Source of the DNA: Candidatus Dormiibacterota bacterium
GTDB lineage: Bacteria > Chloroflexota > Dormibacteria > Dormibacterales > Dormibacteraceae
Assembly (NCBI GenBank): GCA_955652835.1
Contig: CATPBO010000038.1
Coordinates: 1-55,634, forward strand
Direction of reading: 5' to 3'
DNA: 55,634 nt
The notes beneath the pieces were generated by a model, which had not been told where the DNA came from, did no database searches, and saw nothing but the letters and a program-made list of their open reading frames with translations. The position numbers and the translations under genes were made by a program. Shown piece after piece: positions 1 through 55,634 of this stretch. How positions within the stretch are numbered: position 1 is the first letter of the stretch; each line of letters begins with the position of its first letter.

Positions 1-1
1 C

Positions 2-358
2 AAGTACAAGCAGCGCGGATCGACGCTGCACCTCTACGACGGGATCATCATGACCGCCCTGGCCATGCAGGCGACCAACAGCGCAGACCCGACCGTCTAC
101 AACCCCAAGATCATCGAGATCGGCAACGGCACGACCGGCGCTACGGTTGTGACCACATATAAGGATGGAGTCGCGGCTCTCAAAGCGGGCAAGTCGATTC
201 GCTTCGTGGGCGCAGGCGGCGAGAACCAATTCAATCAATACAACAACTCGCAGTCGGGGTACATCCTGGTCACCTACGACAAGGATGGAAACGAAGTCAA
301 GGTCGGGCAGCTGACGCCTGAACAGACGTCAACGATCATCAACGCAGGCGGGGCATAG
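2..358 (+). CDS. Branched-chain amino acid type ABC transporter substrate-binding protein, C-terminal part
   Basis: The reading frame is open from the first bases of the window, so only the last 118 residues are present. The visible part matches the end of a periplasmic-binding-protein type I (LivJ/LivK, Peripla_BP_6) fold: an aligned helix (DGIIMTALAMQ), a loop ending in GNGTTGATV, then a strand with VGAGGENQFNQYNNSQSG and YILVTYDKDGNEVKVGQL, the usual closing strands that follow the ligand lobe. Such proteins capture the substrate outside the membrane and deliver it to the LivHMGF complex. Two permeases and two ATPases follow directly, so it is the receptor of that importer. The ligand cannot be read from this fragment. 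Confidence 0.85.
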   Translation, partial: KYKQRGSTLHLYDGIIMTALAMQATNSADPTVYNPKIIEIGNGTTGATVVTTYKDGVAALKAGKSIRFVGAGGENQFNQYNNSQSGYILVTYDKDGNEVKVGQLTPEQTSTIINAGGA

Positions 359-389
359 CCCGAACCGGTAAGCAGAGAGGCCGAACGCC

Positions 390-1274
390 GTGGACCTTTT
401 CGTAGCGGCGTTCGGCTTCGGCCTGGTAAGCATGTCTGTGATCGCCATCGCGGCCGTCGGGTTCACGATGCAGTTCGGGATCACCAACATGATCAACCTT
501 GCTTACGGCGAGGTCATGATCTCCGCCGCCTACGTCGCGTACTACGTCAACAAAGCAGGCATCTCGATCTGGCTGGGCATGGTTGTGGGAGCGCTGTTCG
601 GGTCGGTGTTCTCGTTTCTCTTGAACAGGTTTGTTTACGCCCCTTTCATGCGTAAGGGCACCGCAAACCTCGGCATGGTCATCGTCTCGCTCGCCGTCTC
701 CCTCATGATGGCCAACCTGCTCCTCCCCATCGTCGGGTACTACTCTGTGTCTTACCAGGAGGACGCTGGAAGCCTCATTCGCTTAGGCAGCATCGTGCTG
801 ACCAGGGATCAGCTCATCATCATCGGGGTCGCCGTCGTCCTGATGCTCGGCATCCACGCCCTGCTCACCTACACGCGTCTGGGCAAGGCGATGCGGGCGA
901 CGGCTGCCAATCCCACGCTCGCGCGCAACTGCGGCATCCCGACCCAGCGCGTCATCGACTCCGTATGGCTCATCACCGGGGCTATGTGCGGCCTGGCGGG
1001 CGTGGTGGCCGCCTTGAACTCGGACTCGTTCGCCATCGCCAATGGCGCCGCTTTCTTGATCACGATCCTGGCCGCGGCAGTGCTGGGAGGGGCCGGCCAG
1101 CCCTACGGCGCCATGATCGGAGCCGTGCTCATCGGCCTGATCACTGAGCTGAGCGCGGCGGCCTGGTCGCCCCAGTACAAGGAGGTGGTCGCCTTCGCCA
1201 TCCTCGTCCTCGTCATGGTGCTGCGCCCACAGGGGCTGCTGGCCAAGCGCGGAGCACTGGCGGCCGCCGGATGA
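390..1274 (+). CDS. livH: Branched-chain amino acid ABC transporter permease, LivH type
   Basis: The product has 294 residues from a GTG start preceded by a purine-rich stretch (agagagg). It is a polytopic inner-membrane permease of the LivH family. The family pattern MQFGITNMINLAYGEVMISA (about residues 27-46), where LivH has NxxHG or NLAYG, is present, as is the cytoplasmic coupling stretch LGKAMRATAANPTLARNCGI (about 167-186). A glycine-rich segment, AAAVLGGAGQPYGAMIGA, precedes the last helices. It forms half of the translocation channel with the next gene, which starts inside this gene's stop codon (ATGA). The substrate is probably an amino acid, amide or short carboxylate; specificity is not visible. 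Confidence 0.9.
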   Translation: MDLFVAAFGFGLVSMSVIAIAAVGFTMQFGITNMINLAYGEVMISAAYVAYYVNKAGISIWLGMVVGALFGSVFSFLLNRFVYAPFMRKGTANLGMVIVSLAVSLMMANLLLPIVGYYSVSYQEDAGSLIRLGSIVLTRDQLIIIGVAVVLMLGIHALLTYTRLGKAMRATAANPTLARNCGIPTQRVIDSVWLITGAMCGLAGVVAALNSDSFAIANGAAFLITILAAAVLGGAGQPYGAMIGAVLIGLITELSAAAWSPQYKEVVAFAILVLVMVLRPQGLLAKRGALAAAG

Positions 1275-2245
1275 ACACCTATTACGCCGCCAACCTGCTC
1301 ATCTACGCGGGGATCGACATCATTGCCTGCCTCGCGCTCAACCTGCAGTTCGGCGTTACCGGCATCGTCAACTTCAGCTTCATCGTCTTCCAGGCGGTGG
1401 GCGCTTACGCGGCGGCGGTCCTTTCGATGCCGCCCGATACCGCCAATGGCGGCTTTCAGCACTACATCGGCGGCTACTCCCTCCCCTTTCCGGCCCCGTG
1501 GGTCGGTGGTGCGGTGGCGGGCGGGCTGCTCGCGATACCAGTCGGCTTCGTCGTTCTCCGGAAGCTGCGTAGCGACTACCAGGCCATCGCCCTGCTCGTC
1601 CTTTCGGTGATCGCGAACACCGTGATCACCAACGCGGACAAGTTCCTGGGCGGTGCGGCAGGCATTTCATTGGTGCCGCCGCCTCTCTCGGACGTCATCA
1701 ACCCGAACACGGAGCCCTACGAGTACCTGTACGTGGGGATCACGGCGGTCTGTGTCGTGCTCGCATTGGTGGTGGTCAATCGGGTCGTCAACTCACCCTA
1801 CGGCCGGTCCCTGCGGGCTATGCGTGAGCGGGAGCTCGCGGCCGCGGCCATCGGCAAGAACCCAGTCCAGCTGAAGATGACGATTTTCATAGTCGGCGGT
1901 GTGATCGCCGGGCTCTCTGGCGCCATCCTGGTCGGATTCATCCAGGTGTGGGCGCCGTCCGTCTGGCTTTACCCCGAGACGATCATCTTGTTCGCCGCCA
2001 TCATCGTGGGCGGGCGGGGCAACAACGTCGGCGCCATCCTTGGCGCGCTTTTAGTACCTGTCGGCTTCGAAGAGGTGACACGCCTCCTCAACAACAACGC
2101 AAGCATCGCCAATCTCGGACCGCCTGGTCTGATCCCGGCCCTCCAGTGGGTGGCCATCGGGCTGCTGATCCTTGGTTTCCTCTGGTTCAGGCCGCAGGGC
2201 GTCCGGCCGGAGCCGCGAAGGATTTTCGAGGGCGGACCGGAATGA
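1271..2245 (+). CDS. livM: Branched-chain amino acid ABC transporter permease, LivM type
   Basis: The product has 324 residues, and its ATG overlaps the livH stop. It has about eight to ten hydrophobic segments. The LivM-type LNLQFGVTGIVNFSFIVFQA motif lies near residues 23-42. The cytoplasmic YGRSLRAMRERELAAAAIGK segment (about 177-196) contacts the ATPase, and IVGGRGNNVGAILGA comes near the C-terminus. It is the second channel subunit of the importer. It overlaps the downstream ATPase gene by 4 bp, so translation of the four transporter genes is probably coupled. A charged C-terminal tail (RPEPRRIFEGG) ends the protein. Confidence 0.9.
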   Translation: MNTYYAANLLIYAGIDIIACLALNLQFGVTGIVNFSFIVFQAVGAYAAAVLSMPPDTANGGFQHYIGGYSLPFPAPWVGGAVAGGLLAIPVGFVVLRKLRSDYQAIALLVLSVIANTVITNADKFLGGAAGISLVPPPLSDVINPNTEPYEYLYVGITAVCVVLALVVVNRVVNSPYGRSLRAMRERELAAAAIGKNPVQLKMTIFIVGGVIAGLSGAILVGFIQVWAPSVWLYPETIILFAAIIVGGRGNNVGAILGALLVPVGFEEVTRLLNNNASIANLGPPGLIPALQWVAIGLLILGFLWFRPQGVRPEPRRIFEGGPE

Positions 2246-3027
2246 GCTCGACTCTGACTGCACCAACCGACAAGCCGATGCTGGTGGCCAACGACATTCA
2301 CCGCCATTTCGAAGGCATGCACGCCGTGGATGGCGTTTCGCTCGACGTAATACCGGGGAAGATCACCGGCTTGATCGGACCGAACGGAGCCGGCAAGTCC
2401 ACCTTCATGGCGGTGCTCGCGGGCACGCTTCCCGCAACAAGCGGAACGATAGTTTTCGACGGCGAGGACATCACTCGCATGCCCGCCTACATGAGGGCAC
2501 GGCGCCGTCTCGTACGCACATTCCAGCTGCCCTCTGAGTTCGCGCAGCTGACAGTGCTCGAGAACCTGCTGGTCGCCGCCCCGACGAACCGTGGCGATTC
2601 GCTGTTTGGCGCTTTGATGGGCAAGCGCTACTGGATCGAAGACGAGCGTCGCCTGGTCGGCGAAGCGCGCTCGCTGCTCAAGCGGTTTGGCATGAGCGCC
2701 AAAGAATCCGACTACGCCGGCTCCATGAGCGGTGGGCAGAAGCGCCTCATCGAGATCATGCGCGCGCTGATGCTCCATCCCAGCCTTCTCCTCCTCGACG
2801 AACCGATGTCGGGCGTGCACCCGAAGATCGTTGAGGAGATCCAGTACTACCTCCAGGACCTCCGTGCGGAAGGACTGACGATCCTGATGGTCGAGCACGA
2901 GCTGCACATGGTGGAACGTCTCTGCGACACAGTGGTGGTGATGGCGCAGGGCAAGGTCATCGGGAGCGGAACCATGACAAGCCTGAGGCGGCAGCGGGAG
3001 ATTGTTGACGCTTATCTCGTTGGATAG
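2242..3027 (+). CDS. livG: Branched-chain amino acid ABC transporter ATP-binding protein, LivG type
   Basis: The ATG overlaps the livM stop and gives 261 residues. The frame is open upstream, but an earlier start would run deep into livM. Walker A is GPNGAGKST (about 47-55), the Q-loop is RTFQ, the signature is MSGGQKRL in place of LSGGQ, Walker B is LLLLDEPMSGVHP and the switch His lies in MVEHELHM. The long insertion between Q-loop and signature is typical of LivG. Serine precedes the signature Gly-Gly pair (SMSGGQ). It pairs with the next gene as a heterodimeric ATPase that powers import. Confidence 0.9.
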   Translation: MSSTLTAPTDKPMLVANDIHRHFEGMHAVDGVSLDVIPGKITGLIGPNGAGKSTFMAVLAGTLPATSGTIVFDGEDITRMPAYMRARRRLVRTFQLPSEFAQLTVLENLLVAAPTNRGDSLFGALMGKRYWIEDERRLVGEARSLLKRFGMSAKESDYAGSMSGGQKRLIEIMRALMLHPSLLLLDEPMSGVHPKIVEEIQYYLQDLRAEGLTILMVEHELHMVERLCDTVVVMAQGKVIGSGTMTSLRRQREIVDAYLVG

Positions 3028-3808
3028 CCAGCAGCAGGTGGACGGCCGGCCGGCAGCCAGCCTGCGAGCCGAGCACATTACGTCCGGCTATGGCGGTGTT
3101 CCGGTCATTCGCGATGTTTCGATCTCTGTCGGGCCGAGTGAGATCGTCGCCATCATCGGACCTAATGGAGCCGGCAAGAGCACGTTGCTGAAGAGCCTGG
3201 TCGGCATCCTGCGAGTGACCGGCGGCAGGATCCTTTTGGGTGCCGACGACGTCACCAATCACCCACCTGAGGAGCTGGCGCGACGCGGCGTCGGGTATGT
3301 CCCTCAGGTCAATGACATCTTCGAACCGCTGACCGTCCTGGAGAACCTTGAGATGGGCGGCTACCTGCTGACCGGGGCTCAAGTCCGAACCCGCGTTGCG
3401 GAGGTCGGAGACGTGTTCCCGCAGCTGCCTCCGATGCTCAAACGGAGGGCGGACAAGCTGAGCGGCGGCGAACGCAAGATGCTGGCCATCGCTCGCGTGC
3501 TGATGCTGGACCCGAAGGTCTTGATCCTTGACGAGCCCACCGCGAACCTCTCGCCAAAGCTCGCCGACAGTCTCTTGACCGAGCACGTCAAGCGCCTTGC
3601 CGGAGTCGGGAAGGCCGTGTTGCTGGTCGAACAACGGGCACGGGCAGCCCTGAAGATCGCCGACTGGACGAGCGTCCTGGTCTCCGGTGCTACCAGGCTG
3701 GAAGGACGCCCGGACGAACTTCTCAAGCGTCAGGACTTTGAGGAGCTGTTTTTGGGAGCCGGGACCACCTTGCCGGCTGTAGATGAGGAGGACGACGACA
3801 AGAGATGA
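3002..3808 (+). CDS. livF: Branched-chain amino acid ABC transporter ATP-binding protein, LivF type
   Basis: The longest form (268 residues) starts at TTG 3002 inside livG. A GTG at 3038, 10 bp past the livG stop, would give 256 residues and is an equally credible start. Walker A is GPNGAGKST, the Q-loop region is GYVPQVNDIFEPLTVLENL, the signature is LSGGERKML, Walker B is VLILDEPTANLSP and the switch region is LVEQRARAAL. All are typical of LivF, which is shorter in the helical domain than LivG. An acidic tail (DEEDDDKR) ends the protein and overlaps the next gene by 4 bp. Confidence 0.88.
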   Translation: MLTLISLDSQQQVDGRPAASLRAEHITSGYGGVPVIRDVSISVGPSEIVAIIGPNGAGKSTLLKSLVGILRVTGGRILLGADDVTNHPPEELARRGVGYVPQVNDIFEPLTVLENLEMGGYLLTGAQVRTRVAEVGDVFPQLPPMLKRRADKLSGGERKMLAIARVLMLDPKVLILDEPTANLSPKLADSLLTEHVKRLAGVGKAVLLVEQRARAALKIADWTSVLVSGATRLEGRPDELLKRQDFEELFLGAGTTLPAVDEEDDDKR

Positions 3809-4674
3809 AGCTGGTGATGTTCAAAGCCGACGGCAGTCGCAGGCTGGGCGCGTTGCGGCCGGGCAGCGAGGACGAGGTCGTGGAGATCTCGGACCCTGCT
3901 GACCTACGCACGCTGATCGACGCCGGTGACGCCGGACTGTCCTTGGTCCGTTCGGCGCTGTCTTCGTCGCACTCGAAGTCTCACCGGCTGGCGGACCTGG
4001 AGCTCCTTGCCCCGCTCGACCCACCTCGCGGCAACGTGATTGCCATCGGGCGCAACTACCAGAAGCACGCCGAGGAGACAGCTCACGGCGGGAAGGTCAG
4101 CCCGCCGACCATCTTCACCAAGGCCATCACGTCGCTCACCGAGCCCTTCGCGGACATCACGATCGACCCCGCCATCAGCGACCAGATCGACTGGGAAGTG
4201 GAGCTGGCGGTCCTCATCGGCAAGGGCGACGCGAACATCAAGCGCGCACGCGCAATGGACCACGTATTCGGCTACACGGTCCTGAACGACGTCACAGCGC
4301 GCGACATCCAGAGCGGTTGGGGCGGTCAGTATTTCAAAGGCAAGAGCCTCGACCGATCCTGCCCCACCGGGCCGTGGGTGGTCACCAAAGATGAGGTCGA
4401 AGACCCGCAGGCTCTCAAGCTGTTTCTTCGGGTCAACGGCACCGTGAAGCAGGAAGGCGATACCCGCGACATGATCTACCCAGTCGACGCGATCATCGAA
4501 TGGGTCTCCAAGGGTATGACCCTGTTGCCAGGCTCACTGATCGCAACCGGCACGCCGGACGGCGTCGGTTTCGCCCGCACTCCGCCCGAATTCCTGAAGC
4601 CGGGCGATGTGATGGAGTCGGAAGTGCAGGGTATCGGCCTGCTGCGCAACCGGATAGTCGCGGCGGTGGGATAA
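3805..4674 (+). CDS. Fumarylacetoacetate hydrolase (FAH) family protein
   Basis: The product has 289 residues, and its ATG lies in the livF stop (ATGA). The C-terminal two thirds is an FAH fold. It contains IGRNYQKHAEE (about 78-88), the metal-binding acidic triad DWEVELAVLIGK (two Glu) and LNDVTARD (Asp), then SLDRSCPTGPWVV, the active-site Lys/Gly loop and TGTPDGVGFARTPP. Family members hydrolyse or isomerise 2-oxo acid dienes and 2,4-diketo acids from aromatic or sugar-acid breakdown, using Mg2+ or Mn2+. Its coupling to an importer suggests it acts on the imported compound or a derivative. The exact substrate (ureidoglycolate, hydroxyheptadienedioate, acylpyruvate or 2,4-diketo-3-deoxy sugar acid) cannot be chosen. 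Confidence 0.88.
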   Translation: MKLVMFKADGSRRLGALRPGSEDEVVEISDPADLRTLIDAGDAGLSLVRSALSSSHSKSHRLADLELLAPLDPPRGNVIAIGRNYQKHAEETAHGGKVSPPTIFTKAITSLTEPFADITIDPAISDQIDWEVELAVLIGKGDANIKRARAMDHVFGYTVLNDVTARDIQSGWGGQYFKGKSLDRSCPTGPWVVTKDEVEDPQALKLFLRVNGTVKQEGDTRDMIYPVDAIIEWVSKGMTLLPGSLIATGTPDGVGFARTPPEFLKPGDVMESEVQGIGLLRNRIVAAVG

Positions 4675-4705
4675 CACCGGTTTACCCGGGCGTTAAGGTC
4701 GAGTC

Positions 4706-5490
4706 GTGGATCGCCGGAGCCTGGGACGGACGGACATCACCGTTCCTGCCATCGGAATGGGCACCTGGCGCACCTTCGACACCGGCGAGGACCGCCGGCC
4801 GCTGGTCGACGCGGCCATTGCTTCGGGCATCGACCTGTTCGACTCATCACCGATGTACGGACGGGCAGAGGGCACCCTCGCCCGAGCCCTGGAAGGCATC
4901 CGCGAGCGCGTCGTCGTGGCGACCAAGATCTGGACCTCCAGTGCCGAGGAAGGCCAGGCACAGGCTGAGCACGCGCCTTGCGGTTGTTCGAGCATGTCGA
5001 CGTCTACCAGGTGCACAACCTCCTCAACGTGCCGGATCAGCTCGCGCTGCTCGAGCGGTTGAAAGACGAGGGCAAGGTGCGAGCGGTGGGCGCCACCCAC
5101 TACCAGGAGTCGGCATTTCGAGACCTTGCCGCCTTGATGAAGACGAAAAGACTGGACATGGTCCAGATTCCCTACAACCCGCTGCGCCGAGCCGCCGAGC
5201 GTGAGCTGCTGCCGCTGGCGGAATCGATGGGCCTTGGCGTGTTCGTCATGAGCCCCCTCCAGCAAGGCATCCTCGACCGCCGTCCATCACCGGCGCAGCT
5301 CAAACAGCTAGGCGTCGCAACATGGGCGCAGGCCATCCTCAAATGGATAGCCAGCGACCCGCGGGTGAGCACGGTCCTGACCGCGACTCAGGTTGTGAAT
5401 CATGTGCGTGAGAACGCCGTGGCCGGCGACCCGCCGTTCTTCACGCCTGAGCAGCGCGCCCTCGTCGTACGCATCGCAGAACGAAGTTGA
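4706..5490 (+). pseudogene. Aldo/keto reductase, interrupted by a frameshift
   Basis: Two overlapping frames together make one aldo/keto reductase. The first (from GTG 4706) has RRSLGRTDITVPAIGMGTWR, then DLFDSSPMYGRAEGTLARAL with the catalytic Asp and Tyr, and VVVATKIWTSSAEEG with the catalytic Lys. The second resumes at about 4975 with LRLFEHVDVYQVHNL, then VGATHYQESAF, PYNPL and a C-terminal helix set ending at 5490. The coding frame moves from one phase to another near 4965-4977, which needs one lost base or two gained. No slippery heptamer is visible. It is either a decayed gene or an assembly error; apart from the break every catalytic residue is kept. The intact enzyme would be an NADPH-dependent carbonyl reductase of about 261 residues. 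Confidence 0.75.
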
Positions 5491-5509
5491 ATCCCAGTAG
5501 CCTTTAGCC

Positions 5510-6421
5510 ATGTTCAAGGTCGAAGAGCTGACCGGCGTGCTGCCGGCGTTAATCTCGCCCCTGCGCAGCGATGGCTGCGTTGATGAGGCGGCCGTGACGC
5601 GGCTTGTCGATCACGTGATCGACGGTGGGGTTAGCGGACTGCTGGCACTGGGGTCGACCGGAGAGACGGCTTCGCTCGATGAAACGGCGCGCCGAACGGT
5701 CCTGTCGCGAGTGGTCGCTGCGGCGGCGGGTCGCGTGCCCGTGATCTGTGGAGTGGCTCAGAGCCACCTCGCGGCAGCGCGGACCGAGGTCGAGGCCGCG
5801 GCGCGCCTGGGCGCGGCGGCGGCACTGGTCGCTCCTCCTTTCTACTACCCGATCGACCAGGCGACAGTGCTGGCTTTCTACCGTCGACTCGCCAACGACA
5901 GCCCGCTGCCGATCCTGCTCTACAACATCCCGCAGTTCACGAAGGTGGTCGCCGAGCCGGCGACAGTGGCAACGCTGGCGCGCGAGGGAACCATCGCCGG
6001 CATCAAGGACTCGAGTCGCGATTTCGAGTACTTCGAAGGGGTCTGCATCGCCACTCGCGAGCTGTCGCGGTTTCGCGTCTTCACCGGCAGCGACACGATG
6101 CTCCTGCCGGCGCTCACGATGGGCGGCGCGGGCACGATCTGCGGCGCGGCCAACGTCGCACCGCACTGGGTTGTTCGCATCTACCAATCATTCGAGCGAG
6201 GCGACATGGACTCGGCGCGCGCCGACCAGGACGCGCTTTACCAGCTGGTCATGGTCTTGCGCGGAGGGGTCTTCCCCGCCGCGATCAAGGCTGCCTGTCA
6301 CCTGCAGGGAATCTGCGAGCCCTGGTGCGCCGCGCCGGTTGAGCCGCTCGACGATCAGCTGCTGGCGAGGCTCCGAGATCGCCTCGAAAATTGGGGCCTG
6401 GTACGGGTGCGTACCAGATGA
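5510..6421 (+). CDS. Dihydrodipicolinate synthase / N-acetylneuraminate lyase family aldolase
   Basis: The product has 303 residues, the usual length for this class I aldolase family. It contains the GSTGE carboxylate-binding motif (about 46-50), the catalytic Tyr in LLYNIPQFT and the Schiff-base Lys in IAGIKDSSRD, followed by FTGSDTMLLPALTMGGAGTI. It condenses or cleaves pyruvate with an aldehyde in a TIM barrel. Its place after FAH-family and aldo/keto reductase genes and a carboxylate importer points to catabolism (a KDG- or KDGal-like or related 2-keto acid aldolase) rather than lysine synthesis, though DapA cannot be excluded. The gene starts 19 bp after the reductase and may share its transcript. 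Confidence 0.85.
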   Translation: MFKVEELTGVLPALISPLRSDGCVDEAAVTRLVDHVIDGGVSGLLALGSTGETASLDETARRTVLSRVVAAAAGRVPVICGVAQSHLAAARTEVEAAARLGAAAALVAPPFYYPIDQATVLAFYRRLANDSPLPILLYNIPQFTKVVAEPATVATLAREGTIAGIKDSSRDFEYFEGVCIATRELSRFRVFTGSDTMLLPALTMGGAGTICGAANVAPHWVVRIYQSFERGDMDSARADQDALYQLVMVLRGGVFPAAIKAACHLQGICEPWCAAPVEPLDDQLLARLRDRLENWGLVRVRTR

Positions 6422-6729
6422 AAATCCGCATCAACTCAGGGGGGTAAAATCCAAATGTGGCGCGGGGGGTGGCCAAGCGCGACCGCCTGCTGGAGGGCGA
6501 AGGTCCAGAGTCCCTGAGGCCTCAGAACACCCGGCACTGGATCAGCGGCGATCACCGCCCGGCGTGAGCGCCGCGGAGTCACGGCACTAGCCGACTAAAG
6601 AGAAGCCGCTCGGGGGCCCAATTCCGCACTTTTGGCGCCAACCGCGCGCCTCGGGCCTTGTGATTACGCACGTTTGGCGACAACGGTGCGCTTAGGTCAG
6701 TTCAGCCCCCCCAGTCGGGTAGCAGCCGT
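6422..6729. other. Gene-poor interval with a decayed boundary
   Basis: About 308 bp lie between the aldolase stop and the truncated GT39 gene. I find no ORF with family features and no tRNA or convincing structured RNA. The right part holds the two-copy 30-bp repeat listed separately. The stretch at 6466-6600 is GC-rich with short complementary runs (ggcgatcaccgcccggcg) but no clear fold. Because the neighbouring GT39 gene ends abruptly at its right edge, the interval looks like the scar of a deletion or rearrangement. Confidence 0.5.
6621..6692. repeat. Two tandem imperfect 30-bp repeats, 42-bp period
   Basis: Copy A (6621-6650) and copy B (6663-6692) match at 24 of 30 positions when aligned by eye. 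The shared core is ATT-CGCAC-TTTGGCG-CAAC. Copy B can fold as CGCAC-GTT / AAC-(G)-GTGCG around a TGGCGAC loop; copy A pairs less well. The two copies are separated by 12 bp. They may be a local remnant of an intergenic repeat family or binding sites. No function can be assigned. Confidence 0.6.
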
Positions 6730-6936
6730 CTATCGGGATAGCCGAAGCAACGTTTTCCAGCTCTGGGTTCCGGCACGGACGGCTGCGGTGTGAAGGCCGC
6801 TTGCCCAGCCCATTCGGTCAAGCCCCCATACGTGCAGGAATAGAGTCGCGAGGAAAAGGACGACGAAAGATGGGCGCGCCCACGCCAGATGCGAGGTGCG
6901 CGTGACCACGGCGCCCGAGGTTGGGATCGCGCTCAT
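6730..6936 (-). pseudogene. Truncated GT39/PMT-type glycosyltransferase, N-terminal remnant
   Basis: The ATG overlaps the stop of the GT2 gene (ATGA) as in an operon, but the product is only 68 residues. After a short cytoplasmic lead it has the first membrane helix PSFVVLFLATLFLHVWGLDR, followed by MGWASGLHTAAVRAGTQSWK. That is the conserved first loop of ArnT/PMT-like GT39 enzymes, which normally continues into an acidic catalytic motif and some ten more helices. Homology stops after SWK (about position 6754), and the last residues (TLLRLSR) look random. The rest of the gene is missing, so this is a deletion remnant. The intact enzyme would transfer a sugar from a polyprenyl-phosphate donor made by the GT2 partner. 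Confidence 0.7.
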
Positions 6937-7757
6937 CAGGCCGGCCCCGTTTTTGGCGCGCCATGTGCCGGAAGATGCGCCGAAACTGCTTCGATCCATC
7001 GACCTGTGGCCAGCCGCCACACGCCTTGGAGATTCTCGACGGCGGCAGCCGCGATGTCGACGCGTGAGTCAGGGTCATCGATCCAGTCGACGGGCAGCTC
7101 GTGGACACGCAGTCCCGCGCGTTCGGCTCGCACCAGCAGCTCGGTGTCGAAGAACCAGCTGCGGTTCTCAACGCCGGGTACCAGCCTGCGCGCAACGTCT
7201 GCCCGCATGGCTTTGAATCCACACTGCGCGTCCTTGACATGCAAACCAAGCACGAAGCGCACCAGCAAGTTGTAGCCACGCGAGATGGCCTCGCGCTTTG
7301 CGCTGCGCACGACCCGCGACCCCGGGGCGAGCCGGCTGCCAATCGAGACGTCGCTGAGGCCGGATATGATCGGTGCGACCAGCGGCAGGAGCGCGGTGAG
7401 GTCCGTCGAGAGGTCGACGTCCATGTAGGCCACGACCATTGCGTCACTGGTCAGCCAGGATGCCGCCACGGCTCGTCCCTTTCCTTTCTCATTGAGCCTC
7501 AACAGGCGGACGTCTGGAAGCTCAAAAGCCAGCCGCAGCGCCTGGGCCGGAGTGCGATCGGTGCTGGCGTTGTCGGCGATGGTGATGCGAGCCGAGAAGG
7601 GAAAGTCTCTGTGCAGGTAGGCGTGCAGCCGGCGAACCGCTGTCGCGAGGTCGCGCTCCTCGTTGTAGACCGGGATGGTGATGTCGACCAGAGGCGCCCA
7701 GGTGATCGGCCTCGCGAGCGCTGCGATGCTCATGCGGACAAGATGGAACCCGCACAT
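6936..7757 (-). CDS. Glycosyltransferase family 2, polyprenyl-phosphate sugar synthase-like
   Basis: The product is 273 residues from 7757. An internal ATG at 7733 (MSIAALARP) would give 265, and no ribosome site decides between them. The GT-A fold shows DITIPVYNEERDL, then ADNASTDRTPAQA and the DxD-type metal site YMDVDLSTDL. AQCGFKAMRADVARRLVP and the acceptor-helix region FFDTELLVRAERAGLRVHEL follow. This arrangement fits dolichyl- or undecaprenyl-phosphate mannose/glucose synthases. The usual partner, a GT39 transferase, follows but is truncated, so the lipid-linked sugar may have no local use. It is divergent from psuK with 37 bp between starts. Confidence 0.82.
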   Translation of the reverse strand: MCGFHLVRMSIAALARPITWAPLVDITIPVYNEERDLATAVRRLHAYLHRDFPFSARITIADNASTDRTPAQALRLAFELPDVRLLRLNEKGKGRAVAASWLTSDAMVVAYMDVDLSTDLTALLPLVAPIISGLSDVSIGSRLAPGSRVVRSAKREAISRGYNLLVRFVLGLHVKDAQCGFKAMRADVARRLVPGVENRSWFFDTELLVRAERAGLRVHELPVDWIDDPDSRVDIAAAAVENLQGVWRLATGRWIEAVSAHLPAHGAPKTGPA

Positions 7758-7794
7758 GAGCAGGGACTGGGAGGACTCTCAGAGCTTGCTGTGA

Positions 7795-8661
7795 GTGAGC
7801 GACAGTTATTCTCGTCCAGGCGTGATCCTCTCCATCGGCGACCTGCTGCTCGACATCACGATCGTCCCTGACGGTCCTCTCCGCCCCGACGACGATCGCC
7901 CAGCCAGCATCGGCCTGGGCGGCGGAGGCCAGGCGGCCAACTTCTGCGCGTGGACGGCGGCACTGGGAGAACCAGTGCGACTGATCACCAGAGTCGGCGA
8001 CGACGAGCGAGGCAGGCGGCTGGTGTCGGACCTCGAGGCCCGTGGGGTCGAGGTCTGCGCGGTCTGGGCAGCCGAGCCCACCGGCGCGATCGCGGTCCTG
8101 GTCGCTCCCGACGGCCAGCGATCGATGGCCTCCGAGCGCGGAGCAAGCGTCGGGTTGCGCCCGGACGATTTGCTCGAGACGTGGTTTGGCGGAGTGAAGC
8201 TGATCCACGTGCCCGCCTATTCACTTTTCGTGGATCCGCTGGGCATGGCGACGCGCGCGGCGATCGGTTTCATCCGTGAGGCCGGCGGAATGCTGTCGAT
8301 CGACCTCTCGTCAGTCGCCGGCATCAAGGAATATGGCGCCGCCAAAATGGCGTACGACCTGGCCCGCCTCCAGCCAGAGCTGCTTTTTGGCACGGCAGGG
8401 GAGGCGTCGACGATCGGCGTCGCGCTAGAACAGCTGGCACAGGTGCCGGTGATCAAGCTCGGATCGGCGGGCTGCAGCGTGTTCGGCCGGCGGATACCCG
8501 CGCCTGAGGTCCAGCATGTCGATGCCACTGGTGCGGGAGACGCGTTCGCGGCGGCATTCTGCACGGCGTGGCTGCACGGCGCCGCTCCCATCGAAGCCGC
8601 CGAGCGTGCGGTGATCGTGGCCTCGGGGGCCGTCACCCGAGCCGGAGCGCGACCAAATTGA
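7795..8661 (+). CDS. psuK: Pseudouridine kinase, PfkB family
   Basis: The GTG start gives 288 residues. It has the PfkB/ribokinase signatures: an N-terminal GLGGGGQAANFCAWTAALGE glycine-rich motif, and the C-terminal anion-hole and catalytic-base motif DATGAGDAFAAAFCTAW (about 241-257) with the catalytic Asp. Alone it would be a generic sugar kinase. The next gene, overlapping by 4 bp, is pseudouridine-5'-phosphate glycosidase, and that pairing is the hallmark of pseudouridine degradation. The kinase converts pseudouridine to pseudouridine 5'-phosphate. The assignment rests on context more than on specific residues. Confidence 0.82.
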   Translation: MSDSYSRPGVILSIGDLLLDITIVPDGPLRPDDDRPASIGLGGGGQAANFCAWTAALGEPVRLITRVGDDERGRRLVSDLEARGVEVCAVWAAEPTGAIAVLVAPDGQRSMASERGASVGLRPDDLLETWFGGVKLIHVPAYSLFVDPLGMATRAAIGFIREAGGMLSIDLSSVAGIKEYGAAKMAYDLARLQPELLFGTAGEASTIGVALEQLAQVPVIKLGSAGCSVFGRRIPAPEVQHVDATGAGDAFAAAFCTAWLHGAAPIEAAERAVIVASGAVTRAGARPN

Positions 8662-9530
8662 GCGTGGTCCTCCAGGTGGCGAAGGAGATTGCCGACGCGG
8701 TGGCGGCCGGACGCCCGGTGGTCGCCCTGGAAACCTCGATCGTCGGCCAGGGCCTTCCAGCGCCCCACAACCTGCGGGCAGCGCACGAGAGCGAGGCTGC
8801 AATAAGAAAGGAAGGGGCGGTACCGGCAAGCGTCGCCGTGCTCGACGGCAAGGTCCGCGTCGGGTTGAGCGACGGCGACCTGGAGCGAGTGGCCGCGGGC
8901 GCCGTCAAGGTCAGCTCGCGGGACCTCGGTCCGGTGGTAGCGAGTGGCGAGGTTGGGGCGACGACGGTGGCCGCCACCATGCGAGTGGCGGCGATGGCCG
9001 GCATCCGCTTTTTCGCCACCGGCGGCATCGGAGGCGTTCACCGCGGACATCCGGAGGACCAATCAGCCGACCTGGTGGAGCTTGGTCGCACGCCCGTTGC
9101 GGTCTTCTGCGCGGGGGCCAAGATCATCCTGGATCTCCGCCTCACGCTCGAGCGGCTCGAGAGCCTTTCGGTGCCAGTGCTTGGTTACGGATGCGACGAG
9201 TTCCCCGCCTTCTACACCAGGCACGGTGGCGTCCGGGTCAGTGCGAGAGTCGATGGGCCGCAGCAAGCTGCACGCGTACTGCGCGCTGCGTGGGATACCG
9301 GCGCTCGCGGGATCGTCGTGGCTGTGCCGCCGCCCGCTGAGCTGGACAAGGCGGAGGAGCTGGCCCAACGAGCGGTGCGCGAGCTGGCCGATGTCGCCGG
9401 GTCCGAGCTCACTCCCAGGCTGCTGGCGCGTGTCGCGGAGCTGTCAGGAGGCCAGTCGCTCGACTTGAACGTCGACCTGGTCGTCAACAACGCGCGGGTG
9501 GCCGCGCAGGTGGCGTCAGCCCAGGTCTAG
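8658..9530 (+). CDS. psuG: Pseudouridine-5'-phosphate glycosidase
   Basis: The start is TTG 8658 overlapping the psuK stop (TTGA), or GTG 8664 two codons later; the product is about 290 residues. Family motifs are clear: VVALETSIVGQGLPAPHN near the N-terminus, GEVGATTVAATMRVAAMAGI, FFATGGIGGVHRG, and SADLVELGRTPVAVFCAGAK with the catalytic Lys followed by LDLRLTLERLES. GYGCDEFPAFYTR and the C-terminal SLDLNVDLVVNNA complete the fold. It cleaves the C-C glycosidic bond of pseudouridine 5'-phosphate to uracil and ribose 5-phosphate, using a metal ion (Mn2+ in studied members). With psuK it forms a complete two-step salvage or catabolic operon for RNA-derived pseudouridine. Confidence 0.92.
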   Translation: MSVVLQVAKEIADAVAAGRPVVALETSIVGQGLPAPHNLRAAHESEAAIRKEGAVPASVAVLDGKVRVGLSDGDLERVAAGAVKVSSRDLGPVVASGEVGATTVAATMRVAAMAGIRFFATGGIGGVHRGHPEDQSADLVELGRTPVAVFCAGAKIILDLRLTLERLESLSVPVLGYGCDEFPAFYTRHGGVRVSARVDGPQQAARVLRAAWDTGARGIVVAVPPPAELDKAEELAQRAVRELADVAGSELTPRLLARVAELSGGQSLDLNVDLVVNNARVAAQVASAQV

Positions 9531-9550
9531 CTTTTTCCTATGTGATTAGT

Positions 9551-9583
9551 GGAAACCGGCGAGCCAGTTGGCCCGCCGGTTCC
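9551..9583. terminator. Hairpin between convergent psuG and VOC genes
   Basis: Arms 9551-9561 (ggaaaccggcg) and 9574-9583 (cgccggttcc) pair with a single bulged A and a 12-nt loop. The hairpin sits 20 bp after psuG and 10 bp after the oppositely oriented VOC gene, where a shared terminator is expected. No strong T run follows on the plus strand. Confidence 0.5.
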
Positions 9584-9593
9584 GTCGATTGTC

Positions 9594-10376
9594 TTAGCGC
9601 TGCTCCTCCATCTTCATCACGCCGAAAACGGCGCCCTGGGGGTCGGAGACAATTGCAAAGCGTCCACCCGGGTAGTCCGTCGGCGCCAGCATTTCATGCC
9701 CGCCGAGGTCGATCGCCTTCTTGAAACCCTTGTCGACGTCGTCGACGGCGAAGTAGACCGTCCAGTAGGACGGTACTTCTTTCGGCACCATCGGGTTCAT
9801 CTCCATGGCGCCGGCGATGCTTTCGCCGTCTTTCTTGAACTCGGTGTACATACCCTGGCCTTCACCCATGGGGCTTTCCTTTTCGCCCCAACCGAACACC
9901 TTGGTGTAGAAGGGTTTCGCCTTCTCGATTCCACGTGCGTTGAGCTCCGCCCATGCGAACGAGCTCGGCTCATTCATGACCTGGGCGCCGTTCATCTCCT
10001 GCGGCTGCCAAACGGAGATGAAAGCCCCGGCTGGGTCCTGAAATACCGCCATGCGGCCTGACTTGAGGACATCGAAGGGCGGGGCGACCACCTTGCCGCC
10101 CGCCGCCTCCACATCCTTGGCGGTCTTCTCGGCGTCATGAGTGCCGATGTAGACACTCCACGCCGATGGTCCTTCTGGAGTCTGCGCCGGGCCGATGCCG
10201 GCGACGTCCTTGCCATCGAGCTTGGCGAGCGCATAGCCGCCGGCGTCCGGTTCGGGCGCCAGCTCCACCTTCCAGCCGAACAGCTTCGCGTAGTAATCCC
10301 TGGCCTTGCCGGCGTCGGTACTCGATAGATCGACCCACACCGGCGCGTTGGCGACGAACGTTTTTGTCTCTGCCAT
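9594..10376 (-). CDS. Tandem VOC-domain (glyoxalase/bleomycin resistance-like) protein
   Basis: The ATG at 10376 gives 260 residues and has a strong AGGAGG site (forward 10385-10390) 8 nt upstream. A TTG two codons earlier is less likely. Two VOC domains follow each other: the first (about 10-125) with APVWVDLSSTDAGKARDYY, LFGWKVE and MAVFQDPAGAFISVWQ, the second (about 138-258) with FAWAELNARGIEKAKPFYTK, VFGWGEKE and FAIVSDPQGAVFGVMK. The final FxVxxDPxGAxF stretches carry the usual strand but no obvious Glu metal ligand in domain 1 (ISVWQ). Such CFP32/27-kDa-antigen-like proteins are common in Actinomycetota. No substrate can be named. Confidence 0.88.
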   Translation of the reverse strand: MAETKTFVANAPVWVDLSSTDAGKARDYYAKLFGWKVELAPEPDAGGYALAKLDGKDVAGIGPAQTPEGPSAWSVYIGTHDAEKTAKDVEAAGGKVVAPPFDVLKSGRMAVFQDPAGAFISVWQPQEMNGAQVMNEPSSFAWAELNARGIEKAKPFYTKVFGWGEKESPMGEGQGMYTEFKKDGESIAGAMEMNPMVPKEVPSYWTVYFAVDDVDKGFKKAIDLGGHEMLAPTDYPGGRFAIVSDPQGAVFGVMKMEEQR

Positions 10377-10539
10377 AGTCAATGCCTCCTGAAAACCCGG
10401 AGCTTGTGCAGTAAGGGGGCGCCCCAGGCGCAGCCTCTACCTGATATGCATTGTGCCACTGCTCGGTTAAGCGGTGGGTTCAGCTCCAGCGCTAGTTTGT
10501 GCAGGGAATCGAAGGCGGGGCACATAGTTTCTAGATCAC

Positions 10540-11166
10540 ATGTCGTCATCCGGGCCGGTCGAGCTCATCGTCCTTTCCGACTACGTTTGACCCTGGTGCT
10601 ACATCGACTCGGTCCGAGTCGAGCAGCTAGAGCGGGAGAATCTCGTCCGCGTCACCTGGCTGCCCTTTGAGCTTCATCCGGAAGCTCCGGTTGAGGGCAT
10701 TCCACGCGAGGTCTACTTCGGGGGCCGCCGCTTCGAGCAGATGCGCACGCATCTCGAAACGATGGCAGCGGAAGTGGGACTCACCATGAAGCAGCGCGAC
10801 ATCATCATCAACTCGCGCCGCGCACTGGGCGCCGCCGAGTTCGCGCGCGAACCGGGGAAGTTCGACGAGATGCACCGAGCTCTGTTCAAGGCCCATTGGG
10901 AAGGCACTGGGCGGCTGGAGGACATTGACGACCTCGTGCGGATCGGGACCGGTGTCGGGCTTGATGCGATCGAGCTCCGGCAGGCGATCGCCGAGGATCG
11001 TTACGCGTCGGTGATCGACGACAACCGTCGTGAAGCTGAAGCCGTGGGTATCAACGCCATCCCCGCCCACATCTTCGGACGCCGGTACCTGGTGCTAGGC
11101 GCCCAGCCGTACGAAGCGTTCCAAGAAGTCATCGAACGCCTGCGGCAGGACAGCACCCCCGAGTAA
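10540..11166 (+). CDS. Candidate selenoprotein: DsbA/FrnE-like thioredoxin-fold oxidoreductase with U-P-W-C active site
   Basis: Read through one in-frame TGA (10588-10590), the gene gives 208 residues with selenocysteine at 17. The N-terminus is VELIVLSDYV-U-PWCYIDSV, exactly where DsbA/FrnE-family proteins have DYVCPWCY. The TGA therefore replaces the nucleophilic first Cys of CxxC while Cys20 stays. After it come the WLPFELHPEAP strand, the helical insert, and GINAIPAHIFGRRYLVLGAQ with the cis-Pro loop and the GAQP motif typical of FrnE/2-hydroxychromene-2-carboxylate isomerase-like proteins. An ATG at 10741 would yield a 141-residue fragment without active site, which is what a standard gene caller would report. 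A SECIS-like hairpin starts 13 nt after the TGA. The alternative, a nonsense mutation of a TGC or TGT codon, does not explain the hairpin. Confidence 0.75.
10604..10622 (+). promoter_or_regulatory. Bacterial SECIS-like hairpin of the DsbA/FrnE-like gene
   Basis: The perfect 8-bp stem TCGACTCG (10604-10611) / CGAGTCGA (10615-10622) encloses a GTC loop. Thirteen nucleotides separate the TGA from the stem. The loop G is 22 nt from the TGA, and the apical sequence reads GGUC, as in the well-known fdhF element. Bacterial SECIS elements lie inside the coding region just after the UGA, with a G in the first loop positions, and bind SelB. Confidence 0.7.
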
Positions 11167-11194
11167 GGATCGCTGGGGCTCCCCGGGCCGCTGA

Positions 11195-12184
11195 TCAGGC
11201 GAAGTGTTCGAGCATGTGGTCTTGCGCTTCAGTGAAGATTCGCCTCACGCTCTCCTCGTTCGCGCTCAGCTTTGCGCTCCGCCCCACCGATTTCTCTTCG
11301 AGCACGCCGGCCTCGCGCAGCAGCTGAACGTGGGCGCTGACGGTCGGTTGCGAGAGCTTGAAGTGGCGTGCGACCTCGGTCACGGAAGCCGGTTGGTGGG
11401 CAAGCCACAGCAGGATCGCGAGGCGGGTCGGATCGGCGAACGCCCTCAGGCTGGCCGAGACGTGCTTGGCGGCGTGACGGCACTCATCTTCGTCGCCCTT
11501 CGACCGAACACCACGGCCGGCGAACATCATCCCGTCCATCTCCACCACGTGGATGTCGCCGAAGAACCATCCGGGCGAGAGGATCAGGCGACCTTCCGCG
11601 GCATCGGCATCGGCCAGTTCGTCGAGCTCAGGCCGCGACGGCCAGAGGCGGCGGCGCTGCAGCAGCTCCATGTAGCCGGCGCCTTGCTCCAGGCGTCTCT
11701 GCCACTCACGGCCTGCGGTGACCGCAGCCTGGCGCCCGCTGGTCTCCCATTCGGGCCGCATGGCATCCCACACGGTCTTGAGCAGGCCGGCATACCGCGC
11801 TCGAACCTTGGCATCGGTACGGAGGAGATCCAGGCGCTTTCCGATGGCAATGCGCTCGGCGGGGCTTTCCGACAGCAGCGATGGGGTCGCGGCATCAGAG
11901 GTGGCCGCCTGCTCGAGCCCAGCGAAGAAACGATCGATGTCCAGGTCTTGCAAGGCTCCGGTCCGCTGCGCCAGGACGACCATCTCGGTGAAGCCCCGGA
12001 CGTCATCGGCCCAAAACGCCTTCAGGGCGGGGCCATGGGCGACTCGCAAGGGCTCGAGAGAAGCGAACCGCCCCTCGAGCGCGTGATCCGCCTTGGCGTT
12101 GTGGAGCACCCACATCAGCTCGAAGGCGGCCGAGGGTGCGACCTGGATGCTGAGCGCGGGGCGACTCTCCACCTGCACTGGCAT
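11195..12184 (-). CDS. ArsR-family transcriptional regulator with large N-terminal domain
   Basis: The product has 329 residues, much longer than a classical ArsR (about 100). The C-terminal 90 residues are the winged helix: LRAFADPTRLAILLWLAHQP, then VTEVARHFKLSQPTVSAHVQ as recognition helix and LLREAGVLEEKSVGRSAKL as wing. The N-terminal 230 residues are helical, with FELMWVLHNAKADHA at the start. This is an architecture found in actinobacterial and Chloroflexota regulators where the N-terminal part probably senses a ligand. No ArsR metal-binding CxC pair is seen in the HTH; only one Cys (DEDECRH) lies just before it. It may regulate itself through the small inverted repeats just upstream, and it converges on the DsbA/FrnE-like gene. 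Confidence 0.85.
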   Translation of the reverse strand: MPVQVESRPALSIQVAPSAAFELMWVLHNAKADHALEGRFASLEPLRVAHGPALKAFWADDVRGFTEMVVLAQRTGALQDLDIDRFFAGLEQAATSDAATPSLLSESPAERIAIGKRLDLLRTDAKVRARYAGLLKTVWDAMRPEWETSGRQAAVTAGREWQRRLEQGAGYMELLQRRRLWPSRPELDELADADAAEGRLILSPGWFFGDIHVVEMDGMMFAGRGVRSKGDEDECRHAAKHVSASLRAFADPTRLAILLWLAHQPASVTEVARHFKLSQPTVSAHVQLLREAGVLEEKSVGRSAKLSANEESVRRIFTEAQDHMLEHFA

Positions 12185-12185
12185 A

Positions 12186-12239
12186 GCTAATTGACTATGT
12201 TAGCACGCTCAAAGCCTCCCAACACAAAGCTATATTGCT
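12186..12239. promoter_or_regulatory. AT-rich control region with small inverted repeats upstream of the ArsR gene
   Basis: GCTAA (12186-12190) and TTAGC (12200-12204) form an inverted repeat with a 9-nt spacer directly next to the ArsR start. AGC-TATATT-GCT (12228-12239) is a second short palindrome. The stretch is AT-rich for this genome and lies between divergent genes, so it is a plausible operator/promoter. The arms are short and could be chance. Confidence 0.35.
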
Positions 12240-12270
12240 ATTCCCAGAGGCTGTGACCTATACTTCGGGC

Positions 12271-12480
12271 ATGGACCCATACAGCATGGAGCACTGGATC
12301 CTGGAGCGCCACGAGGGCATGATCCGGACGGCCGAGCTGCGCTCGCGGGTCGGCGCCGTGGAGCCGCACCCGCCTCGGATGTCCCTCTGGCTGGCTGGTG
12401 CGCTGCGCCAGCTCGCCGACCGCCTGGACGGTCAAACCCGCTTCGAAGGGGCGACCCAGGGGAACACCGCCTCGACATAA
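12271..12480 (+). CDS. Small conserved-looking hypothetical protein (69 aa)
   Basis: The ATG start gives MDPYSMEHWILERHEGMIRT, then AELRSRVG, a Pro-rich linker and a predicted helix MSLWLAGALRQLADRLDG. Codon use and frame phase look coding, and the pattern of a short amphipathic N-terminal helix plus a second Leu-rich helix recurs in small proteins of high-GC bacteria. No signal peptide or catalytic motif is present. It is divergent from the ArsR gene, so it may be its target. Function unknown. Confidence 0.5.
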   Translation: MDPYSMEHWILERHEGMIRTAELRSRVGAVEPHPPRMSLWLAGALRQLADRLDGQTRFEGATQGNTAST

Positions 12481-12552
12481 CGCTGCGGCCGCCTGTAAGC
12501 CTCTTGAAATCAGCTAAAGGCTTGACGAACCGGGGCGTGCTATAGGTGACCC

Positions 12553-12852
12553 ATGAATCAATTCTTCGAGGAGCTCGGAGGTCTTTGGGCAACGGAGGCC
12601 GAACATCGCGGCGCGAAGATCGCGGCGCCGACGCTGGATCCCCGTGTGGCGCTTGAGCTGCTGGAGCTGGCGCGAGTGGCCGCCCACACGCGTGAGCGGC
12701 GGTTCGCACCGCTTTCGTGCTACATGGCCGGCGTGGCTGCGGAGCGGCTTCGGACGGCCAAACCGACGGTGGACGATGAGGTCATCGCGGGATTCATCCA
12801 GGAGGTCAGGCAGAAGCTCGAGCGTGCGGGACCGCAGGACCAGGACCAATGA
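12553..12852 (+). CDS. DUF6457-like small protein
   Basis: The product has 99 residues. The core ALELLELARVAAHTRERRFA followed by PLSCYMAGVAAERLRT matches my recollection of DUF6457, in which a LLDLARDVAH-x-ER-x-APLTTYL-x-G pattern defines a small helical domain. It is often attached to or near MobA-type molybdenum cofactor nucleotidyltransferases or FdhD. No such gene is nearby here. Its last codons overlap the start of the thioesterase gene (ATGA), so the two are co-translated. The family call is from memory of the pattern and is moderate. Confidence 0.6.
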   Translation: MNQFFEELGGLWATEAEHRGAKIAAPTLDPRVALELLELARVAAHTRERRFAPLSCYMAGVAAERLRTAKPTVDDEVIAGFIQEVRQKLERAGPQDQDQ

Positions 12853-13262
12853 CCGAGGGCGACTCGACCGTGCTCATCCGCGAGGCAATGCCACTCTGCG
12901 CAACGCTCGACGTGCGCGCGGAAAAGTACACGCCAGAGGAGGTTGCGCTCTCACTCGACTGGGCTCCGGGACTCTGCACTACGGGCGGCATCCTGCACGG
13001 AGGAGTGATCATGGCCCTCGCCGACTCGGCCGGCGGCGCTTGCGCTCTATTGAACCTGCCTCAAGGCGCCTCCGGCACCGCAACGATCGAATCGAAGACC
13101 AACTTCCTGGGCGCGGTGCGGTCGGGCACGGTGACCGCGACCGCTATGCCACTCCATGTTGGCGGTACCACCATCGTGGTGGAGACCTCTGTGCGCGACA
13201 CAGCGGCTCGCCTTGTCGCGAAGGTGACCCAGACTCAGGTGGTGCTTCGACCGAGAAGCTGA
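12849..13262 (+). CDS. PaaI-family hotdog-fold thioesterase
   Basis: The product has 137 residues, the usual hotdog size. The segment LCTTGGILHGGVIMALADSA (about 42-61) carries the HGG motif followed by the Asp-containing central helix of PaaI/YdiI-type acyl-CoA thioesterases. TIESKTNFLGAVRSGTVTAT supplies the beta sheet and acyl pocket. Typical substrates are hydroxyphenylacetyl-CoA or other stalled aryl- or acyl-CoAs. It is translationally coupled to the DUF6457-like gene and converges on the eRF1-like gene with 13 bp between stops. Confidence 0.85.
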   Translation: MTEGDSTVLIREAMPLCATLDVRAEKYTPEEVALSLDWAPGLCTTGGILHGGVIMALADSAGGACALLNLPQGASGTATIESKTNFLGAVRSGTVTATAMPLHVGGTTIVVETSVRDTAARLVAKVTQTQVVLRPRS

Positions 13263-13275
13263 AAACCCTGCGGCG

Positions 13276-14067
13276 TTAAACGGCTCTGGCGATCACGAGC
13301 TGCTCTCGAAGCTCATGTTGAAGACGAGTCGAGTCGAGCGAGGCTGACAGGTGGCCGGCTAGCAATCGCTTTGGAGCCGGCGGCATGAGTCGCTCGAGCT
13401 CGGAGCGCGCCTCTTCGGGTCCGGCCACGAAAAGACGGCCGTACTCGCCGGTCTTCACCTCACGCTCGATAGCGTGAATTACCTTCTCCATGTTGGCCTT
13501 GGTGCGGTTGTCGGCCTTGCGCTGGTTGCTCAATGCTGACGTGCCGCCTGCCTTGGAATGCTTTACCTCGACGCCCTTCACGTCGGCGATCGGATACACC
13601 TCGTCGAGGATGGCAGCGAAAAGCTTTCCCTCCTCTTTGTCGACGACGGCGATCAGGGCGGGCGGAAACCGCTCGAGCATCCGCTCGATCGGCGCAAGCA
13701 GCAGCGGCCCAACCTGCAACCGAGCCTCTGTCTCCAGTGGGAGCTTGACCAGCTCGAGCAGTCCAGCCGGCTCGTCGGCGAATCCGGCCACCGCAGGGCA
13801 ACCGGCCGGTCTCACGACCCCGAGATGCTCGCGCAGCCGCATGAGCTCGCGTTCCATGATCTCCCGCTCCTCGTCATCCAGACGATCTTTGTACCGGCGC
13901 CTCAGCTGGCCGATTTCGATGTCGTAGGGACGCAGGTCGTAGCCTTCGGCCCTGGCGGGCAAGTACACGCTCAAAGCCCGGTCCGAGGCGCGCCGCAGGT
14001 TGGGCACGAACCTGTGGAGGGCCTTCAAGATGCCTTCGTCTCTTGCCTCAACTCTCAGTTTTTTCAT
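13276..14067 (-). CDS. Bacterial archaeo-eukaryotic release factor-like protein (baeRF/VLRF1 group)
   Basis: The product has 263 residues. Its domain order matches bacterial eRF1-like proteins: an N-terminal SVYLPARAEGYDLRPYDIEIG with a following helical hairpin (RRRYKDRLDDEEREIMEREL), a central PPALIAVVDKEEGKLFAAIL beta strand set, then KADNRTKANMEKVIHAIERE and the terminal YGRLFVAGPEEARSELERLM domain. The central part shows NQRKADNR, not GGQ, in the loop where eRF1 has its catalytic Gly-Gly-Gln, so peptidyl-tRNA hydrolysis is uncertain. Families of this kind are linked to ribosome rescue or hibernation. It begins 1 bp after the nicotinate phosphoribosyltransferase stop, so they form an operon. 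Confidence 0.65.
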   Translation of the reverse strand: MKKLRVEARDEGILKALHRFVPNLRRASDRALSVYLPARAEGYDLRPYDIEIGQLRRRYKDRLDDEEREIMERELMRLREHLGVVRPAGCPAVAGFADEPAGLLELVKLPLETEARLQVGPLLLAPIERMLERFPPALIAVVDKEEGKLFAAILDEVYPIADVKGVEVKHSKAGGTSALSNQRKADNRTKANMEKVIHAIEREVKTGEYGRLFVAGPEEARSELERLMPPAPKRLLAGHLSASLDSTRLQHELREQLVIARAV

Positions 14068-14068
14068 C

Positions 14069-15418
14069 TCAATTCTTAGTTTGCGCCGCTTTGTTCGGGA
14101 GCGCGGTCAGCAGGCGGCGCCTCGTCTCGGCTGAAAGTGTCCGCAGAGCTTCGGTGGTTCGCACCGGCGGCGGCTTCGGCGAGCGCAAAGCGCGCGCACC
14201 TTCGGGAAGCACGGCAAGATCCACCTGGAACTGCTCTTTTGATTCGGAAAGCGCCGGGCGGCTGCCCGTTCGCTTTCCACGTGTCATCACGAGCTCGAGC
14301 AAGCGCTCGCGGCCGGCCGGGACCGGCTCATCGTGCAGCCCGAGCATGTCGCTGAACGGCCTGGACCGCCGGAACACCTGCTTGCGGCCCGGCGCAGTCA
14401 CCTTGTCGCGTGAGAGCTTCATCACCGGCCGGTCCTGATAGCGGACAAGCTTGTAAGCGCTGTCGAGGTACGGGTAGTCCGCCGACACACCCATCTTCGT
14501 CCCGACCCCAAAGGCATCGATGGGAGCACCTCCACGCACCAGATCGTCGATGGCGAGCTCGTCGAGACTTCCGCTCGCGAAGATCCGCACGTGGCTCAGG
14601 CCGGCACGGTCCAGCAACCGCCGCGCCTTGGAGGAGAGCCCGGCAAGATCGCCGCTGTCAAGACGGATCCCGAGCCTCCCACCCAGCCGGAGCTGATGCA
14701 TGACCGCGATGGCGGCTTTGACGCCGGAGATTGTGTCGTAGGTGTCCACAAGGAAGGTCGCCCGTCCTGGAAAGTCCTCGGCAAACGCGCGGAAGGCCTC
14801 GGACTCGCTCGAAAACGCTTCGACGTAGGAGTGCGCCATCGTGCCGGCCGCGACCAGGCCAAAACGCCTGGCCGCCTCCACGTTGCTCGTCGCCGCGAAA
14901 CCCACCATGGCCGATAGGCGCGCAACGTCGATCCCGGCCTCGATCCCGTGTGTGCGCCGGAAGGAGAAATCGACGGCGTCGCGGCCGGCCGCAGCGATCA
15001 CGCACCGCGCCGCCTTGCTCGCGATGGTCGACTCGTACGTCACGCGGTTGAGCAGGAAAGTCTCGATCAGCTGCGCCTGCGGCAGTGGCGCCGTCACCTC
15101 GACCAGCGGCTCGCCCGCGAATGCGATGCGGCCTTCCGGAATCGCCCAAACGTCGCCCGTGAAGCGAAACCGCCTGAAAGCTTCCAGGTCAGCAGCGGTG
15201 AACCCGAGGCCGTCGCCCAGGTAGCGAAGGTCATCCTCTTCGAACCGGAGCTGCTCGAGAAAGTCAAGGCAAGACTCAACGCCGGCGGCGACGATGAACC
15301 CTCGCGTGTCCGGCAGCCGGCGCACGAAAAGGCTGAAAGTAGCCGTGCCGTTCATGCGACGGCGCAGATAGCTCGCCACCATGTTCAGCTCGTAAAGATC
15401 CGTGAGCAGCGCGTTCAT
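14069..15418 (-). CDS. pncB: Nicotinate phosphoribosyltransferase
   Basis: The start is taken at the ATG 15418 (MNALLTDLYELNMVASYLRR), which matches the family N-terminus and gives 449 residues. The frame is open further upstream, but that extension is low-complexity and antisense to the next gene. Family motifs are TATFSLFVRRLP, FSFRRTHGIEAG, the active-site His region AAGTMAHSYVEAF, FLVDTYDT, IRLDSGDLAGLS and the phosphate-binding FGVGTKMGVSADYP. The enzyme makes nicotinate mononucleotide from nicotinate and PRPP with ATP hydrolysis (Preiss-Handler NAD salvage). It is divergent from the PRC-like gene and co-transcribed with the eRF1-like gene. Confidence 0.92.
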   Translation of the reverse strand: MNALLTDLYELNMVASYLRRRMNGTATFSLFVRRLPDTRGFIVAAGVESCLDFLEQLRFEEDDLRYLGDGLGFTAADLEAFRRFRFTGDVWAIPEGRIAFAGEPLVEVTAPLPQAQLIETFLLNRVTYESTIASKAARCVIAAAGRDAVDFSFRRTHGIEAGIDVARLSAMVGFAATSNVEAARRFGLVAAGTMAHSYVEAFSSESEAFRAFAEDFPGRATFLVDTYDTISGVKAAIAVMHQLRLGGRLGIRLDSGDLAGLSSKARRLLDRAGLSHVRIFASGSLDELAIDDLVRGGAPIDAFGVGTKMGVSADYPYLDSAYKLVRYQDRPVMKLSRDKVTAPGRKQVFRRSRPFSDMLGLHDEPVPAGRERLLELVMTRGKRTGSRPALSESKEQFQVDLAVLPEGARALRSPKPPPVRTTEALRTLSAETRRRLLTALPNKAAQTKN

Positions 15419-15467
15419 TGCGTGACGGCAGGGAGTGTTGCACCTTGGACGTTCTATCGTTGTATTC

Positions 15468-15806
15468 ATGTTCGAAGACGAAACAGCTGTGGCGTGGCGT
15501 GCGATGCCGTACCGGGCGGTCGTGGTGGCGGCCGACGGGTCAGAGGTCGGAACTGCCGAGTCCCTGCTCGCTGACGACAAGGAGGACATCTTTCACGGCA
15601 TCGTGGTCAAGCGCGGAAGAGGTGGATCACCGCTGGAGATACCCGCGGTGCGAATCAAGAAGATCACCGAGAAGCACGTGGTGACCGATCTGACCGAAGC
15701 CGACGTCTCCGCACTGTCCCCTTACCGTGAGCAGCACTGGTTCCACCTTGGCTGGGGCGGCCTATTCCGCAAGCACCCAGAGTGGGATGAGACCTCTCGG
15801 ACCTAG
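15468..15806 (+). CDS. PRC-barrel-like (DUF2171-type) small protein
   Basis: The ATG at 15468 gives 112 residues. The middle YRAVVVAADGSEVGTAESLL, then FHGIVVKRG, LEIPAVRIKKITEKHVVTDL, reads as the small beta barrel of PRC/DUF2171 proteins, where the KV-x-V-DG-x-x-IGTV pattern starts the barrel and an IP-x-x-x-I strand closes it. The C-terminus (EQHWFHLGWGGLFRKHPEW) is aromatic-rich and unlike the family core. Such proteins bind RNA or other proteins or respond to stress. No partner is evident. About 226 bp after it are non-coding, with only a GC-alternating hairpin near 15941-15961. Confidence 0.6.
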   Translation: MFEDETAVAWRAMPYRAVVVAADGSEVGTAESLLADDKEDIFHGIVVKRGRGGSPLEIPAVRIKKITEKHVVTDLTEADVSALSPYREQHWFHLGWGGLFRKHPEWDETSRT

Positions 15807-16032
15807 CTTTCGGATTTGGAAGAACAGCTTCTCAGTCAGCTCGAAAGATGCTGCCGAAACTATCCCACGCGGCCAGGCGTGAGGCTCAGCTGACCAACCT
15901 GCCGATGATCAACGATCACCTACAGGGGTTCAGGTACCGGCGCGCGCACTGGCACGCGCGCGTAGAAACGCTCAACGGTCACAAGTCGCGCCGAGCCTAG
16001 GCTAAAGGCGCGCATTGACTAGGAGGAATGTA

Positions 16033-16356
16033 GTGGGCACCGATAACACCCGGAAAGCTTGGGATCGTTTCGAGGCTGACATCCAGGGCCTGGCAGGAGA
16101 GCTGCGGCGTCACTACAAGAATGCTGACGACGACAAGAAAAAGGCAGAGCTGACTCGCTCCCTGGAGCAGCTCGGGCGTGCAGCCGACACAGTGTTCAAC
16201 TCGCTCGAGACCGCGACGCGCGACGCAGAGGTGCGGTCGCGGACCAAGCAGGCGGCGCGCTCTTTCGGATCGGCCCTGGCCGAGACGTTCCGCGAACTTG
16301 GCGACCAGGTCGACAAGGCAGTGCGCAAGTCCGACCCAGGCAACCCAAGCAAGTAG
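16033..16356 (+). CDS. Small helical protein of unknown function
   Basis: The GTG at 16033 follows a strong AGGAGG (16021-16026) at a 6-nt spacing, which fixes the start and gives 107 residues. A TTG at 16015 in the same frame lies upstream of that site and is unlikely. The protein is charged and helical: DRFEADIQGLAGELRRHYKN, then KKKAELTRSLEQLGRAADTV and a C-terminal ARSFGSALAETFRELGDQVD. The last pattern recurs in coiled-coil proteins of high-GC bacteria. There is no signal peptide, membrane helix or Cys. It converges on the DUF4013 gene. Confidence 0.65.
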   Translation: MGTDNTRKAWDRFEADIQGLAGELRRHYKNADDDKKKAELTRSLEQLGRAADTVFNSLETATRDAEVRSRTKQAARSFGSALAETFRELGDQVDKAVRKSDPGNPSK

Positions 16357-16371
16357 AAGACGGGCCTGACC

Positions 16372-17097
16372 TTAGACCTGCGGGGCGGCTGCCGGCTCGA
16401 CGCGGAAGGCGGCAAGACTCGGGACGATGATGGCGTAGACGGCTGGCAGGGCGAGCGCCACCAGGAACGCACCGAACGGGATGAAGATGGAGACGGGGAG
16501 CGTGATCACGCCGATGGCGATGGTCGCCGCCGCGTAGATCAGCGCCACGTGTAGGGAGATCTCGTGGTTGGCCCGAGCCAGGGCGAAGAGGCGCGTCGGG
16601 TCGACCGCCTTGGCGAGACCGAGCCGGTCGGAGGCCATCAGCACAGCCGCAAGCAGGTAGAGCGACACCAGCCACCACGCGATCACCAGCAGAAAGATCA
16701 GCAGCGCGACCGCAATCGCGAGGACGGCCTGGGGCCGCCCAGACGTAGCCAGCAGGATCGTCGTAAACACAAGGACGCCGACGACCAGGAAGAGGGCCAC
16801 CGCGTAGACAAGCCCGACGACAAATGGGGCCACGCCGCGTTCGAGGTGCTGGAAGCCCGCCGGCGGCAGCTCTTTCCAGCCGCGGCGGACCATATCGTTA
16901 GCCGCCAGCGTCCAACCGAGCAAGTTGATCGCCCCCACGATGGGGATCAGGCCGATCAGCCCCGTGACGATGACTCGCGTGAACCACTCAGGAGTGCTGG
17001 TGAACCAGAACAGGTCGAGCTGGCCTTCAACCAGTCGCGTGCGCCACTGGGTGCCGTCCCACCACCACCGACCGTCCTGGGAGATCAGCGCCGGCAT
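16372..17097 (-). CDS. DUF4013-like multi-pass membrane protein with N-terminal DUF2510-like motif
   Basis: The ATG at 17097 gives 241 residues. The first 20 (ISQDGRWWWDGTQWRTR) match the W-rich WWDGTxW motif of DUF2510 found at the ends of many actinobacterial membrane proteins. After it come about six hydrophobic segments: VTGLIGLIPIVGAINLLGWT with the DUF4013-typical PxxGAINxLGW, then the VVGVLVFTTILLA region, LLIFLLVIAWWLVSLYLLAA and VITLPVSIFIPFGAFLVALA. NDMVRRGWKELPP between helices is the conserved DUF4013 loop. Function unknown. It is divergent from the oxidoreductase gene with 76 bp between. Confidence 0.7.
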   Translation of the reverse strand: MPALISQDGRWWWDGTQWRTRLVEGQLDLFWFTSTPEWFTRVIVTGLIGLIPIVGAINLLGWTLAANDMVRRGWKELPPAGFQHLERGVAPFVVGLVYAVALFLVVGVLVFTTILLATSGRPQAVLAIAVALLIFLLVIAWWLVSLYLLAAVLMASDRLGLAKAVDPTRLFALARANHEISLHVALIYAAATIAIGVITLPVSIFIPFGAFLVALALPAVYAIIVPSLAAFRVEPAAAPQV

Positions 17098-17173
17098 GAG
17101 CTCATCATGGATGAAACGGGACGCTTGCCAGGTTGTTGATTGCGCAACTATTTTCAACCTGGAGGCATTGGCA

Positions 17174-18112
17174 ATGAAGGTATTCGCGCTCGACGAGTTC
17201 GGCAAGCCAGGCTCGGTTCAAGACCTTCCTGTCCCTGATCCGGCGGAAGGCGAGGTCCGGGTCAAGGTGGCGGCTGCGGCCATCAACCCCATGGACGTGT
17301 TCGTCACGAAGGGTTTTCTCAAGGACCGGGCACCGCATGAGTTCCCGATCGTTCCCGGCATGGACCTCTCGGGTACAGTCGACGCCGTCGGACCCGGCGT
17401 GAACGGCTTCAAGATCGGCGATTCTGTATTCGGAGTCGTGGGCAAGACGACGCTTGGTCGAGGCAGCGTCGGCGAGTATGTGATCGCCTCGGCCGGGTCC
17501 ATCGCCAACAGGCCGGCTGGGATCGGAGCGATCGAGGCCGCGGCGTTTCCGCTGGCCGGCGTGTCGGCGGTCGAGGCGGTCGAAGCCGTCGACCCAAAGC
17601 CCGGCCAGACAGTGTTGGTGGTCGGCGCCGCAGGAGGGGTTGGCAGCTTTGCGGTTCAGGTTCTCAAAGCCAATGGTGCGCACGTAATCGCCGTTGCAGG
17701 GCCTGCGAATGCAGAGTATGTGAAGAAGCTGGGCGCCGACGAGGTGATCGATTACACATCACAGGATGTTGTGGCCGCGGTCAAGGCGAAACACTCCGCG
17801 GTTGACGCCATCGTCGACACAGTCAGCACAGCGGAAGGTCTTGCACCGCTGACCGTACTGATCCGCGAAGGTGGCCGGGTGTCTTCGATGCGGGGTGCCG
17901 CCAACGCCGAAGAGCTCGCCAAGCGCAACATCACCGGCACGAACGTGAGGACAAGCACCACCACGGAATCACTGAATCAGCTCGCGCGCCTCGTCGAAGC
18001 AGGCAAGGTGAAAGCGCCTCACATCTCAACGTATCCGCTGGAAAGGGCAGGCGAAGCGATCGATAAGAGTGCCGACGGCCACGCTCGCGGCAAGTTGGTC
18101 GTGACCGTCTGA
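17174..18112 (+). CDS. NADP-dependent zinc-free quinone oxidoreductase-like enzyme (MDR family)
   Basis: The ATG at 17174 (purine-rich gga-ggc site upstream) gives 312 residues. The GroES-like N-terminus has VKVAAAAINPMDVFVTKGFL and PGMDLSGTVDAVGPGV. The Rossmann domain has VLVVGAAGGVGSFAVQVLKA (AAGGVG, as in NADP-dependent quinone oxidoreductases) and AEYVKKLGADEVIDYTSQDV. The structural and catalytic zinc cysteines of alcohol dehydrogenases are absent. The family reduces quinones or enones with NADPH. The C-terminal YPLERAGEAIDKSADGHARG is the usual end. It appears to be a single-gene unit. Confidence 0.87.
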   Translation: MKVFALDEFGKPGSVQDLPVPDPAEGEVRVKVAAAAINPMDVFVTKGFLKDRAPHEFPIVPGMDLSGTVDAVGPGVNGFKIGDSVFGVVGKTTLGRGSVGEYVIASAGSIANRPAGIGAIEAAAFPLAGVSAVEAVEAVDPKPGQTVLVVGAAGGVGSFAVQVLKANGAHVIAVAGPANAEYVKKLGADEVIDYTSQDVVAAVKAKHSAVDAIVDTVSTAEGLAPLTVLIREGGRVSSMRGAANAEELAKRNITGTNVRTSTTTESLNQLARLVEAGKVKAPHISTYPLERAGEAIDKSADGHARGKLVVTV

Positions 18113-18228
18113 CCGGCCCTTCAGAGAACGCCGCAGCTCCCATACCCGGTAATCTGACCGCACACCCGGCTGCATTCAGCCAGGACTTCAGCTTTGGAGC
18201 TTCGTGATCCTCGAAACCCTGACCGTGC

Positions 18229-20331
18229 GTGTCTGATCGCTTCGAGGTGTGGCCTGGCCGCGCCTATCCTCTAGGACCGGCATTCGATGGTACCGGCACT
18301 AACTTCGCCCTCTTCTCTGAAGTCGCCGAGTCCGTCGATCTGTGCCTCTTCGACGACGCCGGCGAGGAGAGCAGGGTGCGGCTCGAGGAGGTCGATGCCT
18401 TCTCCTGGCATGCCTACCTACCCAACGTCGGACCTGGCCAACGCTATGGCTATCGAGTCCACGGACCGTACGACCCAGACGAGGGCATCCGCTGCAATCC
18501 ACGAAAGCTCTTGCTCGACCCATATGCGCGCGCCATAGAAGGCGACATCGACTGGAACCCGTCGTGCTACTCGCACGACCTGGTTCACGAGGGAGCTGTC
18601 AACCTCGAGGACAGCGCACCGCACGTTTTCAAGTCCGTAGTCCACAACCCGCACTACGACTGGGGCAGCGATCGCTCACCCGAAACGCCGCTGCATGAGA
18701 CCGTCATCTACGAGGCCCATCTGAAGGGCTTCACACGCTGCCATCCCGACGTGCCGGAGGCTCTCCGCGGGACATATGCAGGCTTTGCTCACCCGGCGGT
18801 CATCCAGCACCTTCTCTCGCTCGGCGTGACGGCGGTGGAGCTCATGCCGATCCATCAATTCGTGCAGGACCATTACCTCCTCGAGCGCTCTCTGCGCAAC
18901 TACTGGGGCTACAACACCATCGGGTTCTTCGCGCCCCACAACGGATACGCGAGCACCGGACAGCGCGGCGAGCAGGTCAACGAATTCAAGGCCATGGTTC
19001 GCACGCTCCACGAGGCCGGCATCGAAGTGATCCTCGACGTCGTCTACAACCACACCGCCGAAGGCAATCACATGGGCCCGACGCTGTGCTTCAAAGGCAT
19101 CGACAATCGTGCCTACTACCGCCTGGTCCCCAAAGCGCCGAACTTCTACTACGACACGACAGGCACCGGCAACAGCCTGAACGTGAGCCACCCACACACG
19201 CTGCAGCTGATCATGGACTCGCTCCGCTACTGGATCACGGAGATGCATGTGGACGGCTTTCGGTTCGACCTGGCGGCAACACTCGCGCGTGAGTTCCACG
19301 AGGTCGATCGGTTGTCGACTTTTTTTGACCTGATCCAGCAGGACCCCGTGGTGAGCCGAGTGAAGCTCATCGCCGAGCCGTGGGACATCGGCGAAGGCGG
19401 TTACCAGGTGGGCAACTTCCCGGCTCTGTGGTCGGAATGGAACGGCCATTACCGAGACACCGTGCGCGACTACTGGCGGGGCGAACCTTCCACCGTTGCG
19501 GAGTTCGCCTCACGCCTGACGGGCAGCTCCGACCTGTACCAGAACGACACCCGCCGGCCCTTCGCCAGCGTGAACTTCGTGACCGCCCACGACGGCTTCA
19601 CCCTGCGGGACCTCGTCTCCTTCAACCAGAAGCACAACGAAGCCAACGGCGAGTCAAACGGGGACGGCGAGTCTCACAACCGATCGTGGAACTGCGGAGC
19701 GGAGGGTGACTCCGACGATCCGGAGATACTCACTCTCCGGGCACAGCAGCAGCGCAACTTCCTGGCCACGATCTTTTTCGCCCAGGGAGTTCCCATGCTG
19801 CTCGGCGGCGACGAGCTGGGCCGGACCCAAAAGGGCAACAACAATGCGTACTGCCAGGACAACGAGCTGTCATGGGTGGACTGGTCCTCGATCGACGAGC
19901 CGCTGCTTGCATTCACCCGCTGGGTAATTGCGTTCCGTCGCGATCACCCGGTGTTTCGGCGCCGGCGCTGGTTTCACGGCCGCCCGATCCGCGGCACCGT
20001 GGACATCGGCTGGTTCAAGCCCAGCGGCCGCTCGATGACCGACAAAGACTGGGCGGTAAGTCACGCGCGATCTCTTGGGGTCTTCGTGAATGGCACGGCC
20101 ATTCAGACGCCCGACGAACGCGGGCGGTCGATCACGGACGATTCGTTCATCCTGCTGTTCAACGCGCACTCGGGAGATGTCCGATGGACCATCCCGGGCG
20201 AATACGGGACGGCATGGCGCATGGTCGTCAATACGGCCAGGCTGCAGCCAGAGACGGACCCGCCTGAGGTGGCCGGCAGAATCACGACTTCTGCCAGGTC
20301 TGTGGTGGTGCTGCAGGCGTCTGCAGGTTAG
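18229..20331 (+). CDS. glgX: Glycogen debranching enzyme GlgX
   Basis: The GTG start gives 700 residues, normal for GlgX. The N-terminal CBM48 begins YPLGPAFDGTGTNFALFSEV, and NYWGYNTIGFFAPHNGYAS follows. GH13 motifs are all present: DVVYNHTAEGN (region I), VDGFRFDLAATLAR with the nucleophile Asp (II), KLIAEPWDIGEGGYQVGNFP with the acid Glu (III) and NFVTAHDGFTLRD (IV). FNQKHNEANGE is characteristic of GlgX and TreX. It hydrolyses alpha-1,6 branches of phosphorylase-trimmed glycogen in the cytoplasm. No other glycogen or trehalose gene is in view. The start follows 116 bp of non-coding DNA. Confidence 0.95.
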   Translation: MSDRFEVWPGRAYPLGPAFDGTGTNFALFSEVAESVDLCLFDDAGEESRVRLEEVDAFSWHAYLPNVGPGQRYGYRVHGPYDPDEGIRCNPRKLLLDPYARAIEGDIDWNPSCYSHDLVHEGAVNLEDSAPHVFKSVVHNPHYDWGSDRSPETPLHETVIYEAHLKGFTRCHPDVPEALRGTYAGFAHPAVIQHLLSLGVTAVELMPIHQFVQDHYLLERSLRNYWGYNTIGFFAPHNGYASTGQRGEQVNEFKAMVRTLHEAGIEVILDVVYNHTAEGNHMGPTLCFKGIDNRAYYRLVPKAPNFYYDTTGTGNSLNVSHPHTLQLIMDSLRYWITEMHVDGFRFDLAATLAREFHEVDRLSTFFDLIQQDPVVSRVKLIAEPWDIGEGGYQVGNFPALWSEWNGHYRDTVRDYWRGEPSTVAEFASRLTGSSDLYQNDTRRPFASVNFVTAHDGFTLRDLVSFNQKHNEANGESNGDGESHNRSWNCGAEGDSDDPEILTLRAQQQRNFLATIFFAQGVPMLLGGDELGRTQKGNNNAYCQDNELSWVDWSSIDEPLLAFTRWVIAFRRDHPVFRRRRWFHGRPIRGTVDIGWFKPSGRSMTDKDWAVSHARSLGVFVNGTAIQTPDERGRSITDDSFILLFNAHSGDVRWTIPGEYGTAWRMVVNTARLQPETDPPEVAGRITTSARSVVVLQASAG

Positions 20332-20430
20332 CGACCGAAGGGACATCACTCCGACCGATCCCAGCTACCTGTGAGCGGTCCCACAGGATTCTCTAAGGCG
20401 ATGGCGGGACCCTTGCTGAGCCCGTGACGC

Positions 20431-21999
20431 ATGAGAAACGTACGACTTAGAAGCCTCCTCAGCAGGAGAGTGCTCGCGGTACTCGTGCTGGGAGCGGCCG
20501 TCCTCGGCGGCACGATCGTGTACGCCCAGGCCTCGAAGGTGACGACCACATATCGAACCGCCCTCGTCACCTACGGGACCATCACCCAGACCATCGGAAT
20601 GGCGGGCAACCTGTCGCCGGTCAGTGAGGCTGACCTCAACTTCGCGTCCGCCGGCACCGTGCAATCGGTGTCCGTGAAGGTCGGTGACGCCGTCGGCACT
20701 GGCACCCCCCTCGCCACGGTCGATTCGACGCTGCTTTCGGCCCAGCTGCTGCAGGCACAGGCAACGCTGTCCAGCGCTCAAGCCAAGCTGTCGCAGGACA
20801 GGGCCGGCGCGACGGCCCAGAACCTGACCTCGGGTCAGAATGCCGTCGCTTCCGCACAGGTCGCCGTAAGCAACGCCCAGACCAGCCTGACCGACACTCA
20901 GGCGATCAATGCCCAGTCGGTGGCAGCCGCCCAGGTCCCGGTGACCGCGGCGCAGAACACGGTCAACGCCGACCAGGCGGTGGTCGCTCAGGACAACGCG
21001 ACCCTGACCGCCGACCAGGCGACCATGGCCACGGACTGCGGCGCCACACCACCTTCGCCGACCTGCAGCGCCGACACGACGAAGGTCAGCGCTGACCAGG
21101 CCAAGCTGGCGGCGGACCAGCAGACCCTGGCCAAGGACCAGGCCACCCTCGACAGCGCCAAGAGCACTCTGGCCGCGACGACCGCAAAAGCTCAGCAGAG
21201 CAACGACCAGGCGGCCGCCTCGCTCGCCTCCATGCAGCAGCAGTACTCCGCGGCCAGGAGTTCACTGGCATCGCTGCAGACAAGCGCTACTCCCCAGACC
21301 ATCCAGATGGATGACGCCCAGATCCAGATCGACCAGGTGAACGTCGACTCCTTGCAGCATCAGGTCGACGGCACAACCCTCACCGCGCCGATCCCCGGCA
21401 TCGTGTCCCAGGTCAATGTCAAGGCCGGCCAGGCGGTCTCCACCAGCGGCACGACCTACGCGATCGTGATCTTCTCGCCGGGTTCATACAACGTCACCGG
21501 GACAGTTAGCGATTCCCAGGTGAACCTGGTTGCAGTCGGACAGGGCGCGCAGGTCACGCCGGCCGGCTCGACCCAGGCGTTGCCGGGAAAGATCACCTCC
21601 ATTGCGCCCGCGGCCACCGTCTCATCTGGTGTCGCCACGTTCGCGGTCACCGCGCAGCTCACGGATACCAGCAACGCGGTCCGGCCGGGAATGTCCGCCT
21701 CGGTCAACATCGTCATCAACCAGGTCGTTCACGTGCTCACCGTGCCGACGAGCGCCGTTCACACGACCGCCTCGGGTAGCACCGTCCAGGTGCTCGTCAA
21801 CGGAGTGCCGAGCTCTATCTCAGTTCAGACCGGCGCATCTGACCCAACCCGGATTCAGATCGTCTCCGGTCTGCAGCTGAACCAGGTTGTCGTCATCGCC
21901 GTCATCACCAGCTCGGTGCCCAGCAGCAACGGCAACAGCGTGCTTGGCGGCGGCGGCGGAAACCGTGGCGGTGGCGCAGTCCGCGGAGGCGGCGGCTAG
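20431..21999 (+). CDS. Periplasmic/membrane-fusion adaptor subunit of a MacAB-like exporter (HlyD family)
   Basis: The product has 522 residues. It has an N-terminal membrane anchor (VLAVLVLGAAVLGGTIVYAQ, about 13-32), then a biotinyl-lipoyl half with VKVGDAVGTGTPLATVDSTL. A long Ala/Gln/Asp-rich coiled coil (about 105-285) has repeats of the type DQAxLAxDxxTL, followed by the returning lipoyl half LTAPIPGIVSQVNVKAGQAV, a beta-barrel domain and a Gly-rich tail (from about 505). Adaptors of this sort connect a MacB ABC protein to the outside. The length of the hairpin is greater than in most Gram-positive homologues. The following ATPase gene starts 3 bp after the stop, giving one operon through 24679. 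Confidence 0.85.
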   Translation: MRNVRLRSLLSRRVLAVLVLGAAVLGGTIVYAQASKVTTTYRTALVTYGTITQTIGMAGNLSPVSEADLNFASAGTVQSVSVKVGDAVGTGTPLATVDSTLLSAQLLQAQATLSSAQAKLSQDRAGATAQNLTSGQNAVASAQVAVSNAQTSLTDTQAINAQSVAAAQVPVTAAQNTVNADQAVVAQDNATLTADQATMATDCGATPPSPTCSADTTKVSADQAKLAADQQTLAKDQATLDSAKSTLAATTAKAQQSNDQAAASLASMQQQYSAARSSLASLQTSATPQTIQMDDAQIQIDQVNVDSLQHQVDGTTLTAPIPGIVSQVNVKAGQAVSTSGTTYAIVIFSPGSYNVTGTVSDSQVNLVAVGQGAQVTPAGSTQALPGKITSIAPAATVSSGVATFAVTAQLTDTSNAVRPGMSASVNIVINQVVHVLTVPTSAVHTTASGSTVQVLVNGVPSSISVQTGASDPTRIQIVSGLQLNQVVVIAVITSSVPSSNGNSVLGGGGGNRGGGAVRGGGG

Positions 22000-22002
22000 C
22001 GG

Positions 22003-22686
22003 GTGGAGACCGACGACCTGATCCGCCTGGAGTCGATCACCAAGATCTATGGAACGGGTGACGCCATGGTCGCGGCCTTGCGGGATTTCTCGCTGACCGT
22101 TGCATCGGGCGAATCTCTCGCCGTGATGGGACCGTCCGGTTCCGGCAAGTCGACGCTGATGAACATCCTTGGCTGTCTGGACACGCCCTCGTCCGGCCGC
22201 TACTGGTTTGCGGGGCAGGACGTGAGCCGGCTTAACGAAACTGAGCTGGCCCACGTCCGCAACCGGAGGATCGGCTTTGTCTTCCAGCAGTTCCAGCTGC
22301 TCTCAAAGCTCTCCGCATGGCGAAACGTCGAGCTGCCCCTCCTTTACAGGAGCGTCGGCGACCGGCGGCGCCTGGCGCTGCAGGCCCTTGAGCAGGTGGG
22401 CCTTTCCGATCGCATCAACCACAGGCCAGGTCAGCTGTCTGGAGGGCAGCAGCAGAGGGTGGCCATCGCTCGGGCGCTGGTTACCGACCCGGGTCTCATT
22501 CTTGCCGACGAGCCCACCGGCAACCTGGACACGGCGTCGAGCCGTGATGTCCTTGCGGTGCTGCGAGAGCTCAATGAGCAGGGCCGCACCATCATCATCA
22601 TCACGCACGACCCAGAGGTTGCCCCGGTGGCGAAGCGGACCGTGCACGTGCGAGATGGCCAGCTGGTCGACCAGGTTGCCGCGTGA
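22003..22686 (+). CDS. ABC transporter ATP-binding protein, MacB/LolD type
   Basis: The GTG start gives 227 residues. Walker A is GPSGSGKST, the MacB/LolD-type [21 protein letters not shown]-loop region follows, then the signature [10 protein letters not shown], Walker [16 protein letters not shown] and H-loop IITHDPEVA. In this family the ATPase drives a mechanotransmission permease that pushes lipoproteins, peptides or macrolides out. It overlaps the permease gene by 4 bp (GTGA), and the adaptor lies immediately upstream. Confidence 0.9.
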
Positions 22687-23897
22687 GCCTGCTCCATACG
22701 ATCGAGACCGGGCTGCGCAGCCTGTTGGGGCACCGCCTTCGCTCGGTGCTGACGACGCTCGGCATCCTGTTCGGGGTGGCAGCCGTGATCGCTACGGTGG
22801 GCATCGGCCAGGCCTCGTCCGACAGTGTCACGGCACGCATCACGTCACTCGGAACGAACCTGCTGACGATCTCCGCCGGAAGCACTGTTACGTCCGGAGT
22901 TTTCGGTGGCGCCGGAAGCGCGACCACGCTGAGCATGGCGGACGTCGCAGGGCTGCAGGACAGGCAAAGCGCCCCCGACATCGTGGCTGTCGCACCTGTC
23001 TCCCAGGGCCGGCTGTCCCTCGTGAGCGCATCGAGCAACTGGAGCACGACCGTCTCCGGCAGCACGGAAGGGTGGCTCGTCACCAACACACGGACCATTA
23101 ACAGCGGCACGTTCATCAACGCAAATGACGTCGCGACGCGGGCGCAAGTCATCGTGCTCGGCTCGACCACGGCCGCAAACCTCGGAGCGGGCGTCGGCGA
23201 CATCGTGATGGTGCGACAGATTCCGTTCCAGGTGATCGGCGTGCTTGCGGCTTCGGGCGGCCAGGGATTCGGGAACCCGGACGACCTCGGTGTCGTGCCG
23301 ATCACGACCGCCCAGGACGAGCTGTTCGGCGGCAGCGGCAGCGTGCAGAGGATCCTGCTCAGCGCAACCAGCGCGAGCACGATCGGTTCGGCATACCTCG
23401 AGGCCAACCAGATCCTGCTGCAGACGCACCACATCCAGGATCCGTCTCAGGCGGACTTCACCATCACCACGCAGACCCAGGTGCTCAGCACAGCTCAAGC
23501 GGTGACGCAGACTCTGACGATTCTCCTGGCCAGTGTCGCCGCGATCTCGCTGCTCGTCGGCGGGATCGGCGTGATGAACATCATGCTGGTCTCGGTCACC
23601 GAGCGAACCAGCGAGATCGGCTTGCGGAAGGCGCTGGGCGCGACTCCCGTTGACCTGTTCCGCCAGTTTGTCATAGAGGCGGCGATGTTGACGGCCGTGG
23701 GTGGATTGCTCGGCGTCGGGACCGGTTTGGCCGTGGGCTATGTCGTCCCGCGGGCTGCCAACATCGCGGTGACCATCACTCCGCTGCCAGTGCTTGTCGC
23801 GGTCGGCGTCGCGGTGGCCGTCGGCCTTGTTTTCGGTGTCTATCCAGCGCTGCGCGCGGCCCGGCTCGCGCCCATCGAAGCGCTGCGGGCTCAATAG
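22683..23897 (+). CDS. ABC transporter permease, MacB/FtsX type
   Basis: The product has 404 residues from a GTG start. The N-terminal [20 protein letters not shown] and [20 protein letters not shown] (first helix) lead into a large extracytoplasmic MacB periplasmic domain (about 45-255). Three C-terminal helices follow, including [20 protein letters not shown] and [19 protein letters not shown], the FtsX hallmark. The topology is four helices, as expected. It completes a tripartite exporter with the previous two genes. The cargo is not indicated, but a lipoprotein gene follows 20 bp later. Confidence 0.9.
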
Positions 23898-23917
23898 TGC
23901 GGAGGTAACAACACGCA

Positions 23918-24679
23918 ATGAATCGCGCTTTAGCAATGGTCGTCCTCGCTGCTGGATTGGTGGCTGCCGCGTGCGGGAGCGCGCCCGGCACCGCAAATGC
24001 TGCGACTACCTCGCCCAGCCCAGGACGGGGTGGAGCCCAATTCCGCAATGGCGCCTCCGGCCAGCTGGTTCAGGTAAACGGCCAGACCCTGATCCTGACC
24101 GGTGCTACCGGTGACGTCACAGTCACGATCAGCAGCACAACGACTTTTTCTCGCACTTCCACAGCGGTGCTGGCCGACATCGTGCCCGGCTTGTGCCTTA
24201 TCGCCACGGGCCAGAAGGATTCGGCCGGCATGTTGACTGCAACCACCGTGCGACTGTCCCCCAGGCCCTCGACCGGATGCGGGACTGGGCGGTTTGGTCC
24301 CAACGCGTCTCCCAATGCATCACCGGACGCTTCCCCACGGGCGGCGCCGTCAGGCCAGCCGGTCATGCCCGCAGTCAGTGGTGAGGTGACGGGCGTCGTT
24401 GGCGTCTCGATCACGGTGATGACCGCCAGCAGCGGCAGCCAGACGATCACGGTTCCGACAACGGCGACGATCAGCAGGATGTTGTCAGCGTCAGTTAGCG
24501 ACCTGCAGACAGGTCAATGCCTGCGCGCCAACGGCACCCGGGACTCGGCCGGCACAGTCCAGGCGACCTCGATCGCGATCACGCCTGCTGGACCGTCAGG
24601 CACATGCGCAACGGGATTTGGCGGGCGCGGACCCGCACGCCCCGGTGCGAGCCCTGGAGCCTCAGCACCAAACAACTAA
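23918..24679 (+). CDS. Secreted lipoprotein with two DUF5666-like repeats
   Basis: The product has 253 residues. It has a lipoprotein signal peptide with lipobox LVAAAC (Cys at about 20) and Ser/Pro/Ala linkers. Two similar beta domains follow: the first around GQLVQVNGQTLILTGATGDV with DIVPGLCLIATGQKDSAG, the second around GEVTGVVGVSITVMTASSGS with DLQTGQCLRANGTRDSAG. The near-identical endings (GxCLxAxGxxDSAGxxxATxxxxxP) show an internal duplication. Each repeat carries one Cys before the ending and one after it, so a disulfide per repeat is possible. It is the last gene of the exporter operon (gap 20 bp) and could be its accessory or cargo. Confidence 0.75.
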   Translation: MNRALAMVVLAAGLVAAACGSAPGTANAATTSPSPGRGGAQFRNGASGQLVQVNGQTLILTGATGDVTVTISSTTTFSRTSTAVLADIVPGLCLIATGQKDSAGMLTATTVRLSPRPSTGCGTGRFGPNASPNASPDASPRAAPSGQPVMPAVSGEVTGVVGVSITVMTASSGSQTITVPTTATISRMLSASVSDLQTGQCLRANGTRDSAGTVQATSIAITPAGPSGTCATGFGGRGPARPGASPGASAPNN

Positions 24680-24811
24680 GGCCTGGGTGATCTGTCCCAT
24701 GTACGCGTTTTGTGGAAACGGGTACTGTGGATGTCGAGGCGGCGTCCTGGTCCTTGAAGGAGGGGACTCGGCACCCTCAATGGCTGTCGGGGTTGGGTTT
24801 GAGGGTCGAAG

Positions 24812-25168
24812 ATGCGCGCGGGGTTCCGGTCGAGTTTCGTCTGGATAAGCCTGCTCGGAGCCATCGAGGCGATGGATATCCTGACCACCGATCTTGGCCG
24901 CGCCCGCGGGGCGGTTGAGTCGATGCCGATCAGCGCGGCAGTGCTTAACGAAGGCGGCATGGCGTTGTTCATCATCGTGAAGCTCGCGCTCGTCGCGGCA
25001 GGTGCCACCGCTGTCCTGCTGGCGGTTCTATGGGTCCGGCACGATCGGCCGGGCGCCGGCTGGGTCTACGTTTTCACCCTCTCGGCGATTCGCGTGACGA
25101 CCGTCGCGCTGGCAATCGTCGCCTTGCACAACGCAGTGCTGCTGCAATCGCTTTCAGGAGCTGCTTAA
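24812..25168 (+). CDS. Small membrane protein, DUF5658-like
   Basis: The product has 118 residues with three hydrophobic segments: WISLLGAIEAMDILTT, ALFIIVKLALVAAGATAVLLAVLW and FTLSAIRVTTVALAIVALHN. The pattern AxDxLTTxxG followed by AVESMPI resembles the DUF5658 layout (a DxxxT helix and an E-x-N/M-P loop). No function is known. It converges on acs with 4 bp between the stops. Confidence 0.6.
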   Translation: MRAGFRSSFVWISLLGAIEAMDILTTDLGRARGAVESMPISAAVLNEGGMALFIIVKLALVAAGATAVLLAVLWVRHDRPGAGWVYVFTLSAIRVTTVALAIVALHNAVLLQSLSGAA

Positions 25169-25172
25169 GCCT

Positions 25173-27146
25173 CTACTGCTCGTCCTTGCCGGCCTCTTCC
25201 CTGCCGCGCCGAGCGAGCTCGGCCACGACCGCCGGGTCGGCCAGCGTGGTGGTGTCACCGAGCGGTCGGTTCTCTGAGACGTCGCGCAGAAGCCTGCGCA
25301 TGATCTTGCCTGAGCGCGTCTTCGGCAGCTCCGGAGTGAACAGGATGTTGGCGGGGGCGGCGAACTTGCCGATCACCTTGCCGACGTGGTCGCGCAGCTC
25401 GCGCAGCATCGCCGGCGAGCCCTCGCGACCACCCTTGAGCGTTACGAAAGCGACGATAGCCTGGCCAGTCTGGGCGTCGTTGCGGCCGGCGACAGCGGCC
25501 TCCGCAACCGCGGGATGGCTCACCAGGGCGCTCTCGATCTCGATGGTCGAGATCCGGTGTCCCGAGACGTTCATCACGTCGTCGACCCGGCCGAGCAGCC
25601 AGAAGTCGCCGTCTTCGTCGACCCGCGCGCCGTCGCCGACGAAGTAGGTGTCCTTCCAGCGATCCCAGTACGTCTTCTGATACCTCTCCGGGTCGCCGTA
25701 GATGCCGCGCAGCATGGCCGGCCACGGCTTGCGGATGACCAGGTAGCCGCCACCCCCCGGGGGCACCTCGTCACCGGCCTCGTTGTAGACCGCGGCATCG
25801 ATGGTCGGGAACGGCTTGGTCGCCGACCCGGGCTTGAGGGTCGTGATGCCGGGCAGAGGCGTAATTAGGATCATGCCTGTCTCCGTCTGCCACCACGTGT
25901 CGACCACCGGCGTGCGATTGCCGCCGATGTGCTCGCGATACCAGACCCAGGCTTCGGGGTTGATCGGCTCGCCGACCGTGCCGAGCAGGCGCAGCGAGCT
26001 CAGGTCGTGTTTGGCCGCGTACTCAGGGCCCCACTTCATGTGAGTTCGGATGGTCGTCGGGGCCGTGTACAGGATGTCCGGCTTGTACCGCTCGACGATC
26101 TGCCACCAGCGGTCCTTGTCCGGATGGTCGGGTGTGCCCTCGTAGATGATGCCGGTGGTGCCATTGGCGAGAGGGCCGAAAACGATGTAGCTGTGCCCGG
26201 TCACCCAACCGATATCGGCGGCACACCAAAAAATCGAGTCCGGCTTGATGTCGAAGATGTAGTGGTGGGTCGTCGACACACCGACGAGGTAGCCGGCAGT
26301 GGTGTGGATGATGCCCTTGGGCTTGGCCGTGGTACCGCTCGTGTAGAGGAGGTAGAGCAGGTCTTCCGAATCCATGGGCTCGCACGGGCAAGAGTCCGGA
26401 TCGTCGCTGACCCCCTCGAGGATGTCGTGGAGCCAGGCGTCGCGTCCTGCCTTCATATTCACGTCGCCCCCGGTTCTCCTGGCCACGATGCAGGTCCTGA
26501 CCGTCGGCGCGGAATCGAGAGCCGCGTCAGCGTTGACCTTGAGCGGCACCCGATTGCCCCTGCGCCAGCCCTCGTCCTGGGTGATCAGCAGCTCGCACTG
26601 CATGTCGTTGAGACGACCTGAGAGGGACTCTCCGCTGAAGCCGCCGAACACGACCGTGAAGGGTGCACCGATGCGCGTGCAGGCGAGCATCGCCACCGGC
26701 AGCTCCGGAATCATTCCCATGTAGATCCCGACGTGGGTCCCCTTACCGACCCCCAGCTTCTTCAGCCCGTTGGCGAGGCGGACGACCTCGCGTTGGAGGT
26801 CGCCGAACGTGATCGTGCGGCGATCGTTGTCCGGCTCGCCTTCCCAGAAGTAGGCGACCATGTCCTTCTGGCCGCGCTCCACATGCCGGTCGACGCAGTT
26901 GTAGCAGACGTTGAGCTTGCCGCCGATGTACCACTTGGCATAAGGCGGCTTCCACTCGTAGAGCTGCTTCCAGGGCTCGAAGAAAGTGATCCGTTCGGCT
27001 TCTTTCGTCCAGAACTCGTCGAAGCCGAGGCTATAGATATCGGGCTGTGCGTTGGCCTGCCGGCTGAACTCCGGAGACGGCTTGAAGCGCCGCTCCTCGA
27101 CCTGCATCGTCTCGATGGCGTGACCATCGAATCTGGGTTCGCTCAT
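25173..27146 (-). CDS. acs: Acetyl-CoA synthetase (AMP-forming)
   Basis: The product has 657 residues, the normal length. It has the N-terminal ACAS domain with FFEPWKQLYEWKPPYAKWYI. The adenylation motif is LLYTSGTTAKPKGIIHTTAG (TTAKPKG rather than the common STGKPKG), then DIGWVTGHSYIVFGPLANG, WWQTETGMILITPLPG and the hinge/C-domain GRVDDVMNVSGHRISTIEIE. The acetylatable Lys lies in PKTRSGKIMRRLLRD. It activates acetate to acetyl-CoA through acetyl-AMP. It is a monocistronic unit divergent from the TfoX-like gene, with 199 bp between that should hold both promoters. Propionyl-CoA synthetase is less likely given the WWQTETG pocket. Confidence 0.93.
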   Translation of the reverse strand: MSEPRFDGHAIETMQVEERRFKPSPEFSRQANAQPDIYSLGFDEFWTKEAERITFFEPWKQLYEWKPPYAKWYIGGKLNVCYNCVDRHVERGQKDMVAYFWEGEPDNDRRTITFGDLQREVVRLANGLKKLGVGKGTHVGIYMGMIPELPVAMLACTRIGAPFTVVFGGFSGESLSGRLNDMQCELLITQDEGWRRGNRVPLKVNADAALDSAPTVRTCIVARRTGGDVNMKAGRDAWLHDILEGVSDDPDSCPCEPMDSEDLLYLLYTSGTTAKPKGIIHTTAGYLVGVSTTHHYIFDIKPDSIFWCAADIGWVTGHSYIVFGPLANGTTGIIYEGTPDHPDKDRWWQIVERYKPDILYTAPTTIRTHMKWGPEYAAKHDLSSLRLLGTVGEPINPEAWVWYREHIGGNRTPVVDTWWQTETGMILITPLPGITTLKPGSATKPFPTIDAAVYNEAGDEVPPGGGGYLVIRKPWPAMLRGIYGDPERYQKTYWDRWKDTYFVGDGARVDEDGDFWLLGRVDDVMNVSGHRISTIEIESALVSHPAVAEAAVAGRNDAQTGQAIVAFVTLKGGREGSPAMLRELRDHVGKVIGKFAAPANILFTPELPKTRSGKIMRRLLRDVSENRPLGDTTTLADPAVVAELARRGREEAGKDEQ

Positions 27147-27345
27147 CAGCCTCTCTCCTCAGATGACATGAATCGTCTCACCCGGCTTCAACTCGAGGTG
27201 CGTCCGAGCTGGTAACCCTGGCCTCTCCCACCCACGTCGATCATAAGGCTCGCGCCTGCAGCCCGAGCCCACGGTCGGGATGGCCCAACCTGGTCGCTCC
27301 CAGCCTTAAACTGGCACATTCCGCTATGAGCTGTGAACGCGCCGC

Positions 27346-27672
27346 GTGACACCTGAGCAGCGGTATGACTCTCTGGTGAGGTCCATCCTCTCCAGCTCAC
27401 CCTCGGCGCGAATCGGCGAAGGCAAGGGCTTCGGATCGACCGGACAGCTGAAGGTGAACGGCAAGATCTTCGCGATGCTCGTGAGGGAGAGGCTCGTCCT
27501 CAAGCTTCCGCGCGAGCGGGTCACCGAGCTTGTCGAGACTCGAGAGGGCGAACATTTCGATGCGGGAAAGGGCAAACCGATGCGCGAGTGGTTCGCGTTG
27601 TCCCCCAGTTCGAGAAAACACTGGCCGGCTCTTGCCAACGAAGCGATGGCGTTCGTCAGCGCGAAGAGCTGA
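27346..27672 (+). CDS. TfoX/Sxy N-terminal-like or YjbR-like small protein
   Basis: The GTG start gives 108 residues. After YDSLVRSILSSS, GFGSTGQLKVNGKIFAMLVR and ERLVLKLPRERVTELVETRE match the TfoX_N/MmcQ-type fold, in which a glycine-rich MFG-x-x-G-x-x-x-NG-K-x-F core is conserved. The C-terminus has MREWFALSPSSRKHWPALAN. Such stand-alone domains in high-GC bacteria have no assigned role and should not be read as competence regulators. It is followed after 42 bp by an acyl-CoA synthetase. Confidence 0.65.
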   Translation: MTPEQRYDSLVRSILSSSPSARIGEGKGFGSTGQLKVNGKIFAMLVRERLVLKLPRERVTELVETREGEHFDAGKGKPMREWFALSPSSRKHWPALANEAMAFVSAKS

Positions 27673-27714
27673 CTCTTCCCGGTTGGTGGCCCTCGATATT
27701 CTGATAGCTGTTCT

Positions 27715-29223
27715 ATGAGGATGGGACAGAGCACGAACATCACGGCTTTCCTGGACCAGGGCGAGACCGACAAAGCCGCGCTGGTCGTGCCTGACGGCCC
27801 CGCCCTGACGTACGGCCGTCTGCGAGAGCTGACCGATCAAGTGGTCATCGCGCTGGTGTCTCATGGAGTCGCGCCAGGCGATCGCGTCGCGATGGTATTT
27901 CCGAACGGACCAGAAGCCGTTCTCCTGTTTCTGGCCACATCGATGATCGGGGTCTGCTGTCCGCTCAATCCCGGCTACAAAGAAGACGAGTTTCGCTTCT
28001 ACCTCGAGGACACCGGCGCCCGGTTCCTGCTGGTGCCGCCAGGCGAGGCTGCCGCGGCGCGCCAGGCCCTTCCGGCCGGCGGCAAGGTGATCGAGGTAGA
28101 GCTGGATCCGGACGGCCGGCTCCAGCTGAGCAACCACGAGGTGCACAGGCAGGCGGATTCAATCGACGCGGCAGATCTCGAAGCCACAGCACTGGTCCTG
28201 CACACCAGCGGTACCACGAGCCGGCCAAAGCGGGTGCCGCTGAGCCACCGAAACCTGATCACCTCGGCACGCAACATCATTCAGTCGTACGAACTGTCGG
28301 CGGACGACGTCTCCCTTTGCATCATGCCGCTGTTTCATGTGCACGGCTTGGTTGCCTCTGCACTTGCGACATTGGGTTCGGGCGGCACAGTGGTCGTGCC
28401 GCGACGCTTCAACCCGCTCGGCTTTCGTCCCCTGATGGAGGCAGCGCTGCCCACCTGGTTCAGCGCTTCGCCGACGCCACATCAGCTGATCCTGTCCCGG
28501 CTCCAAGACAAGCGACCGCCAGGCTGCGAGCGCCTGCGGTTCGTTCGCTCATGCAGCTCAGCGCTTTCTCCTGCGCAGATGCAGCTGATGGAGGAACGCT
28601 TTGGCGTACCTGTACTGGAGGCTTACGGCATGACCGAGGCCAGTCACCAGATGGCGTCGAACCCACTACCCCCGGATCGCCGCGAGCCGGGCAGCGTCGG
28701 ACGCGGAACCGGGGTCGAGATAGCGATCCTCGACGAGGCGGGAGACGAGCTTCTCCCGGGGGCCAACGGGGAGGTGGCTGTCCGAGGACCCAACGTGATC
28801 GAAGGTTATGAGAACAATCCGCACGCGAACGCGAGCTCGTTCACGCGAGGCTGGTTTCGTACCGGTGACCTGGGGGTGCTGGATCGAGACGGATATCTGC
28901 GTTTGCTCAGCCGCATCAAGGAGCTCATCAACCGCGGCGGAGAGAAGATCGCGCCGCGCGAGATCGATGAGGTGCTTGAAGCGCATCCAGCAGTCAAGGA
29001 GGCGGTCAGTTTTGGTGTCCCGCACGCGACCTGGGGCGAGGAGGTCGCCGCCGCCGTGGTGCTCAACCAGCCGATTACCGAGAAAGAGCTCCTCATCTTT
29101 TGCCGGGAGCGACTGGCGGACTTCAAGGTGCCGAGGCATCTTCACATCGTCGAAGAGATTCCGAAAACGCCTACCGGCAAGGTCCAGCGCCGCTTCGTCG
29201 CCGAGCAGTTCACCCACCAGTGA
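27715..29223 (+). CDS. AMP-dependent acyl-CoA synthetase
   Basis: The product has 502 residues; an ATG two codons later is also possible. The adenylation motif is LVLHTSGTTSRPKRVPLSHR, then MPLFHVHGLVASALATLGSG, LEAYGMTEASHQMASNPLPP, WFRTGDLGVLDRDGYLRLLS and the catalytic Lys in PKTPTGKVQRRF. The HVHGLVAS/AYGMTEASHQM pattern is close to FadD-like and oxalyl-CoA synthetase (Pcs60-like) enzymes, so oxalate or another short acid is possible. No oxalyl-CoA decarboxylase is nearby. The next gene, a ketopantoate reductase homologue, overlaps by 4 bp. Confidence 0.85.
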   Translation: MRMGQSTNITAFLDQGETDKAALVVPDGPALTYGRLRELTDQVVIALVSHGVAPGDRVAMVFPNGPEAVLLFLATSMIGVCCPLNPGYKEDEFRFYLEDTGARFLLVPPGEAAAARQALPAGGKVIEVELDPDGRLQLSNHEVHRQADSIDAADLEATALVLHTSGTTSRPKRVPLSHRNLITSARNIIQSYELSADDVSLCIMPLFHVHGLVASALATLGSGGTVVVPRRFNPLGFRPLMEAALPTWFSASPTPHQLILSRLQDKRPPGCERLRFVRSCSSALSPAQMQLMEERFGVPVLEAYGMTEASHQMASNPLPPDRREPGSVGRGTGVEIAILDEAGDELLPGANGEVAVRGPNVIEGYENNPHANASSFTRGWFRTGDLGVLDRDGYLRLLSRIKELINRGGEKIAPREIDEVLEAHPAVKEAVSFGVPHATWGEEVAAAVVLNQPITEKELLIFCRERLADFKVPRHLHIVEEIPKTPTGKVQRRFVAEQFTHQ

Positions 29224-30191
29224 AGGTCGCGATCCTTGGCGCGGGCGCCACTGGGGGCTTCCTCGGCGCCCGCCTCGCGATGACAGGCGCCGAGATAGTG
29301 CTCATCGCGCGAGGCCCGCATCTCAAGGCCATGTCCGAGACGGGCCTGCGGCTAATTGAACCGGACGGCGAAACCACCGTACGTGTGAACGCGACCGATG
29401 ACCTCGGCGCTCTGCGCGGAGCGGATGCCGTTTTCGTCACCCTGAAGGCACACAGCGTGCCCGCGATCGCGGAACGTTTGGCGGCCAACCTGGACGTCGG
29501 CACCGCCGTTGTCAGCGCACAGAATGGCATCCCCTGGTGGTACTTCCAGCGTCACGGGGGCGAGCTCGAAGGGACTCATCTCGAAACAGTTGACCCCGGG
29601 GGATTGGTCGCCCGCACGATCAACCCCGACCGCGTCATCGCCTGCATCGTCTATCCGGCGACCAGCGTCGTGGGGCCGGGCATCGTGCGCCACGTCGAGG
29701 GAGAAAAGTTCTCTCTCGGCGAGCTTGACGGCGCCCAGACACCGCGCATCCTTGCGCTCTCGAGTCTGCTCGCGAGCGCGGGACTCAAGGCGCCCGTGCA
29801 ATCCAGGGTTCGACAGGAGCTCTGGGTAAAGCTGATGGGCAACGCTGTCTTCAATCCGCTCAGCGTGCTCACGCGGGCGAGCCTGGGCCAGATGGCTGAA
29901 TCCCCCGTGCTGTCCCCGGTCGTGCGAGCCGCAATGGAAGAGGTCGATGCCGTCGCGCGCCGGCTGGGAGTTGAGATGCCGATCACGATCGACCAGCGAA
30001 TTCGAGGCGCAGCGCGCGTCGGCGCTCACAAGACATCGATGCTCCAGGATCTCGAAGCAGGCCGGCCGATGGAGATCGACGCGATCGTTGGCTCCGTGGT
30101 GGAGCTGGCAGCCCGCCTTGATGTGCCGGTCCCCCACTTGCGGACCATCTACGCGAGCGTCAAAGTGCTGGCCGCCTCAACGTTGAGCTAG
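29220..30191 (+). CDS. 2-dehydropantoate 2-reductase (ketopantoate reductase) family
   Basis: The GTG start in the previous stop (GTGA) gives 323 residues. The Rossmann motif VKVAILGAGATGGFLGARLA is at the very N-terminus, which supports this start. LKAHSVPAIAERL and AQNGIPWWYFQRHGG follow, then the catalytic Lys helix ELWVKLMGNAVFNPLSVLTR and the C-terminal HKTSMLQDLEAGRPMEIDAI with the Ser/Asp substrate residues of PanE. It reduces ketopantoate, or a related 2-keto acid, with NADPH. Its coupling to an acyl-CoA synthetase rather than to panB or panC leaves open that it acts on another substrate in a catabolic route. Confidence 0.85.
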   Translation: MKVAILGAGATGGFLGARLAMTGAEIVLIARGPHLKAMSETGLRLIEPDGETTVRVNATDDLGALRGADAVFVTLKAHSVPAIAERLAANLDVGTAVVSAQNGIPWWYFQRHGGELEGTHLETVDPGGLVARTINPDRVIACIVYPATSVVGPGIVRHVEGEKFSLGELDGAQTPRILALSSLLASAGLKAPVQSRVRQELWVKLMGNAVFNPLSVLTRASLGQMAESPVLSPVVRAAMEEVDAVARRLGVEMPITIDQRIRGAARVGAHKTSMLQDLEAGRPMEIDAIVGSVVELAARLDVPVPHLRTIYASVKVLAASTLS

Positions 30192-30265
30192 AGCATCCTT
30201 GACGGCCTGAAGTCGTGCGCCTACTCTCTGTGGAACCAGGCAAGACACGGTCGGAGGGGACGGCG

Positions 30266-30868
30266 ATGGCATGGAAGCTCGAAGGGACCTATTTCGAAAA
30301 CTGCAACTGCGACTGGGTCTGCCCGTGCACGGTGACCAGCTTCGCTTCACCTGCGACCGGCGACCGCTGCCATGTCATCCTCAATTACCACGTCGAACGT
30401 GGCGAGGTGGACGGCGTTGACGTCAGCGGTCGGAGCGTTTCGGTCGTGGCCGACTCACCGAAGAAAATGCTGGATGGCGGCTGGCGAGTTGGCCTGATCA
30501 TCGACGACAAGGCTTCGAAAGAGCAGGCGGACAAGCTCACCGGCGTGTTTGCCGGCCAGGCGGGCGGTCCGATGGCAAGTCTCGCGCCGCTGATCGGCGA
30601 GCTTCTCGGTATCGAACGCCTACCGATCGAATACGCGGACGATGGCAGACGCCACAGTATCCGGATCGGCGACGCGGTCGCCATCGAGGTCGAGGATTTC
30701 GTCGCGCAGGAGGGCGGGGAGACCACCAAGCTGACGGGTGTGTTCCATCCGTCGAACTCGACGATTACGATCGCGCGCCCGACCGCGTCGAAGATCAAGG
30801 CGTTCGGAATGGAATTCAAGAACGCAGGGAAGAGCGCTTTCTCCGCGCCCTTCAACTGGGCCGGCTGA
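30266..30868 (+). CDS. DUF1326 protein with Cys-rich N-terminus
   Basis: The ATG at 30266 (ggagggg upstream) gives 200 residues. The start WKLEGTYFENCNCDWVCPC is the DUF1326 signature, with four cysteines in CNCDWVCPC, a likely metal or redox site. HVILNYHVERGEVDGVDVSG, LTGVFAGQAGGPMASLAPLI and a C-terminal SAFSAPFNWAG follow. The family's function is unknown. The next gene is the OsmC-like candidate selenoprotein, 126 bp downstream, so a thiol-redox neighbourhood is suggested. Confidence 0.8.
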   Translation: MAWKLEGTYFENCNCDWVCPCTVTSFASPATGDRCHVILNYHVERGEVDGVDVSGRSVSVVADSPKKMLDGGWRVGLIIDDKASKEQADKLTGVFAGQAGGPMASLAPLIGELLGIERLPIEYADDGRRHSIRIGDAVAIEVEDFVAQEGGETTKLTGVFHPSNSTITIARPTASKIKAFGMEFKNAGKSAFSAPFNWAG

Positions 30869-30994
30869 CCCGGGATCGCGACACCCGAACCTAACCGTCG
30901 TCAGATGACTTTGAACGTCGCGGTTGAGCTGATTGAGCCCATCACACCGGACGCCGTCGCTGAGTACGAATAGCGTTGGCCTAAGGTTCTCGGC

Positions 30995-31531
30995 GTGGAC
31001 AAGAAACCGACCAGGGTCGACCTCGACAGGATGAAGAAGGCGTACGACGCGATGCGGGCCAACACCCGCAACGTTCCGGTCCTCACCCAGAGAGCCGTCG
31101 CGCACATCGACAAGGACATGCACATGGTCGGCCGGGTCGGCCGGTTCCGGCTCGAGTCTGACGAGCCGCCAGAGCGTGGAGGCGACGATCTTGCGCCGGC
31201 GCCGCTCCAGTACGTCGTCGCCGGGGCAGCCTTTTGACTGCTCACCCAGCTGGCGAAGTTTTCGCCACTCTACGATGTGCCGATTGAAGAAGCGGCCGTG
31301 GACGTTCGTGCCACGTTCAGCGTCGCGGACAAGTACGACCTCGGCGGGCCGCCCGGTGCGTTTCAACAGGTGACCTTCGACCTGAAGGTCAAGAGTTCTG
31401 CACCGGAGTCACAGGTCAAGCGGCTGATCGCTCATGCCGAGCGTGCCTGCCATGCGGCGCAGACGTTTCGCGCGCCAGTCGCGGTGGAGCTGAAGGCGAC
31501 CCTGAACGGCGAGTCCCTGGCCCTGCCCTAG
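30995..31531 (+). CDS. Candidate selenoprotein: OsmC-like protein with Sec at the peroxidatic cysteine
   Basis: From GTG 30995 the frame is open to 31531 except for a single TGA at 31235-31237. Read as Sec it gives 178 residues. Around it the protein reads APAPLQYVVAGAAF-U-LLTQLAKF, matching the OsmC motif P-x-x-LL-x-A-x-x-A-C, where Cys attacks peroxides. The second conserved OsmC cysteine is kept: AHAERACHAAQTFRAPVAVE (Cys152, where OsmC has AE-x-x-C-PV). No start with a ribosome site lies between the TGA and 31277, so two separate genes are unlikely. Standard calling would report an 80-residue stub and an 84-residue fragment. A SECIS-like hairpin starts 13 nt after the TGA. Role: reduction of organic hydroperoxides or detoxification of electrophiles. 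Confidence 0.8.
31251..31267 (+). promoter_or_regulatory. Bacterial SECIS-like hairpin of the OsmC-like gene
   Basis: The perfect 7-bp stem TGGCGAA (31251-31257) / TTCGCCA (31261-31267) encloses a GTT loop. The stem begins 13 nt after the TGA and the loop G lies 21 nt from it, the same geometry as the element in the DsbA/FrnE-like gene 20 kb away. The loop starts with G-U, as bacterial SECIS loops do. Confidence 0.7.
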
Positions 31532-31546
31532 GTATCCTCAAGCGCC

Positions 31547-31993
31547 GTGGCGTCGTGGACCGAGTTCGAGGCGGCTGAGCCCGAATTTGCTTCGCGGGTG
31601 CGGGCGCTGATGGCATCGCGCAGGCATCTCACCATGGCCACTCTGCGCGGTGACGGCTCGCCGCGAATCAGCGGCACCGAGGTCGAGTTTGCCGATGGGC
31701 AATTGCGCATCGGGTCGATGAGCGGCGCTGTGAAAGCGCAGGATCTGCTCCGCGATCCGCGAGTCGCCATCCACGGCCCGACCCATGACCCGCCCGCCGA
31801 CAGTCCAGCAGCCTGGAAGGGCGAGGCAAAGATCGCCGGCACCGCTGTCGCAGTCGAGTCTGGTGCCGCCGCCCACAGATTCCTCATCGACGTCCAGGAG
31901 GCCGTGATCACACGCTTGAACGAAGCCGGCACTCGCCTTGTGGTCGAATCCTGGAATCCCGTTCGTGGCTATCGCAGGTTTGAGCGCGAGTAG
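31547..31993 (+). CDS. Pyridoxamine 5'-phosphate oxidase family protein (F420/FMN split-barrel)
   Basis: The GTG start 15 bp after the OsmC-like stop gives 148 residues. The split barrel begins VRALMASRRHLTMATLRGDG, then SPRISGTEVEFADGQLRIGS and KAQDLLRDPRVAIHGPTHDP, the classic PNPOx pattern in which a short core binds FMN or F420. A helix and a final strand LVVESWNPVRGYRRFERE complete it. Proteins of this size are usually flavin or deazaflavin-dependent reductases or binders of unknown substrate, not PdxH. It probably shares a transcript with the OsmC-like gene. Confidence 0.8.
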   Translation: MASWTEFEAAEPEFASRVRALMASRRHLTMATLRGDGSPRISGTEVEFADGQLRIGSMSGAVKAQDLLRDPRVAIHGPTHDPPADSPAAWKGEAKIAGTAVAVESGAAAHRFLIDVQEAVITRLNEAGTRLVVESWNPVRGYRRFERE

Positions 31994-32001
31994 ACGCCTT
32001 T

Positions 32002-32045
32002 AAGGGCCGGCTCCCCCGTCCCTGATGGGGAAGGGATGGGCCCTT
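32002..32045 (+). terminator. Two-part hairpin after the PNPOx-family gene
   Basis: Outer arms AAGGGCC (32002-32008) and GGCCCTT (32039-32045) enclose an inner stem TCCCT (32019-32023) / AGGGA (32032-32036). It lies 8 bp past the stop codon, where a terminator would isolate the next unit. No T run follows, so factor-independent termination is uncertain. Confidence 0.4.
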
Positions 32046-32096
32046 CCGACTTGTAGCCAGGCAACACTGCGCAAAGAAAGCACCGCCGGATCGAGC

Positions 32097-32125
32097 TTTG
32101 AGTTGACACCGATCGTCAACTCAAA
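32097..32125. promoter_or_regulatory. Perfect 11-bp inverted repeat upstream of the peptide/XRE-TPR unit
   Basis: TTTGAGTTGAC (32097-32107) and GTCAACTCAAA (32115-32125) are perfect complements with a 7-bp spacer. The left arm contains most of a consensus -35 box, TTGACA (32103-32108). The peptide gene starts 35 bp after the right arm. Position and symmetry fit a dimeric regulator site, most simply that of the XRE-TPR protein encoded just downstream. Confidence 0.6.
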
Positions 32126-32160
32126 CGACACTCGCGGCATCCCGTAACTGGAGGTGCGCA

Positions 32161-32256
32161 ATGCGCAAGCTAATGCTCTCGTTGTTCCTTACGGTGGTGG
32201 CCATCGCGATCTCATTCGTGCCGGTTGCGGCAGCAGGGATCGGCCCCACCCCGTAA
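32161..32256 (+). CDS. Short exported peptide (31 aa), candidate signalling pro-peptide
   Basis: The ATG follows a GGAGG site (tggaggtgcgca) at a suitable spacing. The product starts MRKLMLSLFLTVVAIAISFV, a compact signal peptide: two basic residues, a hydrophobic core, and a PVAAA cleavage region. Only the tail GIGPTP remains after predicted AAA|G cleavage. The stop is 43 bp before the ATG of the XRE-TPR regulator, so the two are almost certainly co-transcribed. Tiny secreted peptides beside TPR-containing HTH regulators are the layout of RRNPP quorum-sensing pairs. It could also be a leader peptide or a simple small membrane protein. It is too short to be called by default in most annotations. 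Confidence 0.55.
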   Translation: MRKLMLSLFLTVVAIAISFVPVAAAGIGPTP

Positions 32257-32299
32257 ATTCAGCCGTTAAGTTCGGCTCAGATGTGTCGAGTGTGGCGGT

Positions 32300-33700
32300 A
32301 TGGTTACCGCCATGCTCGACAGCCGCTACAAAGGCCGCCGTAAAGGAGTAGCCGTTCGCGAAGGCTCGGTCCGCCAAGCAAGGCTGGAAGCCAGCCTCAG
32401 CCTTGCCCAGGTCGCGGCGGGCCACGTCAGCCGGACCGCCATTCATCTAATCGAGTACGGCCGCGTCAAACCGTCACTCCAAACGCTTCGGGTGATCGCC
32501 CGCCAGACGCGCAAGCCCATCAGCTACTTTCTGCTTGACCCCGACGCCCATCCAGAGCTGACCGAAAGGCACAAGGAGCTGCGCGAGCTCGAGACCTTGA
32601 CCGTCGTCCGCGACTTCGGCGCCGTCGTCAAGCTGGGCCTTGCCCAGCTGGACAAGCGGTGGGCCGACGAAGATCTCGCGCTCACGCGCTTTTATCTGGG
32701 CCAGGCCTATTGCAGACTAGTTCAACCGGAAGAGGCGCTCCTGTATCTATCGCCGGCGCGGGCACAATTCGAGCGGCAGGAAGACGAGCTGTTGGCCGTC
32801 GATGCGCTCGACTGGGAAGCGAGTGCCTTGGGCTTATTGGAAGATCCGAACGCGATCGGTCTGGCGAACCTGGCCCTGGAGCGTTGCCGGAAAATCGATC
32901 CCACGCCACAGCAGCTCGAGGCTCGGATCCTGGGCCACCTGGCCAACATGTTCGTCGTCGCCGAATCTTGGGGCTTGGCGATAAGCCACTACCAGTCCGC
33001 TGTCGAAGCGGCCAGCGCAGTGAAGGATCTCCTTCAGCTGGCGAAGATGCACCACGGTCTCGGTCTTGCCTACCTGCAACTGCGCCAGCCTGCGACAGCA
33101 CGCCGGCACTTCGATCTGGCACTGGCGCTCTACTCGATGGAATCAGATACGAGCGCTGTCTTCCGTGTGGAGAATGATCTCGGCAACTTGCTTCTGCACG
33201 AAGGCCACATCGACTCGGCCGAACGACATTTCCTGACCGCTCTGGCCGGGGCCGAGGAGCTTGGCATGAATCGACGCGGTCGTGGATTCATCCTCGCCAA
33301 TCTTGGCGAAGTCTGTTTGAAACAGGGCCGCCTGGATGAGGCCCGAAGCTATTTGAACCAGGCGTTGGAGGTAGGAGAGGCCGTCGGTGAGCGAATCGTT
33401 CTTACCGTGGCTGGGATTCTCCTCGGTCAACTTGACGAGCGGCTTGGCAATACCCAGGCAGCAGATAACCACTTTCTTGAAGCGGTGCGCATTCTCGAGG
33501 AGCTCGAGATGCCAAATCGCCTCCGTGACTGTCACCTGGCGTATGCCCAGGTCCTGGAGGCCCGTGGGGATCTGCGCCCAGCCATCCGCCACATGCGTTT
33601 GGCGGCTGAGCTCGGCCGGCCTGAGGCTGTCGGGATCCCTATCGATCGTCCGGACGAGCAGACGTCCGTCTTACGGAAGCACGGTCGGTCGGTTTCCTAA
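32300..33700 (+). CDS. XRE-family HTH regulator with TPR repeats (RRNPP-like)
   Basis: The product has 466 residues; a second ATG four codons in is also possible. The N-terminal HTH (about 20-75) reads VREGSVRQARLEASLSLAQV, AAGHVSRTAIHLIEYGRVKP and SLQTLRVIARQTRKPISYFL, a typical XRE domain. The rest is an array of TPR-type helical pairs, roughly 100-440, with ALTRFYLGQAYCRLVQPEEA, LGLAYLQLRQPATARRHFDL, LGNLLLHEGHIDSAERHFLT, LGEVCLKQGRLDEARSYLNQ and AYAQVLEARGDLRPAIRHMR. HTH plus TPR is the architecture of peptide-sensing regulators (PlcR, PrgX, Rgg) and of some antibiotic regulators. The upstream short exported peptide and inverted repeat are probable ligand source and operator. It converges on htpX. 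Confidence 0.85.
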   Translation: MVTAMLDSRYKGRRKGVAVREGSVRQARLEASLSLAQVAAGHVSRTAIHLIEYGRVKPSLQTLRVIARQTRKPISYFLLDPDAHPELTERHKELRELETLTVVRDFGAVVKLGLAQLDKRWADEDLALTRFYLGQAYCRLVQPEEALLYLSPARAQFERQEDELLAVDALDWEASALGLLEDPNAIGLANLALERCRKIDPTPQQLEARILGHLANMFVVAESWGLAISHYQSAVEAASAVKDLLQLAKMHHGLGLAYLQLRQPATARRHFDLALALYSMESDTSAVFRVENDLGNLLLHEGHIDSAERHFLTALAGAEELGMNRRGRGFILANLGEVCLKQGRLDEARSYLNQALEVGEAVGERIVLTVAGILLGQLDERLGNTQAADNHFLEAVRILEELEMPNRLRDCHLAYAQVLEARGDLRPAIRHMRLAAELGRPEAVGIPIDRPDEQTSVLRKHGRSVS

Positions 33701-33719
33701 GGAGTCGTGAGCGCCTGGA

Positions 33720-34595
33720 TCAGGAGTAGGCGCGCATACCGCCGGCCATCGCCTCCAGCCTCCGAATCCGCTCCTCCACGGGCGGGTGAGTGCTGAACAA
33801 ACCGGAAAGCGTCCGGCCTCCGAGCGGATTGACGATGTACAGGTGGGCGAACGCCGGCTGAGCCGTCTGCGCCGGTATCACCTGGGTGGCTCGCTCGAGC
33901 TTGCGCAGGGCCGACGCCAGGGCCATCGGATCGCCTGAAACCTCGGCACCCGTATGGTCAGCCTCGAACTCGCGCGATCGGGACACTGCGAGCTGGATGA
34001 GGGTGGCGGCGATCGGGCCGAGGATGATCATCAACAGCCCGGCGATGAGTCCCCCGGCTCCCTGACCGTCGCGCTCGTCGCGCCCGCCGAAACCACCGAA
34101 CATGAGGGCCCACTGGGCCATGTTCGCGATCAACGTGATGGCGCCGGCGAGCACTGCCACCACCGAGCTGATCAGGATGTCACGGTTTCGCACGTGCGCG
34201 AACTCGTGCGCGAGCACTCCGTACAGCTCCTCTTCGTCGAGAATGCGGAGGAGCCCTTCGTTGACGCAGATTGCGGCGTGCGACGGGCCGCGCCCGGTCG
34301 CAAACGCATTGGGTGAGGGATCCGGGCTGACGTAGACGCGAGGCTTGGGTACGTGGTACTGCAACGCCAGCCTGTCCGCGAGCCGGTGAAGCATCGGAGC
34401 CTCCGCCGGGCCGACCTCCTGGGCCTGTGCCGCCGCCAGCGCAATCCGATCGCTGAACCAGTACGCCGCGCCGTTCATGAGGACGGCAAAAGCCAGGGCG
34501 GAATACATGCCGATATCGCCTGCCACCAACCGGCCGCCGAGCACCAGCAGGACCGTTAGCGCGACGAGCCAGAAAGCCGTTTTGAGCTGATTCAT
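33720..34595 (-). CDS. htpX: Membrane zinc metalloprotease HtpX (M48B)
   Basis: The product has 291 residues. Two N-terminal helices (FWLVALTVLLVLGGRLVAGD; YSALAFAVLMNGAAYW) precede the zinc site HEFAH (His130, Glu131, His134) in GVLAHEFAHVRNRD. Two further helices follow, and the third zinc ligand Glu lies in SREFEADHTGAEVSGDPMAL. The C-terminal STHPPVEERIRRLEAM is the standard end of the family. HtpX degrades misfolded membrane proteins. It is a single-gene unit, convergent with the XRE-TPR gene. Upstream is an unrelated divergently ordered operon end. Confidence 0.93.
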   Translation of the reverse strand: MNQLKTAFWLVALTVLLVLGGRLVAGDIGMYSALAFAVLMNGAAYWFSDRIALAAAQAQEVGPAEAPMLHRLADRLALQYHVPKPRVYVSPDPSPNAFATGRGPSHAAICVNEGLLRILDEEELYGVLAHEFAHVRNRDILISSVVAVLAGAITLIANMAQWALMFGGFGGRDERDGQGAGGLIAGLLMIILGPIAATLIQLAVSRSREFEADHTGAEVSGDPMALASALRKLERATQVIPAQTAQPAFAHLYIVNPLGGRTLSGLFSTHPPVEERIRRLEAMAGGMRAYS

Positions 34596-34661
34596 TTAGG
34601 GCTGATTCTTCCCCCGGTCCGGCCGCCACTAACCGCCCTTTTGGGCCCTGGCCAAGCCCTC

Positions 34662-35630
34662 TCAGGCGTAGACGTGCATGCCCACTTCTTCTGGGCCGGG
34701 ATAGGGGGCTTCAAGCGCGAACTTGACGCCGTCGGCGATCTCGGTGCGGACCTCCTCCTCCATCCGGCTGAACTCCGCCGCGTCCGCCGCGCCCTCGGCG
34801 GCGAGCGACTGCGCCAGGATTTTCAGGGGGTCACGCTCGCCGGCCCAACTTCGCTCCTCATCCTTGGATCTGTAGTAGGCGCGATCGATGTCGCCAACGT
34901 GGTGTCCGTACTGGCGGTACGTCCGCAGGACAAGAAACGACGGTCCCTCGCCGGTGCGCGCCCGCTCGACAGCAGTCCGAGCAGCTTCATATACGTCCCG
35001 CACGTCCTGGCCGTCAGCCTCCCGGAATGGAATGCCGAATGCCAGGGCGCGCTGCCCGATGTCACCGGCCGTCGTCTCGAGGTAGTGCGTGTACTCGTTG
35101 TAGAGGTTGTTCTCGCATGCGTAGATCACAGGCAGCTTCCACAACGCCGCCATGTTCATGCACTCATAGACGATGCCTTGGCCGAGCGCTCCCTCACCAA
35201 AGAAACAGACCGCGACCTGGTCGGTCCCCCGCTTCTTCGCCGAAAGGGCCGCCCCGGTTGCGATACCGACGCTTCCGCCCACGATGGCATTCGCGCCGAG
35301 GTTGCCTTTCTCCTGCTCCGCGATGTGCATGGAGCCCCCCTTGCCCCTGCAGTACCCGGCCTCCTTGCCAAGGAGCTCCGCAAACATCCTGTCGACGCTG
35401 GCGCCCTTGGCCAGGCAGTGGCCGTGTCCCCTGTGGGTGCTCGTGATGTAGTCGTCGTCGCGCAGCGCCGAGCAGACGCCGACCGCGACCGCCTCCTCAC
35501 CTGTATAGAGGTGCGCGAGCCCCGGCATCTTGGCACCTCGATACAGCTCGTTGACCTGCTCCTCGAACAGGCGGATCCGCAGCATGCTGCGGTACATGTC
35601 GAGCCCCGAACCATTGCCGGCCGCCGTCAC
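34662..35630 (-). CDS. Thiamine pyrophosphate-dependent dehydrogenase E1 component, alpha subunit
   Basis: The product has 322 residues. The alpha-subunit pattern is complete: YRSMLRIRLFEEQVNELYRG, GEEAVAVGVCSAL, THRGHGHCLAKGA, GKGGSMHIAEQEKG and the TPP motif GEGALGQGIVYECMNMAALW ending in CENN. It fits pyruvate, acetoin or branched-chain 2-oxo acid dehydrogenase E1-alpha. The matching E1-beta and the E2 and E3 genes are not in the window, and the flanks are non-homologous. The alpha subunit therefore depends on partners elsewhere, or forms an unusual complex. Its start overlaps the stop of the upstream dehydrogenase (ATGA). Confidence 0.88.
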   Translation of the reverse strand: MTAAGNGSGLDMYRSMLRIRLFEEQVNELYRGAKMPGLAHLYTGEEAVAVGVCSALRDDDYITSTHRGHGHCLAKGASVDRMFAELLGKEAGYCRGKGGSMHIAEQEKGNLGANAIVGGSVGIATGAALSAKKRGTDQVAVCFFGEGALGQGIVYECMNMAALWKLPVIYACENNLYNEYTHYLETTAGDIGQRALAFGIPFREADGQDVRDVYEAARTAVERARTGEGPSFLVLRTYRQYGHHVGDIDRAYYRSKDEERSWAGERDPLKILAQSLAAEGAADAAEFSRMEEEVRTEIADGVKFALEAPYPGPEEVGMHVYA

Positions 35631-36607
35631 AGTGACTGCGTACCTTCCGCCGCCGAGTCACCGACGGGTTTGTCGCCCAGGCCGTCGGAGACCACGCGTG
35701 GATCGGATTCGAGCTTCAGGTTCGCCCCACGCGCTTCGAGCTCAAGTAGGCTGGCGAAGTCCTGGTCGCCCATCCCGTTTCCGACGAGGTTCATGACGAT
35801 CTGATGGACCAGCGCGGAGACCGGCATTGGCACGTTCAGGTGGCGCGCCTCGAAGAGACCGAGCTCGAAATCCTTGCGCAGCAGGTGACCGGTGAATGTC
35901 GGCTTGAAGTCAAGGTTCACGAACGCGGGCGTCTTATAGCGAGTGAAGGTTGAGCCCATCACGCTTTCGTTGAGAAATTCGAGGTAGTCGGCGCGAGAGA
36001 TTCCGCCGCGCTCAGCCAGGACTGTGGTCTCCGCCATGATCTGGGTCACCACACCGAGTACGAGGTTGTGACAGATCTTGACCAGCCGCGCGCTCTCGCC
36101 CTCGCCGACGTACACCACGCTCGTCCCGAGCATCTGCAGGTAGGGCAGTGAAATATCGAAGGCGTCGCGCGCTCCCGAGACCGCCATCGTGAGCTTGCCT
36201 GCCTTCGCGACCTTTGCATTGCCGCTGACCGGCGCCGCGAGGAGCGCAGCACCAAGGTGCTCGGCTTTGGCTCGAGTCTCCCTGGAGACCGCCATCGAAA
36301 CAGTTGACGTGTCGACGACGATACGGGGCACCCGGCCGCCGTTAGAAAGGAGTCCGTGGGGGCCGGTCATCACGGCCGCGAAGTCCGGCGAGTCCGCGAC
36401 CGACACGATGACGATGTCTCGATCGGCGAGATCCGCGGGCTGGTCGACGATGCGGGCGCCGAGCGACGCAAGCGGCTCGGCCTTGGCTCGCGTGCGGTTG
36501 TAAACGGTGACGTCGCACCCGCCCGTGAGCAGACGAGTGGCGAGCGCATAACCCATGCGGCCGGTCCCGATCCAGCCCAGCTTGTGTTCAGCAGCGCCCA
36601 ACGTCAT
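35627..36607 (-). CDS. 3-hydroxyisobutyrate dehydrogenase family NAD(P)-dependent oxidoreductase
   Basis: The product has 326 residues. The N-terminal Rossmann motif is GWIGTGRMGYALATRLLTGG, then NRTRAKAEPLASLGARI, IVIVSVADSPDF, the substrate-binding APVSGNAKVAKAGKLTMAVS and the catalytic Lys in VKICHNLVLG. This is the beta-hydroxyacid dehydrogenase family (MmsB, GarR, YihU). A C-terminal extension of about 30 residues (LKLESDPRVVSDGLGDKP) goes past the usual end. A perfect 16-bp palindrome lies 19 bp upstream of its ATG and should be the operator of this two-gene unit. The likely role is oxidation or reduction of a short hydroxy acid from the imported substrate. Confidence 0.85.
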   Translation of the reverse strand: MTLGAAEHKLGWIGTGRMGYALATRLLTGGCDVTVYNRTRAKAEPLASLGARIVDQPADLADRDIVIVSVADSPDFAAVMTGPHGLLSNGGRVPRIVVDTSTVSMAVSRETRAKAEHLGAALLAAPVSGNAKVAKAGKLTMAVSGARDAFDISLPYLQMLGTSVVYVGEGESARLVKICHNLVLGVVTQIMAETTVLAERGGISRADYLEFLNESVMGSTFTRYKTPAFVNLDFKPTFTGHLLRKDFELGLFEARHLNVPMPVSALVHQIVMNLVGNGMGDQDFASLLELEARGANLKLESDPRVVSDGLGDKPVGDSAAEGTQSL

Positions 36608-36626
36608 GCATCCTCAACATCGAATA

Positions 36627-36642
36627 GAGCAAACGTTTGCTC
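36627..36642. promoter_or_regulatory. Perfect 16-bp palindrome, candidate LacI operator
   Basis: GAGCAAACGTTTGCTC is fully symmetric around a central CG, the form of LacI/GalR-family operators. It lies between the LacI gene stop and the hydroxyacid dehydrogenase start, 19 bp from the latter, where binding would block that operon's promoter. A related site occurs at 37757-37772. Confidence 0.75.
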
Positions 36643-36654
36643 AGCACTCATAGA

Positions 36655-37710
36655 CTACTCGCCAATGCCGCGTGATGCGACGTTAACGGCGTTTAGAACC
36701 TCAGCTCCAGATGCCGTGGATCCGCGGATGACGAGCTGTGGTGCGTAGACGACGCGCTTGGGCGTGACCTGGCCACTATCGATCTGCTCGAGCACCAAGC
36801 GCGCGGCTGCACTGCCGAACTCGTGTATCGGCACATGCACCGTGGTCAGCCCAGGGATGAGCCTGCCGGCAAGCGGGATGTCGTTGTAGCCGACGATGGC
36901 CAGGTCCTCCGGCACCCGGAGGCCCAATCGCCGAGCCACGCCATAAGCTCCGACCGCCACCATGTCGGTGACTGCGAAGACCGCGGTCGGTGGCTCCTGC
37001 AACGCCATCAGGCGTTCCGTTGCGCGCATCCCGCCATCTTCGACGAAGCCGGCTTCCGCCTGGAGCTCTGGCTCTGCCCGCAATCGGGACTCCACCATCG
37101 CCATCTGAAATCCGCGGCGGCGGAGCACGCCGGTGCTCACCGTCGACTGGCCCGCCAGGTGGCCGATTCGAACGTGGCCGGAGCTGATCAGGTGCTGGGT
37201 CGCCAGGCGCGCACCGATCACGTCGTCCGAGCCGACGAACGGGTCCAATCCCTCGTCGCTGAAGCGATTCACGAGCGCGTAGGGGATGCGCTGGTGCCGG
37301 AGCCAGCGGACGGCTTGGTCTTTGAGGAACGAGCTGGCGAGGATCACGCCGTCGACGCGGCGCGCGATGAGGCTGTGTAGATGCGCGCGCTGGCGGTCCG
37401 GACTGCCATCGGTGTTGCAGAGCAGAACCTGGTAGCCGCGCGGCGCAGCGCCGTCTTCGATGCCGCGGAAGAGCGCCCCGAAGAACGGGTTGGTGATGTC
37501 GGGGATGACCACGGCCAGCACCAGGGTCTGCCGAAGCTTGAGGCCGCGAGCGACCCCGTTCGGCCGGTACTCGGTCTCGCGCAGCAGCGCCTCGATGCGG
37601 GCCCGAGTCGTCGGACCGATGCGCAGGCTCGGATCCTGGTTGACGACGCGAGAGACCGTCGACGGGTGTACTTTGGCCCGCGCCGCGAGCTCTTTCAGGG
37701 TCGTCGGCAT
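36655..37710 (-). CDS. LacI-family transcriptional regulator
   Basis: The product has 351 residues. The N-terminal HTH and hinge read TTLKELAARAKVHPSTVSRV and VNQDPSLRIGPTTRARIEAL, then YRPNGVARGLKLRQT. The periplasmic-binding-like effector domain follows: VVIPDITNPFFGALFRGIED, HLISSGHVRIGHLAGQ, AVFAVTDMVAVGAYGVARRL, VPEDLAIVGYNDIPLAGRLI and a C-terminal VHVPIHEFGSAAARLVLEQI. It is flanked by two related palindromes and by divergent operons, so it most probably represses both of them and is relieved by the imported compound or an early product. The gene is divergent from the binding-protein gene. Confidence 0.9.
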   Translation of the reverse strand: MPTTLKELAARAKVHPSTVSRVVNQDPSLRIGPTTRARIEALLRETEYRPNGVARGLKLRQTLVLAVVIPDITNPFFGALFRGIEDGAAPRGYQVLLCNTDGSPDRQRAHLHSLIARRVDGVILASSFLKDQAVRWLRHQRIPYALVNRFSDEGLDPFVGSDDVIGARLATQHLISSGHVRIGHLAGQSTVSTGVLRRRGFQMAMVESRLRAEPELQAEAGFVEDGGMRATERLMALQEPPTAVFAVTDMVAVGAYGVARRLGLRVPEDLAIVGYNDIPLAGRLIPGLTTVHVPIHEFGSAAARLVLEQIDSGQVTPKRVVYAPQLVIRGSTASGAEVLNAVNVASRGIGE

Positions 37711-37726
37711 GACCGCAACCGCCTGA

Positions 37727-37755
37727 TTGACATTCGTTTCACCCGTGAATACGAT
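37727..37755 (+). promoter_or_regulatory. Sigma-70-type promoter of the second liv operon
   Basis: TTGACA (37727-37732) and TACGAT (37750-37755) are separated by exactly 17 bp, a perfect -35 and a four-of-six -10. A 12-bp palindrome TTCAC-CC-GTGAA (37738-37749) fills most of the spacer. The predicted start of transcription falls within the downstream operator. Confidence 0.65.
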
Positions 37756-37756
37756 A

Positions 37757-37772
37757 GGGCAATCGTTTGTTC
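37757..37772. promoter_or_regulatory. Second candidate LacI operator
   Basis: GGGCAATCGTTTGTTC matches the perfect palindrome at 36627-36642 in 13 of 16 positions, including CAA-CGTTTG. It starts 1 bp after the -10 box and covers the likely transcription start, a standard repression position, and it also lies 47 bp upstream of the LacI start for autoregulation. Confidence 0.65.
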
Positions 37773-37819
37773 ACGACAAATGATTTGAACGTCAGGCCTG
37801 GGAGTAGGAAGGAGCGAGC

Positions 37820-39034
37820 ATGCGCAAACGCTTGATTGCGGCCGTTGTGGCGGCCCTGGGTTTGATGGCAGCGGCGTGCGGCGGGAGCACGACGCCCACC
37901 GCCCCGGCCGCCCCCATCACCATTGGCGTTTCCGTCTCACAGACCGGAGACTTTTCGGGCGACGGCAAAGCGCTGGTTCAGGGGTACGACCTTTGGGCGC
38001 AGGACATCAACGCCAAGGGTGGCCTGAACGGACACAAGGTCACGATGAAATATGTCGACGACACGAGCAGCGCGCAGCAGGTCGTGACCAACTATCAGAA
38101 CCTGATCACAGTGGACAAGGTTGCACTCGTGTTCGGACCCTTCTCGAGCCTTCTGACAATCCCTGCCTCCACCGTTGTCGCACGCTACAACTACGCCTTC
38201 CCAGAGCCGGCCGGCGGCGGCCCGCACGTCTTCGACCGCGGCCTGACAAATGTCTTCTTTGTTCAGCCTGCAGCCGTCGAAGACAACCTCGTGAGCTACA
38301 CGAAGTACTTGCTTTCGCTGCCGGCCGGCCAGCGTCCTGCCAGCGCGGCGTACGCGACACAGGACGACCCGTTCACGCAGCCGCAGGTTGACAAGGCGAA
38401 GAGCCTGCTCGAGGCGGGCGGCATCAAGACTTCCTACTACAAGGTTTACCCGGCGGAGACCACCGACTTCACTCCAATTGCGCTGGCCGTCGCCAACTCG
38501 CAGGCTGACGCTGTCATTCTCGGCACGCAACTTCCGGACGCGGTGGCGTTTCCGAAGACCTTCGTCCAGCAGCACTACAACCCCAAGACCATCATCGAGA
38601 CCACCGGACCCGACCAGGGCGCCGTTTTCTCGGGCAAGCTGGGCGCCAACACCGACGGGATCATGGTCCCGGCGGGCTGGACCCCAGATGCGAAGGCTTA
38701 CGGCAACGACAAGTTTGTCAGCGAGTTCATCGCCAAATACGGCGGCACTTCAGCCGACATCAGCGCGGACGCGGCGGAGGCCTATAGCGTCGGCCAGGTC
38801 GTCGACCAGGCCGCGGTCAAGGCCAACAGCATCGACAACGCAAAGCTGATCAGCACCCTTCACAACGGCAGCTACAACACGATCCAGGGCCCGATGTCGT
38901 TTGACGCGACAGGCAAGCCGGTGGGCGGAGTGGGCGTGTACATCGAGCAGTGGCAGAGCGGCAAGGCGATCTTCGTCTACCCGGCGACCGTCGCTTCTGC
39001 GCCGCCTGAGTATCCGAAGAAGAGCTGGCAGTAA
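37820..39034 (+). CDS. Branched-chain amino acid type ABC transporter substrate-binding lipoprotein
   Basis: The product has 404 residues with a ggaagg site upstream. It has a lipoprotein signal LIAAVVAALGLMAAACGG (lipid-modified Cys about 20). The type I periplasmic binding fold starts ITIGVSVSQTGDFSGDGKAL and YDLWAQDINAKGGLNGHKVT, with LVFGPFSSLLTIPASTVVAR, VILGTQLPDAVAFPKTFVQQ and AEAYSVGQVVDQAAVKANSI. This is the LivK/AmiC-type ligand-binding protein for the importer encoded downstream. The ligand cannot be inferred. It is the first gene of a nine-gene run controlled by the LacI locus, and a hairpin follows it. Confidence 0.9.
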   Translation: MRKRLIAAVVAALGLMAAACGGSTTPTAPAAPITIGVSVSQTGDFSGDGKALVQGYDLWAQDINAKGGLNGHKVTMKYVDDTSSAQQVVTNYQNLITVDKVALVFGPFSSLLTIPASTVVARYNYAFPEPAGGGPHVFDRGLTNVFFVQPAAVEDNLVSYTKYLLSLPAGQRPASAAYATQDDPFTQPQVDKAKSLLEAGGIKTSYYKVYPAETTDFTPIALAVANSQADAVILGTQLPDAVAFPKTFVQQHYNPKTIIETTGPDQGAVFSGKLGANTDGIMVPAGWTPDAKAYGNDKFVSEFIAKYGGTSADISADAAEAYSVGQVVDQAAVKANSIDNAKLISTLHNGSYNTIQGPMSFDATGKPVGGVGVYIEQWQSGKAIFVYPATVASAPPEYPKKSWQ

Positions 39035-39041
39035 CTGGCGC

Positions 39042-39069
39042 GGGGACGGTGACGGGGGGCGCCGTCCCC
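39042..39069 (+). promoter_or_regulatory. Stem-loop between binding-protein and permease genes
   Basis: GGGGACGG (39042-39049) pairs perfectly with CCGTCCCC (39062-39069) around a 12-nt loop. It begins 7 bp after the binding-protein stop, has no T run after it, and precedes the permease start by 20 bp. Such hairpins protect or attenuate transcripts so that the binding protein is made in excess over the membrane parts. Confidence 0.55.
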
Positions 39070-39089
39070 AACTAACTTAGAAAGTTACT

Positions 39090-39965
39090 TTGACCCTGGT
39101 CCTGGAAGCAGCCGTCCTCGGCGTCCTCACCGGCGGCGTCTACGCCCTGATGGCCTCCGGCCTCACGTTGATTTTTGGGGTCATGCGCATTATCAACGTC
39201 GGTCACGGCGCGCTCGTCGTGCTCGGCGCATATCTCAGCTTCGCCGCGTCGCGATCCCTGCATATAGACCCGTTCCTGACCCTCGTGATCACGATGCCGG
39301 TCATGTTCCTTCTGGGCATGGTGCTCCAAATCGTGTTCATCAGGCCGCTGAAAACCGACCGTGAGGCCCTCTCCGTGCTGGTCACCTATGCGCTGGCCCT
39401 GGGCATCGAGGGCTTGCTCGGCTACTTCTTCACCGCGAACTACACGCAGCTGCAAGCCTGGTACGACACGGCCAGCTTCCCGATCGGCAGCTTCCGTATC
39501 ACCTACGTCTATGTTTTCGGGTTTGCGCTCTGCCTGGCGATCCTCGCCGTGATGTTCCTCGTCCTATATCGCACGACGTTCGGTGCGTCCATCCGGGCCA
39601 CCATGCTCAACCGCACCGCGGCACAGCTGATCGGCATCGACGTTGATCGGGTGTCCGCAGTCGCCTTCGGAATCGGTATGGCCACCGCCGCCGCGGGAGG
39701 CGTCGTGTTCGGGATCACGACCGCCTTCAACCCGGGCAGCCACTATGACCTGATCTCGAGGCTCCTCACGATCATCGTGCTTGGAGGGCTCGGGAGCCTG
39801 CGTGGCGCGATTGTCGCCGCCTTGATCATGCTGGTGTCTGAAGACATCACCGCCGTGCTCATCTCCCCCGTATGGGCGAATTTCGTGTTCTTCGTCATCC
39901 TGGTCGGCGTCCTGCTCATCCGGCCCCAGGGCCTCTACGGCGTCCGCGTGCGGGACCGGCTGTGA
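39090..39965 (+). CDS. livH: Branched-chain amino acid ABC transporter permease, LivH type (second system)
   Basis: The start is TTG 39090, which gives 291 residues and the right N-terminus (MTLVLEAAVLGVLTGGVYAL). It has the LivH motif FGVMRIINVGHGALVVLGAY, the cytoplasmic loop TTFGASIRATMLNRTAAQLI and IDVDRVSAVAFGIGMATAAA. LLTIIVLGGLGSLRGAIVAA and the C-terminal LLIRPQGLYGVRVRDRL follow. It belongs to a separate subgroup from the first LivH in this window (only the core motifs agree). It overlaps the LivM gene by 4 bp (GTGA). Confidence 0.9.
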   Translation: MTLVLEAAVLGVLTGGVYALMASGLTLIFGVMRIINVGHGALVVLGAYLSFAASRSLHIDPFLTLVITMPVMFLLGMVLQIVFIRPLKTDREALSVLVTYALALGIEGLLGYFFTANYTQLQAWYDTASFPIGSFRITYVYVFGFALCLAILAVMFLVLYRTTFGASIRATMLNRTAAQLIGIDVDRVSAVAFGIGMATAAAGGVVFGITTAFNPGSHYDLISRLLTIIVLGGLGSLRGAIVAALIMLVSEDITAVLISPVWANFVFFVILVGVLLIRPQGLYGVRVRDRL

Positions 39966-40978
39966 GACTTTTGCGACAGGCCAACAATCTCAAGGTCAGC
40001 GGCATCGTCGTGCTCTTCGCGATCGCGCTGGCGCTGCCCGCTATCTCCCCCGACCCGGCAACAACCAACATCGCGGTGTTCACCATGATGTACATCGGCC
40101 TGGCCACCGCCTGGAACATCATGGGCGGCTACACCGGCTACATCTCGCTCGGCCACGCGGGTTTCTTTGGTTTCGGTTCCTACACCCTGGGCCTGCTCCT
40201 CGCACACCTCGGAATCAAGGCCGGATACACGCCATTTCTGTTCGTGCCGCTCGCCGGTCTCGCCACCGCCGTGCTCGCGCTCGCGATCGGATGGTTCGCT
40301 CTCCGCACGCGGGCGGCGACCTTTGTCATCGTGACCATCGCCTTCATGTTCATGCTGCAGCTGCTCGCGGAAAACCTCGTGGGCTTGACTGGAGGTGGCG
40401 GAGGTCTGAGCTTTCCGGTGCCGCCTTGGGGAGGTGACTACTTCAACACCCCGTACTACTACGCGATGCTCGCCCTCGCGACCCTCGGCCTTGCCATCTC
40501 GTGGCGGATTCGCCGCTCGAAGTTCGGCCTCGGCCTGCTCGCGATTCGCGACGACGAAGACAAGGCTCTCGCCGTGGGGGTCCCCACCCGCGCCTTCAAG
40601 CTGACCGCGTTCGTGGTGAGCGCGACTCTGGTCGGGATGATCGGCGGCGTGTACGGCTACTACGTGACCTACATCTATCCCCAGTTCGTTGTCGACCCGC
40701 TGATCGGCATCTCCATGGTGTTGATGGTCTTTCTCGGCGGGCTCGGCACTATCAGCGGACCGGTTCTGGGAGCTCTCATCCTGGAACCGGCGCAGCTCTG
40801 GCTTGCTTACAACTTCGGGGCGAGCCGGCTTTACCTGGTTATGTACGCCGCGGTCTTCCTTGGCGTGATCCTGCTGCTGCCTCGCGGCATCGTTCCTTCG
40901 CTGGTGGAGCTGGTCGAGCGATGGAGGGCTCGCACCGGGCCTTCGGCGTCCGCGCCATCCAAGGCGGTGGCGCCGTGA
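39962..40978 (+). CDS. livM: Branched-chain amino acid ABC transporter permease, LivM type (second system)
   Basis: The GTG in the livH stop gives 338 residues. The frame is open upstream but that region encodes livH. The LivM motifs are present: TMMYIGLATAWNIMGGYTGY, ISLGHAGFFGFGSYTLGLLL, RRSKFGLGLLAIRDDEDKAL, VGVPTRAFKLTAFVVSATLV and GGLGTISGPVLGALILEPAQ. The C-terminus is Ala/Pro rich. It is the second half of the channel and is coupled by overlap to both neighbours. Confidence 0.9.
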   Translation: MRLLRQANNLKVSGIVVLFAIALALPAISPDPATTNIAVFTMMYIGLATAWNIMGGYTGYISLGHAGFFGFGSYTLGLLLAHLGIKAGYTPFLFVPLAGLATAVLALAIGWFALRTRAATFVIVTIAFMFMLQLLAENLVGLTGGGGGLSFPVPPWGGDYFNTPYYYAMLALATLGLAISWRIRRSKFGLGLLAIRDDEDKALAVGVPTRAFKLTAFVVSATLVGMIGGVYGYYVTYIYPQFVVDPLIGISMVLMVFLGGLGTISGPVLGALILEPAQLWLAYNFGASRLYLVMYAAVFLGVILLLPRGIVPSLVELVERWRARTGPSASAPSKAVAP

Positions 40979-41706
40979 GCCTGCTTCAGATCGACAACCT
41001 GTCCAAGCGCTTCGGGGGCGTGGTCGCCGTCGACGACTGCTCTCTGGCGGTCGCGCCGGGAAGCATCACCGGCCTGATCGGACCCAATGGTTCAGGCAAG
41101 ACTACCGTCTTCAACCTCGTCACGGGTTTCATCCGCAAGGACACGGGAAGCGTGTCCTTTAATTCGAAGTCGATCGACGGTCTCGGACCAGACCGAATCT
41201 ACGGACTCGGCATCGGCCGCACATTTCAGCTGGCCCGCATCTTTCCCCGCCTCACCGCAGTGGAGAACATGCTCGTGCCCGTGCGGCGCAAGGGCTTGCG
41301 CGCGCTGTTCTCACGCGCCGACTGGGGTCACGAGAAGGCCCGCGCCATGGAGATGCTCGAGTTCCTGGAGATTTCGCACGTCGCCAATAGTCTCGGCGGC
41401 GCGCTGTCGTACGGGCAGCGGAAGCTGCTCGAGCTCGGCGCCGTGATGATGGCCGAGCCTCAGCTCGTCCTGCTCGACGAGCCGGCCGGTGGCGTCAACC
41501 CCGCGTTGCTCGAGCGCATCGGCGACCGCATCCGCCGCTTGAACGACCGCGGGATCACGTTCCTGCTGGTCGAGCACAACATGAGCTTTGTGATGAACCT
41601 GTGCTCTGAGGTCGTCGTTCTCTACCGAGGACGGCCCATAGCCACGGGCGCGCCGGAAGCCGTGCGCAAGGACCCGACTGTGCTTGACGCCTACCTGGGA
41701 GCCTGA
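40975..41706 (+). CDS. livG: Branched-chain amino acid ABC transporter ATP-binding protein, LivG type (second system)
   Basis: The GTG at 40975 overlaps the LivM stop and gives 243 residues. Walker A is GPNGSGKTT, the LivG Q-loop is RTFQLARIFPRLTAVENMLV, the variant signature is LSYGQRKLLELG, Walker B is LVLLDEPAGGVNP and the H-loop is LLVEHNMSFVMNLC. The signature has LSYGQ instead of LSGGQ, a common LivG substitution. It forms a heterodimer with the next gene, which starts 2 bp after this stop. Confidence 0.9.
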   Translation: MSLLQIDNLSKRFGGVVAVDDCSLAVAPGSITGLIGPNGSGKTTVFNLVTGFIRKDTGSVSFNSKSIDGLGPDRIYGLGIGRTFQLARIFPRLTAVENMLVPVRRKGLRALFSRADWGHEKARAMEMLEFLEISHVANSLGGALSYGQRKLLELGAVMMAEPQLVLLDEPAGGVNPALLERIGDRIRRLNDRGITFLLVEHNMSFVMNLCSEVVVLYRGRPIATGAPEAVRKDPTVLDAYLGA

Positions 41707-41707
41707 C

Positions 41708-42427
41708 GTGGGGGCCTTCCTGGAGCTGGTAGGGGTTCGGGCGGGGTATGGCGGAGGCGACATCCTCCAGGGTCTAGATCTGAGCGTCGAGGAAGGAAGC
41801 CTCACGTGCATCGTGGGACCTAACGGCGCCGGCAAATCCACCGTACTGCGCGTCGTCAGCGGGCTTCTCCGACCGACGGCGGGCACGGTTCAATTTCGGG
41901 GCGAGTCGCTCGCCGGCCGGAGTCCGCGGGCGATTCTCGGACGGGGGATAGTCCAGGTGCCGCAAGAGCGGAGCCTGTTTCCGACCATGACCGTCTGGGA
42001 GAACGTCCGCCTCGGGGCCTTCACCGTCCACGATCGCAGCCTTGTCGCGAAACGGATGGCGGCCGTGTGCGAGACCTTTCCGATCGTCGCCGAGCGCCGC
42101 CACGAACCCGCCGCCTCGCTTTCCGGAGGCCAGCAGAAGATCGTGGAGTTCGCACGCGCCCTCATGCTCGACCCGTCGCTGCTGATCCTCGACGAGCCCT
42201 CGATGGGCCTCGACCCAAAGACCCGTTCCCTGGTTTTCAACACCGTGAGAGACATGAACAAGGCCGGCCGCACCCTGCTTCTCGTCGAACAGAACGCGCG
42301 CTCCGGGCTCGGGATCGCCACGCATGGTGTCGTCATGGAGACCGGCCGGGTGCGGCTTCAGGGACCTGGCCAGGAAGTGCTCGACAACCCGGAGATCGGG
42401 CGCCTCTACCTTGGGGCGACCGCATGA
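41708..42427 (+). CDS. livF: Branched-chain amino acid ABC transporter ATP-binding protein, LivF type (second system)
   Basis: The GTG at 41708, directly after the LivG stop, gives 239 residues starting LELVGVRAGYGGGDILQGLD, the LivF N-terminus. Walker A is GPNGAGKST, the Q-loop is IVQVPQERSLFPTMTVWENV, the signature is LSGGQQKIVEFARALM, Walker B is LLILDEPSMGLDP and the switch region is LLVEQNARSGL. It overlaps the following oxidoreductase gene by 4 bp, so the importer and catabolic genes are translated together. Confidence 0.9.
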   Translation: MGAFLELVGVRAGYGGGDILQGLDLSVEEGSLTCIVGPNGAGKSTVLRVVSGLLRPTAGTVQFRGESLAGRSPRAILGRGIVQVPQERSLFPTMTVWENVRLGAFTVHDRSLVAKRMAAVCETFPIVAERRHEPAASLSGGQQKIVEFARALMLDPSLLILDEPSMGLDPKTRSLVFNTVRDMNKAGRTLLLVEQNARSGLGIATHGVVMETGRVRLQGPGQEVLDNPEIGRLYLGATA

Positions 42428-44016
42428 GCGGGTACGACATCATCTTTGCGGGAGCTGGACACAACAACCTGGTCACGGCCGCCTATGCGGCGAAAGCCGG
42501 CTTTCGCGTCCTGGTGCTCGAAGGCGCGGCGCGCATCGGCGGAAACACAACCTGCGAAGAGCTGACCCTGCCCGGCTACGTTCACGACCCCTGCGCCACG
42601 GCGCACAACCTGATCCAGAGCAACCCGCTGATGCGCAACAACGAGCTGGATCTGGATCGATATGGGCTCACCTACCTCTCTCCCGACCCGGTGTTCACGA
42701 TGCCCTTCCTGGACGGAGCGTCAATCACGATGTGGCGCGACCTGGATCGCACCTGCGCCGAGCTGGCCCGCTTCTCGCCGCCAGACGCCAAGGCGTACCG
42801 CGAGCTGCTCGCGGACTGGGACGTGATGGCGCCGGTGGTCAACGCGGAGCGGGCCATGCCGCCTCAACCACCCAACGAGGTCGATGCGCTGACGCGGCAG
42901 AGCGCGCTGGGCGACGAGATGCTCACCATCCGGCGCGCCACCGCGCTCGACATCATCAAGCAGCGATTCCGCGAGGATCACGTGCGCGCCTTCTTCGCCT
43001 GGATCGCGTTCATGACCCTCCATCCGCTTGACGAATCGGAGACGGGACTCATGGCTTTCTCGCTCGTCGCCGGTCGCCAGCGTTTCAGCTGGATCGTGCC
43101 CGAGGGCGGCTCCATCCAGCTGCCGATGGCGCTCGCGCGCATCATCGACGAGCACGGCGGCACGATCCTGACCTCGAAACCGATCGTGCGTATCGATGTC
43201 GAAAACGGACATGCGACAGCCGTGGAGACATCAGACGGTGCGAGGTACCAGGCAGGCAAGGCCATCGTGTCAACAATCCACGTCAAGCACCTTGGCGGCC
43301 TGGTCGGCGAGGAGCACCTGCCCGACGCGTATCGCGCCGGCGTCGCGCGATGGGAGCCAAATCTCACGATGTTCGCGACGCACTACGCGACGAGCGAGGC
43401 TCCTCGATTCAACACCGAGCGGGGCGCCGAGCCCAGCGTCACGGTGGGTGCATTGGAGTCGCTCGAGGCTTACGACGCGATGTTGGCCGCCTACCGGTCC
43501 GGCCGCATCGACCTGAAGGAACCGGTTTTTCTGGCGCTGACGCCCACTGTGATCGACCCCTCGAGAGCGCCGGCTGGCAGGCACACGTTCAAGCTCGTCA
43601 GCTTTCTGCCGTACGAGCTGGCAGAGGGCCCGGAGCATTGGGACCAGGTCAAGGGTGAGGTGTCGAACGTGCTGTTCGATCGGTTTGCCCGCCTGTCTCC
43701 AAACCTCTCGAAGAGCATCGTCCTCGCCGAGCATGTCAACAGCCCGCTCGACCTCGAGCGCCGCAACCCGGCCAACTGGCGCGGCTCATGCCATGGTGGC
43801 GCCAACTCCCCCGAGCAGAGCGGGTACTTCCGGCCGGTCGAAGGTTGGTCCTCGTACCGAACCCCGGTCGCCGGCCTGTACCAGAACGGCGCTTGCACCC
43901 ACCCCGGCGGTTCCGTCTCGGGCCTACCCGGCCGCAACTGTGCCGGCATCCTCCTGCAAGACCTTGGTTCGAGCCTGCAAGAAGCCATCGCACGCAAAGA
44001 CACGGCCAAGCCGTGA
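42424..44016 (+). CDS. FAD-dependent oxidoreductase of the phytoene desaturase/COG1233 family
   Basis: The ATG in the LivF stop gives 530 residues. The N-terminus is YDIIFAGAGHNNLVTAAYAA, a GxGxxN dinucleotide-binding motif as in COG1233 proteins, then VLVLEGAARIGGNTTCEELT and PGYVHDPCATAHNLI. The C-terminal FAD-binding region is PVAGLYQNGACTHPGGSVSG followed by LPGRNCAGILLQDLG, typical of PYROXD2/CrtI-like enzymes. There is no carotenoid gene in the window, so oxidation of an imported small molecule is more likely. It is in an importer operon ahead of a hydrolase, an M24-fold protein and an aminotransferase. Confidence 0.85.
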   Translation: MSGYDIIFAGAGHNNLVTAAYAAKAGFRVLVLEGAARIGGNTTCEELTLPGYVHDPCATAHNLIQSNPLMRNNELDLDRYGLTYLSPDPVFTMPFLDGASITMWRDLDRTCAELARFSPPDAKAYRELLADWDVMAPVVNAERAMPPQPPNEVDALTRQSALGDEMLTIRRATALDIIKQRFREDHVRAFFAWIAFMTLHPLDESETGLMAFSLVAGRQRFSWIVPEGGSIQLPMALARIIDEHGGTILTSKPIVRIDVENGHATAVETSDGARYQAGKAIVSTIHVKHLGGLVGEEHLPDAYRAGVARWEPNLTMFATHYATSEAPRFNTERGAEPSVTVGALESLEAYDAMLAAYRSGRIDLKEPVFLALTPTVIDPSRAPAGRHTFKLVSFLPYELAEGPEHWDQVKGEVSNVLFDRFARLSPNLSKSIVLAEHVNSPLDLERRNPANWRGSCHGGANSPEQSGYFRPVEGWSSYRTPVAGLYQNGACTHPGGSVSGLPGRNCAGILLQDLGSSLQEAIARKDTAKP

Positions 44017-45086
44017 CTGCGCAGGCGGCCGCAAATCGTGTTCAGGTTGCAGCCCACCATTGGCGGCCACGATTCATCGCCAACGGCGTCGATGTCAACG
44101 ACTTCGACGAGACGGTCGCGAGAACCACGGAGTGGAAGGATTGGGCGCCCAACTGGCGGACCGTCGGCGAGATGCATGAGGCGCTGGGTCGCGAAGCTAA
44201 GGAGCGCGGGCGTGACCTGACCGCGGCCCGGGCTTTTCAGCGAGCCGGGTGGTGCTACCACCTGGGCAAGTTCCTGTGGTTCGAAGACCTCGGGGTCCAC
44301 GCTGAGCTGCGTGACCGCTCGGTATCCGTCTACCGCGAGGCTCTCCCCCACCTGGATCCACCGGCGGAACGCCTCGAGATTCCCTTCGAAGGCCGGTTCA
44401 TCCCTGGCAACCTGCGGCGGCCGAGGGCAGCTGGCCGCTCGCCGTTGGTCCTACTCGTCCCGGGCCTCGACTCCTCGAAGGAGGAGCTCTTCACCATCGA
44501 GGACGACTTCCTAACGCGCGGGATGGCGACCCTGACCATCGACGGTCCGGGCCAGTCGGAGAACTCGGTTCACTTCGCGATGCGACCCAACTGGGAAACG
44601 GTCATCACGCCTCTTCTCGACGAGCTCGCGCGCGGGGACCTCGGCGTAGACCTGGATCGTGTCGGCTTCATGGGCATCAGCATGGGTGCGATCTACGGCG
44701 CTAGGGCGGCTGCTCGCGAGCGCCGGCTCCGTGCGCTTGTAGCGCTGGCCGGACCCTACAACCTCGGCGAGTGCTGGGACGCCCTGAACCCGCTCACCAA
44801 GAGCGGCTACGTCTTCTACACGAAGTCGGCGGACGAAGCCGAGGCCAAGCGCAAGGCGTACACGCTCAACCTGGAGGGAGTGCTCGGCCAGGTCACTCAG
44901 CCCATGCTGGTCATCCACGGCGCGAAGGACCGGCTCTTTCCGCCGGCACAGGCTGAGCGCATCGCTCGCGAGGCGGGCAACGCCACGCTGGTTATGTACC
45001 CGGATGGCAACCACGTCTGCAACAACATCGCCTACAAATACCGGCCGCTCATGGCCGACTGGCTGGCCGAACGCCTGGGTGAGTGA
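44013..45086 (+). CDS. Alpha/beta hydrolase, FrsA / 2,6-dihydropseudooxynicotine hydrolase-like
   Basis: The GTG in the previous stop gives 357 residues. A helical N-terminal lid of about 130 residues (RAFQRAGWCYHLGKFLWFED) precedes an alpha/beta-hydrolase core. The core has LVLLVPGLDSSKEELFTIED, the nucleophile elbow GISMGAIYG (Ser), VIHGAKDRLFPPAQAERIAR (Asp) and YPDGNHVCNN (His), so the Ser-Asp-His triad is complete. This long-lid form is known from C-C bond hydrolases such as 2,6-dihydropseudooxynicotine hydrolase and from FrsA-like esterases. It could cleave the product of the preceding flavoenzyme; the substrate is unknown. It overlaps the next gene by 8 bp. Confidence 0.82.
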   Translation: MTAQAAANRVQVAAHHWRPRFIANGVDVNDFDETVARTTEWKDWAPNWRTVGEMHEALGREAKERGRDLTAARAFQRAGWCYHLGKFLWFEDLGVHAELRDRSVSVYREALPHLDPPAERLEIPFEGRFIPGNLRRPRAAGRSPLVLLVPGLDSSKEELFTIEDDFLTRGMATLTIDGPGQSENSVHFAMRPNWETVITPLLDELARGDLGVDLDRVGFMGISMGAIYGARAAARERRLRALVALAGPYNLGECWDALNPLTKSGYVFYTKSADEAEAKRKAYTLNLEGVLGQVTQPMLVIHGAKDRLFPPAQAERIAREAGNATLVMYPDGNHVCNNIAYKYRPLMADWLAERLGE

Positions 45087-46236
45087 CGACGCCGCATACC
45101 CGCGTTTTTCGCATGCGGAGTTCGCGAGACGTCATGCATCGATCCGACAGATCATGGAATCGAGCTCCCTTCAAGCGGTCCTGATCTTCGGGAATCGTGC
45201 GGCGCACAATGAGATCCAGTACCTGACCAACTTCGCTGTCGCCTTCGAAGGCACGCTGCTGTTCCCTGCCAAAGACGAGATGGTCCTGTGGGTGAACTAC
45301 GTCAACCATCAGGAGACAGCTCGCGCGGTTTCGATCGTGGACGACATTCGATGGGGCGGGGACGATGTTGCTGAAACGGCCGCCGCCGAGCTCAATCTGC
45401 GCGGCCTCGACTCGGCGCGGATTGGGCTGGCTGGTCCCCTCACTCATTTGCGATGGCTGGCTTTGCGCCGCCTCTGCCCAGAGGCCGAGCTGGTCGACAT
45501 CCAGCCGATGCTCGCGCGGCAGCGCCTGGTCAAGAGCGACGAGGAGATCGCCTGGGCCCGGCGCGGCGCGGAGCTCAGCGACCTCGCCATCGCCGCGCTG
45601 GCGAGGGACGCGCGGCCAGGCCTAACCGAACACGACCTTGCGGCGATCGTGCAGGCGGCTTACTACCCGTTCGGCGGGCGCACCCACATCCACTACATCG
45701 GCGCGACGCCGATGCGCGCGCCGGCGCTGTGCGCGCCGGCCCAGATCCAGTCGTCGCGGCGCCTGGTCGCGGGCGACGTGATCCTGACTGAGCTCAGTGC
45801 GATGCACCACGGGTATTGGGGCCAGGTCCTGAGGTGCTTTGCCGTGGCAGGCGATCCGACCCCCGAATTCCTCCGCATGCACGAAGTTGCCGAGGCGGTT
45901 TTCAGCGCTCTTGCCGGCGAGCTGCGCGACGGCACCACGTCTGATGAGCTCCTTGACATCGCCGAGGGCATCCATCAAGCGGGCTACACGATCTACGACG
46001 ACCTCGTCCACATGGCGGTGGGCGGCGTCTACGCGCCGTACCTGCGCACGCGGCGCACCACCGAGGACATGGCCCCCGCTTTCACCTACCGCAAGAACAT
46101 GCTCGTCGTGCTGCAGCCGAATGTCGTCACCGAGGACCGGCGCGCCGGTGTTCAAGTGGGAGAGATGGTGCGAGTGACCACGAGTGGCGTGGAGAGGCTG
46201 CATCGACTGCCGCTCGAGTTCATCCGGTGCGGCTGA
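45079..46236 (+). CDS. M24-fold (creatinase/aminopeptidase P-like) protein lacking metal ligands
   Basis: The start GTG 45079 overlaps the hydrolase stop and gives 385 residues. The N-terminal creatinase domain has ASIRQIMESSSLQAVLIFGN and WVNYVNHQETARAVSIVDDI. The pita-bread domain has LVKSDEEIAWARRGAELSDL and FGGRTHIHYIG. Where metallo-aminopeptidases have a first Asp (LDxG) and second Asp, this protein has ILTELSAMHHGYWGQVLRCF, with Glu and Gln. Where they have HxIG it has VHMAVGGVYAP. The two-metal site is therefore mostly gone, as in creatinase, which hydrolyses a C-N bond without metal. A hydrolytic role on an imported amidine or amide compound is an inference. Confidence 0.78.
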   Translation: MSDDAAYPRFSHAEFARRHASIRQIMESSSLQAVLIFGNRAAHNEIQYLTNFAVAFEGTLLFPAKDEMVLWVNYVNHQETARAVSIVDDIRWGGDDVAETAAAELNLRGLDSARIGLAGPLTHLRWLALRRLCPEAELVDIQPMLARQRLVKSDEEIAWARRGAELSDLAIAALARDARPGLTEHDLAAIVQAAYYPFGGRTHIHYIGATPMRAPALCAPAQIQSSRRLVAGDVILTELSAMHHGYWGQVLRCFAVAGDPTPEFLRMHEVAEAVFSALAGELRDGTTSDELLDIAEGIHQAGYTIYDDLVHMAVGGVYAPYLRTRRTTEDMAPAFTYRKNMLVVLQPNVVTEDRRAGVQVGEMVRVTTSGVERLHRLPLEFIRCG

Positions 46237-46263
46237 CACGATGACTGCGCCTATTCTTGCCAG

Positions 46264-47643
46264 GTGACAGGTAAACGGTTCTCCGCCGAGGAATCGAGCC
46301 GGCTATACGAGCTCGACCAGACCCACTGGCTCCACCCGCAAGGGGACCTGGGCGCGCCCGCGGGCACAATTCCGCAGCTCATCTTCGCCAGCGGAAGCGG
46401 CGCTACCCTGACCGACGCCGATGGCCGCGAATATATCGACGGCCTGGCGTCGCTGTGGAACGTGAACGTCGGCCACGGGCGTGCGGAGCTTGCCGAGGCT
46501 GCCGCCTCCCAGATGAAAAAGCTCGCGTTCAGCTCGGCGTACGGCGGGTTCAGCACCGCGCCGGCGATCGAGCTCGCTGCCAAGCTGGCTCAGCTGGCTC
46601 CGCGAGAGCTCGAGGTGACTTACTTCGCTTCGGGCGGCGCCGAGGCCAACGACACCGCCTATAAGATCGCGCGTCTCTACTGGAAGCTGCGGGGCGAGCC
46701 CGAGCGCGTGAACATCATCTCCAGGATTCGCGACTACCACGGTCTTACCTACGGCGCCACCAGCGCCACGGGCATGGCCAACTTCTGGAAGGGATTCGAG
46801 CCGCTTGCCCCGGGGTTCCTTCACGCGCCCGCACCTGACCCTTACCGATACTCCGGCGAGGGCTCCGCCGGCGCTGCGTATGCCAGGGCGTTGGAGGACG
46901 TGGTGTTGAAGGCGGGCCCGGGGACGGTCGCCGCCGTCGTCGCCGAGCCTGTGCAAGGTGCGGGAGGTGTGATCGTCCCGCCCGCGGACTACTTCCCGCA
47001 GCTGCGTCAGATCTGCAGCAAGCACGGGTTGCTCCTGATCGCGGACGAGGTGATCACAGGCTTCGGACGGACCGGGCGATGGTTCGCGCTGGAGCACTGG
47101 AACGTGCAGGCCGACATGTTGGTCTTCGCCAAAGGCGTGACCAGCGGGTATTTGCCGCTGTCAGGAGTGATGCTGACCCGCGCGGTTCACGACACGCTGA
47201 AAGAGGTGAAAGGGCCGTTCGCGCACGGATTTACTTACAGCGGCCACCCGACCGCCTGCGCGGTCGGACTCCGAAACCTGCAAATCCTCGAGGACGAGCA
47301 CCTGGTGGAGCGCGCAGCCGAGAAGGGCGCGTACCTTCAGCAGCGGCTCCAGGAGCTGCGCTCTCACGAGATCGTGGGTGATGTGCGCGGTCTGGGATTG
47401 CTCGCCGGTATCGAGCTGGTGCGCGACCGAAGGACGAAGGAGCCGCTCGACGCCTCCGCCGGCGCGGCTCGCCGCGTATGGCTGGCTGCTCTCGAAGAGG
47501 GCGTGATCGTTCGGCCGCTGGCAGGCGATGTGCTGGCCATGTCACCGCCGTTCGTGATCAGCGACAAGCAGATCGACCGCATGGTGGCGGTCCTGGACTC
47601 GGCGATCGCACGGGTAGAGAAGGAGCTCAAGGCGAGCGTGTAG
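46264..47643 (+). CDS. Class III pyridoxal-phosphate aminotransferase
   Basis: The GTG start gives 459 residues. The N-terminal TLTDADGREYIDGLASLWNV and VNVGHGRAELAEAAASQMKK are the class III opening. YFASGGAEANDTAYKIARLY binds the phosphate, ISRIRDYHGLTYGATSATGM contains the Tyr-His stacking pair, and LLIADEVITGFGRTGRWFAL carries the PLP-binding Asp. The Schiff-base Lys is in LVFAKGVTSGYLPLSGVML. This pattern is that of omega-amino-acid:pyruvate or beta-alanine/putrescine transaminases. As the last gene of the LacI-controlled importer run it would remove an amino group from the breakdown product. It starts 27 bp after the M24-fold gene. Confidence 0.9.
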   Translation: MTGKRFSAEESSRLYELDQTHWLHPQGDLGAPAGTIPQLIFASGSGATLTDADGREYIDGLASLWNVNVGHGRAELAEAAASQMKKLAFSSAYGGFSTAPAIELAAKLAQLAPRELEVTYFASGGAEANDTAYKIARLYWKLRGEPERVNIISRIRDYHGLTYGATSATGMANFWKGFEPLAPGFLHAPAPDPYRYSGEGSAGAAYARALEDVVLKAGPGTVAAVVAEPVQGAGGVIVPPADYFPQLRQICSKHGLLLIADEVITGFGRTGRWFALEHWNVQADMLVFAKGVTSGYLPLSGVMLTRAVHDTLKEVKGPFAHGFTYSGHPTACAVGLRNLQILEDEHLVERAAEKGAYLQQRLQELRSHEIVGDVRGLGLLAGIELVRDRRTKEPLDASAGAARRVWLAALEEGVIVRPLAGDVLAMSPPFVISDKQIDRMVAVLDSAIARVEKELKASV

Positions 47644-47646
47644 CGG

Positions 47647-49053
47647 CTAGGGGTTCGCGCCTCCAGAGGCTGGAGTGGTTTGACTCCCAGCGGAGGTGGC
47701 ACTGCGCCGAACCGATCGCACGCGGCCCAGGAACGTCGCGACCGAAACGGTGACGATGTCGTACTCGGTGAGCGTGGAGTACTGCTCCGGTGAGATTACC
47801 CATGCGCGCACATGGTCGCCCGTGCCCGGGTACACCGCCACATAGCACCGCACTCCACTGCCGCCCGGCAACTGGCGCAGGCGGATCGCCTCACCGGTTA
47901 CTTGCGTGGTGCCGACCGGACCCAGCACGGCAGCCAGCAGAAGCCAGAGCGCCAACATCACGGCGACCACGGCAGCGAGGTTGACCAGCAGGATTCCGAA
48001 GCTCAGGGCGCGACCCAGCAAATCCTGTTGAGCGGTGAAGCTTACGTGCAGCACGATTTTCGAGGTGAGCCAGAACCAGAAAAAACCGATGGCCCCCACA
48101 CGCAGGGCAAGCCATGCAGCCTGGCCAGGCGAATAGCCCCAGGCGGGCGGCCACGACGACCCAGGATAGGAAACCCTGACCTGGCGCCACTGGCCGCCGT
48201 ATCGCGTCCAGGCCCAGCGATCGCTTTCCGCGCCCATCGGTATCGCGCGAACCGCCGCCGTTGCCGCTCCGAGAGCGGCGCCGTAGGCGATGTAACGGTC
48301 CCGAACCGCGACCGCCGTCGGCGGCAGACCAGCGAAAAGCTCGTCGTCGTGAAGGTAGCGGCGCAGAGCCAGCCACCGCGCCTGCGAGGCGAGACCCGCC
48401 GGTGTGACCACCTGGGCGTCATCGGGGAACGCCCGGCTCATCACCAGGAAAGTGAGGCCGGACACCGCAATTGCGATGAACCATGGCAGGTCAAGGCTCT
48501 TCGCCGAGTCACCCGAGTAAGCGGCGAGCAGGAAGGCCGCCAGGCCGAGACCGCCCATCAGCGCCAGCGCACCGGGAGGCCAACGCGGTTTGCACAAGCC
48601 CGCGTGGTCCGCTTCATCAACGACCTTATGGTTGAAGTTCTTGATCCAACCGCGCGCCTCGTCGGCGGGACCGGCGGTCAGCGCCTTGGCAGGGACCACG
48701 CCGTCCACTGCCCTCCGGCGCAGGAGATCAAGGACCTGGACCTCGTATGGGGTCAAGCCGGACGCCGGTACATTCGAGAGACGGCAGGTGTATACGCCCG
48801 GCTGGGCCTCCTCGATCGTAACGACATGCCGCGCGGCCAGGTCGAGCAGCGTGGCGGGCAATGCGTCAGGCGTAAGGCGGCCTCCGTTGACCAGTAAGTT
48901 CGCGACCGCGGGAGTCTCCGGCCCCACGTCTGATGTGGCTGGAAGGGACGGCGGCGAGGGCGGGCGCCGGCTGATCGCAACCGCACCGGCAACGGCATAG
49001 AAGGAGGCGCTGCAAGCCAGGCTTGCTGCAAGGCCGAGGTCGGCAAGGGTCAT
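47647..49053 (-). CDS. DUF2207-like membrane protein
   Basis: The product has 468 residues. It has an N-terminal helix (ADLGLAASLACSASFYAVAG) and a soluble domain with ANLLVNGGRLTPDALPATLL and LAARHVVTIEE, the winged-helix-like part common in DUF2207. Pairs of helices follow around 185-230, and ALRVGAIGFFWFWLTSKIVL and GILLVNLAAVVAVMLALWLL come near 340-400. WLALRRYLHDDELFAGLPPT is the DUF2207 signature next to the second helix pair. The N-terminal extracellular domain of full-length DUF2207 proteins appears shortened. It is paired with LemA, as often seen, with a 4-bp overlap. Function unknown. Confidence 0.7.
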   Translation of the reverse strand: MTLADLGLAASLACSASFYAVAGAVAISRRPPSPPSLPATSDVGPETPAVANLLVNGGRLTPDALPATLLDLAARHVVTIEEAQPGVYTCRLSNVPASGLTPYEVQVLDLLRRRAVDGVVPAKALTAGPADEARGWIKNFNHKVVDEADHAGLCKPRWPPGALALMGGLGLAAFLLAAYSGDSAKSLDLPWFIAIAVSGLTFLVMSRAFPDDAQVVTPAGLASQARWLALRRYLHDDELFAGLPPTAVAVRDRYIAYGAALGAATAAVRAIPMGAESDRWAWTRYGGQWRQVRVSYPGSSWPPAWGYSPGQAAWLALRVGAIGFFWFWLTSKIVLHVSFTAQQDLLGRALSFGILLVNLAAVVAVMLALWLLLAAVLGPVGTTQVTGEAIRLRQLPGGSGVRCYVAVYPGTGDHVRAWVISPEQYSTLTEYDIVTVSVATFLGRVRSVRRSATSAGSQTTPASGGANP

Positions 49054-49664
49054 ATTCGAATCTGTCCCGCTGCCTGCTCGTCGCCTCCAGCCTGGAAGAG
49101 CTGGCGGGCACCGAATCCGAACGGTCTTGCGACCAGACTGCCTGGCAGAGTCTGCGCCGCAGTGTTGTAAGCGAACACCGCGTCGTTGTAGAACTGCCTG
49201 GCGTGTGCCAGCCCGTCTTCAGTTTCGGTGAGCTTCATTTGCAGGTCCACAAAAGACTGGCTTGCCTTGAGGTCGGGGTAGGCTTCCGCGACCGCTACTA
49301 GCGTTTTCACGCCGCCACTCAGCGCCGCTTCCGCGTCGCCCTGAGCGGCCGGACCCTGGGCGGCGACCGCCGCCGCTCGAGAATCGGCCACTTCTCGCAA
49401 CACGGCGGACTCGTGGCCGGCATAGCCCTGGACCGCGCTGACCAGGTTCGGGATCAGGTCATGGCGCCGGCGCAAGAGCACGTCAATGTCGCTCCATGTC
49501 GAGTCGACCCGATTCCGGCGCCCGACAAGACTGTTGTACGTCGTGACAGCCAACAGCAACAGCGCAGCAGCCAGCGCCAACGCGATCAGGACGGGTCCCG
49601 GCAACGCTCCTCCCAGCGGGCGATGAGCCCGGCATATCTTCGAGGCAGCAGGCCCTTGGGTCAA
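49050..49664 (-). CDS. lemA: LemA family protein
   Basis: The product has up to 204 residues; the only upstream start visible is a TTG at 49664, which is weak, and the true start may be nearer the membrane helix. After GPVLIALALAAALLLLAVTT comes the LemA core: YNSLVGRRNRVDSTWSDIDV, LLRRRHDLIPNLVSAVQGYA, and FVDLQMKLTETEDGLAHARQ with YNDAVFAYN. The end LPGSLVARPFGFGARQLFQA is typical. LemA anchors a helical bundle outside the membrane; its role is unclear. It heads the operon with the DUF2207-like gene and is divergent from the ABC ATPase gene. Confidence 0.88.
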   Translation of the reverse strand: MTQGPAASKICRAHRPLGGALPGPVLIALALAAALLLLAVTTYNSLVGRRNRVDSTWSDIDVLLRRRHDLIPNLVSAVQGYAGHESAVLREVADSRAAAVAAQGPAAQGDAEAALSGGVKTLVAVAEAYPDLKASQSFVDLQMKLTETEDGLAHARQFYNDAVFAYNTAAQTLPGSLVARPFGFGARQLFQAGGDEQAAGQIRI

Positions 49665-49751
49665 TCCGTCGGTGCACCATCAAGGGGTATCACCGATCAG
49701 GTTTCTGCGCCAGCCTGGAAATCCGGCTCGGCACTCTCTAGGCTAGGTGGC

Positions 49752-50693
49752 TTGACGACCCCCGCCATTGAGGTCCGCGACCTCGTCAAACGCTACCGCA
49801 AAGGGACCGCCAACGCGGTCGACGGAGTGAGCTTCGATGTCGAGCCCGGCCAGTTCTTCGCCCTGCTCGGGCCAAACGGCGCTGGCAAGACCACGACGAT
49901 CGCCATCCTGACAACCACCCTGTCACCCACCTCGGGCACGGTGCGGATTTGCGGCCATGACGTCGTGCGAGAGGCGAGCCTGGTCCGGCGCCAGGCAGGC
50001 ATCATCTTCCAGAACGCATCGCTCGACATGAATCTCACGGGCGAGGAGAACGTCCGCATCCACGCGATCCTCTACAACCTCTATCCCTACCGGCCGATCT
50101 ACCGGCTCATGCCTGGCGCCTATCGGCAGCAGCTTCGCGAGCTCGCCGACGTGGTGGGCCTTGGTGCCGACGTCTTCAAACCTGTGAAGCGGCTGTCGGG
50201 CGGAATGCGACGCAAGCTCGAGATCATTCGGGGGCTCATGCACCATCCCCGCGTGCTGTTCCTCGATGAGCCGACCAGCGGTCTCGATACGGCCAGCCGG
50301 CGCAACCTGTGGCAGTACATCCGCGAGCTGCGGCGACGGCACGACATCACGATCTGCCTGACCACCCATCAGCTGGACGAGGCGGAGGAGGCCGACCGGG
50401 TCTGCATCCTCGACCATGGTCATGTCGTTGCACTCGGGACGCCGCAACACGTGAAGTCTCAGCTGGCGCACGACCGCCTCTACATCGACGCCCTCGACCG
50501 CGCCGCGCTTCGGAGCCGGCTGGTCGAGATGCAGGTGCCGTTCAGCGAGGACGGGGTTTTCGTGGTCGAGCTGGACGGCCGCACCGCGCATGAGGTCGTG
50601 CGAGCTATCGACGAACCGCTGACAGTGCTCCGGACAGAGTCGCCGACACTGGAGGACGCCTATCTGCGGATCCTGGCTGCCGGCGATGAATGA
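49752..50693 (+). CDS. ABC transporter ATP-binding protein, DrrA/ABC-2 type
   Basis: TTG 49752 is chosen because it gives the family N-terminus (TPAIEVRDLVKRYRKGTANA) after an aggtgg site, and gives 313 residues. The frame is open upstream but antisense to lemA. Walker A is GPNGAGKTT, the Q-loop region is AGIIFQNASLDMNLTGEENV, the signature is LSGGMRRKLEI, Walker B is VLFLDEPTSGLDT and the H-loop is LTTHQLDEAEEADR. A C-terminal DrrA-like extension (ESPTLEDAYLRILAAGDE) is present. It couples with the permease that follows (8-bp overlap) to export a drug, lipid or polysaccharide. Confidence 0.88.
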   Translation: MTTPAIEVRDLVKRYRKGTANAVDGVSFDVEPGQFFALLGPNGAGKTTTIAILTTTLSPTSGTVRICGHDVVREASLVRRQAGIIFQNASLDMNLTGEENVRIHAILYNLYPYRPIYRLMPGAYRQQLRELADVVGLGADVFKPVKRLSGGMRRKLEIIRGLMHHPRVLFLDEPTSGLDTASRRNLWQYIRELRRRHDITICLTTHQLDEAEEADRVCILDHGHVVALGTPQHVKSQLAHDRLYIDALDRAALRSRLVEMQVPFSEDGVFVVELDGRTAHEVVRAIDEPLTVLRTESPTLEDAYLRILAAGDE

Positions 50694-51462
50694 CATGAAC
50701 GCGGTCGCCGCGATCGCATCGCGAGACCTGGTTAAGTTCATCCGCGACCCCGGTCGCCTGGTGGCTGCGCTCGTATTCCCCGCCGCGATGATCTTTCTGC
50801 TGGGAGGAACCCTTCAGCTCAACCTCGGCAAATCGGCGGGCTTCAATTTCATCGCCTTCACGTTCACCGGCTTTCTGGGCATGACCCTTTTCCAATCGAC
50901 GGCGCAGGGTCTGACCTCGCTCATGGACGACCGCCAGAACGACTTCGCCCAGGAGTTATTCGTCTCGCCGATCTCCCGCTACGCGATCGTATTCGGAAAG
51001 ATCCTCGGCGAGACGGCGGTCGCGATTGCGCAAGTGCTGCCGATGGTCATCTTCGCCTTGATCCTCCGGGTTCCGCTCACCGCCAACCACATCGCTCTCC
51101 TGGTGCCGGTCGCCCTCCTCTCATGCTTCGTGGGCGGGGCCTTCGGGCTCCTACTGCTCAACACGATGAGCGACAACCGGGCAGCAAACCAGATCTTCAA
51201 CTTCGTTTTCCTGCCGCAGTACTTCCTCGCGGGGCTGATCAGCCCGATCAATGCACTGCCCTGGTACCTGGCGATCCTGTCGCTGATCTCGCCGATGCGC
51301 TACGTGATCGACCTGGCTCGTGGCGTGGTCTTCAACGGCTCGCCGGACTACAGGCTGGTGCTCGAAACGCCTGCGACCAACATCGCCGTGCTGTTCCTGA
51401 TGTTCGCGGTCTTTATGATCGCGGGAACCACCCTTTTCGTCCGTAGGGAAACGAACCGCTGA
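50686..51462 (+). CDS. ABC-2 type transporter permease (DrrB-like)
   Basis: The ATG overlaps the ATPase gene and gives 258 residues. There are six hydrophobic segments, including RLVAALVFPAAMIFLLGGTL, FNFIAFTFTGFLGMTLFQST and VAIAQVLPMVIFALILRVPL. MDDRQNDFAQELFVSPISRY is the coupling region conserved in ABC-2 permeases, and QIFNFVFLPQYFLAGLISPI with LSLISPMRYVIDLARGVVF follows. Export is the expected direction. Substrate unknown, as no biosynthetic genes adjoin. Confidence 0.88.
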   Translation: MNDMNAVAAIASRDLVKFIRDPGRLVAALVFPAAMIFLLGGTLQLNLGKSAGFNFIAFTFTGFLGMTLFQSTAQGLTSLMDDRQNDFAQELFVSPISRYAIVFGKILGETAVAIAQVLPMVIFALILRVPLTANHIALLVPVALLSCFVGGAFGLLLLNTMSDNRAANQIFNFVFLPQYFLAGLISPINALPWYLAILSLISPMRYVIDLARGVVFNGSPDYRLVLETPATNIAVLFLMFAVFMIAGTTLFVRRETNR

Positions 51463-51508
51463 TGATCCGTTCGTACCGTCAGTTCTCCGGACAGACTCGC
51501 TTCTGACG

Positions 51509-52462
51509 TCAGGCCTCGAGGCTTTTCAAGAACTCAAGAAGGGCTTCGTTCACCGCCTCCGGCCGCTCCTGCTGGATCCAGTGCCCGCACCCCTCGAGCA
51601 CGATCGTGGCGGTTAGGTTCGGCACGAACTTCTTTAGACCCGCTGCCAGGTCCTTCCCACCTGGGAAGTGATAGACCGGGTCACGGTCGCCGACCGCATA
51701 GAGGGCGGGCACGGTGACCTTTGCGCCCTGCCACGGCGCCGACTCCGCCCAGTTGCGGTCGATGTTGCGGTACCAGTTGAGGCCACCGCGGAAGCCGGTG
51801 CGTTCAAACTCTGCGGCGAAATGATCGATGTCCGCTTCGGTGAGCCAGGCTGGCAGGCGTTCCGGCTGCGACATCCCGGCCACCCAACCCTCGTCGCCAA
51901 CCATCATGTTGGCCAGCTCCGGGGCATCGCCTGAAGCCGCGAACAGGAAGGACCGCATAGTCCGAGCCGGATCCTGGTCCAGCTCTTTTTCCGCAACGCC
52001 GGGCTCCTGGAAGTACACCTGGTAAAACCGATCTCCGATGTGCTTGCGATACGCAACGAGAGGCGGTAGCGACCCTCGTGGCCGGAACGGCACTGACAGC
52101 CCGACCACCCCGCGGACGAGATCGGGGCGAAACAACGCCGTGTTCCATGCGACCGGGGCGCCCCAGTCGTGGCCTACCACGACGGCCCGCGACTCCTCGA
52201 GGACTCCGAGCAACCCGACCACGTCACCAACCAGCCGCAGCATCGCGTAAGCGCCTATGTCCGCTGGCGCGTCGGTCTGTCCGTAGCCGCGCTGGTCAGG
52301 CGCGACAGCGTGAAAGCCGGCATCGGCGAGAGCGACGAGCTGGTGACGCCATGAGTACCACCCTTCTGGAAAGCCGTGAAGGAGCACCACCAGCGGACCC
52401 TCCCCGGCCTCGGCAAGATGCATCTTGATGCCGTTGGTCTCGACGTGACGATGCGTGATCAT
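51509..52462 (-). CDS. Alpha/beta hydrolase, epoxide hydrolase-like
   Basis: The product has 317 residues. It has GPLVVLLHGFPEGWYSWRHQ with the HGFP oxyanion motif, AVAPDQRGYGQTDAPADIG, and the nucleophile elbow VVGHDWGAPVAWNTALF, in which Asp rather than Ser is the nucleophile, as in soluble epoxide hydrolases. The cap domain has a WYRNIDRNWAESAP helix. VGDRDPVYHF supplies the acid and LEGCGHWIQQERPEAVNEAL the His. It probably opens epoxides of xenobiotic or lipid origin. It is followed after 32 bp (upstream on its strand) by the PEP carboxylase gene, with which it could be co-transcribed. Confidence 0.88.
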   Translation of the reverse strand: MITHRHVETNGIKMHLAEAGEGPLVVLLHGFPEGWYSWRHQLVALADAGFHAVAPDQRGYGQTDAPADIGAYAMLRLVGDVVGLLGVLEESRAVVVGHDWGAPVAWNTALFRPDLVRGVVGLSVPFRPRGSLPPLVAYRKHIGDRFYQVYFQEPGVAEKELDQDPARTMRSFLFAASGDAPELANMMVGDEGWVAGMSQPERLPAWLTEADIDHFAAEFERTGFRGGLNWYRNIDRNWAESAPWQGAKVTVPALYAVGDRDPVYHFPGGKDLAAGLKKFVPNLTATIVLEGCGHWIQQERPEAVNEALLEFLKSLEA

Positions 52463-52494
52463 CGCTGGAAGGGTAACCAGTTACCAGACCAACC

Positions 52495-55110
52495 TCACCC
52501 GGTGTTTTGAAGGCCGGCGGCGACCCCGTTCACGGTCACGAGCAACACCTGTTCGAGCCGCTCACGCTCGCGTTCGTCAACAGTTTCGCGGCGCAGCGCC
52601 TCCAGGGCGTGGAGCTGGATATGGGACAGCGCATCCACGTATGGGTTACGGAGCTCGACGGCCCACGAAAGGACGCGATGATTCTCGAGCAGCCTCCGAT
52701 GGCCGGAGACTGCGAGCACCCGGTCGACTGTGAGGTCGTACTCGGAAAGGAGCTTCGTGGTCAGATCTGCCCGCTCACCTAGTTGGAGATATCGCTCGGC
52801 GATCCGGCGATCCGTCTTGGCCAGGCTCATCTCCGCGTTGTCGAGCAAGACATTGAAGAGCGGCCATGCGGTGTACGCCTCACGCAGCTCCGTGAGGTCG
52901 GCTGCCGCCAAACCGCTTCCGAGGCCATACCAGCCGGGGAGGTTGAGCCGCATCTGTGACCAGGCGAACACCCATGGGATCGCGCGCAGGTCAGCGAGCC
53001 TGTCCGACTGGCTTCGCCGAGCCGGCCGCGAACCGAGCCTCAGGCGACCAAGCTCGTCGATGGGGCTGACGCGGCTGAACCAATCCTCGAAGCCATCACT
53101 GTCGATCAGACCTCGGTATGCGGCCCGGGCCGGCTTTTCGATGAGGGTGCCAAGGTCATGGAATCGGCTCTCTGCTCGACGTGCCACCTCCTCCACCTCT
53201 GGCAGCGAACTCATAAGGACGGCGGCACCAACTTGCTCAAGATGACGCCTGGCGATGGCAGGGTTGGAGTAGCGCGCAAAGACCACCTCGCCCTGCTCTG
53301 TGACCTTGAAGTGCCCCGCGATCGAACCCGGCGCCTGAGCGCGAATTGCCCGATTGGCGGGCCCGCCGCCACGACCCAGCGCACCTCCACGGCCGTGAAA
53401 GAGGGTCAACCGCACCCCACGGTCCGCCGCCCAGCGGACGAGATCGGCCTGCGCGTCGTAGAGCGCAAGGCTGGCGGACACGGGTCCGACCTCCTTGGTC
53501 GAGTCGGAATAGCCGAGCATCACCTCCAACCGCCGGGTGGTCTCGAGCCGGCGCCGCACTGGCTCGAGCTCGACCATGCCGTCCAGCACCTGGGGCGCGC
53601 GGCGCAGATCCTCGACCGTTTCGAAAAGCGGTATGACCTCTATCTCTGCTTGAGCCACGCCACCGGCGGCAGCTGCGGCCAGCGCATACACGTTGGCGAT
53701 GTCGCCGGCGTCGCGGGTGAAGCTGACGACGTAGCGGCGGCACGCATCCTGCCCGAAGCGTTCCTGGATCGCGTTAATAGCCCGAAAGGTGGCGAGTACC
53801 TCTTCGGTCTGCGCGGAGGGTTGGCCAGCGCCCTTCAGGTCGGCCAAAGCCAGCTCGTGGATCCGGCTGTGCTGGCGCACCTCGAGCTCGGCGAGGTGGA
53901 AACCGAACGTCTGGACCTGCCAGATCAGGTTCTGCAGCTCACCGTACGCAACCCTTCGCGCGCCCGCGGCGGCGAGCGACCTCTGGACCGCGAACAGGTC
54001 GTCCAGGAGATGGCGGGGCGATCGGTAGGCGTTCGATCCGCCAGCCTCGCGTGTGGCCCTGATCCTGTCAGCCGCATATAGAAGGTACTGGCGGTGCTGC
54101 TCGGACGGCGAACGGGCCGCGATGTCGGCAAAGCGTGCCGGGTCAGCCACGCGGGCGCTGGCGAGTCGAGAGGCCAGGTCCTCATCCGGCGGGGTGGTCA
54201 CAGAATCAGCCGTAAGCGAGCGTCCGATCCGCGTGATCGCCGCCTCAAGGCCACGCAGGACATGGTCCGCATGGATGCTCATCGCCTCCAACGTCACCTT
54301 GGCGGTGACCGCTGGATTGCCATCGCGATCGCCGCCGACCCAGCTCCCCAGTCGAATGAATGCGGGAGCCATCGGCGGCCTCATACCTGCGTCATCCGGC
54401 CCAAGTGCAGCGTCGAGATCGCGATAGAGCTCGGGCACCGCGCGGAAAAGCGTCTCGTCGAAGATCGCCATCACCGAGCGCACCTCGTCGAGCGGCCGGA
54501 CCTGGGTGCTGCGCAGCTGGGCCGTGCGCCAGAGTAGGTCGATCTCCTCGAGGAGACGCCGCCTTGCCTCGCGCTCTTCGCGCCGGGAAGCCCTTGGGTC
54601 ATCAAGCACCTCCAGCTGGGCGCCGACTCGCATGATCGCCGCGACGATGGCGCGCCGGCGTGACTCTGTGGGGTGGGCGGTGAGCACCGGTTGGATGACC
54701 AGGTCACTGAGGAGCTCGCGGAGCTTCTCCTCGCCGTGCCGCGAGCTGATCTCTGCGACGGCCTCCGCCAATGACTCGGCGATCGGCGTGTGGCCTCGGT
54801 CACGCTCTCGAATCGCGCGGGCACGATGCCGCTCCTCGGCCAGGTTGACGAGCTGGAAGTAACAGGTGAACGCACGGGCCACCTGCTCCGCCCGCTCGAC
54901 GGACCACGACGCCACGAGATGGGCAGCCGCGCCATCGTCCTCTTCCTTCTCGCGCGCCGCGATCACCGTGCGACGCAGGTGCTCCACGTCCTCGAGCAGC
55001 TCGGCCCCGGCGTACTCCGCCAGCACCTGCCCGAGCACCTCGCCCAGGAGCCGGACCTCTCTGCGGAGGGCGGGCGGCATCTCGATACGCGCGACTTCAC
55101 GCGACTTCAT
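52495..55110 (-). CDS. ppc: Phosphoenolpyruvate carboxylase
   Basis: The product has 871 residues, as expected. The catalytic His motif is LTAHPTESRRRAI, then GSWVGGDRDGNPAV, FGFHLAELEVRQHSR, LGYSDSTKEVGPVSASLALY and the active loop LTLFHGRGGALGRGGGPANR. WVFAWSQMRLNLPGWYGLGS follows, and the universal C-terminal QNTG ends the protein. It carboxylates PEP to oxaloacetate, the anaplerotic reaction. The allosteric region is intact. The usual plant-type N-terminal phosphorylation site is absent, as in bacteria. Its start is 70 bp from the divergent Y-family polymerase gene. Confidence 0.95.
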   Translation of the reverse strand: MKSREVARIEMPPALRREVRLLGEVLGQVLAEYAGAELLEDVEHLRRTVIAAREKEEDDGAAAHLVASWSVERAEQVARAFTCYFQLVNLAEERHRARAIRERDRGHTPIAESLAEAVAEISSRHGEEKLRELLSDLVIQPVLTAHPTESRRRAIVAAIMRVGAQLEVLDDPRASRREEREARRRLLEEIDLLWRTAQLRSTQVRPLDEVRSVMAIFDETLFRAVPELYRDLDAALGPDDAGMRPPMAPAFIRLGSWVGGDRDGNPAVTAKVTLEAMSIHADHVLRGLEAAITRIGRSLTADSVTTPPDEDLASRLASARVADPARFADIAARSPSEQHRQYLLYAADRIRATREAGGSNAYRSPRHLLDDLFAVQRSLAAAGARRVAYGELQNLIWQVQTFGFHLAELEVRQHSRIHELALADLKGAGQPSAQTEEVLATFRAINAIQERFGQDACRRYVVSFTRDAGDIANVYALAAAAAGGVAQAEIEVIPLFETVEDLRRAPQVLDGMVELEPVRRRLETTRRLEVMLGYSDSTKEVGPVSASLALYDAQADLVRWAADRGVRLTLFHGRGGALGRGGGPANRAIRAQAPGSIAGHFKVTEQGEVVFARYSNPAIARRHLEQVGAAVLMSSLPEVEEVARRAESRFHDLGTLIEKPARAAYRGLIDSDGFEDWFSRVSPIDELGRLRLGSRPARRSQSDRLADLRAIPWVFAWSQMRLNLPGWYGLGSGLAAADLTELREAYTAWPLFNVLLDNAEMSLAKTDRRIAERYLQLGERADLTTKLLSEYDLTVDRVLAVSGHRRLLENHRVLSWAVELRNPYVDALSHIQLHALEALRRETVDERERERLEQVLLVTVNGVAAGLQNTG

Positions 55111-55179
55111 GGCCGGCTAATTCTCCGGCCAGCCGGGCTCTGGCAGCTTGCGCCGGGTCTATGCGAACATTTGCTCGCT

Positions 55180-55634
55180 GTGGCGGGGCAACCGGGCAAA
55201 GATGAGTTGGGCCTCAACAAAGCCGACCCGACCACCCTGGTCGTCGACCTCAACTGCGCCTTCGCATCGATCGAGCAGCAGCACGACCCGAGCCTGCGTG
55301 CCCGGCCGCTCGCCATCGCCGCCTACGCCACGAACGCGGCCACCATCGTGTCGTCCTCTCGAGAGGCGCGCGACCTCGGCATCAAGACCGGCATGAAGGT
55401 GTTCGAGGCCAAAGCGATCTTTCCGAAGGTGCTGGTCCAGGAGCCGAACCCGCCCCGATACCGCGCGGTCTCGGATCAGCTGATGGAGATCCTCGAAAGG
55501 CACAGTCCGGATGTGCTGCGGATGTCGATCGACGAGGCGTCGATGAACCTCGCGGGAACGCCTGACCTCATCCGGCTGGGGCCGGGAGGCGTCGGCCTTG
55601 CCATCAAGAAGGCGCTGCGTGAGGAAGTCGGCGA
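55180..55634 (+). CDS. Y-family DNA polymerase (DinB/ImuB-like), N-terminal part
   Basis: A GTG at 55180 opens a frame that runs to the window end, so about 151 residues are seen. TLVVDLNCAFASIEQQHDPS matches the Y-family start (DMDAFFASVEQ), with Asn in place of the second Asp and Phe at the steric-gate position. YATNAATIVSSSREARDLGI and KTGMKVFEAKAIFPKVLVQE follow, then the palm motif LRMSIDEASMNLAG with the catalytic Asp-Glu pair. The two main acids (first Asp, SIDEA) are kept, so it should be active in translesion synthesis, not an ImuB-type relic. The 3' part is outside the window, so the clamp-binding motif cannot be checked. Confidence 0.85.
   Translation, partial: MAGQPGKDELGLNKADPTTLVVDLNCAFASIEQQHDPSLRARPLAIAAYATNAATIVSSSREARDLGIKTGMKVFEAKAIFPKVLVQEPNPPRYRAVSDQLMEILERHSPDVLRMSIDEASMNLAGTPDLIRLGPGGVGLAIKKALREEVG

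Follow-up and report, generated by a model that had tools for sequence, protein, structure and literature searches.

The inverted repeat at positions 32097-32125 of a 55,634-nucleotide contig from Candidatus Dormiibacterota (the window, meaning the whole stretch of DNA that was analyzed) is probably the operator of a self-contained, autoregulated peptide-signaling cassette in which an exported peptide is sensed by an XRE-TPR regulator. This reading is built from sequence comparison. It draws together a conserved operator/promoter-like region, a peptide gene, a proposed receptor gene, and the linkage and co-divergence of these parts.

The proposed operator has the form TTTGAGTTGAC-N7-GTCAACTCAAA and is assigned to neither strand. 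In full it reads TTTGAGTTGAC-ACCGATC-GTCAACTCAAA, with perfect arms of 11 bp and a spacer of 7 bp. The first-pass annotation had described an exact 11-bp inverted repeat around an N7 core, a -35-like TTGACA within its left arm, and a distance of 35 bp to a short peptide ORF downstream. The sequence is as claimed, the hexamer lies at 32103-32108, and 35 bp separate the end of the right arm from the ATG at 32161. The symmetry of the repeat alone is not significant, because similar perfect repeats (arms of at least 11 bp, loops of 3-15) arise at a rate of about 0.4 per window under dinucleotide shuffling (12 shuffles) versus 2 in the real window. The other perfect 11-bp inverted repeat in the window is at 380-416 and has a 15-bp loop. 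Allowing up to three mismatches, the 32097-32125 repeat occurs once in the 55-kb window and in none of 100 shuffles. The assembly (2.63 Mb, 85% complete) holds a single exact copy, and a looser pattern (N5 or N6 core, up to three mismatches) has this site as its sole match in the source genome. A genome-wide search for copies had been proposed in the first-pass annotation, which took dozens of copies as evidence against an operator; the site is essentially single-copy.

That the repeat exceeds chance follows from its conservation in nine orthologous loci whose flanking upstream DNA is not conserved. Using the downstream XRE-TPR protein as a query against 61 related genomes, close orthologs were found at 59-70% identity, together with many paralogs at 35-41%. 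Those relatives that are named are metagenome-assembled genomes of Candidatus Dormiibacterota / Chloroflexi, and the ortholog set is composed of nine loci from eight genomes. Upstream of the small ORF, these loci share a single conserved island, TGAGTTGACA-N5/6-GT(C/T)AA(C/G)TCA-nn-CGACACTC, followed by CAT and the ribosome-binding site. Outside of this island, the upstream DNA is unalignable. The left arm is invariant, presumably because it carries a double load as operator half-site and TTGACA hexamer. The right arm is slightly variable.

TTGACA (32103-32108, forward strand) is the probable -35 element; it is invariant in 9/9 loci and is retained in a degenerate locus of genome G002. On the same strand, CGACACTC (32126-32133) is a non-consensus block at the -10 position whose 8/8 columns are invariant in the nine loci, and it is also retained in G002. 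It contains GACACT (32127-32132), which is spaced 17-18 bp from TTGACA. GACACT is a poor -10, but the invariant CGACACTC stands where a -10 would be expected. In the STGP-group paralogue clade, a matching TTGAC is followed at ~17 bp by TATAT-like -10 hexamers. A scan of 31950-32400 detected neither a consensus sigma-70 promoter or -10 nor a terminator. The ribosome-binding site of the peptide gene, GGAGG (32150-32154, forward strand), is conserved across the family.

The gene for the small, putatively secreted peptide (32161-32256, forward strand) encodes 31 amino acids, MRKLMLSLFLTVVAIAISFVPVAAA-GIGPTP, and its orthologs in the nine loci have 31-32 codons. In 36/36 pairs of the nine sequences pN is below pS, which identifies the ORF as a real coding gene under purifying selection. 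The IGPT codons carry synonymous changes only, so the residues are invariant; one copy ends in GR and not in P. The peptide begins with MRK/R. A hydrophobic core follows, then an A-x-A-like motif that includes the alanine at position 24, and finally a tail of 6-9 residues. The conserved MRK start, hydrophobic core, and A-x-A make up a putative Sec-type signal peptide, as judged by composition and motif. Most related XRE-TPR genes are preceded by the same layout with different tails, including STGPGV/I, SWPPGT, DTICHCS, GIGPCC, VPPCC, and others. The first-pass annotation recognized the short peptide ORF but missed that it belongs to a family of putatively secreted peptides regularly paired with XRE-TPR receptors.

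This pairing is strict across the family. In a peptide-profile search of 42 whole genomes, each of the 45 matches at E<=1e-5 is followed, 26-183 bp downstream and on the same strand, by an XRE-TPR gene. The next match, at E=1.6e-5, begins 43 bp from the end of a contig, and another seven, weaker still (E>0.002), are situated elsewhere. Since 20 of the matched peptides went into building the profile, and its training thus partly overlapped with the loci searched, the evidence lies in the remaining matches and in the absence of matches elsewhere. A receptor clade of approximately two dozen members, in most cases a single one per genome, lacks a peptide ORF on either strand within the ~700-900 bp upstream, where available. 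Its members may be orphan or eavesdropping receptors. This clade is well supported and mostly lacks an adjacent peptide (L087, L024, L092-L096, L104-L106, and others). For 16 distant homologues in other Chloroflexota families, no peptide was found within the 600 bp searched. Within the same class, a second family has peptides upstream of more distant XRE-TPR genes (L140-L146, L149, L151, L154, L155). Their tails include VWPNP(L/S/T) and IWPAPF, and L149 encodes a propeptide with repeated IWPN. In several peptides of this second family, an LSC resembling a lipobox precedes the tail.

The proposed receptor is a 466-aa XRE-TPR regulator (32300-33700, forward strand, with its start at 32300 or 32312) that begins ~44 bp after the peptide gene. 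It is composed of an HTH_3 domain (Pfam, 5e-6, residues 24-77) and tandem TPRs (TPR_12, 9e-26). AlphaFold2 predicts a confident all-helical TPR superhelix (pLDDT 84, pTM 0.68). When this model was searched with Foldseek, LGN/Pins TPRs ranked top by E-value, and the Rap protein of phage Phi3T, solved with its pheromone, shared the best TM-score (TMq 0.57). In a PDB sequence search, as by Foldseek E-value, human LGN and designed TPRs outranked Rap, which was matched through its TPRs only. None of the named RRNPP family models (Rgg, PlcR, NprR, Rap, AimR) in Pfam and NCBIfam reached threshold. The TPR and HTH similarity of the regulator is generic, and the predicted fold would suit a peptide receptor but is not proof of one. 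An inverted repeat, GGCGGTA-TGGT-TACCGCC (32294-32311, forward strand), spans the translation start of the receptor and may form a hairpin. It is kept as GGCGGT-N6-ACCGCC in most orthologs with a varying loop, and it could act on receptor translation. Short proteins with the same XRE domain, but without the TPR array, recur in several genomes (open frames of ~147-165 aa; G010:C52, G030:C28, G020:C199, G064:C86, G062:C400, and G063:C81).

Tails and operators follow the receptor clades. In a tree of 74 receptors, the tails sort by clade and the presence of a peptide requires five changes. Clade-specific tails across the class include IGPT, STGPG, WPPGT, PPCC, CHCS, and VWPNP. The distance between receptor TPRs correlates with the distance between tails (r=0.71, and r=0.53 when controlling for signal-peptide distance; 0/2000 permutations), a correlation that cannot fully separate coevolution from shared descent. 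The inward operator type, GTTGAC-N5..8-GTYAA, is present in 9/9 loci of the IGPT clade, in 0/39 other peptide-bearing paralogue loci, and in none of the shuffles. An outward GTCAAG...CTTGAC repeat, with 7-9 bp between the arms, is found upstream of peptide genes in three other receptor lineages (L013, L026, L023).

Genome G002, from the same genus, has a degenerate copy of the locus (L125, G002:C29, ~314.7-315.4 kb) in which the peptide and the HTH have been deleted and a TPR-only frame remains. TTGACA and CGACACTC are intact, and the right arm has decayed to ACAACTGA. In this single case, the pattern matches the expectation for hexamers that serve as the promoter and a repeat that is the site of the HTH. 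The ATG of the TPR-only frame is very near the presumed -10, and its transcript may be leaderless. Taken with the restriction of the operator type to its own receptor clade, the decayed right arm in G002 leaves a site for an XRE dimer, as the first-pass annotation had suggested, as the best reading of the repeat.

The genes flanking the cassette differ between orthologs outside the genus, so the unit is the cassette of operator/promoter, peptide, and receptor. No conserved modification, immunity, or export genes were found in the flanks. An operator search of nine genomes, allowing up to three mismatches, returned essentially the cassette's own site alone, and from this near-absence of further copies the circuit is most likely self-controlling. 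One extra operator-like site, TGAGTTGACTACCGTTGCAACTCA, was set aside; it occurs only in three genomes of genus g2 (L122, L123, L124), where it falls at the 3' end of a hutI-like gene, with a 131-aa membrane protein encoded downstream. A plasmid scan returned generic TPR matches only, and a viral-contig scan returned one weak HTH-only relative.

In the proposed mechanism, the propeptide would be secreted and cleaved after A-x-A to yield a peptide of ~6-8 aa, here ending in GIGPTP. The mature peptide would then be re-imported by an oligopeptide permease. Such import is possible because the source genome encodes three SBP_bac_5 oligopeptide-binding proteins. Inside the cell, the peptide would bind within the TPR superhelix and alter the hold of the HTH dimer on the repeat, thereby autoregulating the peptide-receptor operon. 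Since the repeat spans the -35 to -10 spacer, repression that is lifted by the peptide, giving positive feedback, is moderately favored over activation.

Other explanations of the repeat and its neighbors were weighed. The repeat may be the operator of the XRE-TPR regulator while the peptide is merely a regulated product, such as a secreted effector, an antimicrobial, or a surface peptide, and not the ligand. The peptide and regulator do form one unit, and some tails end in CC, which is unusual for pheromones. This account is unlikely, given that the mature tail would be just 6-9 residues, that the tails diverge along with the receptor TPRs even when the signal peptide is controlled for, that the flanks hold no conserved genes for modification, immunity, or export, and that G002 lost the peptide and the HTH together. 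Small hydrophobic ORFs directly before an XRE gene, with a palindrome in the promoter, are typical of toxin-antitoxin pairs. The gene layout and palindrome position here match such pairs, with a small hydrophobic toxin and an XRE antitoxin that would autorepress via the palindrome. The long TPR array of the regulator and the clade that retains the regulator without any peptide argue against this interpretation, and the conserved A-x-A and invariant short tail are less easily explained by a membrane toxin than by a peptide that is secreted and processed. A toxin-antitoxin-like pair is quite improbable.

It is more improbable still that the repeat is an RNA hairpin, a chance palindrome, or a terminator. 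Perfect repeats as large as this one are not uncommon by chance in a 55-kb window, but the site lacks a T-run and is the sole conserved upstream island. In addition, 4/9 orthologs carry a right-arm change, GTCAAGTCA, that would break RNA pairing, is uncompensated, and leaves the DNA half-site recognizable. These changes make a DNA site the better reading than an RNA stem, and the RNA hairpin was rejected on this basis. The peptide-signaling cassette with the repeat as its operator remains the preferred explanation.

The cassette resembles the RRNPP/RRNPPA systems (Rap-Phr, Rgg-SHP, NprR-NprX, PlcR-PapR, PrgX, AimR-AimP). RRNPP_detector uses a five-point signature composed of a propeptide of 10-100 aa, a Sec-type signal, a receptor of 250-500 aa, TPRs, and adjacent genes, and was run on Firmicutes and viruses (PMC10075063). 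An RRNPPA survey used profiles of seven known subfamilies, with matches concentrated in Bacilli (PMC9765709). The Dormibacterota cassette fits the signature, with a putative Sec-type signal judged by composition and motif. The peptide is 31 aa, the receptor is 466 aa with TPR_12, and the two genes are ~44 bp apart. An N-terminal HTH, found in all RRNPP receptors but Rap, is represented by HTH_3, and the HTH-TPR architecture is that of PlcR, NprR, and PrgX. Unlike RRNPP systems, the cassette belongs to another bacterial phylum and matches no named RRNPP family model. The peptide gene also precedes the receptor gene, and the tail is apparently freed in one step by signal peptidase.

Two further systems are comparable. 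As in arbitrium (AimR-AimP) of SPbeta-like phages, a short peptide would derive from a small secreted propeptide and be read by an HTH-TPR sensor with few sites, but the Dormibacterota cassette is chromosomal and not part of a phage. As with lambda/P22-type XRE repressors, which are autoregulated by promoter palindromes, a dyad operator would lie over the promoter of its own operon. The Dormibacterota regulator differs from those repressors in its long array of sensory TPRs and in its linkage to a putatively secreted peptide.

Among open-licence papers, no report of RRNPP or peptide quorum sensing in Chloroflexota/Dormibacterota was found, and those searched treat RRNPP signaling as a trait of Firmicutes/Bacillota and phage. 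The peptide-receptor cassettes would be an apparently undescribed peptide-signaling family in uncultured soil Candidatus Dormiibacterota / Chloroflexi. More tentatively, and with somewhat less than an even chance, Dormibacterota/Chloroflexota may have a diversified, class-wide set of pheromone-receptor cassettes that provides each genome with several orthogonal channels. These would have evolved independently of Firmicutes RRNPP, when a local XRE-TPR lineage became linked to a secreted peptide; relatives of this lineage in other Chloroflexota families are peptide-less. If the cassettes do signal by peptide, an abundant and largely uncultured soil lineage would share the RRNPP logic with codes of its own (IGPTP, STGPG, WPPGT, PPCC, WPNP). 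It would provide a second case in which to study how pheromone-receptor specificity diversifies, and, for lineages that are hard to cultivate, the peptide codes would supply synthetic signals open to testing.
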